Shown one piece after another: positions 1 to 64,000 of a stretch of 64,000 nt of DNA. The stretch spans positions 1,612,001-1,676,000 of the forward strand of contig JAUTDP010000002.1 of the NCBI GenBank assembly GCA_033439795.1, in the 5' to 3' direction. This DNA comes from Sordaria brevicollis (lineage: Eukaryota; Ascomycota; Sordariomycetes; Sordariales; Sordariaceae). The notes beneath the pieces are model-generated. The model did no database searches. It was not told the origin of the DNA and saw only the letters and a list, made by a program, of their open reading frames with translations. The position numbers were made by a program, and so were the translations under genes. Position 1 is the stretch's first letter. Each line of letters opens with the position of its first letter.

Positions 1-3000
1 GCCTGCTCGGGCTTTTGATGATGTCGGCCGGGGGCGGATCGACTCCTGCGACGGTCCCGGACCTGTTCGCCTTTTTCTTGTCCGTGTCCTCTTCACAGAT
101 TATCGGTGAGAGGTCCAACTGCAGGTATCCGAGGTGGGCATTCCGTAACCGGAGTTCTCGCAGGAGGCAATGGTCGAGGAAAGTCGAGTATTTCTGACTA
201 GGCGTGACCTTGCCGGTGTTGTGCAATGTTTGGTATCATGGGCCAGAACACTTGACGGTTTTAGGCTTCGAATCCGTGGCTGCCTTGGCACGTCCATGTT
301 TCTCAGAAAGCAGTAACTGCTATCCGTGAGGAGAAATGCTATGTTGAGAGGCTATTTACAAGTCTAGGTGGCGCGTTAGTTGTTAGGAGTGCTACACAAG
401 ACTTTCTTTTGGTACGACTGACCAAAACTAAAATCCAACAGCGGCTACCACGCTATTGGTTGGGCCAAGGACGGTGCGAACGGTGGGATGGTCGTTGTAG
501 CAACCCGACAAATCTCGGCAATTCTGTGTTTGCGAATGGCAGCTGTGGACGTTATTCGTGAAATAGCGAGTTGTGCGACGCGAGATCTTGACCGAGTGAA
601 GTGTATGGCGGCAGGCGTGAAGAATTGGGAAATGGCAAAGGAGATTGGGGGGAATATGCGTGACGGTTGGGTGGTAGATGGCAAATTTACATCTTGTCGG
701 TGTCTATGGGGGATGGATGGTGGACTCGAAGCTCTAGGACTTGACCTCCTGGAGCGGTTTGTGGCAGGAATTGTCGTCGTTGTCAAGGTGGATGGAGAGG
801 AGATGATGGCTGGTGGTGACAGAATCAAGATATAGAGGAGACGATCATAAGGTGACGAGACGCTGATCAATTGCGTGGTAGATGGGGGGAAATTTTCCCA
901 AAGAGAACTGGAGAGGGGTTCCCTTCCAACATCAGGGCATCCAATCTTTTCCAATTGTCGTGTTGAAAATCTTTGTGGACTTGATACAACGGAGGGAAAG
1001 AACGATTGAAGTTGAAGTGACGTTGGAAGTTGAAACTGGAGAGATCTGCCTGGCTGGTGCGCAGCTCCACAGCATATTAACCAGGATCCAATAGCATAAG
1101 CTTTGGAGCAAGCACTAACAACAGCCACGCTTAAGTCATGACTAAAGCTGTTAAAGTTGGCTAGCATCATAGCAGATCTTACTAAAGAGATCTAGACTCG
1201 TCTGGTCTGAGATGCCCGCCCGAGACAGATCCATCCCATTTTCCCATTTCAGTCCTCGTTTCAGTCCAATTGAGAGCACAGGCATTTTTGCCCTCAACTT
1301 CTCCCGGGACGCGTTTTCATCCAGACCCTCAACCAGATAACCGGAGCAGACTGCAAAGTGCTGCTTCGGTCCCAAATCCAAGGCTCTCACCAAAAGACGT
1401 GCAGTACATCTAGCCTCGTTAGGTTTGGCCGCGCCGGTGGCTTGCATACGCCGATGTGCCCGGTAAGCTCGTTGCATCCTGTTGTATACCGTATACAGCT
1501 GAGTGAAGACGTACGGCCTCAGGCTTGTCGGTGATTGGAAGATGACTTTTATAGCAGGTTGCCTGGTTGCCTTGCGGCGGAACCGACCATTGTCCCACGA
1601 CGTTATCGTCCATGGCTGAATGTTATGATACCAGTCCATACAAGTATGTCTCCTTGGGCCAGAACCCATCACGATTTCCCAAGCCTGTTCAAGACAGGGC
1701 AACGGACAAAGACAGGGTTGATGAGCTGGTGCAGCAGTGGGCGGTTCCGGGCACTGCATATCACAAACGATTGGAACAACGTGGGGGTTCTCGTCAAGCC
1801 CGGCTGCTGTTGAAAATTGTCCATGGCAATGGGCACTCTTTGATGACTGCCGATCAACTGGGCGGACGCCCAAAGAAACGCCCCTGGCAGATAAAAAAAC
1901 TGTTTCATCTTCATCACGCTTGAAGGCGGTGATGCTGTGTTACCCAATGGAGGCCATGCCATGCCATGCCATGCCATGGATGCATCGCATGTACTGCAAA
2001 AGAGGCATTCAGCAAACAATTTTGCAGGAAGACTTCGACAACACATTTCTTTCCTCTTTCGCCTTCTGGACTCTCAAGTCGCCAACAAACCACTCCGTTT
2101 TGTCCTCCCTCTGGGCTTCACAGATCCCTTGATCATGAAAGTGTCAACACTGGTCTCGAATCAATTAAACCCAGGCCAAATTCTTCCTGTCACGCGACCT
2201 GCTACCAGGTAAAGGGAAGCCGAATTATGATTACACCAAGCAATGCGTGGCTTGCTAGCTGTAACGACGGCGCACTGGATACGTACAAGTGTTCGGAGTG
2301 GATATCGGTGACGGACAGGGCACAGTGCTCACCGTCCTTTGTTCACGGAAAAGTACATCACCAATTTTGCTGTCTCCCATCCTTCGCTTCTCCGCACTTT
2401 TTCCAAACAATCGTCGAATTTGGAGGTTTCTGCACTCCGCAATCCGCTTGTCCGGGGGCCGGCTCCAGAGGTACCGTAGTGGGGTACATATCCCGCCTGG
2501 GTACTTCTGTCAACAAATTGTTAGTGCACTGGAAGCTGGAATGCTCATTCACGACGTGACACGATATAGAGACACCTCGACACTTTGCCTCCCAGCACGT
2601 CGACGTGTCAGGGTCAAATGGCCGACTCATGACCTGAAAGAATGAAGACAATCTCGTTCCCACCGTGCTGGACGCAGTCACATTCCCGCCCACGCCGCCG
2701 TGCTACGACTCGGTAATCATCAGCCGGAGCGGTGTTAGCGTAGGGGCAGGCGACTCTCAACTATCAGCGTACTAACCCCCACTGCCTCGCCAGGGAGTCG
2801 CCAGGGAGTCTCCGCGGCGGCACCCGTTCACTCCCCAGCCAAATCCCCATACCACCTACCAAATATCGGACTGGTAGACCCAAGGTCCCAAGCTGCTGGA
2901 ACCCGACCTCGGGAGTTTCAAGCCAGGGGCAGAGATGCCGTCCGTGGTCCAGTCGGGGGAAAGAGGAAGGAGCGAGGGCAAGTGTGGGCTGATGTCGACT

Positions 3001-6000
3001 CGACAAATGGAATCGACCCGGGTGTCCTCGCTCCCGCAACAACCACAGGCGGCTCTTTCCCAAGGCGTGAAGCAGAGACCAAGCAGAAGGCACCTGCTGC
3101 ATGCAGTCCTCCAATTGTCAAGCACGAGGTGGAAGAAATTTTCCAATTTTTTTTTCTTTTGGTGCCAGGCTGCTCGAACAACTCGGAGCGAGCCAACTCA
3201 AATCCATGACTGACTGGACTCTGTCCTTCCGCCGGTCTTCCATGTCTTGTCTGTCTAACTGTCGACACAGTACTCTTTTCCCCAAGACACAATGGCGACC
3301 ATTGCCCATTCGACATGTTTTCGCGCCAATCACGACAATAGCGTATCACATCCGTGTCCAGCACCTCCAATTCTACCCCCCAGGGCCCTAGGAGCAACAA
3401 AACTTGATCCAGTCCAGCAAAGGCATGTCTAGCATGGATGTGTGCCTGTCCATGACAACATGACAACAGAGTCCAGCGTCACCCCCGAGAGCAATATCGT
3501 CAAGTATTCAATCTCCGGCCTGTGTTCTTGGGCTTGTTGGGGTAAGTCGGGCACACCAACCGGGCGCCCGTTCGAGTGTCAGCTTTCCCGGCACTTCTTT
3601 TGCACATTGCTGATACGTATCATACAATTTCCATAGCAATTAGCCTCCTCGACGCCGTCTGTGTACCGAAACATGGGTGGGCCCTGTGCGGCGCATAGAA
3701 ACAAGAAGAGGTAGCGGCCATCCAGCTCTCCAAGGTCACTCGCAAACGCTGCCATTCTCTCTCCCCTGTTGGCCTGTTCAACGTAGGCCGCAAGCCACGC
3801 TATCTGAATGGCCAGAAAAAGACATGCCAAAAGTGTCACCTGCCCCTCCAGTACCCTCCACGACCCTCCATGCCAACCATTGGGCAAAGCGAGCACACCC
3901 ACCAAGACGCCCTCGACTATCCCGAACCGGGCTCTCGCTGCCCATCCACGCGCAAAAAGTCTTCAGGGAAGAAACTGTTCGGGCGATATTACCAGTCGGA
4001 GGCCACATCAGAGAGAGCATCATTACAAGTAAACCTTCATCCACGATAGGAACAGGTTAAGCCTCACCAAGTCTGGCCTGCCAGTGTGGGCGCAACCTTC
4101 TCGGCGTACCTTTATTGGCTGGGCCCAAAGACCATACACACCTCCTCCGATATCGAAGCCTTATGGAAGACCTCGATAGCACAACGCTGAGCAACCGGAA
4201 GGCTGGCAATGACGTGACCAGCTTCACAAAAACCTTTCTGACACCAAGTCTGAGAGAACACGATATTCGATGTCGGACAGCCTGCCGACTTGTGAAACCG
4301 TCAAGCCGGCCATATAGGACCTTCTGAACATCACCTGATACCTCCAAGGTTCGTACCTCTTTCTTGTCCTATTGATGCCACGCAAACATCCTGCCATTCG
4401 ACAACTTGGAGGCGCTAGCCCGTCTTATTGACCTCATGCTCGAAAATGACAAACGCATCATGATGAAGCAGCCCGTTGTTGGCAGGCCGCGGTTTGTGTT
4501 GCCAAACACCTCTCTTTACCCGATCAAGTCTTCCGGCTCGGATCACTGACCGCCAGTTGCGGAACGGGGCATCCTTAAGAAGGACGACATGACCCGTTGA
4601 GCACATGTGCCAAGGATGCCATAGCAACTGCCGTGAGGGTATTGCAAAGATGAGCCTCGATTGAGCGTCTCTTATTGTTCAGTCTTGATCTGTGCCAACC
4701 TTGGCCCGTTGCCTCGAGCGAAGCTCTGGCTGAACAAAACCTCTCGCCCTATCGATGTCGTGCCCTCTGTCGCCTCTGCCAGACTGGTCGCTGTGATGTA
4801 TCTGCACGCTCTCTATAAGCGGGCACTGGTCCCAGATTCGGCCAAAGATGCATCTACCGTTGGAATTCGACCCGCGCACGCTGTTCTGATGCCATCTAAA
4901 AAGGCCACAGGTGCCGCCGCTCTTTGCACGCACACGCAGGTAATAGGTATCCGCCTCCATGGGAGCAAATGTCCTCGCACAACAAACCCCTGCCATGATC
5001 CCATATTCATCCAACTTCAAGCAGCCTTCCTGGCCTCATTGAACGACACCAGGTTGAAGTTAACAAAAAGCAATGTGAAACTGGCGGTCGAAATGCGCTC
5101 GCTGTGAAGCGGACTTGCCTGAAATTGGGTTAACGCCCATAACCTCAGATGATCACCAGGCGTGTAACAGCTGAGGGGATTTGGCTCGGACAAAAACATG
5201 ATAATCCTGGCGAACTATACACAAGGCTGAGTTAATCACAAATCGAGATTTGTGTCCTCAACTCTGAAGTTCTTTATACAGCAACTGGCTGAGCAGCAAG
5301 TCATCTTCTTTCTACACACCGACTCAGGCCATTGACTGCCAGCCCGGCTCGAACATCTGCCCTGCCCAAGCCTCTGCCTCAACCTAACGAGACGTCACCA
5401 GCATCTCTCGACTCGTCCGGAGGTCTGACGAAGCTAATGTCCAAGAATATCATGCCGATCCACGACATTGACGGGTAAGCAGAGATACGCTACAACTACC
5501 CCTCATGGTCTAGTGTGAGATTTCTTGGCTTAGCCGCCTTACCCATCATGGGGCAATAATGGGGTAACTCGGGGTGACAACAGCGGCCCTTGTCGACGGA
5601 GCCGGCCTGTCAGGCTAACCCCCACACTATTACCGTCCACCACAGACGGGATCCTGGAAATAGGCCCCTGTTGTGCCCCTTCTGAAGACCCGCAAGACAA
5701 GGCCGACCGAACGTCTCTCAAAAGTTTGGAGATCAAAGAAGGGACAAAAGAAGCCGCACTGTATACTTTGGCTTTTCTTCTTCCCTTTTGCACGAATCAG
5801 AACGTCCCAATCCTCACCACTCCACGACCTCTGGCCCTCAGCTTGCCATGTCTCCATGCTTCGTCGTTCGGCCTGGGCGGCGATGGGTCTTGGCCCCAGT
5901 CTTTGAGTAGGCGTCCACCTGGAGTAACGCCACCAATCCCGCCGGGCTACTGCGTAAATCATCCCAAGCGGACAAGATCAAACTCAGACGACAATGGCAC

Positions 6001-6344
6001 AATGGGTACATTTTCCATCACCGCCTCGGGTACTGACCCACGGCTATCACTAACCGTCACCTCCCCCTCCCCTGCTCGAGTTCCTTCCTCCTAGACGATA
6101 GTCAGCCGATACACTTTGCTTCTCCCTTGCTTGGAACTTTCCTCTCCCAGTTCCTGCTCCTTCCTCCCATTCCTCTTTGTACAAATATCCATCACCTCCT
6201 TCTCACGACCCCAGATGAGCTGACCGTCCGTCACTGCTCTCCACCTTTCTCCAGCCTTTGTCCCAGCTCCCTTCCTTCTTACATCATAGAACTCCACCGG
6301 TATCTCCATCGTCCTTATATATCAACCCTTCCCTTACTTCCAAC
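1..6344. other. long gene-free stretch upstream of the aldolase gene
   Basis: I recognise no gene in this 6.3 kb. Open frames of 60-240 codons occur on both strands, but none shows a known motif, a believable set of exon joins or the C-ending codon preference of the real genes in the window. The last few hundred bases before 6345 are pyrimidine-rich (runs of CTTCCTCC and similar), as is usual for fungal leaders and core promoters, and are probably the promoter and leader of the aldolase gene. A lineage-specific gene or a non-coding transcript cannot be excluded. Confidence 0.5.
1953..1977. repeat. (GCCAT)5 pentanucleotide microsatellite
   Basis: Five exact tandem copies of GCCAT are followed directly by a partial copy. 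The tract lies in the gene-free first part of the window and is a likely length-variable marker. Confidence 0.9.
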
Positions 6345-7457
6345 ATGGCTCCCCACAACGACTCATCACCGGCCGGAAGCTTCACCAACGGTTTCAACAG
6401 AATGTCTTTCCAACCCTCCGGATCATCTACTCTCACGGTAGAAGATTTGGAGCTGGGCAGCTCTTACGACAGCAGTGCCATGGAGGCACCTATTTCCCAC
6501 GTCAAGCGGCCTCTGGTCCCCGGCGTCTATGTCCCGACCATGTGCTTCTTCGAGAAGGATACCGAAGACGTCGACACCGTTACCATTGCTCGCCATGCCG
6601 TTCGTCTAGCTCGCGCCGGAGTTACAGGCCTGGCTACTCAGGGATCCAATGGAGAAGCCGTCCACCTTACCCACTCTGAACGACAGGTCGTTACCGCAAC
6701 CACCAGAAAGGCACTCAACGAAGCCGGGTTCTCCCATATGCCCATCATTGTCGGCTGTGGAGCTCAAAGCACCAGAGAAGCCATCCTGCTCTGCCAGCAA
6801 GCGTGGAAAGCTGGAGGAGATTACGCACTCGTCCTTCCACCATCCTACTACGCGCCTCTATTCGCACCTTCATCGCAGACTATCCTTGAATTTTTCAATG
6901 CTGTTGCCGATGCCTCGCCCATCCCCATAATCATCTACAACTATCCAGGTGCCGTCAATGGCATGGACATGTCGTCAGATATCATTGTGCAGCTGGCCCA
7001 GCACCCCAATATCGTTGGTGTGAAGCTCACCTGCGGCAACACTGGCAAGCTGAACCGTGTAGCGGCGGCCACTCGCAAGCTATCGAAGAGATACGACCCC
7101 AAGAACCCCGATTTCTTAGTCCTCGCAGGCTCTGCCGACTTCTCTATCCAGGCTTTGGCAGCAGGTGGACATGGGATCCTTGCAGGTCTCGCCAACATTG
7201 CTCCCAAAGCATGCATCAAGACCATCGAGCTATGGAATGAAGGAAAGCACGCCGAGGCTCAGGAGATCCAGGATATTGTCTCGCAAGGCGATTGGACTGC
7301 GATCCAGGGTGGCGTCGTGGGAGTCAAGGCTGGTTTGGAAGAGTGGGCAGGCTATGGCGGCTACTGCAGAAGTCCTCTCCCGAAGCCAACCCCCGAGCAG
7401 TCGAAGAAGTGGAAGGATGGGTTCAAAGACTTGGTCATGCTTGAGAAGTCTCTCTAA
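6345..7457 (+). CDS. DHDPS/HOGA-family class I aldolase
   Basis: Single exon, 370 residues. The family forms or cleaves carbon-carbon bonds of 2-oxo acids through a lysine Schiff base. Visible landmarks are the GSNGEAVHLT substrate loop (about residues 104-113), Tyr198 in IIYNYPG and the Schiff-base Lys227 in GVKLTCGN. The last 40 residues (GGVVGVKAGLEEW onward) match the C-terminal part of fungal members. The start is the first ATG of the frame, with CAAC just before it; the open frame upstream has only a TTG. Fungi make lysine through aminoadipate, so dihydrodipicolinate synthesis is unlikely. 4-Hydroxy-2-oxoglutarate aldolase or a deoxy-hexulosonate (pectin pathway) aldolase is more plausible, but the sequence does not decide. 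The first 60 or so residues are a Ser/Asn-rich extension. No mitochondrial signal is obvious. Confidence 0.88.
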   Translation: MAPHNDSSPAGSFTNGFNRMSFQPSGSSTLTVEDLELGSSYDSSAMEAPISHVKRPLVPGVYVPTMCFFEKDTEDVDTVTIARHAVRLARAGVTGLATQGSNGEAVHLTHSERQVVTATTRKALNEAGFSHMPIIVGCGAQSTREAILLCQQAWKAGGDYALVLPPSYYAPLFAPSSQTILEFFNAVADASPIPIIIYNYPGAVNGMDMSSDIIVQLAQHPNIVGVKLTCGNTGKLNRVAAATRKLSKRYDPKNPDFLVLAGSADFSIQALAAGGHGILAGLANIAPKACIKTIELWNEGKHAEAQEIQDIVSQGDWTAIQGGVVGVKAGLEEWAGYGGYCRSPLPKPTPEQSKKWKDGFKDLVMLEKSL

Positions 7458-9602
7458 GATTCTCTTATTCACATGATCGAACATCCACGGTCGTGTTCGG
7501 ACAAGATCACGGCAATTCCCCTAAACATTCTGTCATTAGCAAAGGGAGGGAAGCGGCAATGTCCCTAGAATTATCAGTTTCAACGGGCAAGCCAGGATGG
7601 CTAGCCCCCGTCGATGGAGCCTTCATTTCTGGTAGTCTTCTTTTTCATTCTCTAGGCGTTCTTGAGGTATTATACAGGTCTCTGCGGGTAGCAGAGAAAT
7701 GGGAAACTCAAAATAGAGACTTCCACGGCGTTGGGATAGGGATATAGCATGGGCTAATTGGGTCAACGGCAACTTCGCGGAACGGTCCATGGAAATCACG
7801 CTGCTACATGAGCAATAACCTCATTTCATAACTCTTTCGTGTTCACTCTTACACATATGTATTATGGTGACACTTCACATGCTCGTGGACATTCCGAGGT
7901 TTCTCTTTGCTTTCATAACTTTGTCCTTCCGACTTAATCAAAAGCGTTGCTTCTTGTCAATACCACATTGCATAAGAGTCACCGATCGATCCATCTCACA
8001 AAATAAGCCCATGCCCAGCTGATATAATGGTTGAGCAAACAAGACTTTTGCCCACCGAACTGCACCAACAAACGCCATAAGCCAAAAAGAAATCCAATGT
8101 CATGAGACTTCGATCACACAAAAATGGGATTACCGCTTCTTTTCTTCCGGCCACGATTGTCTTGTGGCCGTGGTCCATCCACCTAGCCGAGACGGGTCCA
8201 GAGTATGGATTGTGGCCTCCTTTGTGCTACAAGGGACAAGAGGTCTCAATGCCAAGTGGGCAAAAGGCTTAACTTGGGGGTTCACCAAGGAAGCAAACAT
8301 GAGCTCATTTTGCACGCCCAAAATTCACTGCCACGTGAATAGCACAGAGACATGAACGCTGGGTTGGGTCATGGGTACCGGTTTTTGGCCGGCCCTTGTC
8401 CCACGGGTATAACCCGGTCGGTCATCTATCCTAATCGTTCGGTTTGGCTAAGCATGAGTGAAGGTAAAGTACACACAAACTTGCGCATGTTGACAACGAG
8501 AGATGGAAGATTGCTGATAACATATCTTTAAGGCACGGTATCAATCCCGGCCATATCAAACATTGAGTAAAATCTTCCTGCTCACGCCCAACATGACGAG
8601 CCACGAGAGTTACCATCGCCACTTGAACACACAAACCTCGGCAAGGACTTCCACTTCATCGAGCAAAAAAGCCATTGCCTAGGTTGACATAGCTTGGGCG
8701 CCGACAATAGATCGATCTCAATTCAGTACCATGCATAAGCCTAGACTCAAAGTCAAATCAATCGATCAAGCCGTAAGTCGACCACGGGAATAAGCCACAC
8801 GGTCAAGGTGCTGTTAAAAATATCGCTGAATCTAGACAGCCACCTATCTGCCTATTCCTTTCCGTCATTCAGACTTCAGAGTCAAGTGGCTAACCTAAAA
8901 CACCTACACAAGGCGCCCAATATTCGCAAATCGTTAGTAGCACAAATGGGGGGGGGGCGCAACCGGCAAACTATTTCTCCGATGATCCGACCAAGCCACC
9001 GGCCACCAGTGAGTGGGATGTAACTAAGGTCCAGAGAAACAAACAGTCCCGAGCAACGTGGTCAAGCTGCGATATCGGCTTTGCAACGTTGGCCTTTTCA
9101 TGGGCAAACAATTTCTTTCCCGATCCTCCTACTAACCTTGTGTGATGTGTGAACTGTAGTGATGAGAGTGAGAGAAAGAAGAACTGGAGGGGAAGGGGAG
9201 GGGCGCATAAAGTGAGAGAGAGGTATGTCAATGTGAAAGGCCTCGAAGCTTAACTGGATAAGCCAACACGTCTGCTTGTTACACCACCGACACGGTCTAA
9301 ACAGCATTGAAACAAAAATCCATAACTTGTGTCTCACGAGAGCATGTCGGTATTATCCGAGCTGGGCCAGCAAAGTGCGGTTGCTTATTCTGTTTTGGCT
9401 TCCTGACACCCCCCGTGGCCCTCGAGAGCCTCGTTGGATCTGAACGCCTGACTATGTCTCAAAGATCCCCCAACTTTTACCCCCATTTTCCCCCTTACTC
9501 ATCCAAAGCCATGCCCGCTTACGGTGGGCGGGACCTTGCACAAAAAAAAAAAATAAAACTAGGTGGGAAAGAAATTTGGCAAGCCAGGGGACCAATCCAC
9601 GG

Positions 9603-9623
9603 GATGATGATGATGATGATGGT
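9603..9623. repeat. ATG/GAT trinucleotide microsatellite
   Basis: About seven GAT units in a row, in non-coding DNA. Confidence 0.9.
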
Positions 9624-9835
9624 GCCCCCCACGCCCAGGCTCTGCAAAGAACCACACACACTAAGAGAAACCTAACTATGAGGGGGGACGGGCAAGCAAT
9701 CACTGGATCCAAAATACCTGTTTACAAAGAGGTGATGTGGGTATGGGAGTGAAGAAACAAGAGGGTGGGTAAGAAAAGGGTTAAGCTTGAACCCGTCGCT
9801 ATGGACCAAGCCCATCCATCCACCAGGCACCACAA

Positions 9836-9851
9836 ACACACACACACACAC
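9836..9851. repeat. AC dinucleotide microsatellite
   Basis: Eight AC units in non-coding DNA, followed by further imperfect CAC-rich sequence. Confidence 0.85.
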
Positions 9852-10480
9852 CTCACACCCACGCCCGCAAATCATCCACTTGGCCAAGGTACAACCCACG
9901 CGCGGGAGCCGCAGGGCAAAATGTACCCGCACAGACCAGAAAAGAAGGGAGAGGGGGCAAGCGCGGTTGCGCGGGTTCCTACCCACCTTTACGTTCGGCG
10001 GAAGGGGCGGAGAAGAAGGAGAAGAAGACGCAGCGAAGCTAAGATGGAACGAAGAACACACCTTCCCCTTGCATGTCCGGGCCTTGGAGCGTGGTTGCCC
10101 AACGGAACGGAACGGCTAGCTGCTTGTTAGTAGCATGGTGACGAAGAAGTTTATCTGCCAATCATTCTTTCCGCTCCGTCTGTTCGTCCACCCACGACAT
10201 ATTTTCTCTTCTCTGCTTTCAAGGTTGGCACTTCAACTTACACCACACAATTCGATACGGATACAAACTCATCAACTTTCTCCGGATGGTAAGAGTTCTT
10301 GGAAGAAGAAGAATCACTTTGGAAGATCATGCTAACCAACATGGTGGCGTGGCGCCAACGTCTCAGAGAATCTGTATGGGTGAGACACACATACGGGAAG
10401 GAGCATAACACCCCTCCTGCCCTAAGTCCTAACCTTACCTTACCTTAACCTTCTTCCTTGTCCCCCGTCCGTTGAACGGA

Positions 10481-10554
10481 TATCGGCGTGAAAATCATCC
10501 TCGTGGCGGCCATGTAGCCGTCGAAATGTGCTGTTGTTCACGATCACACAACAT
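10481..10554 (+). repeat. diverged direct repeat, copy A
   Basis: This segment starts TATCGGCGTG, continues with TCCTCGTGGCGG and GTAGCCG, and ends TCACACAACAT. A second copy about 250 bp downstream has the same blocks in the same order with small indels. A pyrimidine-rich CTTCTT stretch precedes both and an ACCGAGAC block follows both, so the duplicated unit may be longer than the marked part. It lies 1.5 kb upstream of the tyrosinase start. Confidence 0.6.
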
Positions 10555-10732
10555 GCCCTCTAACCTTTTCGCCCATACAACATACCACACACAACCGAGA
10601 CCACCACCTGCCTTGCAGGTCATGTCAATGTCTGGATTCTTCACTGCTCTCACTGCCTCACGTCTTCTATCATCTCTTTCTATCCTTTAACCTTTGGTCT
10701 TTTTTTTCTTTTCTTCTTGTCGCTGTGTACAG

Positions 10733-10800
10733 TATCGGTGCGGACTCCTCGTGGCGTCGTGGTAGCCGCGGAAGTGCAACCGATTCACCTCACACAGCAT
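10733..10800 (+). repeat. diverged direct repeat, copy B
   Basis: Second copy of the element at 10481. The shared blocks are TATCGGTGCG, TCCTCGTGGCG, GTAGCCG, GAAGTGC and TCACACAGCAT. By eye about 70 percent of positions match. Conserved blocks within diverged sequence suggest selection on a regulatory or RNA element, but an old neutral duplication is equally possible. Confidence 0.6.
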
Positions 10801-12102
10801 TACCCACTACCACCGAGACAGCAGATCATTGATTTCTTTACTCTTCACCTCCCATGACTCTCTACTCATCTAGACTGCAAGCGCCCGATGAGACATTTCT
10901 ATTTTTTAGCCGAGTCTGCCGAGTTGCCCATTCTGGCCAGATTTGGTCGCTACACAGCATAACGAAGAGGGGTTGACTAAGTTGGCCACTTCATACCGCT
11001 TATTCTCGTCCCCTCTTCTCGAAACATCTTACAGCACAGCTACAGCTCATAGTTCATGCTCGTTGGTCTCCCATTTGGCCGCATCATCTTTCCCTCTTCT
11101 TCTTCTCGTCTTTGAAAGGGGGACTTATACGAGTTTGGGGCTGCGAGTGTTGCTGCAACGTGTTCTCTTCACCGCTATACTATGCGTCAGAGCTGGTTGC
11201 GGTTCTGTGTATATGTCGGACATTTTTCTTGTCATATCATTGGCTTGGCGGTAGGGTGGCCTCTCTCTCTTGTGTTCATACTCCCGTTATCGTATCCTCC
11301 TTATTCTAGAAGGAGAAACGAATATGATCACCAAAAGTTTTGGTCGGATCGTTATACAGCGCTTGCACTGCACACGCGCGCTCCCGCGGAAAGGGTTGGG
11401 CTGAGCCTGGGCTTGAGGATTGGGCGTGGGTTCCAGTCGTTGGCTTTCTCTTTTTGCCCTATCTCTTCGTCATCAGTTTCAGTGCTCAATGGCGGAACGA
11501 AGTACCTGAGCAAGCAATCGTCCTATTCACCGGTACTTGTGTAGAGCCATCGCGCTTTGGGAACCAGACCCTCGTTTATCTTTCCGTACTTCCTTCGGCA
11601 TCTTCCATCTCGTTTTCTTTTTGGTCAGTGCCAGCTGGACTTGCTTGCTGCGGTGGCTAAGTGGCTATTCTTGTCGTCTCGACCCATGTGACTCCTTTAA
11701 GGGTAATGGAAAGCTAGCTCGTCATTGCATTAATATGGAGGAGCGTCCCCGTTGATACTTCTTCTTAAGCTAGCTCTGCTGTTCTAGTCTTGTTCCTTTT
11801 TGCGACTCCGCTTTTTTTTTCTCGAGTGAATGTACTTGAGGAGTGGAAAAGCAAAGAACTTCTAGGTTCACTTCACTTGTTCTGGGCTGCAGACAGCTAC
11901 AAACCATTTTTAATCTGTTTTTGAGGGAGCCAAGCCGAGCGATACCTCAATCTACGGCCGATACCAGACATACACCATTTGTCTGTCATTTCTCAACCGA
12001 CACCGACAAGCAACAAGCAAGCAATTGGAACACCAGCATCACCCAACCATTCACTCCTCTGAATACACACATCCCGGTACCACACCGGGATCCCTTTCCC
12101 AA

Positions 12103-15017
12103 ATGGAGGTTGCCGCAATAAGGAGAACAGGGAGGGTGGTGGGGAGGACGAGCAGCTTCGACTTCACCCCATCGACATCAGGACTGGCATCCACACTTCT
12201 CCCACTCTTGCTTCTAATAAACACATTCGCCTCGCTAGCCGCCGCACAACAAACACAAACAACACCAATTCCGGTTGTAGGCGTTAAGACGGGTGTCGAT
12301 ACCAACACGGGACAGAGACCAACGAGGAGGAACATCAATGACCTTTACGCCAGGGGTGGACCACAATGGTAGGAAGAAACCGAAGTTACTGTCTTGTGGG
12401 GCGATATTGCTGCACAATTGTCCACTTACACAACTCGATGGCTGACTGGATGTGTTTTCTCAGGGACCTATACATCTTGGCCCTGTCTGAGATGCAAGCT
12501 ATGGACGAGTCAGATGAGCTGTCCTATTTCAGTGTGGCAGGTAAGTAAGGATACGCACATTTGGGGCTTCTACGGCCTATTGGAGAGACCGTAAAACTGA
12601 CTTGAATATTGAAAAGGTGTTCATGGGTTGCCGCACAAGGTATGGAATGGAGTCGAGCAAGTTGATGGTGCGCCTGACTCTGGGTACTGTCCTCACGGTG
12701 TGAGTATTGTCGCTCCATGGCTCCTACGATGGATCCGATGCTTACTGATATTGAAACAATGCAGGAAACTATCTTTGCGCCGTGGCATCGGCCATATGTT
12801 GCTCTCTTTGAGGTATGTGTGCATTCTCCCACTTGACACTGAGTCCCAATTCCTTTCAATCAACCCCAAACTAACCACCCCTTCCTGAAATAGCAAACAC
12901 TAGTCTCTCACGCCATCAACATCGCCTCCCGCTACCCTGCTTCTTTCCAATCCGCCTACATCGATGCCGCCCGCACACTCCGCGTTCCCTTCTGGGACTG
13001 GGCTTCTGACTCTTCTCTGCCCTACGCCGTAATGAACGAGACCATCAAAGTCGGTAACACTCCTGACTCTTCTCTATCGGCACTATCACCGCCAAACACC
13101 AACGGCACTGGTGGTGGGAGCGGGGCGCCCTCAGGTGCCGTGGGAGTGACGGTCAGGAACCCGCTGTATAGCTACAGATTTCATGAAGGGAGTGTCATGT
13201 ATAGGTGGGGACAAGACAACATGAAGTTGAATCCGCAGACAGAGAGATGTGCGGTGGACAACAAGGCAGAGAACAACGGGACGGCAACGAAGCGGTGGTC
13301 TGAGCCCTGGAAGGCTCAGGGGACGATGAGGGAATTGGGGAGTCAGCTCAGGGATAGCGTGGTGAGTATCCTTGAAGTGAAGCGTAGAGTTGGAGTGTCT
13401 ACTGTGAAGGACTGACATCCAACCTACGGTCCCGAACTTGAAGGCAAAGTCCGCTAACCCATTGCTTGCGCCATCATAGTACGATCTCTTCGTTCGCCCT
13501 GATCCCGAACAATGGGGAGCTGGGGGTTTCGAGGGTCCTCACAATATCGTACACAACTACGCTGGTTGTAAGGAAGGCAGCACCATGGCTAACGTCGATT
13601 GGTCCGCTTTCGACCCTATCTTGTGAGTACCTCCTTTCCTTCGGGCACAACAAAGTGACATCACATACCTTCCTGCTAACCATTCCCCAACCCAACAGCA
13701 TGCTCCACCACACAAACACCGACCGCCTCGTCGCCCTCTGGCAAGCAATCTACTACAAGAACGCAACCTTCACCTCCGCCTCCCCCTCCGGCGGCCAGCT
13801 CGGCACCAAAGCGGGGACTACCCTCACGGCCGACTCGCCCCTCAAGCCCTTCCACGCCGAGTTCCCTGCCAACACCAGCAGCGGCAACCAGCCACCTTCG
13901 GATACGGGAGGTTACTTCCACACTAGTAGCTCTGTGGCAGACCTCAGAACGTTCGGGTACACTTATCCCGAGCTGAACACGGATTGGATGATGAGCGATA
14001 AGGAGACGCTGGCGGCGCATGTGAGGAAGGCCGTCAACAAGTTGTATGGGACTAGTGATGATGGTAGTGCGGATGGGCAAGGGCAGGGAGGTAGTTCGAA
14101 GCGAGATGTTCAGGAGGAATCACATCTCGAGGACACCCTGGACGGCACGGAAACCGGGACTGACGGCGGAATGCACATCGAGGAAAACAACAAAATCACC
14201 TTCCGCCGTTCTCGATTCCAGCCCCGGTCTCTCTCTCCTTCCACTGCGAACAAAGGCACCCAAGACGACACCAAAACCACCGACGGCAAAGAAACGGAAG
14301 AAAACAACAAAATCACCTTCCGCAGTTCTCGCTCCCTCTCCCAGTCCGGCCACAAAAGGAAGAAACGACAATCCTACGGCCAACCCCCCATCAAAAACTA
14401 CTACTACACCGCCGAACTCTCGGTCGAGCGCTCCGAAGTTCCCTTACCATGCACCATCTCCCTGATTGTAAACGGGGTAGTCATGGGCCGCATGTCCCTT
14501 TTGGGCATGCCAATGCAGGGGATAGCAAAGGTAAGTATGCCGTTGGCAAGGCCGTTGAAGGATGTTGCTCCTACGACGGAAAATGGCAATGGGGGTGGTG
14601 GGTATGGACAGCAGCAGGGGCAGGCTCGACGGAGTCTAAGGCGGAGGAGGATGGAGATGAAGGCCACGGAGGAGGAGAAGGACAAGTTAAAGAGGAGGGG
14701 ACTGGGACGCGTGGACATGACTCCTAAGAGGATCATACCGTTTTTGAGGGGGAACATGACTGTTGAGATTCGGGCGGTAAGTCGCATCTGTTCTTCATTG
14801 ATGCATCTGCTGGGCATTGCTGACTCCATCATCCGAATAGAACGACCAAACTTTGACCGACCCATCCACCGTCCCGTCTCTACATCTCGAGATCCAGGAC
14901 TGGGAATACATTCCCCGCCAAAGCGACAGCGAGTTCCCTGTCTTCCACAATCCTCGGAAATGGCCGATTGGCGTCCGTGGACCGGGAGGGCATGGAGGGT
15001 ACGGTGGAGGAAACTAG
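12103..15017 (+). CDS. secreted tyrosinase (type 3 copper monophenol oxidase)
   Basis: Eight exons: 12103-12368, 12464-12540, 12617-12699, 12765-12812, 12894-13361, 13480-13622, 13699-14776, 14841-15017; 779 residues. It should oxidise monophenols and diphenols to quinones (melanin-type chemistry). A hydrophobic stretch (LLPLLLLINTFASLAAAQQ, about residues 35-53) looks like a signal peptide or signal anchor after a basic lead. The CuA ligands are His117 (VHGLP), His141 (CPHG) and His150 (WHRPY). CuB is in GPHNIVHNY (His335, His339) and LHHTNTDR (His365/366). A long C-terminal region follows, as in fungal protyrosinases whose tail covers the active site until cleaved. It is rich in basic pairs (KR, RRRR) and holds two copies of ENNKITFR. 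The start is the first ATG of the frame. It is distinct from the classic 685-residue N. crassa tyrosinase, which begins without a signal peptide. It converges with the GH7 gene. Confidence 0.9.
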
Positions 15018-15534
15018 ACTGAGTGGCTCAAGAGAGTAGCCCGCGTGGTCTCAAGTGTCGTAGTTCTGTGGAGGCAACTCTAGCTAGGAACGGATCTGGG
15101 GAAAATCGACTCAAATGGGCAGCAAGGGAGTAAACAGAGGTCAAGAAGGGGTAAGGAAAGGGAATCGGGGAGGAGGAAAATACCACCATTAGTTGAGATC
15201 AATGATTTATAGCGTACCAAAAACGTAGAATCTGAAAAGCAAAAACCAAGACAAGGGGAACATGTTCAGAAATGCTATATGTACGTCAAAACAATCGTTT
15301 ACCTCCTTGTCCTCTTTTATTCCACCCTTTCAATCTTTTTAATCATCCAGACTGGCACAAGCTCTAGATCTGTACCAACAGTATAGCCGGTCTAGAAGTT
15401 ACACTTCTCGGCCATGGGAGAAGGTTCACCAATGTTCGGCCAAGGAGTTGAGACAATGAAGAAAAGGCTTCAAAGTTCTCCAATAATGCAACTGCAGGGC
15501 TCTGTAACGAGATCCTTCCTCTTGGTTGGCGTTT
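15018..15534. other. convergent 3' region between tyrosinase and GH7 genes
   Basis: These 517 bases hold the 3' ends of two genes facing each other. No gene or repeat is visible. T-rich and A-rich patches around 15200-15350 fit polyadenylation regions. Confidence 0.6.
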
Positions 15535-17187
15535 CTAAGCAGGTTGCTTGAAAGTCGATCCGATAGGACCGAACTTGATGTTGGCTGTAGATAGTGCCAA
15601 AGTCAGTTATCCATCTGATGATGCGGAGGTAGGATCTGGAGTATACTCACAATAAATAACCTGATTATTAGCCTGACTACTCTCAATCTCCGCCGGCACC
15701 CCCGAACTCGTCTCACACGTCCCCCTAGCCTTGCCGGGAGCCTCCGGGTCCGCATCAACAGGGAAAGTCGAATCAAGCCACAACATATTCGCATAATGAT
15801 CATCCCACAAACTCATAACCAGCACCATGGGCTTGGCGATCGCAGCGCTAAACTGCGCGAACCCGCCCTTGTTGTTGAAGATATCCGAGTCGCCAAACGC
15901 CGTCTTTTGGGCGTTGCAAAACTCGGGAGTAATGGAATTGCCGGGGTTGCCGTCGATGGTGGACTCGGAGTTGGCAATCACTTTCCCGTTTTGCACGTAG
16001 AAGCGCTTGATTTCGGATAGCTGGCCGGAGGAGTCCTTGAGGAATTGGGTTACGACGGTGAATTTCTTGGTGGTATCAACGGTCATACCGGGACCGTAGA
16101 AGTCGCGGACACCTTGGCGGTAGGAGTTGAAGTCGCAGCCGTCGGGGTCGCAGGTGCCGGAGTAGCGGTCGTCGGAGTAAGTGCCGCCGCAGGAGTCGCC
16201 TTCGCAACGGTGTTGGCCGATGGTAGTGCAAGGGTGGGGGGTGTAGGCGGTGGAGATTGAGTTTGCCTCCCTGGTGGATGTCAGTCATGTTGGTGATGGA
16301 AGAAGAGAAGGTAGAGGTCAACGAACCAGATATCCATCTCGGTACAGCAAGAACCATACTTGCCCACACCCGCGTTAGGGTCGTTGGTGGACTCCTTCCA
16401 CTCGCCTACATTGGCCTCGCCGTTGATGAACTTCAAGTCACGCGGGCATTGAGCATCGCAGTATCCGGTGCCGTATTTGGCGCCGGCCTTGTTACCGGAG
16501 TACTTGGACAAACCGCCGTCCTCATCCATAGAGACGAAGTATAAGGCACCATTGAGACCGCAGCTGTTGTGATGGTCAGTCAGATCTGATCTCTGGCACC
16601 TTTCTTGATTTTGACCAAGGTCTTTTGTCGACAAGGGGAGTGGATGATGCTTACCCAAGCTTCGAGACATCCACATCAAAAGTGAACTCGTTACCAAGCA
16701 AAGTGTACATCTGATACTTGGTGGCACTAGCCATCATGTACAAGCGAGAACCGATGTTGGTGGCTGGCATTCATTTCTTGTCAGTAATCCAGCCGTCTGT
16801 CTTCTTCGGAATGGTTACGAAAGGCAACTCACAATAATCCCCCTTCTGCACAAACTTCAACGTCAACGCATTCCCGCTGGTCGAAGCACCGTACGTCGAA
16901 GCATACGAGGCACCATCAATAGCACAGTTGGACGCACACGACTTGCCGTCCTTGCAAATAGTCGAGTTCCATGAATTGCCGTTGTAGCAGTTGGTGTAGC
17001 CGTTCTTGTCGTGGACCCAGCGCCAGTTGGCGTCGATGGTGACCTCGCCGTTCACGTTGCTGCACGAGCCGCCGGAGGAGCACTTTTGCCATGTCATTTT
17101 GGGATGAGTCTCGGTGGTCTCTTTGCCAACTTGTTGGGCTGCGGCAAAGCCGGCAAAGGCCGCGAGGGCGGCGAGCTGGGAGAACAT
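15535..17187 (-). CDS. GH7 cellobiohydrolase without cellulose-binding module
   Basis: Five exons on the minus strand: 17187-16833, 16763-16655, 16563-16327, 16270-15651, 15584-15535; 456 residues. GH7 cellobiohydrolases release cellobiose processively from cellulose chain ends outside the cell. A signal peptide is clear ([19 protein letters not shown]). The catalytic motif EMDIWEAN gives Glu230 (nucleophile), Asp232 and Glu235 (acid/base); intron 3 splits the Trp234 codon inside this motif. Other family blocks are [33 protein letters not shown] and, at the end, [11 protein letters not shown]. The protein stops right after this block, so there is no linker or CBM1. Length and loops fit a cellobiohydrolase better than an endoglucanase. 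The ATG at 17187 is the first in frame. A TATA-like box lies about 95 bp upstream. Carbon-source control would be expected but is not proven by the sequence. Confidence 0.93.
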
Positions 17188-17281
17188 GGTGAACAATGCG
17201 AGCTCCGGGCGAAGAAGGAAACTGATGATGTCCTAGTGAAGGCTGGCTCTATCGAGTACTCTTCTCAGGTGTGGGAGTTGG

Positions 17282-17290
17282 CTTTATATG
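17282..17290 (-). promoter_or_regulatory. TATA-like box of the GH7 gene
   Basis: On the minus strand this reads CATATAAAG, about 95 bases upstream of the ATG. Position and sequence fit a core promoter of a strongly induced secreted enzyme gene. Confidence 0.55.
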
Positions 17291-19084
17291 GATTGTCTCA
17301 TGGTCCTTCGGCTTGAATATCCGTCGTATCTCTGTCTTGTTGGCCAGTAGCGGAGTGTTTGTTCCTCGTCGTTCCGCAGATGCTACGATCCAGACAACAT
17401 CGATGAATATCTTTCACTGGTCTTTCCTTGTCCCAATGTGCGTGGTTCCGGCACTCTGGGCCTGAATGCCGAGAAAATATTCGTGAGAATCAGTCAGGTA
17501 GACGAAAGAATTCCTCGTAGGAGAAGTCAAGTTGCTGAAAGTGTCAGAAAACCCCAGGAAATTCGGGTATTGCTTCCGTCCGTCATGGTAGGCCATAGAC
17601 TTGTATCCTGTTGCTGTCCGCTGCGGTATCTTCCCAAGTGGTCATAGGTGCGGTGTACATCTGAAGAAGTTTAAACTGAGCGGCTGACGGCAAGGACCTC
17701 GACTTGGTAGATCTTTCAGGGATTGCAGTTGTAATCGTATGTAGTCCTGCGGACCCAGCATCAGAGCCATCTCTATCTCTATCTTACCCCTTGACAGGGC
17801 AAGGGAGGCTCTGTACGAACCGCCCAATTCGAGCTCTCATAAAAGCAGCGGAGAGCGAGGCTCCGATCAGCTTGTTCGTTCTTCTCTTTTTGAGAGTTAT
17901 AACAGATGTCAAAAGACTACGGCAAGGAAGCTTCCCGGCGGAAGTGAAAGCGAGCATCCATACACCATGCGTAGGCGAAACGGGTTGTCATTGAAGATCG
18001 CTCCATGTCGCCTTGATACGCTTCCCCATATTTTCGGTTAAGCGCTCGTCAAGAGTGCCCATGGGGACCCCAGATTCTCACGGCAATGAAGGCCCGATTG
18101 TCGGCACGCAGGGACGGCATATGTAGGGATGAGAATGCAGTTGATGACAAGCGGATGATCGAGAAAGTAGGATCAACGGCAAGAAAAGACTTTGTCGTCT
18201 CGCTTTGGATGAGGCTAGAATGGAGATCTGGGTCCGGCCCAGTCATAGACGGACCGAAAAGGAAGCAAATAGCTTGCATAACGGCGGCAGGCCCCAGATA
18301 CCGACCCGTACGTCGGCCGTGTTCGAGAACAGTGACCCCCAACTTCCAGGTATCTATACGGCGTACCTGATACAGCTCCCGCCGATCGACCCGGAGAGCT
18401 GTCCCGTGAAGCGAATAGCCTGAACCACATGCTTGCCTTATTTCATGTCAGCATACAACGAACAGTATGTTGCTACGCGGGAAGAATTGGGACACGGAAA
18501 AGGAGACTATCATACGACAGGAAGGAAGGGAACACGAAGATAAGCAACAGATTGACAATGTCAGAAGCCAAAAGAGTACAACCAGATAGTGACCCATGAG
18601 AGATAGAAGTATGAATGTGTGGTCGTCATAATAAAGATCTTGAGGCTGTTGTCAGCCAAGATAACGTCGACCCGGATAGAGGAAACTTTCCTGTCTTGAT
18701 CAGATCAAGACCCCACGCCCAGCCCCGATGATGCTGCATGAGACCAGCTTTCGGATCAGAACGTGTGATAGATAGGCGCGGCCAGGGACCTCTGAGGCTG
18801 TCTTCATCCAGACTATGGATAAATGACATAGCCTAGATGCCAGGGTCGGACTGGAAGGCGGCTCGGAAGATTTGCAATTGCAACCACGGGATGCCGTTGC
18901 ACTGGTATTGCCGGGCGAATCAGGTACGGGATGGACGGCAATCATCTGTCTGAAATGTATTAGCCAGACCACCCACGCCTTTAGCCAGTCTAGATAACAA
19001 GGGTCTAGGGATTTGAGATTTCCATGGTCTGGACCCAGAATCTGATCCTGAGATAAGGGAGAAAGTCGGAGTAGCGTGTCACGC
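17291..19084. other. gene-free stretch upstream of GH7 gene and downstream of Fpg gene
   Basis: No gene is recognisable. It contains the upstream region of the GH7 gene, including a GCGGAG hexamer near 17350 that fits the carbon-repressor consensus SYGGRG, and the 3' flank of the DNA glycosylase gene. One such hexamer is expected by chance. Confidence 0.5.
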
Positions 19085-20438
19085 TCAAGTTGCTTTGCTT
19101 TGCAACCTTCCCGAGCGTCTTCGTCCTGAGGTGTCGACCTCGGGTTCCTCTTTTGCCTTTGTGCCCCTTTTCGGCTTCTTGGAATCTTCAAAATACTGTG
19201 AGCTCGTAGCTGACTTCTTCGAGGACTGCGTCTTTGCTTTCTTGGGTGGCGCTGTCATCTCACTGTCCTCTTCTGTCTTGACGTTCCTCTTTCTAGACGC
19301 GGCCCTTTCTGTCTTGACGTCTGACTCCTCTGCCTTTGGCTCTTCGCTCTCAGCTTTTGACTTGGTCGCCTTCGCTCTTGGGGCTTTCTTCGGTGCCTCC
19401 TTCTCGTTGCCTGACTCGAGCGGTTCTTCCTTGATGCCTGACACAACCTGGCCAGTCTTCTTCTGCCTTGCGGGCGCATAGCAACTTGTGCGCCCGCCGA
19501 CAGTAATAAAGGCAAGCTTGTCGCCGTTGGGAGTATGAATGTGCGCATTCTTGGAACCTTTACCCCAGCGATAGTTGAAGAGCCAGTCGTCTGGAAACTG
19601 ATCGGAATCGCCGAGCTTGTCGACAGCAGTCTGGCAAACATATCTGATGTTCTCGTAGAGCCGCTTGATCTCGGCATCACTGAAGTCGTTGCAGTACTGT
19701 TCTGGGTGAAGCTTTGCTTGGTACAAGACCTCGTCGGCCACCCAATTTCCAATGCCACTAATAACGGCCTGGTCGAGCAGAAGAGCCTTGATGGGTACCT
19801 TGCGGGACTTCATCTTCTCGCGCAGATAGTCCTCAGTGAAGACATCGAGGTCAACCACCGGATCAGGACCGTTCTCCACGAGGGGAGAGTGTTTCCTGAT
19901 TTCCTTTCCGGGACATTCAACTGCGCGGACACGGCCAAATCGTCGTGGATCGGTAAAGGCCATCTCGTCGCCTTCTTTTGTGACGATTTTAAACTTCCAG
20001 TACTTTGGCGGCCACTTGTCGATTTCGTCGGCCTTCATCTTCTTGTAGTAGTTCGTGTATGCTGTCCTTTCGCCCTTGATGTGGATCCAACCGGTCATGC
20101 CAAAGTGCATTACAAGATGTGGAGGCTTACTCATTTCCATCCTAGAGATCGGTCAGTCGAAGACAAAGGCAAACGGCACGTCTTGGATTGCCTACCAGAA
20201 GTATTTTCCTTGTGTGCCAGCTGAGACAATCTTCTTTCCAATCAAACCAGCAGCCATCTTGGGTCCATCTGTCCCAACCTTACCAAATACGTTGGCGTCA
20301 TCAATGGCTTCTGCATGCTTGATGACCTTGCCTACAAAGTGCAGACGCAGAAAGTGGACGGCACGCGCAACTTCCTACCAGTCAGCTCAGGACATGTAAT
20401 AGGAAATGGAACAACATACTCTCAGCGATCTCAGGCAT
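19085..20438 (-). CDS. formamidopyrimidine-DNA glycosylase (Fpg/MutM family)
   Basis: Three exons: 20438-20420, 20370-20196, 20141-19085; 416 residues. This family removes oxidised purines such as 8-oxoguanine and cuts the strand by beta/delta elimination. The mature N-terminus MPEIAE supplies the catalytic Pro2 and Glu3; Lys62 in QGKYFW is the conserved domain-1 lysine. The helix-two-turn-helix block is LLLDQAVISGIGNWVADEVL. The finger motif GGRTSCYAPARQ keeps the arginine loop but lacks the four zinc cysteines, so this is a zincless finger as in plant and fungal enzymes. A 120-residue tail is rich in Lys, Glu and Ser and could target the nucleus. The 19-base first exon is required because it encodes the catalytic end. 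To stay in frame, intron 1 (49 nt) must end at GGAAG rather than at the TAG four bases earlier. It is divergent from the snoRNA host gene. Confidence 0.92.
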
Positions 20439-20818
20439 TTTTTTTTGTCCTGTTTACTCTGACTTTGGGGTTTGTTGTTCTCCGGAGTTGGTGATGACCT
20501 CATCGGCGGAAACGCGCTACGAGACGAGAAGCTGTGGTGGAGAACTGGAGCTTGCCCCACGCGAAAAAGAAACGACTACACGTGACTGGCCGTGAGAAAG
20601 TGAATGCTGTGAAGTGAACTGCACTTTCCTTATCGTTATCTTACCTTTGTGCCAGCGCCTGCCGCCCAATTGGCCTACCCCACCCAAACTTGCAGCCGAA
20701 ATTTTTCCCATTGGCCCCACAACTGTTGCAGCTTCAAAACCTCGCGCGCCTCAACTTTTTTCTGCCGCTTCCCACTTTCAACTTCCAACATCACCGAGCA
20801 TCGCCCAGTCCACTTTTG
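20439..20818. promoter_or_regulatory. divergent promoter region, Fpg gene / snoRNA host gene
   Basis: Only 380 bases separate the Fpg start codon (-) from the first donor of the snoRNA host (+). Both promoters and both leaders must lie here. Pyrimidine-rich stretches such as CTCAACTTTTTTCTGCC (about 20750) could be the host transcription start. No TATA box is obvious. Confidence 0.55.
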
Positions 20819-20865
20819 GTAAGTCCCAGATATTCTTCCAAGCACAGCACAAGCACAATCCCCCT

Positions 20866-20953
20866 CCGTCCTGATGACAACACCATAAACCGCAAACTAG
20901 AGTCTTTGATCCTACGGGAAATGCAACTAGATATGTACGTCAGTCTGAATGAC
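20866..20953 (+). ncRNA. box C/D snoRNA, snR78-like (intron 1)
   Basis: C box CTGATGA at 20871-20877 and D box CTGA at 20945-20948. The guide AAACTAGAGTC (20894-20904) is complementary to 25S rRNA GACUCUAGUUU. With D' box TTGA at 20906-20909, the fifth-nucleotide rule selects A20901, which pairs with the uridine equivalent to yeast Um2421, the snR78 target. The terminal stem is weak (GTC/GAC). It sits in intron 1 (20819-21030), with the branch site CTAAC at 21007. Confidence 0.85.
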
Positions 20954-21092
20954 AACGTATCAACACAATCGCGTCGCACATCATCCATTCTTCCTGGACG
21001 ATCTGGCTAACCAACGCAAAGTGCTTCTAGTGATTGAACATCACGGCCATATGGGCTTCGACGTATAGGATTGGGCGATTGGGGGGAGGGGA

Positions 21093-21188
21093 CGGGGGAG
21101 AGTCAAGACATGATCTTGTGCGGTCGACCGCGTTAAAACTGGCGGTCCTTTGAGCTACCCATTGGTTCATGTCTTGCGCTCTCCCTCG
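21093..21188 (+). other. long stem-loop inside host exon 2
   Basis: The arm 21093-21113 (CGGGGGAGAG, T, CAAGACATGA) pairs with 21167-21188 (TCATGTCTTG, CG, CTCTCCCTCG): 20 base pairs with one G-U pair and one small internal loop. The 53-nt apical part contains a GCGG-TCGA-CCGC mini-hairpin. It lies between intron 1 and intron 2, so it should stay in the spliced host RNA. It has no C/D boxes. It may be a separate structured RNA, a processing site or a stability element. Confidence 0.6.
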
Positions 21189-21234
21189 GGGTCATGGCAT
21201 TGAAAAGGTTGGTTCCCACATCATTTTCCCGCTC

Positions 21235-21324
21235 GCTTTCCTGATGATCAACTTTGCTTTTGCAAGTTGGAATTACCGATTGATACCCAATGAAAACATA
21301 AAATGGCTGTTTCTGATTGAAAGC
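21235..21324 (+). ncRNA. box C/D snoRNA, snR77-like (intron 2)
   Basis: C box CTGATGA at 21241-21247, D box CTGA at 21313-21316, closed by the stem GCTTTC (21235-21240) / GAAAGC (21319-21324). The guide at 21265-21278 contains GGAATTACCG and pairs with the universal 18S sequence CGGUAAUUCC over about 14 bp with one wobble. With D' box TTGA at 21280-21283, A21275 selects the U of CGGU, equivalent to yeast 18S Um578 (snR77) and human Um627. Intron 2 runs 21208-21388 (donor GTTGGT, branch CTGAC). Confidence 0.9.
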
Positions 21325-21473
21325 ACTTCATCCTTCTCGATGTGATTGCATACTTGGTTGTCGACCATGTGCTGACTTCCTCGTTCAGATGTCCAGGCTT
21401 TCCTTCCGCCCGACTCAGTAGTGGTGCCGCAACCAATTGTGAGTTGGTTCATTTTGCTGTCTCCTCCGACACG

Positions 21474-21568
21474 CTTTTATGATGAAACGGCACTGGGCTC
21501 CGATTTTTTCACATGAGCACGACATGCCATTTTGCGACAGGCCTAGAAAACCTCGTCCACTGATCAGC
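21474..21568 (+). ncRNA. box C/D snoRNA, snR76-like (intron 3)
   Basis: C box ATGATGA at 21479-21485 and D box CTGA at 21560-21563. The guide GCACTGGGC (21490-21498) pairs with 25S GCCCAGUGC. D' box CCGA at 21500-21503 makes G21495 the fifth nucleotide, selecting the C equivalent to yeast 25S Cm2197, the snR76 target. Intron 3 runs 21439-21633, donor GTGAGT, branch CTAAT at 21617. Confidence 0.85.
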
Positions 21569-21717
21569 ATCCATCATCAACACGTTTTGAAGCACATCAG
21601 CAACCATGAACGGTGACTAATGCGCTTCATCAGAGTACAGTTGGATTGCGACATCACTTGCTTTGTTTCCTAACACATTTGGTAAGTTACTTTTTCTCTT
21701 CGATGCACAACAACACC

Positions 21718-21810
21718 ATTCCATGATGATCCCTTTAGATGACGAGTCTTATCGGGGATTCCCCATGCAGACAAAACCTTTTTTATACCATTCATGCATT
21801 TCTGAAATTC
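21718..21810 (+). ncRNA. box C/D snoRNA, snR75-like (intron 4)
   Basis: C box ATGATGA at 21723-21729 and D box CTGA at 21802-21805. The first guide TTAGATGACGAG (21735-21746) is complementary to 25S CUCGUCAUCUAA; with D' CTTA at 21748, C21743 selects the G equivalent to yeast Gm2288 (snR75). A second guide before the D box, CCATTCATGC (21788-21797), pairs with 25S GCAUGAAUGG 19 nt further on and would direct methylation of a G at about yeast position 2307. Intron 4 starts at 21682 and has branch CTAAC at 21856. Confidence 0.85.
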
Positions 21811-21968
21811 CTCTTTACGATCAAGTCTTTTGCAGTTCTCAGTTGAACAACTTGACTAACGATCACCCAGACCACAGGTTGCACCGTATCTTCTCTCGAT
21901 GCTCGGGTTTTTTGGTATGTGCCTCTGTCTCTTTGCTTCGGCATCGAGCTTCCATTCCAGCCCATTTC

Positions 21969-22050
21969 CTTCCATGATGATCCGACAAAAATAAAGACAA
22001 GCATATGTCCGAGCTTTTGCGACGAAGACACACTGTCATGTCTGATCTTT
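21969..22050 (+). ncRNA. box C/D snoRNA, snR74-like (intron 5)
   Basis: C box ATGATGA at 21974-21980 and D box CTGA at 22042-22045. The guide GACAAGCATATG (21996-22007) is a perfect 12-nt complement of the start of 18S rRNA (CAUAUGCUUGUC). D' box CCGA at 22009-22012 makes T22004 the fifth nucleotide, selecting A28, the snR74 target in yeast (A27 for human U27). Intron 5 starts at 21915 (GTATGT) and has branch CTAAC at 22096. Confidence 0.9.
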
Positions 22051-22212
22051 GCACCATTTGCATCCTGTCACTTGGCCACTCTGCCTTGCAGCATGCTAAC
22101 GGTCACAAAGTCAGTCTTGCTTGGTTCAATAACCGGGAACGCATCGTCAGCATTGTCTCGCTGCTCAGAATGGTAAGCCAACATTTCCTCTTTCCAAGCT
22201 TGTTCAAGATGG

Positions 22213-22316
22213 CTACAATGATGAATAAAATTTATCACGACGGTCTACATAGGACTTGGCTTCGGCCTTGTCCCTTTGATGAAAAACGCCGATGACACGG
22301 CACCCGAACTGAGTCG
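22213..22316 (+). ncRNA. box C/D snoRNA, snR73-like (intron 6)
   Basis: C box ATGATGA at 22218-22224, D box CTGA at 22309-22312, and a C'-like TTGATGA near 22276. The boxes are enclosed by an exceptionally long stem, 22196-22213 with 22316-22333: 18 bp, 15 of them perfect in one run (CTTGTTCAAGATGGC and its complement). The guide TCACGACGGTCTA (22235-22247) matches 25S UAGACCGUCGUGA over 13 nt. To select the C equivalent to yeast Cm2959 (snR73), the D' box would start at 22248, where the sequence (CATA) is degenerate. Intron 6 runs 22173-22381. Confidence 0.9.
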
Positions 22317-22431
22317 CCATCTTGAACAAGTTTTTGTTTTTTGTGCGAGCCAATGAACCCAAGCTAACATGCTGGATTCAGGAATAACTTGTCTGGTGTT
22401 CTTACCATGATGGTCCATCGAGCAGCTTCAG

Positions 22432-22899
22432 GTAAGTCATTGTCGAGCTGTACATCTCGACCTCGTAGGCCATTGAACCAAAGTGGTTCTTTGGAGTCGT
22501 GACTTCTGTCACATCGTAGACATGCCATTGGCAACCTGGCGAGTTGGATATCATCGATAGTCAGAATTGAAAAGAATTCATGAGCGTACCTTTTGTTCCC
22601 CCTGATGTTTTGTGAAGCCTGTGCCACATTGCCAAGTGCCTTTATTGTCCAAAGATGAGTGCAGCGATCTGTTGTCATTTGTATTCTGATGGCGTGATTG
22701 CCATCTTCCGGAGCCGGCGCTCAACTTTGTCACCTAGTTCCCCGTACCTGATTTCCCATGCCAGCCGATAATTGCTTCCTAGAGCTTGGAGTTGGTGATG
22801 GGTCCTACCACCAACGAGAGACGTAACCGTAGGCACTTTCCTGGCTGGCAAATTGCTCGAGGAAGAGGCTGCTTTGTCAGCGCCGTTGTCCCGTAGGTT
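22432..22899. other. host-gene 3' part without an identified snoRNA
   Basis: A strong donor (CAG/GTAAGT) starts at 22432, but no C box with a matching CTGA follows within the usual spacing. Several short hairpins are visible (GTGAC-TTCT-GTCAC near 22499, GAACC-AAAGT-GGTTC near 22475, TGCCATTGGCA near 22523). An H/ACA RNA is possible, but I could not assign its H and ACA boxes. Exon limits here are unresolved. Confidence 0.4.
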
Positions 22900-23007
22900 C
22901 CCTTCTGATGATCACATGGTTCGTGGGATATCGGCTTTCCGGTCAATCTCGGAAATCATTCGTTCTGTGACAAGAACAAATCACAAGATACAACGAACCT
23001 GATATCC
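22900..23007 (+). ncRNA. candidate box C/D snoRNA, snR72-like
   Basis: C box CTGATGA at 22905-22911 and D box CTGA at 22999-23002. The guide AATCATTCGTT (22954-22964) pairs with 25S AGCGAAUGAUU with one wobble. With a D'-like CTGT at 22965-22968, T22960 selects the A equivalent to yeast Am876, the snR72 target. A CTGAG at 23056-23060 puts a possible branch adenosine 57 nt after the D box, the same spacing as in the six clear introns, with an acceptor at 23087. No good donor is seen just upstream and no terminal stem is evident, so this is less certain than the other six. Confidence 0.6.
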
Positions 23008-23338
23008 AAGACACACGCCAAAGCATCAGTTGCTCAACTCTATTTCATGGTACACCTGAGACCTTGTAAAACACGCTCGAAAACCAGAAGTCAAGAGGAG
23101 ACATGACCATCAGGAAAGTACCGTAGCAAACCGTATGAACCAGGAGGTAGCTCTATGTAAACCAATTCCCGCCTGTAAACAAGATCCCTTTACTCGGGGC
23201 AGATTCCCATCTTTTTGTGATCCTTCTTTAGTATATCCAAATCCCGTTACCCAAAGCCTTTGCAAGTACATATCAACCCATCCGATCTTAACCTCTACTC
23301 AAACAACCTCTGTGTGACCTGCCACATCCCGTCACCCC

Positions 23339-24192
23339 TTACGACGAACCGTTAACACACAACTTCCCCTCCCTCTCCTCCAAATATCTCACCATATCCT
23401 CAATCGTACAAACCTTCAACCCCCACCTCCTCGCAAACTTGACGCACTGCTCCCCCCTCATCATGCCCGGCTCCCTGCGAATAGCCTGCCCTTCGACCTC
23501 CTCGCCATCATCCACAAGCTCGCTAATCACCGCCGCCTCCCTCTTCCCAGCCAACCGACACAAATCAATCGCCGCCTCGGTATGTCCCCTCCTCTCTCTC
23601 ACACCCCCGACCCTCGCCCTGAGGGGGAATACATGCCCCGGTCTTCTGAGGTCATCCACCTTCGTCTTAGGGTCAGCAAGCTCCCTGCACACCAGCGCGC
23701 GATCGTGAGCGCTGATACCCGTAGTCACCGAAGGATCGGCCGAGTCGACGGAGATGGTGTAAGCGGTGGCGCGCGGGTCTTGGTTCGCGGTGACCATTTG
23801 CGGCAGGGCCAGCTCTTCGCAGCGAGAGGGAAGGATGGGCGCGCAGATGAGACCCGAGGAGTAGCGCACCATGAAGGCCATTTGTTGGGCGGTGACGGAT
23901 TCGGCGGCGATGATGAGGTCGGCTTCGTTTTCGCGGCCGGGGTCGTCGAGGACGACGACGAATTCGCCGTTGCCTGCGGAGGTAAGGTGTTAGTCAGAGT
24001 CTTAAGGAACATATGGGCCCCTGAGGAGAAGAAGGATCTAAGGTTGGAGGGGAAAGGGTGACTGCCGAGGAGGGAAACTGCAGAGGGGAAAATGGTGGGA
24101 AGGAAGACAGGAAACATACGGAATGCCTCGACGGTGTCGGGGATGCTGTCAAATGCTGACGAGTCCATTCTTGATTCTTGTTGGGAAGCCAT
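23339..24192 (-). CDS. RIB3: 3,4-dihydroxy-2-butanone-4-phosphate synthase
   Basis: Two exons: 24192-24120 and 23973-23339; 235 residues. The enzyme converts ribulose 5-phosphate to the four-carbon unit of riboflavin, releasing formate. Family blocks in order: DDPGRENEADLI (acidic loop that binds Mg and substrate), TTGISAHDRA, RRPGHVFPLRA and RRGHTEAAIDLCR. The length equals the single-domain fungal enzyme; no GTP cyclohydrolase II domain is fused. The first ATG of the frame was taken. The 146-nt intron joins Arg-25 (C/GC) to the NGEFVVVLDD strand and has a CTAAC-type branch. It is convergent with the snoRNA host and divergent from COQ3 across 1.3 kb. Confidence 0.95.
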
Positions 24193-25475
24193 TGTATCTG
24201 GTGTTTGTGTATGTGGTGTATGAGTAACCGGCTCGCTGGCTTGGTTACTTGGTGCTAATGCGCCCGGTGTTGGTTCTGGTGAACTGGGAGGATATGACGT
24301 GAAGTCGCAAGCTGCAATGCGGTTTCGGCGGATAGCTGCTGTTGCTGCTGCAAGGTACCAACTGTTTTCGGGGTATCTTTGGGTGTTCGTGTGAATTGGT
24401 GATAGTTGAATAGTTGAATATTTGGTGGTTGCTCTTCAACTTTTTTCAATCATATGCAACCTCAAGGGACCAATACTTGGAGAAAGAGCAGAAGGGGGGA
24501 GGGGCAAGTTGGATGGCAATTGGGCAATGGCTTTCGGAGTCAGTCAGTGAGGGGCAATTGGCTGGCTCGGTTGGCGATTGCGACTTATTAGGGCGGTGGT
24601 AGCGGTCGCCGGTCGGGCGGTCTCGGTTCAAGGTGGCCTCTGGTCGGTGGGTTCCGTTGTCAATGTGGATTTGTAGCTCGGTACGGGGTCCCAACTGCTA
24701 CAGGAGGCGGGGAGGGGATGCCGTTTGCCGCACGTCTCGGTATTCTAGAGCTTCGGAGGTCCTGGAGTAAGCGGAGCAAAGACCGGGAAGATGCCGAGGC
24801 CACGGGAAGAGTACGGGAAGCCGAGATATCTTCAGAGTTGACCAGAACAGAGTTGGAAAGATATTCAAAGGAGAACTGGATGTTACATTGGGACGGCTTT
24901 ACATATTTCTACATGTTATATACCCCCGGGTCACTCGGATTCCAAAGGGCTTAGAAAAGCTGACCGGCGGCTTATAAACCTCCTTGTCAACGAGTTCTAC
25001 AGAAAACTGTCCGTTCCATCGGCCATAGTACAGTAACGCGGGGACAGGATGCCATATGGGCTGATTGATCAATGCGGAAACCCCGATACCCAGAGCCATG
25101 AATGTGAACTCAACATCATGATCCGAAACGAGAACCTCTCTGGACCTGCGGACCAAGGGCAAGGCAAGAACCCACGGCGGTCCCTGCAGCGGCAATGACA
25201 AGACTCGACAAGGAACTTCGTTGAATCACATGGCGAATTTGGAGAACCGGGGAAATAATTCTTATCGCTCTTATCGATAACAAGCCTCCCTTATCGCCCA
25301 ATGCGGTGCTCTGATCCCTGTTGGCGATCGGCCATCCAGGTGCCGATGTGCGACCAGTTGTGGAAGCTTGGCTTTCCCGAAACATTTACATCACCAGCTT
25401 CGTAGCTTGAACTTTTTGCGACAACTTCAGATTGAAGCTTGTTCAAGCTTTAGAACAGCTTCAAAGATCATCACC
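24193..25475. promoter_or_regulatory. divergent intergenic region RIB3 / COQ3
   Basis: These 1283 bases separate two divergent genes and must contain both promoters. Three CTTATCG/CTTATCGATAA GATA-type motifs cluster at about 25260-25295, within 220 bp of the COQ3 start. No further gene is recognised. Confidence 0.45.
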
Positions 25476-26510
25476 ATGCTGCCATCATCACCACTTCGCC
25501 AATTGGCGCCAACAATCGCCCGGCGTGTCCGGAACACAAAGACAATTGCTCGCCTAGCATCAACACCACAGCCATGCTCTACATCCACGATATCATCACC
25601 ATCAACAACAACACAACGATGGCACTCTAACCATAGCGCCAACCCCGGCCCCTCCTCCTCCTCCGTCAACGCCGACGAAATCTCCCACTTCAACGCCCTC
25701 GCCGCCACCTGGTGGGACCCCCACGGCTCCTCTCGCGCCCTGCACCTCATGAACCCTCTACGACACGACTTTATCCAAGACTGCCGCTCCACCTCGCCCT
25801 ACTCCTCCTTCACCGTCGTCACCGAAGAGTCGCCCTCCGATATCCCCAAGTCTGCCGACGCCTCCACAACACCCAACACCTCCAACGTGCAAAAACTGCG
25901 CTACCTCGACATCGGCTGCGGCGGCGGCATCTTCGCCGAGTCCGCCGCCCGCCTACCCACCACCGAATCCGTCCTCGCCATCGACCCATCTCCCGGTGTC
26001 CTAGCCATCGCCCGCTCCCACGCCAAGAAAGATCCCAGCTTGAGCCCCAAGCTGACCTACCTCTCCTCGACTATCGAAACCCTCCCACAACTCCGACCGG
26101 ACGCCGTCGAAAAGAAGTTCGACGTGGTTTCCTGCTTCGAAGTAATCGAGCACGTCGACCACCCCGCTCTCTTCCTCGACCACGTCGCGCAATTTGTCAA
26201 ACCCGGTGGATGGCTGGTCATGAGCACGATTGCGAGGACGTGGACGAGTTGGTTTACTACAAACTTCATGGCGGAGGATGTTTTGGGGATTGTGCCCAAG
26301 GGGACGCATGATTGGAATAAATACATTAAGGAGTATGAGTTGAGGGGGTACTTTGAGGAGACGGAGCAGAAGAGGAGGTTCTGGGGGAGGCCGAGGGCGA
26401 TGGGGGTGGTTTATGTCCCTGGGGTGGGCTGGAAGGAGGTGCCCGGGAGTGAGAAGGTGGGGAATTACTTTTTGGGGGTACAGAGGATTGCTGGGGAGGA
26501 TAACGCTTGA
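25476..26510 (+). CDS. COQ3: ubiquinone biosynthesis O-methyltransferase, mitochondrial
   Basis: Single exon, 344 residues. COQ3 performs both O-methylations of coenzyme Q synthesis on the matrix side of the inner membrane, using S-adenosylmethionine. The first 45 residues are rich in Arg, Ser and Thr with almost no acidic residues (RRVRNTKTIARL), as in a mitochondrial presequence. The SAM-binding motif I is LDIGCGGGIFAESAAR, followed by VLAIDPSPGVLAIA, FDVVSCFEVIEHVDHP and KPGGWLVMSTIAR. The start is the first ATG of the frame, in a good context (ATCACCATGC). The C-terminal third changes to G-rich codons such as GGGG-containing ones, but motifs continue without a break. Only 129 bp separate its stop from the stop of the convergent gene. 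Confidence 0.94.
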   Translation: MLPSSPLRQLAPTIARRVRNTKTIARLASTPQPCSTSTISSPSTTTQRWHSNHSANPGPSSSSVNADEISHFNALAATWWDPHGSSRALHLMNPLRHDFIQDCRSTSPYSSFTVVTEESPSDIPKSADASTTPNTSNVQKLRYLDIGCGGGIFAESAARLPTTESVLAIDPSPGVLAIARSHAKKDPSLSPKLTYLSSTIETLPQLRPDAVEKKFDVVSCFEVIEHVDHPALFLDHVAQFVKPGGWLVMSTIARTWTSWFTTNFMAEDVLGIVPKGTHDWNKYIKEYELRGYFEETEQKRRFWGRPRAMGVVYVPGVGWKEVPGSEKVGNYFLGVQRIAGEDNA

Positions 26511-26639
26511 GTGAGCATGATAATATGATGTTGTAGGAATATGTGTATTGGTTCTAGATATATGAAGCGAGATATTCAAAGGGGGTGGCAGGTCCTTGAT
26601 ACGGGTCGAGATCAAAGGGTAAGCTGGTCTTGAAGGTTG

Positions 26640-28557
26640 TCAACCCAACCTAACAACCCTCCACAACCTCAAACACTCCTGCAAATCCATCGACAACGCG
26701 CTTCCCTCCATTCCCCCATCCATCGAAGACGCCCCCCATATCAACGCCACCAGGACCGCCGCATACGCAAACGCAAATAATTGCATTTTGCCATCTTCAG
26801 CATTATCACCTTGCAAAGCCTCCATATCACTCCTTCGCATCCCGCCATTATCCGCCCACGTCTTCCACAGCCTAAGCTTGGCAAACACGGCCAAGGCAAA
26901 TGGGACGTCTAGGACCGTTTTGTGCAAGACCATACCCGCTACGTCTTTTAGAGTATGGGACTGATGTACCGTGAAGGACTTGAAAGCTGAACCGTTGTTA
27001 TCCTTGAGCCAAATGAGAAAGTGTTTAGCCACAAGGTCAGCACTCCATTTAGGCGACTGGAAAGCTTCCATAAGTCTCGTTTCCTTTCGTTGCGATTCAT
27101 GACGGAGTTTATCACGCACTGTGTTTGTTAGTATCTTTTCATCCCCATTTCTTGGGTAGGAAGAAGAAGAAGAAGAAGGAAAACTCACTATCCTGCAACC
27201 GCTCCTGTCCCTCTCTCGCCAACCGTTCCCTCACTCTCCTATCCTTCTCCGGTCCAGCAGGCATCTTGGCCTCCGCCATCATCGCGTCCCTCTGCTCTTT
27301 ACTTCTTCGAGCAAATCGCTCTAGGTTCTGCATTACAGCATCCTCATCTTTACTGGCCCACTCGGGAGTCGCAGAGTCATCAACGACACCCAGCAACACT
27401 AGGATACCGCACGGGACGCTGTCCTTACGGCAAAAGGAGATGATGTCGTCTGGAATACGGTAGCTCCAGAGAATGGTTTGTGAGGTGGTACCAAGGGCGG
27501 TGGCGGCGGAGGCGAACCAGATACCATTGTCCGAGGAGGGTGAAGATGAAGAAGAAGAGGATGGGTATAGGGAGGAGGATTGGCGAATACGGAGGTGGTC
27601 GATGGGGAGACCGTCTAGGTTGATGGTACTTTGGATTTGATCCTCGTGGGTTAGGGCGGTGGTAAGACCGGAGGAGGTGATGTGGCAGGTTATGGGACCG
27701 TAGTCACTACTGGTATTGTCCTTTGGTCCTGGCATACCCTCTTCTTGTCCAACATCATCCAAGGATACAAGCTTTCGAACACTGCCAGTCTCCCCCCCTT
27801 CTGTTTCCTCTCGTAGAATCAAAGGAGCAGGCAACCTCACCCAATAAGGCGGTAAATCCCTCCACCCCCTAACCGTCCACTCCTCCTTCCACCTCACCCT
27901 CAAACTCAGATGTCCATCCGCGCCCTCCAACGGTCCAACACTCAACACCTTCTCCCCTCCTTTCCCCTCATCACCATCATCATCATCCTCAGTACCTCTA
28001 CCAGGGGCCACCATCAACGCACTCCCCACCGGCGTCCACAACCCCGTTGCCCTTAGTAACCTCCACCCCTGAGGGTCAGGCACCGCCCCCAAATCCAACA
28101 AATACGCCACCAGCTCATCAAAGCTAACCTCAACCTGCGGCTGCCTCAGTTGGTCCGCGTACTCAACCCTCTGCGTCGTCAACCCTATTGTATTAGTCCG
28201 CCAGTTGAAGGTAGTCCAGCTCCCGCCCGGTATGGTACTCTGATGCTCCGACACCGACCAGTACTCGTCGCGGTTGAGGAAGCGATCAAACGGCTTTACG
28301 GCATAGCGGGGTAGGTCAACTTCGATTACGCGGTTTATGATGTCGCTTCTCGTCAGACCGGTGAGTCGGGACAGGCGGAGGAGGCGGTGGATCTTGGAGC
28401 GGGTGAAGAGGGTGAGGGTTGTGTTGTAGAGGATGGGCAGGACGCCGAGGACGGCGAGGGGGATGCCGATGTAGGTTATTATGTCTGTTGCGGAGGGACT
28501 GCCGGAGGAGGGAACGACGGATGGGTCCTCGGCGCCGGGGCCTGGTAAGGACGGCAT
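26640..28557 (-). CDS. hypothetical membrane protein
   Basis: Two exons: 28557-27189 and 27118-26640; 615 residues. I do not recognise the family. A hydrophobic segment at about residues 24-50 (IGIPLAVLGVLPILY) is followed by a basic stretch (SKIHRLLRLSRL). A second hydrophobic segment is near the C-terminus (LFAFAYAAVLVALIWGA). Between them lies a mostly soluble region with many Trp and Ser, including WTTFNWRTN and acidic Ser-rich loops. The 70-nt intron has donor GTGAGT and acceptor ACAG. An N-anchored protein with a large soluble domain is likely; the side of the membrane is unknown. It is convergent with COQ3. Confidence 0.75.
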
Positions 28558-30073
28558 TTCGGTAGGAGTGAACCTGTGTTTCGGCGCTTAGGGTACCTGT
28601 ATGTAGTAGGCCCCTTTCCGGTCCGGAATAGCGTACGCCGATAGTGGTGATGCCAGTGTGAGACACTCAACCTCCGCGATTCTACTTCCACTGCAGCAAG
28701 AAATCAGTAACGCGTAAGAGCTTCCTTGTACGTAAGTTGAAGTTGTTGCGCTTTCAGTCGCGTCTTCCCCTATTCAGCCGCACGGCACGAAGTTGGGACG
28801 ACAACCTTCCAGGGGTCCCTGTTCCTTGCAGATGGTGGCGTTTCTTGCCGATACCACAGTCCCGGAATCCTACTTTCGAGACATCATATACACTGCCCTC
28901 GCGGTCAGAATTAGCCGCTTGACAAGACGCATATCGATCGATAGACCCAGAAAATATTGAGGGGCGAGGGGGTTGGTGGTCGGTTTTTGCGTCTTCCTTC
29001 CCCTCAATATCGGTCAAACTTTGCCCGCACAAGCTGACAAGTCGGGATGCCGGCACGGCACGGCAGAGCTGGACCGAAACGCGCAAGAATGGCCATTGTC
29101 AACTCCGCGCAAACAAACTCTGGGGTCGGTTTGTCCTACGTTCGATGCTGCAGAGGAACATAGCATTCAGGTACCCGTTTTCCCCAGAGAAAACAAAATA
29201 CCGATTGCCGCAGAAATTCCATCATCCCGATATATCACAACCCATGCTGACATGACCTGCCTGGTCAAAGTGGGAAGTACGACCTTAATTTCCACCGAGC
29301 TTCATCGTATCAGATCGATCATGTCTATCACAAAGGTCCTCCATTCTAGAAGCGCGGAAATAGAACGCAAGAAAGATGTCAGGACCGAGTGGCTTGTCGT
29401 CAAGAAGAATTGAGAGAAAGAAAAAAAGGAAGGTGGAGATTTGTCCAAAAGGAGAACCAACTGACACTGACAAGAAAAAGTGCACGGGCCATATCAAGCT
29501 AATTCATGCGTGTTTGTCTCTCTCGACCACTACCAACCCTCCCCCAAGTTCCAACAGTCAGGGTTATTCATGCACTTTATTCAGACCCAGATCTGGCAAC
29601 GTTCATGCAGTAGCGCCTCCTTCGCGGGCCTTCGCGGCGCCGTGTAAGTTGGCCGTTTGCGGTTTGTCATTGGTTGGATTGACTAAACCTCCAAGCTTTG
29701 ATACTTGCAAGCGGTGGTCACTGGTTGCGATAGTTACAGTGCCCCGGGCTAATGGCATGCTTTTTCCACTTACACTTCACTTGGGTTTTGACGGTCAGAT
29801 GAAGGTCTGGATCAATAATCCGAGCTTTTTTCGTACAGAACAGCTCGGCTGGATTGCGAACTAGTGATGAGATCGGACGACTGAAGGTTGTTTATTCAGG
29901 TTTCCTTATTCAGGAGTCCTGATGTTGACTTGTATTTAAAGGGAGCTCGACCTGCCCTCAAATTCAAAATATTCCCTTCCTCATCATCACATCCTCTCCT
30001 GTCCTCTTCCCCACTGAGTTGTTAGTCCTCATACGCCCTTCGACTTCTTGGTACATCTAGTACCATCAACAAC
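28558..30073. other. divergent intergenic region upstream of the carboxypeptidase gene
   Basis: No gene is recognised in 1.5 kb. It should contain the promoters of the membrane-protein gene (-) and the carboxypeptidase gene (+). A TATA-like box is listed separately; the leader after it is rich in CCTC and ATCATCA. Confidence 0.5.
29933..29940 (+). promoter_or_regulatory. TATA-like box of the carboxypeptidase gene
   Basis: TATTTAAA, 134 bases before the ATG at 30074 and followed by a pyrimidine-rich leader. A typical position for a fungal core promoter. Confidence 0.5.
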
Positions 30074-32080
30074 ATGTGGTCGCCTTTTAGCACCAAGAAC
30101 GGCAGCGGAGCCTCGCCATCGCTGTCACAACTCCTCACCTTGTCGACACTTGCCGCCCTTGCCCCCTTGACTGAGGCACAATTCCCACCTTCGCAAGCAA
30201 AGGGCTTGAAAACCGTCACCTCGCCCTCCAACCCAAACATCAAGATCTCATACAAAGAGCCCAATGATGTCTGCACCACCACCTTCCGCCGCCAAAAGCA
30301 GTACACCGGCTGGGTCACCGTGCCAGGCGAGTACCCGACCAACATGTTTTTCTGGTTCGTCGGCGCCCGCGAGCCAACCTCGGCCTTGACCATCATGCTC
30401 AACGGCGGTCCGGGAATGAGCTCCATGTTCGGCCTCTTCGCCGAGAACGGTCCCTGCCAGGTGGTCGAGAAGAGCGCCAACCGGCTGGAAACCGTGGCCA
30501 GAGAATGGGGCTGGGACCGCGCCTCTAATATGCTCTTCATCGACCAGCCCAACCAAGTCGGTTTCTCGTACGACATCCCGACCAAGGGCGCTCTGGACCT
30601 GACGACAAGCATGTACTCGCCCAACATGCAGCCCCCTGATGGTCTGCCTCCGAGCCTCTTCCTCAACGGCACATTTTCCACCGGCAGCATGGCCAACACG
30701 GCCAACACGTCCCAGAACGCCGCCGCGGCCGTCTACCACATGCTCCAGGGCTGGATGAGCACCTTTCCCGAGTACGTCCCGGACAAGAAGGATCCTTTGG
30801 GCGTCAACCTCTTTACGGAAAGCTACGGCGGCCACTACGGCCCCATCTTCGCGGACGTCTGGCAAAAAGAGAACGACAAGCTCAAAAAGCGTGCCACGCC
30901 CCTTTCCAAGCGCCAGGAAGACGGGGACTCCCAGTCCATCCAAGGCCGTCCCTCCAAGGGAGGAAACCGCGGCAACCGCGAAATCAAGCTCACCTCCCTC
31001 GGCATCATGAACGGCGGCATCGACGACCTCATCCAAGGCACGCGCTACGTCGAAATGGCCACCACCAACGTGTACGGCATCAAGCTGATCGACGACGCCA
31101 CCGCCTCCGCCATCAACGCCTCCTGGTACGCGCCCCAAACCGGCTGCCAGGACTTGATCCTCTCCTGCCGCCAAGCCGCCGCCGCTCTGGACCCCAACGA
31201 CGCCGGTACCGACGAGTCCGTCAACCAAATCTGCGCCTACGCCACGCTAACCTGCCAAAACCTCCTCGGCGCCGTCCTGGGCCCCTCGGGCGTCAACCCC
31301 TATGACATCGCCCACATCGGCCCCGACAGAATCCCCAACTACCACTACATCGAGTACCTCAACACTCGCCGCGTCCAGGAAGCCATCGGTAGCATCGTCA
31401 ACTACACCGACGTGGCTCCGCACGTCTACCAAGCGTTTTTCATGGCGGGCGACCGCGCCCGCGGCGGACTGATCCAAAAACTAGCCTCTTTGATCCACCG
31501 CGGCGTCCGCGTCGGTCTGGTGTACGGAGACAGGGATTACATCTGCAACTGGCTTGGCGGGGAAGCTGCCTCCCTTGCAATCGCTGCCGCCGTTAAGGAC
31601 ATCGACCCCAACTCCCCTTACCCAACCAAGTTCGCCCAGGCGGGTTACACCGACATCAAGACGGGTAGGAACGAAGTAGCCGGCGTCGTCCGCCAATTTG
31701 GCAACCTCTCTTTCAGCAGAATTTATCAGGCGGGACATTTTGTGCCTGCTTACCAGCCGGAAGCTGCCTTTAGGGTGTTTGAGAGGATCATGTCGGGCAC
31801 GGCCGTGGCTAACGGTCAGAGGGTGGAATTGAAGACGTATGCGACGAGGGGAAGTCAGAAGGCGGATAAGATGTTGAGGGCGCCCAAGGATACGCCTAAT
31901 AAGTGTTTCTTGAGAAACATTGGAGCGACGTGCACGCAGGAGCAGGTCATGGCGATTTTGCAGGGCCAGGGGGTGGTGATTAATGGGGTTTGGTATAGGG
32001 AGAGGAGGGAGTGGAGTACTGGGAGGAGTTTGGTTGAGGGGGAGGAGAAGAGAAGTCTTGCTGGAAGGATTGTGGTGTAG
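30074..32080 (+). CDS. secreted serine carboxypeptidase, family S10
   Basis: Single exon, 668 residues. S10 enzymes remove C-terminal residues from peptides in vacuoles, the secretory pathway or outside the cell. An N-terminal hydrophobic stretch (LLTLSTLAALAPLTEAQ) looks like a signal peptide. The oxyanion-hole region is GGPGMSSM. The catalytic triad is Ser250 (TESYGGHYGP), Asp488 (YGDRDYICNWLG) and His555 (AGHFVPAYQP), all present. Between about residues 270 and 305 there is a basic insert with dibasic sites (KKR, KR), which a Kex2-type protease could cut to give a two-chain enzyme. Met replaces the usual Cys or Ser after GGPG. The C-terminal 60 residues are basic and no GPI signal is obvious. 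The length is greater than yeast carboxypeptidase Y. The start codon is the first ATG after the TATA-like box. Confidence 0.93.
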   Translation: MWSPFSTKNGSGASPSLSQLLTLSTLAALAPLTEAQFPPSQAKGLKTVTSPSNPNIKISYKEPNDVCTTTFRRQKQYTGWVTVPGEYPTNMFFWFVGAREPTSALTIMLNGGPGMSSMFGLFAENGPCQVVEKSANRLETVAREWGWDRASNMLFIDQPNQVGFSYDIPTKGALDLTTSMYSPNMQPPDGLPPSLFLNGTFSTGSMANTANTSQNAAAAVYHMLQGWMSTFPEYVPDKKDPLGVNLFTESYGGHYGPIFADVWQKENDKLKKRATPLSKRQEDGDSQSIQGRPSKGGNRGNREIKLTSLGIMNGGIDDLIQGTRYVEMATTNVYGIKLIDDATASAINASWYAPQTGCQDLILSCRQAAAALDPNDAGTDESVNQICAYATLTCQNLLGAVLGPSGVNPYDIAHIGPDRIPNYHYIEYLNTRRVQEAIGSIVNYTDVAPHVYQAFFMAGDRARGGLIQKLASLIHRGVRVGLVYGDRDYICNWLGGEAASLAIAAAVKDIDPNSPYPTKFAQAGYTDIKTGRNEVAGVVRQFGNLSFSRIYQAGHFVPAYQPEAAFRVFERIMSGTAVANGQRVELKTYATRGSQKADKMLRAPKDTPNKCFLRNIGATCTQEQVMAILQGQGVVINGVWYRERREWSTGRSLVEGEEKRSLAGRIVV

Positions 32081-33036
32081 ATGGAGGGTTTGAAGGGTGG
32101 TAATATTGGATTGGAGGTTGCGGTTTCCTTATTTCCTAATGAATGTGCTCTTTGGTGAGAGCTTGATGGTGGTGGGTTATGCTGGATGTCTGAATGTTAG
32201 TATGGCTAATGAGTATCGATAATGATAACGAGTATTTGTTATGGGAATCCTTTTCCGCTGATCCTGAGTAGTTTCAGAAGTTGTGTTTAAGGCCCAGCTC
32301 AGCCACAGCGTAACTGTGAATCGTTCGCTCTTGGTCCCTCCGTGCTGATGATAACTTGATGAAGCTATGTCCTAGGTTGAAGATGTTGAAAAGATGAGAT
32401 GAAAAGCGGTAGCATTGCATGGGATCCCATCTTGCAGAGCATCGTCCTTCGATGTCAAAATCAGAAGGCTTTATCCGGTTTTTTGATGTCTAGATCGCTG
32501 ACCATGTCCCAGTGTCTCTGTTGAAGTTCTTCTTTGAAGTTTGTTGGTGATGGTGGAATGGGAACCTCCACTCATAGACTGCCATTGATAAGTCGATAAC
32601 CTAAACTCACAGGCCACTTCAATCCCGAACTATCGTTATAGTCACATTACGTAACATTTTCAGACCTGCCGTGGCAGTTGTGCCGCCCCTCCCCGCTTTC
32701 CATTGACGGAACTTGAGCAGTCGAGCACTGAAGCGCACTGAACGAGCAGGGTTCTTGGTTCACGATTCACAGCCATTCGCATTCCACTTCCCGGTCATTC
32801 TTCTTCGACTTGTGCCCTCTCTCCTCCAAACCTCGACAGCCATCACAACTACCGGACTCCGATTTGGTCACGGATGATCTGGGCAAATAATTCTCGATAA
32901 TATTCACCAATTTCCGAGCACGAAGGGATTACCAGCAATTTCTCCCCGATTATACTATTTCCCTACCCTCCCACAACACCGTCGCACTCCGTTCCTCGGT
33001 CGATCGCGCAAAGCTGCGCCCGCCGCCACACCCACA
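32081..33036. other. intergenic region, carboxypeptidase to RXT2
   Basis: 3' flank of the carboxypeptidase gene and promoter and leader of RXT2. No gene, repeat or RNA is recognised. Confidence 0.55.
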
Positions 33037-35013
33037 ATGACGACGCAACAGCAAGCCATAGTTATGGACACCATTGTGTCTATACGGAAGACGTTGAAGA
33101 GGAAGGATTATGGCAAGCTCAATTCCCTCTGTTCTTACAGCATTGTATTTTGAGTTCGCGCTCAGTGACTAACCATGCCTACCATCCTCGACAGAATCCG
33201 ACTCCGACTCGTCAATCGACCACAACACGAACCGAGGCTACAAGCTCAAGAAACGCGCACGATTTGTCAAGCAAGGCCGACTTGCAAACTCAAACGGACC
33301 AGCAGCCTACAAGGAGGTGTGTACAACCCTACGCGCATGTGTACAAGGTGTCAGGGCCCTACGTTGGGGAACCACGAGAAGAGTACGCAACAGAGACTGA
33401 CTCCTGCCTGAGTGCTACCAGGTCGTCGAACATGCGGGCTATCAGCGAGCCATCATCAACCAGAACCCGCCTCTCATCGATGAGGACGGCTACGATATCG
33501 ACAGCGACGATAACGAAGAGCGCGTCCAGGAAGCAATCAGTGCTACCATGGAGGAGAACCCATACGCTTCGATCCGGTTAGAACGTGAGTGCATGCACTA
33601 TACACTTATGAGTCTGCAATAGAGGTGCTGACATACAGCTGCTTCACAGAACTCCTCGCGCCCCTTACATCCGTCACCGACCTACCGAATCACCCGACAC
33701 TGTCGCGACCATTCAAGTCGAAAGCCCTGACCGAACTCGTTAACCAGGCCGCCGCCCTTAGCCGAAGAGAGAATGTCGCCCTGTGGAAGGTCAAGCCGTT
33801 GCTCACAAAGTTTGTTGGCGACAACTCGTGGGCGCCATGCGGCATGATGATCCAATCGGACGACCATGACCTCTTTGAAGATACTTCGAGCTTCATCAAA
33901 TGGGTCAGCAACTGGATTCCGAATGCTGCTGATGCTGTGCCAGCTGGAAATAACACCAAGGCGATCGAGAATGGTTCTGCCGAGAACAACAATGGGGCAT
34001 CAACCTCAGAACCAAAGGAGGCCGGTCGGACGAATGGTGACAATGCGGGCAAAGCCGTTCCGGCCTCAGTACCCGATGACGAACACCTACCCGATGCCGA
34101 CGCACACCCAGAGGAAAAGGAGGAAGCCAAGGAGGACAGCGCACCAAAGGTCAACGGAGAGAAGACAGTAGATGAAGATGTTGAGATGACCGAGGCAGCA
34201 GAACCGGCACCCACCGAGTCCAAGACGGACACCCCGCAACCCAACGGCGAGGCAAACAAGGAGCCTGAGCAACCGCAGGCGGAGACATCAACCAAAGAGA
34301 CGACGGAAAACGAAGACGAAGCCAAGAAGGCAGATCAGCCAGCGCCGACAACGGTAGACGGACAGACCGAGCCAGCAACGACGACATCCGAAGACGTGGA
34401 AATGGCCAATGCGCCTAACGGTGAAACTGGCAAGGAGGCAGCCGAACAATCGACAGTTACAGGTGCCGAGCCAGAGACAAACCCCGATCAGTCGAAGCAG
34501 AACCTCGAGCACCAACAACCAGACCAAGAACCTCAGGAGAAAGGGCTCGTACATGGGGCAGAGGATTTGCGTGCCAAGCCTAATGCGCAACGTGACGCCG
34601 TCCCCAGCAGCGTAGCATCAGTAGCGGTACTCCAGGAATTCCTCGACGAACCTTACATCCACCCCATCTTCCTCGCCCCACGAACCTCGCATCCCGACCG
34701 CGACTTCGGCCTCCCCGAGCAAGAAGCCGAAGACGTCCGCCGGTTACTCCAGCTGTACGTGCAAAAGCAGGAAGAAGTCTGCCGCGGCACCCGCAAGCTG
34801 TACGAGGGTCTGCGCAAGGCGGACCGGTACCGACAAACGGTGTTCTCGTGGGCCAAGGCCGAAGCGCACAGCGGGGCCAACCGCGACATGTCCGATGGTG
34901 AGGATTGGTACGACAAGGAAGAGTGGGGTTTGACGGAAGACCTGAAGAAGGGAGAGGATGAGGTGGAGGAAGAGACGGCGGTGACGCAGAAGAAAACGAG
35001 GAATCGGAAGTAA
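33037..35013 (+). CDS. RXT2: RXT2-like subunit of the Rpd3L histone deacetylase complex
   Basis: Four exons: 33037-33112, 33195-33316, 33422-33584, 33650-35013; 574 residues. RXT2 is a structural subunit of the large Rpd3/Sin3 deacetylase complex in the nucleus. The N-terminal domain (residues about 35-180) shows KLKKRARFVKQGRL, EHAGYQRAIINQNPPLIDEDGY, DSDDNEERVQEA and then LAPLTSVTDLPNHPTLSRPF, in the order typical of the RXT2 N-terminal family. The middle (about 220-430) is a disordered Glu/Pro/Thr-rich stretch of low complexity. The C-terminal third (EFLDEPYIHPIFLAP, then a Gln/Glu-rich helix) is again well ordered. Intron 1 (33113-33194) starts with GC instead of GT (ATG/GCAAGC); the GT donors nearby lead to a stop. 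Confidence 0.88.
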
Positions 35014-37272
35014 GCAAACAACCAAAAACTGCGAACCTCCCCTCGTTATGGATTTTTCTGGCTTTTGTATACCCCTTGTCCTTTTTTTGTTCCCTTCTGC
35101 GGATATTCTCTTGTGGTCTATAACTTGTTGACTGTATATATGGCAGGCGGTCCTGAATGGACTTTTCTTTCATCATGATGTATGTCTGGTGTCTTGGTGG
35201 ACTTGTTGGGTGGATGGGTTGATGGCTTAGAGAAAATGGCGTTATGGGTCTTGGGAGTTTGGCGTCTTCGGCTACGGGAATAGGTTTCTCAAGGCACGCT
35301 CCCAGGAGAGGAGCTGCTGGACAAGCGAGGCATGGGGCAATATCAGCTTTCTGCAAATTCGTCCTGCTTATCACGGCGGGACGGACGCTCTCTAGTTGTT
35401 AGCATGGTAGGCTTGATGATGGTTCGATAGTATCAATATATTGGCGAAGATTCTCGGTTCACTTTTCACGAGTCGAACACGACACATGTGGCGACGTCAA
35501 CTTGGACATCGGATGGCATTCCAGATTGACGGGGCTGACTGACAGATCTCCCGCGCGTCAGCGGCGTGGGCCGGGCGTGGCACAGCGTGGCATTTAAGCT
35601 TAATGGGACGGGACCGACAAGAGTCCAGATGAAAGCTGCTCGGATTGTCATCAAAACAAACATGAGCTGCTCATTACCCCTGCGGTCACCCTCGCATCAA
35701 GTATTATTACATTCAACCCATTTCGGAATCGTAACCGCAACAGTTGTGTGGTTCAGTTCACAAGGAAGTCGGAAGTCGGGACGAACATGACACCGAAGGA
35801 GGGCGGAAGGTGGGGTAGCATCGGATATTGACGAATTAAGATTGGCTGGCCGTTTGGAAGGTTTTAAGAGATCAGACGGTTGCGGCTCCGATCGAGACTG
35901 ACAAGCGATGAAAGCGTCCATCGCGAATTGTGGAATGGAACCTAACGAAGAGTTCGTCATTTCAGGCTTGAAAGCTCAGGCTTTTGCGAATTGGTTACCG
36001 TTCACAGAATGACTTTTTTCACTTCTGTCATCGGAGAAAAGATGACTGTTGAGAAGGCGTGAGATCTGGTGATACTGACTGGCCCTGTGCTACTTTTGAT
36101 GTACAACATCGGAGGGAAACGGTTGACTGAAACAACAGTCCATCACGAGACCAGTCAACATTTTCCAACGTTTTCAGCAATGTGAAGTTGTCAACGAAAA
36201 CTGATGATATTCCAGAGACAAATTCTGGGCATCAAAAGCTTGTCCACCCCCCATCAGCTGTCCGCCATGCATCGGGTGACGGCTCGCATGGCACACAGGG
36301 ATGCGCTAATCCCTATATAGCTTAGCCTAAACCCGGCCCCAGATTGCGACAGGAACGAAAAAGGAGGGCCTGGATCCTCATCACTCGCATGGCCAGGACG
36401 GCATGGTTTTGGCCAGTGTGGGTGTGAGTGGGTTGCGGGTAGGGAAAAGAAGAAAGACATGGTCCAGGAATGGATGTGGACGGATCCGAGTCCGAACGGA
36501 AGGCAAGAAATTTGAGATTTCGGGGGAAAGAAAAGAAACTTGAACTGAACACACCACACAACCTGGACGAGCTGAGGATAAAGAAAAGGGATCCGTCGTC
36601 CCTTTTTTCGGGTTTAAGTTCGTTCACAGACTTTCGGCAGGGCTCCTGTGCGTTAGACGCAACAACACGCAACAGCACCAGGCAACCGAAGGTCGTGCTT
36701 TTGCATGTTGGATGTGGACTGGGCTGTTTTTATGTCTCCGAGGTCCGAACTAAACTCGTGTTGTTGATGATACGAGGATATCTCCGACTTTATTTCATCT
36801 CTTCGTCACTACTTCTTGCTCGTCCTTCAACTACCGACTTTCATCAGGATCTTATAACTTGACGACTACCGACAATCCTCGAGCTGGGAAAGTTATCTCC
36901 GAGACAAGACAGGACGACAACGGGAAAGCCGCATACGTACAGCACATCATCATCGGCATATCAACGGCGAAGCAGGCAGATCTTGCGGATCCTTGCATAT
37001 CGGCATTGGAAGAAGGACTATGAAGGGGTGAACACGACAGGAAGGGAATCTCGAAACAACATCGATACAACAAATTTCTTCGCGTTTTGAAACGTCCAGT
37101 CTCAGGTCCCCGTCGGTCCAGGACTCAACTACTACTACGAACTCACCTCGATATCGACATCCCTCCCTCCTTTAAGAGGGTGGGTTAACGACGACGACGA
37201 CCTCATCCTCCTTCATCACCACCATCTACCGAGCGTCACCACATCCCCCAACCTCAACCGGCAACCTCCAAC
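35014..37272. other. intergenic region upstream of the MFS transporter
   Basis: No gene is recognised in 2.3 kb. The part after about 36.7 kb is probably a long leader: it is CT/AC-rich, holds a GAC run (37189-37201) and ends CCTCCAACATGG at the transporter start. Short frames upstream of the start codon could act as upstream ORFs; none is notable. Confidence 0.5.
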
Positions 37273-39198
37273 ATGGCTACCAGTGAAAAACCCACCGGGC
37301 ACCACCCCGACCCGGTAGCCGTCATCGAAACCGCCGGCGCCGCAACCAACACAACAACCGAATCCGTCGCCGGTCCCGCCGCCCCTTCTTCCCCCGAAGA
37401 CCCGACAAAGTCCTCCTCAAGCAGCACCAGCTCCCAAGACCAACAAATCTACCCAAAGGGCCTAAAGTTAATCCTCATCATCGCCTCCCTCTGCCTCGCC
37501 GTCTTCCTAGTTGCGCTCGACCAAACCATCATCGCCCCTGCCCTAGGAGCCATCACCCAAGAATACGGTTCAGTCAAAGACATAGGCTGGTACGGCGCCG
37601 CTTACCTCCTATCCACCACATGCTTACAACCAACCTATGGCAACCTCTACCGGATGTTTTCGGTAAAAGTTATCTACCTCTGCGCCATCTTCCTTTTTGA
37701 GATTGGCAGTCTCGTTTGCGCCGTGGCGCCTACTTCCAATGCCTTCATCGTCGGTCGGGCCGTGGCGGGGATGGGAACAGCGGGGATGTTTTCTGGTGGC
37801 GTCGTTATTTTGTCGTATACGTTACCACTGAGGATAAGACCCGCGGCGTTCGGGTTGATAGGAGCCATGTGGGGAATCGCCTCCGTCGCCGGCCCCCTTT
37901 TGGGGGGTGCGTTCACGGATAAGGTTACTTGGAGGTGGTGTTTCTACGTTAACTTGCCTATCGGCGGGGCGGCGATGGTTGCGATTTTCTTCTTTTTGCA
38001 TATTCACAGGGAGGATAACCCTGAGGGTTTGACGGTGTTGCAAAGAGTGAAAAAGCTGGATTTGGTGGGCACCGCGGTGTTGATACCCGCGATTATCATG
38101 TTGTTGCTGGCGCTGCAGTGGGGAGGGGCGGAATACGCTTGGAACAATTCGAGGATTATTGGGCTTTTTGTGGGCGCGGGCGTGATGGGATGTATGTTTG
38201 TGGGGATTCAGAAGTGGAAGGGGGATAGGGGGACGATTCCGCCGAGACTTTACAAGAATCGGAATGTGGTTTGTGCCATGTTTTTCGCCTTCTTTTTCGG
38301 CGCGGGTTTCTTCAGTTTGGTGTACTACCTATGTAAGTTTTTCTCCTGGTTCTTGAGAGACTTGGTTTGCGTGGTACTGACGAGAGAGAAAACAGCCCTC
38401 TACTTCCAAGCCATCAAAGGCGACAGCGCCGTCAAAGCTGGCATCAAGCTCCTCCCCATGCTTATCTCGGTGGTCATCACCTCCGTCAGCACCGGCGGTC
38501 TCATCACCGTGGTGGGCTACTATAACCCCTTCATCCTACCCTGCATGGTCTTGTTCTCCGTCGGAGCCGGCATGATCACAACCCTCGACATCGACAGCCC
38601 CCTAAGCAAATGGTTCGGCTACCAGGTCATCGCCGGTCTCGGTATCGGCGTTGGATTCCAAACCGGTGTCCTCGTCGTCCAAAACACCGTCTCGCTCGAA
38701 TGGATCCCGATTGCCACCGCTTGCGTGCAGTTCCACCAGTCTATCGGCGGCGCCATCTTTATTGCTGTTGCTCAGTCCGTCTTTCAAAACGGGTTGACCA
38801 ATGGTGTCAAGAGAAATGCGCCCGGTATTCCTCCCGAGATCTTTATCAACAGTGGCGCTTCCCAGGTTAGGCCGATTTTGAAGCAGATGGGTCGTGAGGA
38901 TCTGATTGAGCCCGTGTTGGAGGCATATTTGGAAGGGTTGAGACACAGCTACTACATTACCGTGGCGTGCGCGTGTTGTGCGTTTACTGTGGCTTGCGGG
39001 TTGAGCTGGAAGAAGATTCAGAGGAAGAGGGGAGGAAAGAAGGAGGACGGGGATAAGAAAGAGACAGTGGAAGAGGCGGAGGAGCAGAAGGTTCTGGATG
39101 ATGAAGAAGCCGGAGTGGAGAAGCCTACGACTGCTGTCAGTGCGAATGCGAGTGAGGAGGTGAAGCCTGTTGAGGTGTTGGAGAAGGAAAAGGTTTGA
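37273..39198 (+). CDS. MFS multidrug/toxin-type efflux transporter (14-TM family)
   Basis: Two exons: 37273-38332 and 38396-39198; 620 residues. It is a proton-driven exporter of the plasma membrane by homology to fungal 14-helix MFS efflux pumps. About 55 hydrophilic residues precede TM1 (LILIIASLCLAVFLVALDQTI; the LDQTI motif marks this family). Then come GRAVAGMGTAGMFSGG, GPLLGGAFTDKVTWRWCFYVNLPIGG and the C-terminal half (YYL-SLYFQAIKGDSAVKAG across the intron). A Lys/Glu-rich cytosolic tail of about 60 residues ends the protein. The 63-nt intron is a multiple of three without a stop, so retention would add 21 residues in a TM loop. No biosynthetic cluster adjoins, so its substrate is unknown. 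Confidence 0.9.
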   Translation: MATSEKPTGHHPDPVAVIETAGAATNTTTESVAGPAAPSSPEDPTKSSSSSTSSQDQQIYPKGLKLILIIASLCLAVFLVALDQTIIAPALGAITQEYGSVKDIGWYGAAYLLSTTCLQPTYGNLYRMFSVKVIYLCAIFLFEIGSLVCAVAPTSNAFIVGRAVAGMGTAGMFSGGVVILSYTLPLRIRPAAFGLIGAMWGIASVAGPLLGGAFTDKVTWRWCFYVNLPIGGAAMVAIFFFLHIHREDNPEGLTVLQRVKKLDLVGTAVLIPAIIMLLLALQWGGAEYAWNNSRIIGLFVGAGVMGCMFVGIQKWKGDRGTIPPRLYKNRNVVCAMFFAFFFGAGFFSLVYYLCKFFSWFLRDLVCVVLTREKTALYFQAIKGDSAVKAGIKLLPMLISVVITSVSTGGLITVVGYYNPFILPCMVLFSVGAGMITTLDIDSPLSKWFGYQVIAGLGIGVGFQTGVLVVQNTVSLEWIPIATACVQFHQSIGGAIFIAVAQSVFQNGLTNGVKRNAPGIPPEIFINSGASQVRPILKQMGREDLIEPVLEAYLEGLRHSYYITVACACCAFTVACGLSWKKIQRKRGGKKEDGDKKETVEEAEEQKVLDDEEAGVEKPTTAVSANASEEVKPVEVLEKEKV

Positions 39199-39645
39199 AC
39201 GGATGATACCCAAGATGTGTTGTATAAAGAGCGTATTATGTAAATGTGTAATGTCTTGTAGGGCGCATGAGATACGCCGAGTTGGATATATTTCGGGATT
39301 CACATACCTCTATGCATGAGCAACCACATACGTGTAGTTACCTGGATAGCTTGACAAACGTGTTATGTCCATCATACACCTGCATAAGACACACCAGAAG
39401 TCCTACAGTTCGTCGTATCAAGGTAGTGATGGACCAGCAAAGCCACAGTCTCTACTCGGAATCACAAGTCATGCCTAATACTCAACCCCCGAAAATTGCA
39501 TGTGGTGATGAATATCGAGACCCAGTCGCTCACAGAGAACATGGCCCGGTCACACCATAAAAAACAACCACAGAGAATGCCATGTATACCATTAACTAGT
39601 TGTCTTTCAAAGAGCGTCTGGTACGAGGAGGTAGTGCCAAAAAGC

Positions 39646-39650
39646 AAAAA
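39646..39650 (-). terminator. Pol III terminator of tRNA-Gly
   Basis: On the minus strand a TTTTT run begins 11 bases after the tRNA 3' end, and a second TTTTT follows. Confidence 0.7.
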
Positions 39651-39660
39651 GAAAGATTGC

Positions 39661-39732
39661 TGCGCAGTCCGGGAGTCGAACCCGGGTCACTCGTTTGGGA
39701 AACGAGAGTACTAACCGTTATACTAACCGCGC
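39661..39732 (-). tRNA. tRNA-Gly (anticodon CCC)
   Basis: 72 nt without an intron. The acceptor stem GCGCGGT/ACTGCGC has one G-U pair. The D arm is GTAT/GTAC. The anticodon stem CTCGT/ACGAG has loop TTCCCAA, giving anticodon CCC for the glycine codon GGG. The T arm is CCGGG-TTCGACT-CCCGG and the discriminator base is A. The internal promoter boxes are intact (GGTTCGACTCC for box B). It lies alone between the transporter and the TamA-like gene. Confidence 0.95.
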
Positions 39733-41571
39733 TGTTTTTCTTTTGGTCTTTGCTTGTTGGAAAGTCTTTCAAACTGTTTCCATTATAAAGGGCAAGCGAA
39801 GGCGGGGGAGGGAAGGTACGATAGGCACCTGCAGGGTGTTGTTTGCTGTCTGATATATGTGGAGTGGAGTGTCTGGTGTAGGGTGCCGTGGAGGAAGGAG
39901 AGATGGCAGGGTTGTAACTTCCAAACCTAGAATGCAGAAGGAGAACGGGGAAGGAGCTGTTGAAGAAGATCTCAGTGTTTCTGGCAATTGCTACTTTGGT
40001 CCATCGCCAGAGCTTCACATGCATGTTTTCGAACTTCATATGCTTTACAGATCCGACGGAATGGTGTCGATGACAGTGGATATACTTGGAAATCTCTGAA
40101 GCTTCATGATATCGAATCCCTTTTTTTTCGTTAGGAATCGGCTTACCGCAGGCAGTCTTCAACAGTGGACAGCAACATAAAGGCAAGTCGTTGGTTAAGT
40201 CAAAAAAGGTCAATTTCGATTTTATGTGATAAAAAGATAAAGCCAAAAGATAACGAGGCAAGTCTATCGGTATATATATGCTAAAAGTGAAAAGTCCAAC
40301 GAGCGCAAAAAGAGTAAACAGATCTGGCCGCCTTGCTTCGGACCAACAAAGAGAACGAGGCCGTAAAAAAGAAAAAACATGAAACGGAACAAGCAAAGTC
40401 AACCACATTGAACAACAACAACCCAAAGGGTATCAACAGCAACTCTCCTCGCACCAGGCTTCATAATGTATGCCACTCCTCCACGCGCTCCTTCATGCTC
40501 CATCACCAAGCGTCATCGTAGCCTATCCATAGACTTCTCTCCCACAACCATCATGCCCATCCATCGCCTATCCCGTCCATGAGCCCATGGAAATCTAGTA
40601 GAGCTTCGTTCGTTACAGTCGTTAAGAAGAAGAAGAAGAAAAAAATTGAAAAGGAAAAGTGAGAGCTAACAGAGTACTCATGCCATCATATCATGACCAT
40701 TTATGCATCTCCAGCAACCGACAACTTCGTCCGTGCAATTCCCGCCCAAAGCTATCGACCGAGCCCCTCTCTTCGTGTCACCTTTCTCCTCCGAACGAGT
40801 AATGGGCTAGGCTAGGCGAGAACGGCTTTGGGGTTAACGAGAGTCGTGTAACCACCCAAATCCCAGTTCTTCCTTTCACCGAGTCCGTCATAGCCGGAAA
40901 AAGAGAAAGTGGATTTCGCAAAGGGTAGTTAGTAGTAAACGTTGAGGAAAGTTAACAAATGAACTGAAGTTGTTGATGGCGGCGGGGTCTGGACGGATTC
41001 GCAGTTGCTGGCTTATTTGTTATTGTCGCAAATTGTACAAATTGTCGTCGACGACAATGCATCTCGTATAGGTAGTCCGGCGACTTGAACCGATAGGTAG
41101 TAGTTGTATGCAAGACCCGCCCGCCCTAATCCGCCCACACCCAACCCCATCGGCACCAAGAATTCTCAGCCTTAGCACGTCATCGGCACCTGTTTTGGAG
41201 AAATACCATCGCGTGCTTTCGCACGCCATGGGGTTGATTATTCCCGTGACACGCGCGCCTGCGGTTGGGGTTCAGCAACACCTGCAACTGTGATGCATTT
41301 GGTGCATTTGAGGAGTGCATTTCCGCGGCTTTGGGCTGAAATAACAAAAAGGTGCCATTGCCCCGTTGAAAGGGAATTTTGAACCCAACATGGCCAAATG
41401 TCGTCTTGCCAGTCGATTTGTCGGTTTTGCACAACTTTATCTGGCTTGCTTCGTGTGCGGTCGAATGCGGACATGAATATTGCTTCGTCCTCCGTTTGTC
41501 ATCAGAATAACCTCGCATCCTCTACCCCGAATTTACCTTCGGTTGAGCCACTCAATGCAATCCACCAGACT
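39733..41571. other. gene-free stretch between tRNA-Gly and the TamA-like gene
   Basis: No gene is recognised. The stretch should include the 3' untranslated region of the TamA-like gene at its right end. A short AAG-rich tract lies near 40625. Confidence 0.5.
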
Positions 41572-44186
41572 TTAGTCCGCCAACCCAGCCATCCCCGCCG
41601 TCGCCGAAAAGTTTCCATAAACACCCTCATCGCTGCTTTCGCTCCCCATACTCCTCGGGCTATGCACACCACTTGCATCGCCGCTCGCCGGCTGCTGATA
41701 CCTCCGATCCGGTCCTCCTCGAACATAACTCTCGTTGAACCCGCTCATACTGCTCACGCGCCCGAACCCCGAAGACCCAGGGCTACCGACACCAAATCCG
41801 CCTTTGGGAACCGAACCAGTACCCGTCCCCAGAGCAAGCAGGCTCTGGCTCCTCATCACCTCGGCATTCACGCCCACCCCGACATTGACCGCACTCCCGC
41901 TCCTACTGAGCAATGGCTTCTCAGGCAACTTCTTCAGCAATCCCGTCGAGATGTCCAACATGCCCATAGCGAATTCCGTCAAGCCCTTATGACCCTCGCC
42001 GGGCTTCGAGCTGACGCTGAGTGTCCAGCGGTACTCGCCTAGTCGACGCCTATACCAATCTGCTTCCTCTCTTCCGGGAGACGTGGCCCACAGAAGAGAT
42101 CCAAATGTGCCGATCAAAGCAAAGTTGGTTTTGGAGGCGAAGTACCAAAAGGCACGCAGATGGGAAGGCGTCAGACGGTTCACAAAGTCCATGGCGGAAA
42201 TGAGGCGGGCCTTGGCAGCACTTCGGCAAATATGCTGGATATAGGGGTCGATGTTACTGGCGTTTGAGCCAGCGGTACTGCTGGTCGTGCTGTTGACACT
42301 GGCGCTGAGTGAGGCGATGGTGGAGCCAGAGGACGAAGAAGACGAAGCGTCGATCGAGCGGATGATACGGCGGTGGAGAGTGATCTCCGTGGCGAAGTAA
42401 GCAAGGTGGAGATACCCAATACTGGAGAGGCGGTTATTGTTACTCTGCGACATTGTGGCGCTTTGGAAGGTCGAATCCATGCGAACCGAAGCTGGCAAAC
42501 CGCTGTACCATTCCTTCAGCTTGAGCTGAATAGGCTTGGCCAGTGACAGCACAAGTTGCGTGCCTTGAGCGCCGGCGTGGGCAACGGCCTGCGTGGCCTG
42601 TAGGGTATAGAACGTCTCGAGGATTTCGGCGAGAATCTGTGACAGCTGAACCATTTGACAGAACAAGGTACGTCCACGCTCCGTCTCAATACGCTCCTCC
42701 GCATCACTCTCCTCCCACTCGACATCAGGAAAATCATGCGGCGTCAAAATGGGCACCGCCCAGTTCGACGAAAAGATGTGGGAAGGACGCCCATGAACGA
42801 GCGCACCCCATTTATCTTGCATATACAGCGCCCAGGCGAGACGTTTTCTCAGTCCTCTTTCCCAGGGCGGGATCTTCCACGACGAGCAGTCAAGGTGTAA
42901 CCCGAGCTCTTGCCCAATAGCAACCAGCTGTGCTGTGGGCGCCCACTGATCACCCTCGGGACGCTGTGAAAGCAATAGACCGGCTTGGATGGTCGACAAC
43001 TTGGGTCGGTACATGGCATCTGCGAGGGTAACACGCACCAGCCTTTCCAGCTCACGAACATTGGGTCGCGGCAGTGACGCCAGCTCCTCCGAATGATCCC
43101 ACCAGTTGATGGCCAATATGTATATGGCAGCGAGGAGTGGCGGCGAGAACTCTCGGTGTGATCGGTCGTACTTCTCATAGAAGACCGATTTCTGGATGAT
43201 AGGAAACCCGGGATGTACTATGCGGAAGTACAGATCGATCAATTTTCGGCCATGAGGCGCGACAACACTTTCGATTTCGTCGACATCCTCCGTAATGTGA
43301 GCGTGCCCAGGCGTGAGCGAATCTGGAAGCATGAGAAAGGTATCATCGTCGCTGACTTTTCGGAGTGTCCCTCGAGCCAGCAGACTTTCGTCATGTGGGT
43401 CAAAGGGAGAGAGGTTGATGAGTGAGGGTTCAAAGTCGGTCGTCGGACCTATGTACTGGCTGTACCTGTCTGACTGGAGACCCAGGGTACGTTTTAGCAA
43501 AGTTGGACCGCCAAAGTTGGCCATTTCCTCGATTAGGGAACTGCTGGTAGCCACTGTGCTCGACAAGCTTGGTGGATTGGGTCTTCGTTTCCTGGAGATA
43601 TTATCAGATCGTCCTGGGGAGCTGCTAACAACCAATCAGATATCAGACCACGTACACGAACAAATGCACACGAAGATTGAGATGGGGGTTTGAGAGATAA
43701 GCTGAGCGAACTCGCAATGAACAGGATATGGTGGGAAGAAGGGAATGAGGATGAGGCAAAGAAGACACGTGGGGTTGTCTTCCCGCTGTCCATAGATGCC
43801 ATGCGTGATGAGGTAGGTGGGTAGGTAAGTTGTTATTCGCACCTTCTTTTACTACTACTTTCCTCCGCATCACTGTTCAACTTTCGTTTTCGTGGTGGAG
43901 GGCTCTCGCCCAACGAACATTCTGCGCCATTCGTCTGGCAAGCAACACAGTTTTCTTCGTCATCACTCATGACGCACTCAAGCCTACGGCGTAGACAAGA
44001 TTCACAGGGAGTGGCTGCTAGTTGTCCGCTCAGGGAGTCGGTATCTGGGGTGTTGATGCCGCTTCGAAAACCGGAGAAGGAGTCGCTATAGTTGATGCTT
44101 CCTTGTCGACTGGGAGGAAAGCGTGGGGGAGGCTTGGGCGCAATGGCAATGGGAGCCGTCCTTGGGACGGCGCTGGGGACGGACAT
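41572..44186 (-). CDS. Zn2Cys6 transcription factor, TamA/DAL81-like
   Basis: Two exons: 44186-43843 and 43624-41572; 798 residues. The zinc cluster is C-x2-C-x6-C-x8-C-x2-C-x6-C (CESC...CVAC...C), followed by a basic region (PPRKRKL). The second exon holds a fungal-specific regulator domain with YIGPTTDFEP, LIDLYFRIVHPGFPI, LAAIYILAINWW, LHLDCSSWKIPPWER and ALVHGRPSHI. The block order, particularly GPTTDFEP and CSSWKIPPWERGLRKRLAWALY, resembles TamA of Aspergillus and DAL81 of yeast, co-activators of nitrogen-source genes. The C-terminal 150 residues are Ser/Gly-rich and disordered. The first ATG in frame of exon 1 was used; further upstream exons are possible. The intron is long (218 nt) with an unusual donor (GTGCGA), so this join is less sure. 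Confidence 0.8.
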
Positions 44187-47100
44187 GATGACGATTAAGG
44201 GGCTGGTGAGACGATCGATCGCGGCCGGATTTACCCTGGAATGTTGTCCGAGATGAAGTCCTCTCCCGAGTATTGGACGAGAAAAGAGGTATGGGACCTG
44301 TAGGTTGGACAAACGCTACTTTCCTATCCAGATTCTGCTCTGCGACTAGGGGATAGGAACAGTGCCGCAGGTGACCGGGGGACTGATGCCGTGACCAAGT
44401 ATGTCTGAGGTTGTATGCGGGTAACGCTGCCACACCCCCAACCAAGAAGAGAGAAGAGGATGATATGGACAAGTCCAAGTATTTGATACAGCTTACTGAA
44501 TGGTCAGCCCCACGGGGAGGCGGGTGAAGTAGTGGCGTGCGCCCCCGTGTGGAACCCAAGCAGATTGTTGTCTTTGATACTCTGGGGACGAGGAGGCGAC
44601 AGGGTCCACGGGCAATGGAACGCCTCCTGGGATGTTTCTGGACTTTTGAATCTCTTCCAGAGACGTTAGCTTTCCCCGGATTGAGCCCTGACAGGAGGAT
44701 CCGCGAGCAACGCTGCAGATGGCTTGGGCTGGCCTGCCTGGATAGGTGGACGGATCGAAAGAAGGGTTACGTTTGGGGGTCCTTGTCGTCCTTGTCTCCG
44801 AGGGGTTGATAAGCAGAAGCAAGCCGCAGATAAGGTTGACGCTCGTTGACGGCACCACTGTGTACGGATGTTTGAGGCTCGGGAAGTTGAATCCTATCAC
44901 AAGGCCCTATGATATCTGATGAGTTGAAAAAAGGTACACCTTGTCGTCCACTGCTTGGCTGGCCACTGCCCGTCTGTTTGTTCACCTGCCTTTGCGGTAA
45001 CACAACAGCTGGCTCTGTGTGATTTTCACGGCTGGTAGCAGCAGGAGAAAGGGGATCAGAGAGGAAGGAGAAGCAGCCTTATCGCTCTCTTGACACCGGC
45101 ACGTCCCTTTACCAAATGGAGTGGCTTTACGCGACAACGAAGGATGACAGAAACCTGGTGTCGGAAAGGAAGCCAAAGATAAGGTAGGGAGAGTGTGGCA
45201 GCAGTGTAGTATGTAAGGTATCTTTGTGTGTGAATATGATGTGTATTGTCTTGAGGAGGATAAAAAGAGCACAATCTTGATCGACCGAGGTGCCCTGCCT
45301 GCCACAGGAAGAGGAAGCGTGTAAGCGGTAGCGTATATGCGGGTGATTTGATAGATGGCGTCCCGGATTGGGTAGGTAGGAAGGCGTGTAAGGGTACCTA
45401 GCCACCGTAGGGTTGTAGGATAGCTTGGATAGGCAGGAATTCGTGGTACTGTAGGGTAGCTATTGGCAATCTGGCAATGAAGCGTATTGGCGAATCGACT
45501 TTTTGTGGTATATGTCGGCCGGGGGGGTTGTTTAACTCGGAATGTTCCCTATGTGATGATTGAGACCAGGATAAGATAAGCTAGGCTTATCTGCGTCATT
45601 TGCGAGGATGACAATGAAGGCACGGAACCGGGGTTTCGGCTCGAGCTTTCGAGGTGTGGGAGTGGTTAGTTTATCCTTTTTTGTTTCTGCCTCTTTGTTC
45701 CATGAAACATGGAAGTGGTAGTGTCTGGGGAAGAGGGGACGATAAGGGAGACCAGAATGTATAAGACAACAGAAGACACCAAGATCGTCGATATTCAGAA
45801 CCACTAAGATTCCGAGCAGGAGATCAACTGCACTCTGAACAGATTACAGACTGGTGCGCGTGCCTCTTTGCGAGAAAGAGCAGTGCCTTGGTCGAGCAGA
45901 AGATGTTGATGTGGGCGAGAATTTGAGAAACACCAAGTGCGGCACTCGTCAACCAACTTTGGTTACCTTGGCGCTAGATTGGCGTTTGTAAATGGCAGTT
46001 CCATGTTGTCCACCGCAACAGGACCCTTGAGACAGATAAGGAAGTACGTGGCTGCAGGGGCGACAATTGCTTGCATCTTGGTGACGGATTTCCCATGATA
46101 TGCCGTTCCTCCCTAACTCTGGGAGGTCTAGTACGGGACTAGTATGGGGTTATCTCGGAGCGGACAACGATAATGACGGCGACAGAGTGCCCATCTGTCC
46201 TGCCTGAGAATGGTGCCGTTGTGAGCATGGCGCGGTTGAGTTGCAGCAGAGACGGCCAGACACATGCGTCTGATATCAGATTGTCTGGTCTTATCATCTT
46301 TACGATTGAAGAACAAAATTCCTAATGGGAAAAAGGCGATAACGCATTCCATGATCGACCTAAAGTCCGTAGGTTAGGGGTACCTGCTGAGACCGGTGTG
46401 GACAAGGTGGTGGGGCATACAGGAGTAACAGCTGTGCACTTGTTTCTATACGGGGATCTGTTTAGATCATCGGCAGATGGAGGCCTGGAGGAGCAAGCGC
46501 CCGAGGTATCAGGTACACATTTCTGGAGTCGCGTGCGGGCTCGTTGGTCCTTGGGCTGCCGGGACCGCAAGTCATGGCACCGGTTACCGTGGATGGAGCC
46601 CCATTACCAAATAAAAAAGGCGCGTTACCGGAAGCCGTCCTCTTTTGGGAATACATTTAACGTAATGACCTGACGCCTGCCGAGACAATGGTGCCTTGCG
46701 AATGTTTGGTTGTTGGCCCGTCTTTCAGATGTCTGTTTCGTGCCTGTTTGTTTGACTGCCTGTACATACCTAGCAGCGGTGCGAGGGCATGAGCTCTAGG
46801 ATTTGGTGTTTCATGGCGGAGTGTCGGTCAAGGCCATTTCGGTGATTTTAGAAGACGTCTGAATGGTTCAACCTGGATGACTTTGCATCGTGTGTCGCTG
46901 CCAAGCGATCAGAGCGGAAAGCACGGCACCTATCACCGGAGAGTGAAAGCGTGAGTCGTCGTCCACAGGTCGTTCGGCACAGGGAAAAAGGCCGGTGTTG
47001 CTGGACTCTGTCACTCTGTTGCTGTGGCAGCTGTGCGGCCTCGGAAGGATCTCCCACAATAATGGTGCTTGGCATTGAGTCCACAAGCCGGGACATTTTC

Positions 47101-48786
47101 GTGAAAGAGAGTCTAAAAACTCTACTTGGGGGTGGGCGTGCGGCCTTGGGACCTTTTGCCCACCCCTCTTTAGTAAGAGGGGGTGGACAAAAGGTTCCCG
47201 CCTGCCCACCCCCAAGTAAACCGTCTCGAAACTGCGGCAGAACTTTTTAATAGCCCGGCGATGGAACGTCAAAGGTCCGATAAAAGGAGGAAGAAGCCCC
47301 GTTGCCGTTCAATGGATGACATCAGGCTCCGCCGGACTGGATGCTCGCTGCTGGGAATGTCCAAGCTGAGGTTCCATGCTGGCGTCAAGGCGTCAGGGCG
47401 CTGTCTCCCGTCGTCCCAAGTTCACGATGGCGGATAGGGACGACCCCACAGTGGGGTTCAGCTGAAAGAGCCTACTTGTAGGGTTCCCCGTTCCCTCGTT
47501 TTTTGTTCGGTTTCCATTCAGCTTCCATCCCAGTGCGGGCTCCTCTGCGGCTCAAAAACAACGTTTGGTGTTTACGAGCATGTGAGATGGATGTCGTGTG
47601 ATCTCGCTCATGGACACACGAGACACGCTGCTGGTTTTTCTTGAAGACAACGGCGACAGAAAAGTGTCAATCCAAACGGTCGGGATTCATGGTCGAAAGG
47701 CCCCCACATTTTGTCTGGGTGTTGTGGCTTGGAATGCTTGTGTGTGCATTTGTCGAGAGGTTGGCGGTGCAGTGTCTTGTGTGCTTCTCAAGACAATCGC
47801 CAAGCTCGCGTGCCCAGGACCGGATCGACGATAAACCACCCCCGTTTGGAGGGGTCCATTGACATGCGCCGCTTGCATCGGAGAACGCGGGGGTATTTTT
47901 TGAGAAGGCGGGGAGGGGGAACGGGGAGGACGGGGAAGGTCGTGACGAAGCGCCTAGAGTGCCCAGAATATCCTAGACGGGGTTGGGTTAATTATCATGA
48001 CATTGTGAGACTATCGACGGCAACGGGTGACGGACTGGACGGGAGGAAACGGTACCGTTCGTTTGGTGTTTTTGGATTTCCACCTCTTAGTCTTTGCGAC
48101 TACGTAGATGAACGGCTAAAGCTGGTGGGTGACACCTCGACGCTCAGGTCTTGCATGTTGGAGTATTGAAGGTATCGCGAACAGGAGACAAAAGGTATGT
48201 AAGATGGTTTGTATGATTTGACATGCAAGTTGTCGGATGGCGGTGCTTTGATTGGTGGTGGTTTTGGGGGGCATCTTGCGAAGGAGATTTGTCGAGGTCG
48301 AAGGGAGGAATGGAGGAGAATTATGCGATTCAAGTTACACAAGCAGGAAAGCGGTGGAGGAAAACTCTGACACTGCAGCGCACATGATACTACCTCTACT
48401 TTATGAAGCTGTTTTTATTCGGCAGTCGCGACTGACATTCTTGAGCCTCACCGGTTGAGTTTGGACTTCGACCGCTCCTTCCACCGTTGATGCACACTTG
48501 CCAAATTTGGTGGTGTGCGGGTGGGGGACGACTTCACTCAGTCGACCACACTTGCAGTTTTAAGAGGGCCTCAACCGTTGGAAGACGCGGGGTCATTGTC
48601 CCGTGATGATGTGAGAAGCCAATTGCAGAATCGTTGAAATGGAAATGCTCAACTCAGATATTGTAGTTCGTGTGCCTCCAATGACCAAAACCTCCCAAAG
48701 ACTGAGAATCCTTCATTGTCAAGATTCGTCTTCCACCACAAGTATCCATCTAAAGAGCCGACTGAAAGAAGACATCCCTCATCCCC
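44187..48786. other. long gene-free stretch with a strong hairpin
   Basis: No protein gene is recognised in 4.6 kb. The left part should be the promoter and long leader of the TamA-like gene. A perfect-ended 96-nt hairpin at 47123-47218 is listed separately. Scattered frames of 60-150 codons lack motifs and splice logic. Confidence 0.5.
47123..47218. repeat. 96-nt imperfect palindrome (hairpin)
   Basis: The ends TACTTGGGGGTGGGC (47123-47137) and GCCCACCCCCAAGTA (47204-47218) are perfect inverse complements. After a small asymmetric loop, GGGACCTTTTG (47148-47158) pairs with 47188-47199 with one bulge, then CCACCCC with GGGGTGG, then TCTT with AAGA around a TAGT loop. About 37 base pairs in all. 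It could be a miniature inverted-repeat element, a small-RNA precursor or a cruciform-forming site. No clear target-site duplication flanks it. Confidence 0.85.
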
Positions 48787-49625
48787 TCACCTCGTCCCCT
48801 CCGGCCAATAAACCATACAAACCTCTCTATACATTATCTTTCCTCCCTCCTCACCACTCTTCCTAACAGGTAACTCCATCTCAAAGTACCCAATCCTATC
48901 CGCCTCTTCAAACCCCAACTTTTCATACAACTTCACCGCCTCCACCGTACTCTCCAAATACACCGGCATCCTTTCCTCCTTCCCATTATCTAGTTCTACA
49001 AACTCTGTCAAAAAGTGTCTCGTCAGACTCGACCCAATTCCACGGCCTTGGTACTTGGGGTCGACGCAGACGAATGTCAGATCTGCTTGCCGGTTAGTAT
49101 TTTATGTGATGGACGACGCGAGAAGGGAAAGTAGGTAAGTAGGTATAAAATAAGAAACTCACGCCAACACCTCCTCCTCCCCCTAAACCCATTCCTCCTC
49201 TTCACCTCCGCGGTCACGCGGGCGTATTCTGATAGGCAGTCTTTGTTGCATCCTGGGATGGTGGCGATTTCTCCTTCTTCTAGCTTCTTCTTTTTCTTTG
49301 CTCCCTCGTTATTCTCCTCCCCTTCCTCCTTCTTGACATGTGGAGGGTGATCCCATCTGATGAACCCAACAATCTCGTCGTTGCCTTCAAGCCTGGCGAC
49401 CAAAATGCCTTCTTCGCACTGGGATGATGAGGATTGGAGCAGAGTCATCTTTTGGAGAGTGTCTTTGGCTAGAAAGTCTTGAAGGGCCGATTGGCTTTCG
49501 GGTGTGGGAAATTGGACGTGAAGGAGCGGATTGGATTGCATGGCGAGAAGATGGATCTCGGCTATGCGGGCTGCTTCGGAGGCAGTGCTGGGCTGGGAGA
49601 TGTTGATTTTGGGTTTGGTCGACAT
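48787..49625 (-). CDS. GNAT-family N-acetyltransferase
   Basis: Two exons: 49625-49163 and 49082-48787; 252 residues. GNAT proteins transfer acetyl from acetyl-CoA to amines. The acetyl-CoA pyrophosphate loop (motif A) is TFVCVDPKYQGRGIGSSL (Q/R-x-x-G-x-G). It is followed by a typical motif B segment, VYLESTVEAVKLYEKLGF. The N-terminal half (VARLEGNDEIVGFIRWDHP) contains the first core strands and a Lys/Glu-rich insert. The exon join (80-nt intron, donor GTGAGT, acceptor GCAG) gives HLTFVCVDPKY. The substrate is unknown; this type of fungal GNAT is often annotated as acting on small molecules. Its start is 222 bp from the stop of the next gene. Confidence 0.88.
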
Positions 49626-49847
49626 TGTGATGGTGGTGTCCTAGCCTAAAAGTCGTCGCTGTTGCAGAAGTGATTTTATTTGGATTGTGGTTGATGATGC
49701 TGTGGTGAGATGACGTACGTTCACTGAAAAGGTGGTTGTTGGAAAGGAAAGAGGAAAACAAACCAAAGCTGAGAGCGCGACGTAGGACGAAACAAAAATA
49801 CGAGATCATGTGACGCATTCGAGTTAGCACGTTGTCAATTCTATTCA

Positions 49848-51404
49848 TCATAACTGCTGTTGCTGCCACTGCTGTTGCTCTTCCCTACTCCCCGGCCATA
49901 TCCCAAACTCACCACCACCACCACCAGCATTCCCTCCCATACCTCCCACACCTCCTTGCCCTTCTCTCCCGTCCTCCACCCGATCAGCCTCCCTCATCAA
50001 CCTAACCGGCGTCTCCAACCACTCCTCCCACTCCCCTCCTCCTCCTCCTCCAACCACTCCTCCCAACCCCACCATATACCTCACCAAACTCTCGAGCAAA
50101 AACCTGCCCGAATCGCCCGATATCCACACCTTCCTACACAAATGCAAACAAACAAAATAATACGCCAGCACCGCCAAAACCTCCGGCCTTCCCTCCTCCA
50201 ACATACCCATCACGGGCCCCCTCAACATGGTGCCCCACGCCAGCAGCATCTGCACCTGCTTCCCCGGACTGTCGACAGCGTCGAAAATGACCTGCAGGTG
50301 CTCGACCGCTCGCGTCAGCGATTCCAAAACCGATTCCCCGTTTTGGTCCTTTTCGGTTCCGTCGAATTTCTGGTTTAAACGGCGCAACAGGTCGCCGCAC
50401 TCCGGCCCTGTGCCCCTCGTTCCATAGAGTTTGATTCCGACCTCGATAATCGGTTTTAGCTCGCTTTGCTTCAGTTCCTCGAGGTGACCTTCCATGATCT
50501 TGTAGATGCCGCGGTGTAAATGTAAGTAGCCGACGAAGCGGGTTAAAGTGGTGGGAAACTCTGCGTCTCTGTAGCTCAAGGTATCGCAAAGGGCGTGGAA
50601 ACCGAGGACTGAAGAGAACAGGAAAAGTGGGACGCGGTTTTCGATGCAGGCGTCGAAATGCGCCATGTCGATTCTGTTGAATAGAGTTAAAGCGTGGGTC
50701 TGGAGTTGGATGGCGTGGTGGTGGTAGAAGGCTTCGCGGTGGGGGCGGAGCACGGAGAGGTGGCGGGCGGAGAGGGCGAGGATTTGGTACATTAGGTAGG
50801 GCTCGCGGAGGGCGTGGTGCATGGTTAGGGAGCGGACGGTGTCGCCTAGGGGTGGGAAGGTGATGAAGATGTCGGTTGTGTAGTGGTATAAGAGTTCCAT
50901 GTGGACCATGTTGACGTTAGGTGAGGAGTCCACTCGGTCGTTTCCGTGGTTGGGAGGGGTGGGAAAGGGAGGGACTTCCGGCATAAGTGTATGCGGAAGC
51001 AGTCCTGGTTCGGGACCGGGGCCGGAAGCCGAGACGGGAACGGGAGTGGTGGCGGTGGATCCGCCGTAGCTGGAAAAGGAAGCTACAGATACGGAAGCAG
51101 ACCCGGCGGCCGAAGAAGGTGGAGTAGCGGCTACCGAGAGGGAGTCGGCCGGGGATGATAGTGATGGCTCATCGCTACCGCCACCGGTGCCGGTGTGACT
51201 GGTCCCGGGAAGGATTGGGTAGGAACATTCTCTGTCAACGGTTTGGCAGTTGATGCATCGTGGTCTTGTTTCGTCGCACTGTTCAATTATGTTAGACTTT
51301 GTGACTTGTGTGTTGAGTTTGTAAGCGGAACAACTTACCTTGATGTGCCGTCTCTTGCACTCGAGACAACCCTTTCGGGACTTTCGATGACTTCTCCGCA
51401 TCAT
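49848..51404 (-). CDS. Zn2Cys6 transcription factor (sterol-uptake-regulator-like)
   Basis: Two exons: 51404-51339 and 51278-49848; 498 residues. The zinc cluster is C-x2-C-x6-C-x6-C-x2-C-x6-C and starts 13 residues from the N-terminus (RKSRKGCLECKRRHIK/CDETRPRC). This near-terminal position with HRKSRKGC is typical of the UPC2/ECM22-type and related fungal regulators. A Ser/Gly/Pro-rich linker (about 50-130) precedes a helical domain with MELLYHYTTDIFITFP, YLMYQILALSARHLS and FVGYLHLHRGIYKI. The tail is Gly-rich and ends in a short Gln run. The 60-nt intron sits exactly between Lys and the third zinc cysteine, and is in frame without a stop. Target genes are unknown. ERG27 lies 2.4 kb away, but that alone does not link them. 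Confidence 0.85.
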   Translation of the reverse strand: MMRRSHRKSRKGCLECKRRHIKVSCSAYKLNTQVTKSNIIEQCDETRPRCINCQTVDRECSYPILPGTSHTGTGGGSDEPSLSSPADSLSVAATPPSSAAGSASVSVASFSSYGGSTATTPVPVSASGPGPEPGLLPHTLMPEVPPFPTPPNHGNDRVDSSPNVNMVHMELLYHYTTDIFITFPPLGDTVRSLTMHHALREPYLMYQILALSARHLSVLRPHREAFYHHHAIQLQTHALTLFNRIDMAHFDACIENRVPLFLFSSVLGFHALCDTLSYRDAEFPTTLTRFVGYLHLHRGIYKIMEGHLEELKQSELKPIIEVGIKLYGTRGTGPECGDLLRRLNQKFDGTEKDQNGESVLESLTRAVEHLQVIFDAVDSPGKQVQMLLAWGTMLRGPVMGMLEEGRPEVLAVLAYYFVCLHLCRKVWISGDSGRFLLESLVRYMVGLGGVVGGGGGGEWEEWLETPVRLMREADRVEDGREGQGGVGGMGGNAGGGGGEFGIWPGSREEQQQWQQQQL

Positions 51405-52013
51405 AGGGTTCAGGTGAGAGTGGATGGGTAGTGTAAGGGTAGTGTAAATAAGGTTACTAAAATGGTAGGCTGTGTAAGGGGTTCCGCGTATAAGTCAATT
51501 CCCCCCTGTACAGAATATTGCCGAGAACCGTGATGTTCCCTGTCAGATAGATGGATGTGTCCAATGTCATGCAGTCTTGACAAGTCAGATCCGGGTGGCA
51601 AACCGAGAGCGACATGCACAACTTTTTAAAACCTTTGAACTTGGTCGTTTGTCTCAAAGTTGGGAGGACTCCAATGTCGAAGATTAGACGAGTTTCATAT
51701 TGGTCTGTGGGACGCGTAGTGTTGATTACTTTGATTGCGCGTCGAGATGGGCGCAGTCGTTGACCGTGAGCAGCCACAACCGTGACTTATTAATCTGTAG
51801 GTTTAATAGGAAAAAGCGAGCCTCCACTGGTCAAAAAATCCCACGGACACCGAATTTCTCCGCCAAGCCCTGGTCACGGTGCCCGGAATGGTACCGAACC
51901 CGAGGCCGGCCCGTTCCGAGCACATAGCTCAGCCCCGGTTTCGAACAAGAATACGAGGCCCTCATCTCCGACGTTTCTATAAATTGTATAAAGCACCCAC
52001 GCGTCTCTGACGT
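51405..52013. other. intergenic region between two minus-strand genes
   Basis: Promoter and leader of the Zn2Cys6 gene and the 3' flank of the next gene. Nothing else is recognised. Confidence 0.55.
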
Positions 52014-53213
52014 CTACTGAGTATCAGGGGGTGGCAGATCCCACGGTCGAGCAGCTGAGGGTAAGGCATATTTGCTCTTCTTGCTCTTCCTGAGGCTCTT
52101 TCTCTTGCCGGGCTCCGGATCGGCAGCGGTGATAGGTCCAGGACCGACAAACCGTAGCACCCAATCCCACACTCTCCGCGTCTTCTCCAGCTGAGCATGT
52201 GTCGGCCTGGTCACAGATAAGTCCGAAGGGCTATAGTGACCGCCGGCATCTTCTGCGTCGAGCCTTGCTCGAAAAAGCAGGTGAACTTTGGTCAGACCCT
52301 TGCGCAGACTGGAGCCATAGACCTTTTTTGTGAAGGCATTCAAAGCCACGTTTTGAATGAGGACCACGTCTCGATGGCGCAAGCCTTCCAGCATGCTGCC
52401 CGCTACGGTATCGCAGCCAGGGGGCAGCCAGAAAGTAACGGCAAATCCCGCTTTGGTCTCGTCACCCACGAGGACTTCAACCAGAGAGCGGTCTGAGCCC
52501 CAGCGAGTGCTAACCGTTCGTGGCTGAGAGATGGAGATGATGCCGACAATCAAGTTGCAGGTGATGGTCTGGGGTTGGGCTTTGATGAGGTAAGCGGCTG
52601 AGGGGATATCCTTGAGGTCAGTGAGCCGGTCACCGCCACGGAACGTCAAGGGCTCTTTAACGTTCTCCTCTTCATCCACGCGGGATGCATGGGCAGTGGT
52701 CTCCAGAAACGAAGCCGTATCCAGATCTTCCTCGGTCATTACCGATGTTGTGGAGTGTTGCGACTCTGCATCTCTAAGCAAGTTAGCGTCCAGGTATGAG
52801 GAGCGGACATCTTGGTGCAGTGCAAGGGAATGCTCGTAGAATTGGGACTCTAAGTCGCCATGGACGACTGATGATTCGTCAAATGACCGAGATATGGATG
52901 CGATGGTGAGAAAGTCGTCGGGCTGGTTGATAACTTCCGGGCCGAAAGCCGGGTTGAAGCGGAAGCTGGAGTCATATTCCTGAGTGTAGCCGGTTTTGAC
53001 ACGTTCTTTTTCGAGGGTAAGGGATCTCCACGCGGCGTGGGTCGGAGCGGAGGCCGGGATGATGGACAGTTCCGGGTCCGGGCGATCCACTGCATTTTGG
53101 ATTCCCAAGAAGGTAGCAATAGGCTCCTCAAATTGATGGAGGAGATCCGGGGAGTTCCAGTCAAGCGCCCGGCTGTCTGGCGCCCCGGTGAATATCAACA
53201 CTTTGGAAGCCAT
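52014..53213 (-). CDS. hypothetical nuclear protein, possible OB-fold
   Basis: Single exon, 399 residues, starting at the first ATG of a frame with good codon usage. I do not recognise a named family. The N-terminal 190 residues are acidic and Ser-rich (for example STTSVMTEEDLDTASF) and probably disordered. Residues about 205-320 alternate short hydrophobic strands (ITCNLIVGIISIS, RSLVEVLVGDETKAGFAVTFWLPP, HRDVVLIQNVALNAF, KVHLLFRARL). That rhythm resembles the OB-fold of single-strand DNA-binding proteins such as RPA-like factors. The C-terminus has a basic cluster (KRKSLRKSKKSK), a likely nuclear signal. A role in telomere or break repair is only a guess. The start is 597 bp from divergent ERG27. 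Confidence 0.7.
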   Translation of the reverse strand: MASKVLIFTGAPDSRALDWNSPDLLHQFEEPIATFLGIQNAVDRPDPELSIIPASAPTHAAWRSLTLEKERVKTGYTQEYDSSFRFNPAFGPEVINQPDDFLTIASISRSFDESSVVHGDLESQFYEHSLALHQDVRSSYLDANLLRDAESQHSTTSVMTEEDLDTASFLETTAHASRVDEEENVKEPLTFRGGDRLTDLKDIPSAAYLIKAQPQTITCNLIVGIISISQPRTVSTRWGSDRSLVEVLVGDETKAGFAVTFWLPPGCDTVAGSMLEGLRHRDVVLIQNVALNAFTKKVYGSSLRKGLTKVHLLFRARLDAEDAGGHYSPSDLSVTRPTHAQLEKTRRVWDWVLRFVGPGPITAADPEPGKRKSLRKSKKSKYALPSAARPWDLPPPDTQ

Positions 53214-53810
53214 TCATGCTTGTGATGATTTGGAATCGTGTGATGTTTGGGGAGAAAGCGTGTGCTATAGTTGTAAAGGGAAAAGTAATGCGGGGCACGG
53301 GTAAGGCGAGTGAAGGAGGGGACGGGCTGACGGGTTGACGGGCATGCAAGGCACCCGCTGCCGGCCGGGCAACCTTATTCCCCGAACGGCACGGACTTGT
53401 CCAAATCTCCAGGTCCGAAAGTGGTGACCCGATCCCCGATCTCACCACTGACCAAAGATAATATAACAACACCAAACAGCGCCCTTTGTGAATGGAAACA
53501 ACTTTGACAGGCCATTGGCTTGCTAGCTAGTTGTTTGTGAAACAGGAAGCATATCTCCAATCACGTGTCACCATGAAGTTATATGTAATGAAACAATTGC
53601 CCAATTGGACAGGGGCCGAGATGGTCTCCACTAAAATGATCGCGTTGGACGGGCGGGACCCCTTTCAGACCGACACCGTGACGGCATCAAATCCAGGTTA
53701 ACATCTTGCATCTCGTTTCTGTCTGCCGTTGTAACCTGCACATCTGTCACTCATTGTCAATTCGCTTTGCATCGATCGCCGCAGTTACCCTTTGCGTACA
53801 TTCACAGAAC
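53214..53810. promoter_or_regulatory. divergent promoter region, OB-fold-like gene / ERG27
   Basis: 597 bases between two divergent start codons. No TATA box is obvious. The region should contain both promoters and leaders. Confidence 0.5.
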
Positions 53811-55321
53811 ATGGCCCCGGCACCATGGGATTCGGTTCCTCCTGAGGACACCCTCTTTGCGCTGGTCACTGGCGCCAACAGGCAAGCTCCCAACATCTAC
53901 CAGTACCTACCCATGTCTTCTGGAGAAAACATACTGACATTCAATGTGACTACAGCGGTATCGGTTTTGCCATCTGCGAACGCCTAATCGACGAATACCT
54001 CACGACCCGCTCCCTAACCTCCCACCTCATCGTCATCCCCACCACCCGCAGCGTCAAGAAGTCGCAAGAAACCATCGATGCCCTCCGCAAACATGCCATC
54101 GAGTTCGCCAACAACTCGGACATCCTCAAGTCCCGCCTCGGCCCCAACTACGATCCCCGATCCGTGACCAAGCGCATCCACATCCTCAGCGTCCAGCTCG
54201 ACCTGTGCAACCTCGCCGACGTCCACCGCGCCGCCGAACAGCTAGTCTCCGGCACCGTGAGCAGCCTCGTCTCTGGCAACGATGCCCTATATTTCACCTC
54301 CTGCGTCGACGTGACGATACCCCGTCTAGACTCGGTCATCTTCAACGCCGGCATGGGCGGCTGGACTGGTCTCGACTGGCCCAAGGTCTTCCACAACATC
54401 TTCACCAAGGGTCTAGTCCAAGCCACCACCTGGCCGACCTTCAAGGCTGCCACGGCAGGCCACGTCGTCAACCCACTACCCGACGCGCCCAAAGACGAAC
54501 AAGTGCCCGAGATGGGTCAAGTCTTTTGCGCCAACGTCTTCGGCCACTACCTCTTTGCGCACAAGCTTGTTCCCCTGCTCAGCCGCTCCGAATCCGGTCC
54601 CGACTCTCATTTGCCTGCGGGACGCATAATCTGGGAATCCTCCATCGAGCCCGGGTGGAAGAACCTTTCGTTGTCAGACTTCCAAGCCATCAAGACTAAT
54701 GCCGCCTACGAGAGCACCAAGCGACTTACCGACGTGCTTTCTTTGACTGCTACGTTGCCGTCTTCCAGACCGTTTGTCAACTCCTACCTCGAACCGGCGA
54801 CCAAGCCCAAATCTCCTACCACACCACCTAGGATTTACCTGGTGCATCCTGGTATCGTCCAGACCACACTGTTTCCGCTTAACGCGTTCATGTTCTTCTG
54901 GTACCGCGTTGTGCTGTACATTGCCCGTTGGCTTGGCTCGCCGTGGCATCCGATTACGGGGTATAATGGTGCTGTGGCACCGGTGTGGCTGGCGTTGCAG
55001 GAGCAGGAGGCTTTGGATGCGATCAAGGCTGAGCGTGTCAAGTGGGGGTCGAGCACGGATTGGTGGGGAGAGTGCAGGGTCAAGAAGACGGAAGTTGAGG
55101 GTTGGGGGTGGGATGGAACGGTTGAGACGAGGAAGGAGTTGAAGAATGAGAAGGGGGAGAAAGGCATGGGAAGGAAGATTGTGGGGAGGAAGTCAGGGGC
55201 GGTGGATTTGACGGAGGAGAAGAGGGTTGAGTTTGAGCAGTTGGGCGTGGAGTGCTGGAAGGAGATGGAGAGGTTGAGGGGGGAGTGGGAGAATAGGTTG
55301 GGAAGGGTTTTGAAGAAGTAA
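53811..55321 (+). CDS. ERG27: 3-keto-steroid reductase, ergosterol synthesis
   Basis: Two exons: 53811-53881 and 53956-55321; 478 residues. ERG27 reduces the C-3 ketone during C-4 demethylation of sterols in the ER, with NADPH. It is a short-chain dehydrogenase: the nucleotide loop TGANSGIGFA spans the intron, followed by the NAG motif (VIFNAGMGG), the catalytic Ser region (IIWESSIEP) and YESTK (Tyr/Lys pair). A hydrophobic segment FMFFWYRVVLYIARWLG in the C-terminal half fits membrane association, and a Glu/Lys-rich helix ends the protein. The intron begins with GC (AACAG/GCAAGC) and ends TACAG, with branch CTGAC; only this GC donor restores TGANSGIG. It is the target of hydroxyanilide fungicides in other fungi. 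Confidence 0.93.
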
Positions 55322-55550
55322 TGGCTGACGATGGTAATGAGGGTCGGTTGGTTAAAAAGTAAACATTACCCCTGTCCATTTTTGAGGAGCAAAGGAGCGA
55401 GAGTCCTATATTCATACAAAGAAAATAATCGTAATGACATGTACCCAACCCCCTTCTTCGCATGGGTATCAAGAAAGCCATTTCCAATGGGCTACTAAAC
55501 ATGTGCAACATCCAAAACATAAAAAGCATACAACCATAACCCATCATAAC

Positions 55551-58284
55551 TCACGACCTCCCTTCCTCCACGCTTGCCCTTCGAGGTCCATCATCAGACC
55601 TAACCCTCCTCAAACTAACCCTATCCCCCCTCCCAAACAGTCCCAAACACAACGGCACCGGAACCGCCACCATCGCCACCACAGCATGAAACACCAGCGC
55701 CCAATACATATTCCCCTCCGGTCTGCCATTCTTCCCCTCCTTCTCCTTCAACGCCCCCGAAACAATAATAAACACTCCTCCCAAAACCTGCCCCCCACTC
55801 CACGCCAACGTGCTCGTCACCTCCGGACTAATAGGATGCGTCACCTCAACCAAAAACTCCACCACCACCGGCACAAGACTAAAACTCGCCGCTCCCAGGA
55901 TAGCCAGTATCACATAAGGCCCTGCCAGCCCAGCGCTGTCATGAGTACCGGGCATCCACAAAAAGATGAGGTAACATAACCCAATGAGGGGGACCGCTAT
56001 CCTAATCGTCGTCAGGAAAGCCTTGGTGCGGTCTATTATCGGACTTGTGATGGCAGAAACGACCAACCCGACCACGATTAAAACAGCACCAGCTATCCCC
56101 GCCTCTTCATCAGAGTAACCATACGGTTCCATCACCTGGTTTAGCAAACTCGAAATCGAGTTGAAGGTACCGACGTAAACGGCAAATGGCACAAACAGGA
56201 GCCAAAACTCTGGATGGCCCAGCAGGATAGCGGCGGAGGTGCGAAGCGGTAACTTGGGGGTGGTAGAAGATGGTGCGGCCGGGGTGGGTGGTTTCGCGGG
56301 GATGAAGAATGCTGGGATGGCGCAGATTGACGAGATGATGGATACGTATAACACCATGTGGCTGACGTCCGAGGGGGTGTTTACCCAGAATGGCACTATT
56401 AGTTGACCGAGGGCAGCGCCAAAGGGGTTCGCCAAAGAGGTGAGGGCTGTGGCGGCTACGCGGCCGCGGTTTGTGAACCAGAGATCGGAGTAACGCGCTG
56501 GGGCAGCGAGGACGAACGGTTGGGCGAGGCCGACGAGGATTTGGCCGAACATGACCACGCCGAAGATGCCACCCTGAGGGGAGGTGGAGTGGGAGCCGGC
56601 GTACCGGACCCAGTTGCCCACGAGCAAGAGGGCGGCGGCGGTGGTGATGGATAACTTGGGACCGAGGTGGAGGACGTAGATGACGAGGGGGGTGATGAAG
56701 GTGAAGGCGAAGAGGAAGGCGGTGCTGAGCCAGTTGATGGTTGTTTCGGTTGTGTCAAAGTAGAAGGCCGCGTGGGAGGCGACGGGGGAGAAGGTTAGCC
56801 ACTGTGATGAAGGGGGTTGTTAGTCGTGCTTCTTGTTGATCTAGATGAGTATGGGGTGAGGCAAGGAGTGAATTGTCACTCCGCGAGTGTCCCATCAGTA
56901 TTCGAGAGAGTAACGGTGGACATTTTCATGTGTTGCTATCCATCCAGATCTGGAACACCAATCCATCTCAGTGGATGATAAACCATGATGCAGAGACTGA
57001 GGCTTAATCACAGCAACACCTTGACATCAAACACAGCCGAGTATAAATGGTGTCCAGGAAGTGAACCCCAAAAGCGGAAGTGTGAATAAACTTCAACAAC
57101 CCAATAACATCGTGATCCGCGTTAGTGGCGGCCGCCGCCCCGTTTTGTGTCAAGTGAGACGAACGGCCCGACCCCGTTCGATCCCGGTACCCTCTTGATG
57201 TTGGTGCTTACTAGGCTCGTAAGACGGGATCGAATATGCAACCAACCACACACTTGCGGGTCGTTTCCATCTCAAAAACGATAGGGTATTCCATCCCGTC
57301 TCTTCGGGAGGTCATCCGAACAGTGAGGCTGAAAATTTGAGGTGTATCAGACGGAAGGAAATGAAAGGAAAAACAACTTACATCCCAACTAACGATAATA
57401 TTCAACAACGTCAACTGCACCAACCCAAACCACCTCCTCTTATAGACTTTATAGACGACCGTCCTTCCCTCACTGTCTCTTTCCACTTGCTGTTCATTTC
57501 TCTCGTCGTCATCACCCACTCCATCTCCCATCCCAATCCCCAACCCAACACCACCACCGTTCCCGGTCGTCACACCGGCACTACTAACCACTCCCCTTTC
57601 CGTCCCGTTACCATCGAGCGTGGTGGATATAACCGACCCCGAATCCGAGTCCGTAGAGGTGGATGCCGACGGAGATCCACTTGTTGACCCATTACCTCCA
57701 CTACCGCCGAGTTTCTTTTCCGAGTCCCGCTCGCTGCCGCCGGATACCCCACCCCGATTTCCACGTGGCCCTGGGTTCCGATTATCCACCCGCCGGCCGC
57801 CCTCCTTCTTCTCATCCACAATTATCCCCGTCGTCGATTTTGTTGTTGTCGTCGTCGTTGTCGTTCGGGTGTTATTACTTGGACTTTCCTTCATTTCGAT
57901 CCCCACTATCTCGATATCCATGTCATTGTGCTTTTCCGCGTTCGACTTTCCGCTACTGCCTGATCTACTTCCCCCGTTGCTGTTGTTGTTGATAGCTGGA
58001 AGTTTGGTGTGCGGATACGACAACCTTGCCTGATAATCATCGTGACTATCGCGATGTGTGGAGGTGGCTGTTGTGTGGATAGTATGGTGGGAATGGCGAC
58101 TGCTTTGGATTGTTGCTTGGTCGTGGTCGTGGTCATGGTCGTCGTTGTCCATTGTCTCGGTTGTGTCTCGCAATTCCTGCCAGCGTCCTTGTCCTTGGGT
58201 TTGGATGTGTCGTCCGGCTTTGGTGCTACCTCCTCTGCTTGGAGATCGGAGTCCGACACTGCTGGTCATTGTCGATTGCAACAT
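55551..58284 (-). CDS. MFS transporter of the FLVCR type
   Basis: Two exons: 58284-57382 and 56801-55551; 717 residues. FLVCR-type proteins carry small metabolites (haem, choline and related compounds in animals); the fungal substrate is unknown. The first 275 or so residues are a low-complexity tail with His/Asp, Thr and Ser/Gly runs. TM1 is [18 protein letters not shown], joined to [16 protein letters not shown] and then [40 protein letters not shown] and [27 protein letters not shown], which is the family's signature loop. The intron (56802-57381) is 580 nt. A second acceptor (TTTTCAG, ending 57329) would give a stop 18 codons later. The first ATG of the frame was used. It is convergent with ERG27 (229 bp). 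Confidence 0.85.
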
Positions 58285-60929
58285 ACGCCTCCTTGGGAGG
58301 CGGCTCTGGTTCCCGTCTTGTATTATTGTCTGGGGTGTGGTTTGGTATTTTCTGTTTTGCTTTTTCGAGGGGGAGGCTCTGTTGTTTGTGGCACCCCCTG
58401 AAGTTAGGAAAGAAGGAATTCCAAGAAAGTTTGTGGTAGGCCGGCGGATTGTGTTTGATTTAGCTTTGTTCTCGCATTCGGTTTCCAAGAATGACCGTGG
58501 GACGCGCTTCGGTCACGGTGTTCCTTCCGTCTTCCGTGTTCCAGAAAGAAAGAAAAGGCGCCCGACCCCCGCTTGAGTTATAAGCCCCAAGGGATATGTT
58601 TTGCTTGATCTCTTGTCCGTTGTCCGAATGGATTGCGCTTCGATGCCAGTGTGCGAAAAGTGTAAGTCCGAGTGGCAGTACGCTGTGGTTGTATGTAGAT
58701 GCGAGTGAGGTGGAAAAGATAGAAGCGCGACGCGGATTTACATCTTCATCGCTTTAGTTGATGAGATGAAAATGAGTGGATGAAAGATGGAAAGAGATAA
58801 AAGAGAGTTACCGTCGCATTTCCCACCTCAACTTACCGCACCGCACCTTCAGGACCTCATGTCGGTCGGACTTTTCGCACGGGATCAATGAAAAGCCCAA
58901 GAAAGGAAAAGGAAGGGACTCCCTCTCGGACACGGAAATTGATCGCTGCACTGCTCGCTGCACAATTGGACAGAAAGCATCTGAATGGCACGCGCTATCA
59001 CGCTGCTTAAAAAAAGTCTCGGCAACGTATCCTACTCTAGGAAAGGGTTCAAAAACCGCAACCTTCACTTTTCGACCAAAATTTCTTGGCTTTCTAGCGG
59101 CGGCGCGGCAATCTTGTCTTCCTGACATCTCTTGTGCGAGTGTGTGTGTCCGTGACCTCGGGGATCACGGTGTTCAACGTCAACTTTGTACGTGTATAAG
59201 AAGAAACTGATTGTGATAGGTTCGTTCACTTTGAGGTTGGTTTTGAAACCCGAACCCGAACCCGTTTTTTTGCTGGGTGTTCGTCCGAGTTTCGTCTTCC
59301 CCGGATTTTCTGTCACTGTGTTCCATGTCGTGTGTTACTTAAATTGGTGGTCAACTGGCCCGTGTTCGAAGCAATGTTCCAGAAACCAGGAAGGCGGAAG
59401 CGAGACATTATTCTTCCCTTCACATCTTTCATATCTTCCTTGTCTTACTCTGTTCTATCTGTTTTCTGTTCCGCGCCACTTCAATTCACAATTTCTAGAA
59501 GGTTTTGTTACCATTTCTCATCACTCCCGTCATCCGAGTGCTTCTAGAAGTTATTCCTACTTGTTCTCCCGTTGTTCCTTTTCAGCCAGGCCGTTTGCTT
59601 CAAAAAAAGAAAGGCCGAGTTATGTCGTACAAATATTCCCAAGTCCTATTTCCGAGTCGCCTACCCACGATCTAAAAGCCCTTTTCCCATATTTGGTTAC
59701 ATAACCCCTCATCCTTCCCCGCTCCCTTGCTGCCACATGCTATCTGATCCCACGCGCGATGCGAGGCTATCACAGCGTTGCATTTCTTACAAACGCACGT
59801 AAGCTGGAAAGAAGCTTGGTACAGTTTATGTGTGCATTCAACAGTGGGTGAGGGGTTGGTTATTCTCAAGACGCTGGCTACATGTCTCGATTATATAAGA
59901 ACATCCATCAGATAGACCATTACAACTCATTTGGGTTAATTTGGCAATTGTATGACCCTGTCGCGAGGCAATGATATTTAGACTTACAGTGTAGGGAAAC
60001 AGCGTCACCAATTTGTCATGGGATTTGGATGCCTGGAGAGTCATAATGGTCGACGGCTTCTCTCGCTGCCGAGGGCCCGTTAGTCTGCTTTCGTGGCGTG
60101 GGGGGTTTCGGCTTTCTTTTTTGGTTGTCGTTGGTAGACATCGCCATTTCCGATCGGCTGGCTGTACCGTGGGCAAATGTCCTGAAAGTTGTAACGTGCG
60201 AGCAGGCAACACCGACAGTGGAAATATATCAAGGTTAGCAAAAAAGACGTCTATTTGAGAGGCTTCACCTGTATCTGTGTGTTATCAGAATTAGGCGACG
60301 TTATAATTATAATACAGAACAGACACAACAAGGCTGGGGCAAAGGAGAGCCGAATCGGAAGAAATCATGCCGAGATCATAACCAAGTGCAGCCATGTCGC
60401 CCTTCGCTCCCCAGCCTTATATATACGTTTCGTCGAGGTACGGAGGGAAAGATGGAAAAGCGTAAACACATTCATCATAACAGCATGGATGTGTAAACAC
60501 TCGGAAGTCTTCCTCCTTTTCCCTTTTCTCCCCTTTTCTTTCTTCACGCCTGGCACTGGTTCGCTTTTCCTCGTTTCTGTTTCGTTCTTGTTTCGTATTC
60601 CACGATGGCTGCCGATTATAATAATGATGGATTCTGAGACTTTGGCGATTGGATATCCTCATTTTGGCTTTCTCTATTCCCGGTCGTCATCGTAACGATT
60701 GTATGCATACGTAGGTTGGTTGTTTTTCCTTCGTGTGTATCTTGTCTATCGTATAAAACGCCCCGCTTGTCTTCCATGGTAAAAGAAATAGCTCCTCCCG
60801 GTCTACAACCTTTTGTCGAAGGGGGTCATTTTTTCGTTCGTTATCGGACTGCCGAGCGTTGGGGCTGGTCAGGAAAGTCGCAGGCGCATCAGGAATGCGA
60901 AACAACGACCGTCAAGGTAGATCGATCGC
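58285..60929. other. gene-free stretch between FLVCR-like gene and QCR6
   Basis: No gene is recognised in 2.6 kb. It contains the promoter and leader of the FLVCR-like gene (left) and the 3' flank of QCR6 (right). T-rich and TTCTT-rich tracts around 59.4-60.7 kb are the only visible structure. Confidence 0.5.
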
Positions 60930-62044
60930 TTATTTGAGGACGTTCCAGAGCTTGGGAGCGGCGCACTGGGTGGCGCAGTGGGCGAGGTGGAAGACTGTTT
61001 TGTTGTCGCGCAAGAGGTTCCTAGTGAGTAAAGCCTGTCCTGTCTCGAGTGGCGGAAAGGGGGGCTCGGTATAAACGTACACTCCTCAACGCAGTCCTCC
61101 TTGTTGTCAGCACCAGCGCCGGTGACGCGGGCAACGCACTCATCGTAGTGGTGCTTGGCGGGAGCGCACTCCTTGGAGTTGCGGCACTCTGTAAGCAATA
61201 CCCCCGTCAGCACATCATGTTCCGTCTCGAGTTGGGCTCCGTAACAAGTAGGTGTCGGAGAATCGTTGGCGTAGAGGTGAAAGGCTAGGCCAGATCGAAG
61301 CATTGTCGGCGATCGTGTGTCATCGGCGGTTCGGTTGGCTGAGAAGCAGGCCAGTACCGAAGGCTCGGCGCGGGAAGGCAGGGCTGTCTTGTAGGCGCAA
61401 GGTCCGTCGAAGGTGATAGCCGCGGAAGGCCGGATGATAGTCGTCGTCGAGTGATGTTGTCGTATATGTGTTGGTCCGAACATGGAGAGAGAGAAAAGAG
61501 ACAGGTTACCCACCCTCCTCAAGAGTCTCCTTGGGGTCGACGATCTCATCCTCGTCCTCCTCCTCCTCTTCCTCCTCAGCCTCCTCCTCCTCGTCGGCGG
61601 CGGCGGCGGGCTCCTCAGCCTCGGTCTCGGCAGTGGTCTCCTCGGTGCTCTCGGAAGCAGGGGCAAGCTATATCATGAATTGACCGTCAGCAACCTTGCT
61701 CTCCCACTTCCTCGGGTGTCCCCCCTCCTCCATGGCTTATGACGCAAACAAAGCCCTCAACCACGGTGACATCCCCCGCCATGCCCCTCTATTCCTGTAT
61801 AGAAGTAGGACAGATGTTCGACCGTCATGTCGACCAGTCCTTCCCTCCTCTTTTCCTATCGTGGTAGACTATCTTTCCGTCTGGAGTTCGGGTACCCGGG
61901 GCATGTTGGATATGGGACTTGGTGGTGTTGGCAGTGGTGGTGATGGCATACCTCAGCCGGGGTATCGGCAGGGGCCTCGGCCTCGACGGTGGCCCACGGA
62001 GTGGCCGCGTCGATGAGGTCGGTGACAGCGTCCCAGAAGCCCAT
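60930..62044 (-). CDS. QCR6: cytochrome bc1 complex subunit 6 (hinge protein)
   Basis: Four exons: 62044-61952, 61667-61514, 61188-61081, 60994-60930; 139 residues. The hinge protein is an acidic subunit of respiratory complex III on the intermembrane-space side and helps cytochrome c docking. Exon 2 encodes a Glu/Asp run (AAADEEEEAEEEEEEDEDE), followed by the cysteine-rich core: ECRNSKECAPAKHHYDEC, EDCVEE/FFHLAHCATQCAAPKLWNVLK. The paired cysteines form the conserved disulfides. Introns are unusually long for the window: 284, 325 and 86 nt. No classic presequence is seen beyond MGFWDAVTDLID. The whole of intron 2 is open in the frame that enters exon 3, which could allow an alternative product without the acidic part. 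Confidence 0.93.
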
Positions 62045-63131
62045 TTTGAAAATCGCGGGGGTGGCGGCGAGAAGAAGGTTGCGGTGGTCTTGTCGGTAGG
62101 TTGTTGATATGGCGCGACGTTGAGCAAGCTTTCTCGATCAAAAATCGGGTAAACCGAGCTTCTTGCTTGGCTCCAGTGCTCCCGGGTGGCCCCAGCTCCT
62201 GGCCCGAGCGCTGCCTCTTCGTCGTGCCTCTTGCAATTGGCAATTGCTGATTGGCCCGTGCCTATCGATACACTCGAGAGCTGCCCCCGGGTAATCCCGC
62301 AACCATTGGCAGCGTCACGTGAAAGCACTTTCACCCTTCTCGATTCTCGAAACTTGGAAGCTCGTCTGGGTCAGTGCGAGCTCGATACTCAACTGTGGTT
62401 CATGTCTGAACTCAGCTATGAGAGGACCTTTCATATCTCATATCTTTCTATCACAGCCCCCACGGCGCCGCCATTGATTACTGTCTCAATCTACCGGCTT
62501 ACGGATGGGCAATTGCTCGGAAGAATTTGCCTGTTTTCTCATGGCTGACCAACACGCGTCACAACCAACGAGTGTTTTCAGTCTCTCCGGCGTTGCTGCT
62601 GTCGTTGCTTAGCCCTGTCATCAGTCACTAATACGTGACAGGCAGCTGCTTGCTGTTTCTGTCCGATTATGCACACCACAGATACTTCCGAGGGCGAGAC
62701 ATCGACAAGGGTATTTCAAGGTTTAAGAGCCAATGGATATTCGATAACCTAAATATGGACTATACGCTACGAAACGAAAAAAAACGGTTTGCCTCCATTT
62801 GCTACTGACATCCATCCACTTAGTGACGGCGGCCAGTCCGACCAATCACATTGTGTTTCTGACGTCCTAATTCTTTTTAATCAAAATCCTCTCTGGACAT
62901 CACACGTATAAGTCCAAAGACTGACGCTAGATTGACTGTACAGACTCCTATAACCACTTGTCGTTGAGTGTGCGTGTCCTTGGTAGTGATTGGCGGGAGT
63001 AAGGAGGAATCGCCAATTTGGAGACACTCGACGGTTTGCCTTACTTCGGCCCACGTTGTTGCGAGGTCATTCCTCGGTCTGTTCAAGCCTCGTCCCAGCT
63101 TCATCGCGATGTTGATGGAGATGCCGGGAAA
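62045..63131. other. intergenic region between QCR6 and the WBP2-like gene
   Basis: The left part is the promoter and leader of QCR6, the right part the 3' flank of the WBP2-like gene. No gene or repeat is recognised. Confidence 0.55.
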
Positions 63132-63876
63132 TTATGCCGTGTAGTCCGGAGGCGGCTCATTCGGGCCAGGCTGGGGCACTTGGGTCCGTTCGTTTGCTGC
63201 ATTCCCAGACGGTCCGGACGCAGATGTGCTCGAGGAAGGCCCCGGGGCTTGAGCATCCTCGTATGGCGGAGGTGGCTCAAGGTTTTGCCCAGGAGTCAGC
63301 CCAAGGCTTTGAGCATGAAGTAGTCTGTCCCTCAACCACTCATACTTTGCTTGGAAGTCCATGTGTCCGCCATCCTTGAACGTCAGCTTGCACTCGATCC
63401 TAGGGATTTCTGGCGGTACGCCCCCGTTTGGAATAGGCCTGACTATAGAAGTCCAGCTCCAGGGTCCAATCCAGGAAGAGGTGATGCGGACGTCGCCAAA
63501 GTTTAGGGGAGGCGCGAAGAAAGATCGAAAATTCTCGGTTGACCTGGCTGGCAGGTAAATGATCTTTACACGTTGGTTAGATTGCAACATCATCATCATG
63601 TCGGGCAAGAAAGCTTTGGGCCAGACTTACCCGCTCATTGGTAATGTAAACAATGCCATTGTCGCTCTTGACAGAGAATGGCTCTGGTACCTGTAGCTCC
63701 TTTGGGACCGAGAGCTCAAGACCAACTCGGGGCTTCGACGTGAGCAGAATCTTTTCTCCCGGGAGTTTCTGGATCTGCCCATCACGGGTCAACATAACCC
63801 AACTTTCTTTCTCGTCAGTAATCGAGTGCTGAAGGAGCGTCCATCTGTGCGCCTCGACCAAGAATTGGTCGGCCAT
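63132..63876 (-). CDS. WBP2-like GRAM-domain protein with PY motifs
   Basis: Two exons: 63876-63631 and 63563-63132; 225 residues. Human WBP2 is an adaptor that binds WW-domain proteins such as Nedd4 ligases and YAP. The N-terminal GRAM/PH-like fold is visible in WTLLQHSITDEKESWVMLTRD, GIVYITNERIIYLPAR and SFFAPPLNFGDVRI. The helix YEWLRDRLLHAQSLG follows. The C-terminal tail has two PY motifs, PPPPYED (about residue 185) and PPPDYTA (the last residues), which are ligands for Rsp5/Nedd4-type WW domains. The 67-nt intron has donor GTAAGT and acceptor AAAG. The first ATG of the frame was used. A role as an ubiquitin-ligase adaptor is an inference from the family. Confidence 0.9.
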
Positions 63877-64000
63877 GATGACTTAGACCGGTAGGGGAGG
63901 TGGGGCCGGGCTAGGTGGTACGAGGCTTCGGGCCACGCATAAAAGGGTGGTATCTGTTACAGGATGCTGATATTGAAATTGATTGACACGATGAAAAAAA

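Follow-up and report, generated by a model that had tools for sequence, protein, structure and literature searches.

Intronic clusters of box C/D snoRNAs have been reported in Neurospora crassa, where 'snoRNA gene cluster I' was described. In the published table (PMC2780460) its six members, CD5, CD24, CD12, CD7, CD21 and CD31, are all intronic and on chromosome VI, and CD5 is a double guide that includes the guide for the equivalent of 25S A876. The N. crassa host transcripts are reported to have little coding potential and to occur in isoforms without exon 2 or without exons 2 and 3, and RT-PCR evidence for the clusters has been published. In the Euascomycetes studied by Luo et al. 2013, cluster I has the order snR78-77-76-75-74-73, all members are intronic, and snR72 is fused with snR78 and lost from the 3' end (PMC3596301). 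The cluster is unspliced in Saccharomyces cerevisiae and its close relatives, and Luo et al. derive the intronless form from degeneration of splice sites, after their reference 15 (PMC3596301). That most fungi splice this cluster whereas Saccharomyces has it without introns is a finding credited to Mitrovich et al. 2010 (PMC5033589).

We analysed a 64,000-nucleotide stretch of Sordaria brevicollis DNA, referred to here as the window, whose positions are used throughout. At a probability of about 95%, its sequence features identify the locus as the S. brevicollis copy of cluster I, with a non-coding, spliced host that carries one box C/D snoRNA per intron. As in the Euascomycetes of Luo et al. 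2013, the six members keep the published order and snR72 is fused with snR78. The members, their order and the targets of six are shared with the S. cerevisiae snR78-snR72 polycistron; that unit is unspliced and cut by Rnt1 (PMC5033589) and keeps snR78 and snR72 separate, whereas the two are fused in S. brevicollis. A sequence-only reading of the window had proposed a spliced fungal host with changed processing relative to the yeast polycistron. Our results support the spliced host, and the contrast with yeast was already in print (PMC3596301, PMC5033589). It had also noted that intronic clusters were known from N. crassa, which is correct. The species list of Luo et al. 2013 is without S. brevicollis (PMC3596301). 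Among 12 listed papers on the S. brevicollis genome, no title concerned snoRNAs; an entry for the species in the catalogue of Canzler et al. 2018 may exist.

Six snoRNAs and their host introns

On the + strand, positions 20867 to 22314 hold six box C/D snoRNAs in the order snR78-77-76-75-74-73, as assigned by Rfam matches, boxes and guide pairing. TGATGA and CTGA are present in all six, with a C instead of a purine before TGATGA in snR78/72 and snR77. Each of the six has an Rfam match, and three pass the gathering score: snR75 (80.7 bits, E 7.7e-15), Afu_513 (74.9 bits) and Afu_300 (55.6 bits). The matches to SNORD27 (35.7 bits, gathering 52), snR73 (32.9 bits, gathering 37) and snR78 (25.8 bits) lie under their own gathering scores, and the snR78 match (E 0.52 when 3 kb were searched) is weak by itself. 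Afu_300 (snR77) and Afu_513 (snR76) are overlapped by weaker matches to snoR77Y and snR76 (40.2 bits, gathering 55 for the latter). SNORD27 is equated with snR74 on the basis of the N. crassa table, which gives U27 and snR74 for A28 (PMC2780460). When the genome was searched with 20760-23087, the only match was the locus itself. The neighbouring gene encodes an Fpg-type protein.

Intron 1 (20819..21030, 212 nt; GTAAGT ... GCTAACC ... TAG) hosts snR78/72 (20867..20950; C 20872, D' TTGA 20906, D CTGA 20945). Exon 2 (21031..21208; 178 nt, provided that AAG/GTTGGT, a weak 5' splice site, is used) separates it from snR77 (21237..21318; C 21242, D' TTGA 21280, D 21313). Further downstream, snR76 (21475..21565; C 21480, D 21560) lies in intron 21439..21633 (GTGAGT ... 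ACTAATG ... CAG), snR75 (21721..21807; C 21724, D 21802) in 21682..21870 (GTAAGT ... ACTAACG ... CAG), snR74, of SNORD27 type (21970..22046; C 21975, D 22042), in 21915..22114 (GTATGT ... GCTAACG ... CAG), and snR73 (22214..22314; C 22219, D 22309) in 22173..22381 (GTAAGC ... GCTAACA ... CAG).

By sequence motifs, a branch motif and YAG occur in all six introns and a GTRNGN 5' splice site in five, so that five snoRNAs clearly have an intron of their own. Of the six consecutive introns with one C/D snoRNA each that had been proposed, five are clear, and the snR77 intron is without a normal 5' splice site. The nearest candidate there is AAG/GTTGGT at 21209, on which the lengths of both exon 2 and the snR77 intron hinge; the sole GTRNGN between 21030 and the snR77 C box, GTGCGG at 21118, falls within a predicted hairpin. 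Predicted introns measure 180-212 nt and predicted exons 44-58 nt, except exon 2. From 5' splice site to C box the distances are 53, 33, 41, 42, 60 and 46 nt, five of the six inside the 41-60 nt range usual in N. crassa. The longest ATG ORF on the + strand of unspliced 20700-23300 encodes 96 aa.

Going by what is established for box C/D snoRNPs, the introns would be spliced out and their lariats debranched, exonucleases would trim the RNAs back to the C/D core that proteins cover, and the resulting particles would 2'-O-methylate the equivalents of 25S U2421, A876, C2197, G2288 and C2959 and of 18S U578 and A28. In Fusarium graminearum, loss of Dbr1 is reported to lower five intronic snoRNAs, none of them from cluster I (PMC9606315, accessible text).

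Pairing of the guides with S. brevicollis rRNA

Searches of the genome with three sequence patterns, one of them faulty, and with a 25S piece found no intact rDNA; the patterns matched nothing, and the 25S piece matched at least six places at 71-75% identity. Contig C1 starts with tandem rDNA units of ~9.6 kb each, 12 of them in its first 200 kb, and an rRNA reading was built from an alignment of 11 RIP-mutated copies out of the 12 seen. Among 7005 alignment columns, A and G are mixed in 1458, C and T in 1137 and other letters in 3; the A/G and C/T mixing is the mark of RIP. In the resulting reading of 7001 nt, C or G was taken wherever at least one copy retains it and leftover t/a is ambiguous (T may be C, A may be G), and the guide pairings were scored through this ambiguity. 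The copies match the Rfam LSU and SSU rRNA models, with SSU position 1 at reading position 1159.

All seven expected guide-site pairs, six with D' guides and one with a D guide, show 10-14 nt of pairing in the species' own rDNA with the target at D/D'+5. The D' and D guides of snR78/72 (20893-20904 and 20934-20943) pair with the equivalents of 25S U2421 over 12 nt and 25S A876 over 10 nt, and that of snR77 (21265-21278) with 18S U578 over 14 nt. The guides of snR76 (21489-21498), snR75 (21735-21746), snR74 (21995-22007) and snR73 (22235-22247) pair with 25S C2197 (10 nt), 25S G2288 (12 nt), 18S A28 (13 nt) and 25S C2959 (13 nt). Compared by table, the N. crassa cluster I snoRNAs have the same targets and near-equal guide lengths, at 12, 10, 13, 10, 12, 13 and 13 nt for U2421, A876, U578, C2197, G2288, A28 and C2959 (PMC2780460).

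The six D' target sites fall at reading positions 1186, 1733, 5610, 5701, 5834 and 6368. Position 1733 is 18S position 575, the same as the N. crassa number, and with a single offset of 3451 each of the five 26S sites of N. crassa falls into place on the reading. The spacings of 91, 133 and 534 equal the differences between the N. crassa numbers 2159, 2250, 2383 and 2917, so that the spacings counted beforehand, 91 from C2197 to G2288 and 133 from G2288 to U2421, were right.

Some of the pairings, taken singly, are not rare against shuffles. With register ignored, the observed run was matched by 1 of 2000 composition shuffles for U578, 2 for C2959 and 21 for G2288, and by 73 for A28, 75 for C2197, 96 for U2421 and 202 for A876. 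Runs off the expected pairs also occur, at 13 nt for the snR77 unit at U2421 and 10 nt for the snR78 unit at A28. The D' boxes of four of the six snoRNAs are degenerate (CCGA, CTTA, CCGA and CATA) and were placed to fit the +5 position; only the three guides that have TTGA or CTGA therefore offer an independent check of register. When every NTGA box was scanned against the reading, the best score was 20, not above the 15-27 of 20 shuffled sequences, and among the expected guides snR77 alone ranked high; the scan has little power because of the RIP ambiguity.

N. crassa CD24, its snR77, has a guide to U5-A62 (PMC2780460). No counterpart was found at a single S. brevicollis U5 locus, which came from a search with 46 of 5207 candidates scored; the two best runs there were 10 nt and lay outside the U5 match.

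The degenerate D' boxes, the weak splice site and the three Rfam matches below gathering score are what a decaying or pseudogene cluster might display. That reading is scarcely credible, given that the C/D boxes and guides are intact, the run lengths are like those published, and the genome has only one matching place.

The A876 guide and the 3' end of the cluster

The A876 equivalent is at reading position 4307 (856 + 3451). In 20760-23120, five runs of at least 10 nt pass through it, and only that of the first snoRNA's D guide has an in-register CTGA after it; exon 2 carries a 13-nt run through the site with no box behind. Judged by pairing and box together, the first snoRNA is the double guide snR78/72, its A876 guide adjoining box D; the 202 shuffles that reach 10 nt were counted with the box ignored.

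The sequence-only reading had instead proposed that seven separate snoRNAs follow one another as in yeast, the last being a stand-alone snR72 at the 3' end that guides A876. It gave no coordinates for the seventh, which we took to be the stretch with a C-like box at 22906 and a D-like box at 22999 (22900..23005). Those two boxes, 93 nt apart, are in its favour, as are an internal TCGG at 22949 that can pair, allowing for RIP, with two stretches of 18S over 13-14 nt, and three runs of 10-11 nt through the A876 site elsewhere in 22430-23120, at 22491, 22560 and 23014. Yet the longest run through the A876 equivalent within 22900-23005 is 6 nt, which 1944 of 2000 shuffles equal, and none of the three neighbouring runs is followed by a CTGA-like box. 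The 18S runs are irrelevant to A876, and shuffled sequences scored 15-27 in a similar, stricter scan that excluded wobble and mismatch. Against the rRNA reading, the candidate's box D guide scored no higher than 11, no Rfam match appeared at E up to 1, and the fold is unremarkable (z -0.89, 40 of 200 shuffles as good). With the A876 guide located in the first snoRNA and loss of the 3' snR72 reported for Euascomycetes, a stand-alone snR72 here is very unlikely; none was found in the cluster, as published (PMC3596301). Downstream of snR73, CAG/GTAAGT at 22432 and the next branch motif and YAG (22747/22764) outline a predicted intron without a recognised snoRNA.

Six of the seven proposed snoRNAs are thus upheld by Rfam matches and guides, and the seventh is not. 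All seven proposed target sites are paired in the RIP-mutated reading, but the one for A876 is served from the double guide snR78/72 at the opposite end of the cluster.

Strong stems and a possible RNase III route

Among 75 fold windows, two had z below -3: 21080-21239 (-3.32) and 22200-22359 (-3.92). The first covers an exon 2 hairpin (21096..21185) that lies after snR78/72 and before snR77, a candidate RNase III-type element; folded as 21090-21185 it reaches -44.5 kcal/mol and z -5.18, with 0 of 200 shuffles as good. It was first chosen by eye, and other bounds give z -3.2 to -4.7. The second overlaps an external stem around snR73 (22196..22333; arms 22196-22213 and 22316-22333, 18 pairs with G-U allowed). 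Refolded as 22199-22330, it has z -6.54 and again 0 of 200 shuffles as good, and an external helix of more than 7 pairs occurs at snR73 alone among the seven units.

It is possible that the two structures are RNase III-type signals within the spliced cluster; the snR73 stem could be an RNase III substrate or an aid to box C/D assembly. Release of snR77 may rely on the weak 5' splice site or come about when exon 2 is skipped. A further route would be hybrid maturation, in which RNase III also cuts the exon 2 hairpin, freeing the 5' side of snR77, and the snR73 stem, so that both snoRNAs can mature without full splicing. The fold scores, the snR77 intron without a normal 5' splice site and the singular helix of snR73 are consistent with such a route, and the genome has five RNase III domain matches in three places, their types undistinguished. 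In Schizosaccharomyces pombe, Pac1 cuts a hairpin of the snR107-snoU14 precursor, another snoRNA host in which a strong hairpin lies close to splice sites; that hairpin spans an exon-exon junction after splicing, whereas the S. brevicollis one lies within one predicted exon (PMC12508059). Against the hybrid route stand the selection of the exon 2 hairpin by eye and its drop to z -3.2, the possibility that the snR73 stem merely helps box C/D assembly, and the report that exon 2 of N. crassa is spliced or skipped. We regard it as rather unlikely, and a cluster built as a dual-mode unit, spliced and also equipped with RNase III-type stems at two members, as unlikely.

The accessible text of Luo et al. 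2013 makes no mention of the exon 2 hairpin or the snR73 stem, and notes inverted repeats of 8-12 bp at some gained introns (PMC3596301). The spliced S. brevicollis cluster, in which the snoRNA gene order is conserved and the processing differs, is of a kind known before. What is new is modest: all guides are checked against the species' own rRNA, the snR72 assignment is corrected, and two strong stems are added. With the stems, a route that combines splicing and RNase III becomes open to direct test. Were it true, a dual-mode unit would link the spliced operon to the intronless, Rnt1-cut form of yeast with the snoRNA output kept.

Helices and a possible intron around the snoRNAs

Exon 2 of the host gene, which lies between the double-guide snR78/72 and snR77, contains a strong predicted hairpin at window positions 21096-21185. 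Within this hairpin, positions 21129-21141 hold a 13-nt run able to pair across the A876 site of 25S rRNA, if the target is read from RIP-mutated rDNA copies in which T may stand for C and A for G. This run is not followed by a box D and is probably due to chance. Farther downstream, snR73 is enclosed by a predicted 18-pair stem (arms at 22196-22213 and 22316-22333). Of the seven units compared, the other six have external helices of 7 pairs at most. A possible intron with a good 5′ splice site (CAG|GTAAGT) occupies positions 22432-22764; no recognised snoRNA was found within it, and it might be a relic of a former snR72 intron.

The snR77 D guide and the flanking genes

The N. crassa counterpart of snR77 (CD24) has a U5-A62 guide on record (PMC2780460), whereas none was found at the D guide of S. 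brevicollis snR77 (21313) against the species' own U5 locus, the single locus compared (L089). The cluster is flanked by minus-strand genes, an Fpg-type DNA glycosylase gene (19085-20152) and an ORF (23339-23989) that, judged by eye, looks like a putative dihydroxybutanone phosphate synthase.

The RIP-mutated rDNA array

Sequence searches and the array units yielded no intact rDNA unit in the S. brevicollis genome. Contig C1 carries 12 tandem rDNA units at its end (1-118000); the 11 aligned units have a GC content of 21-27% with RIP-type changes, and AT-richness is lowest in the outermost unit. Filamentous ascomycetes are known to carry RIP-mutated rDNA (PMC5555474).
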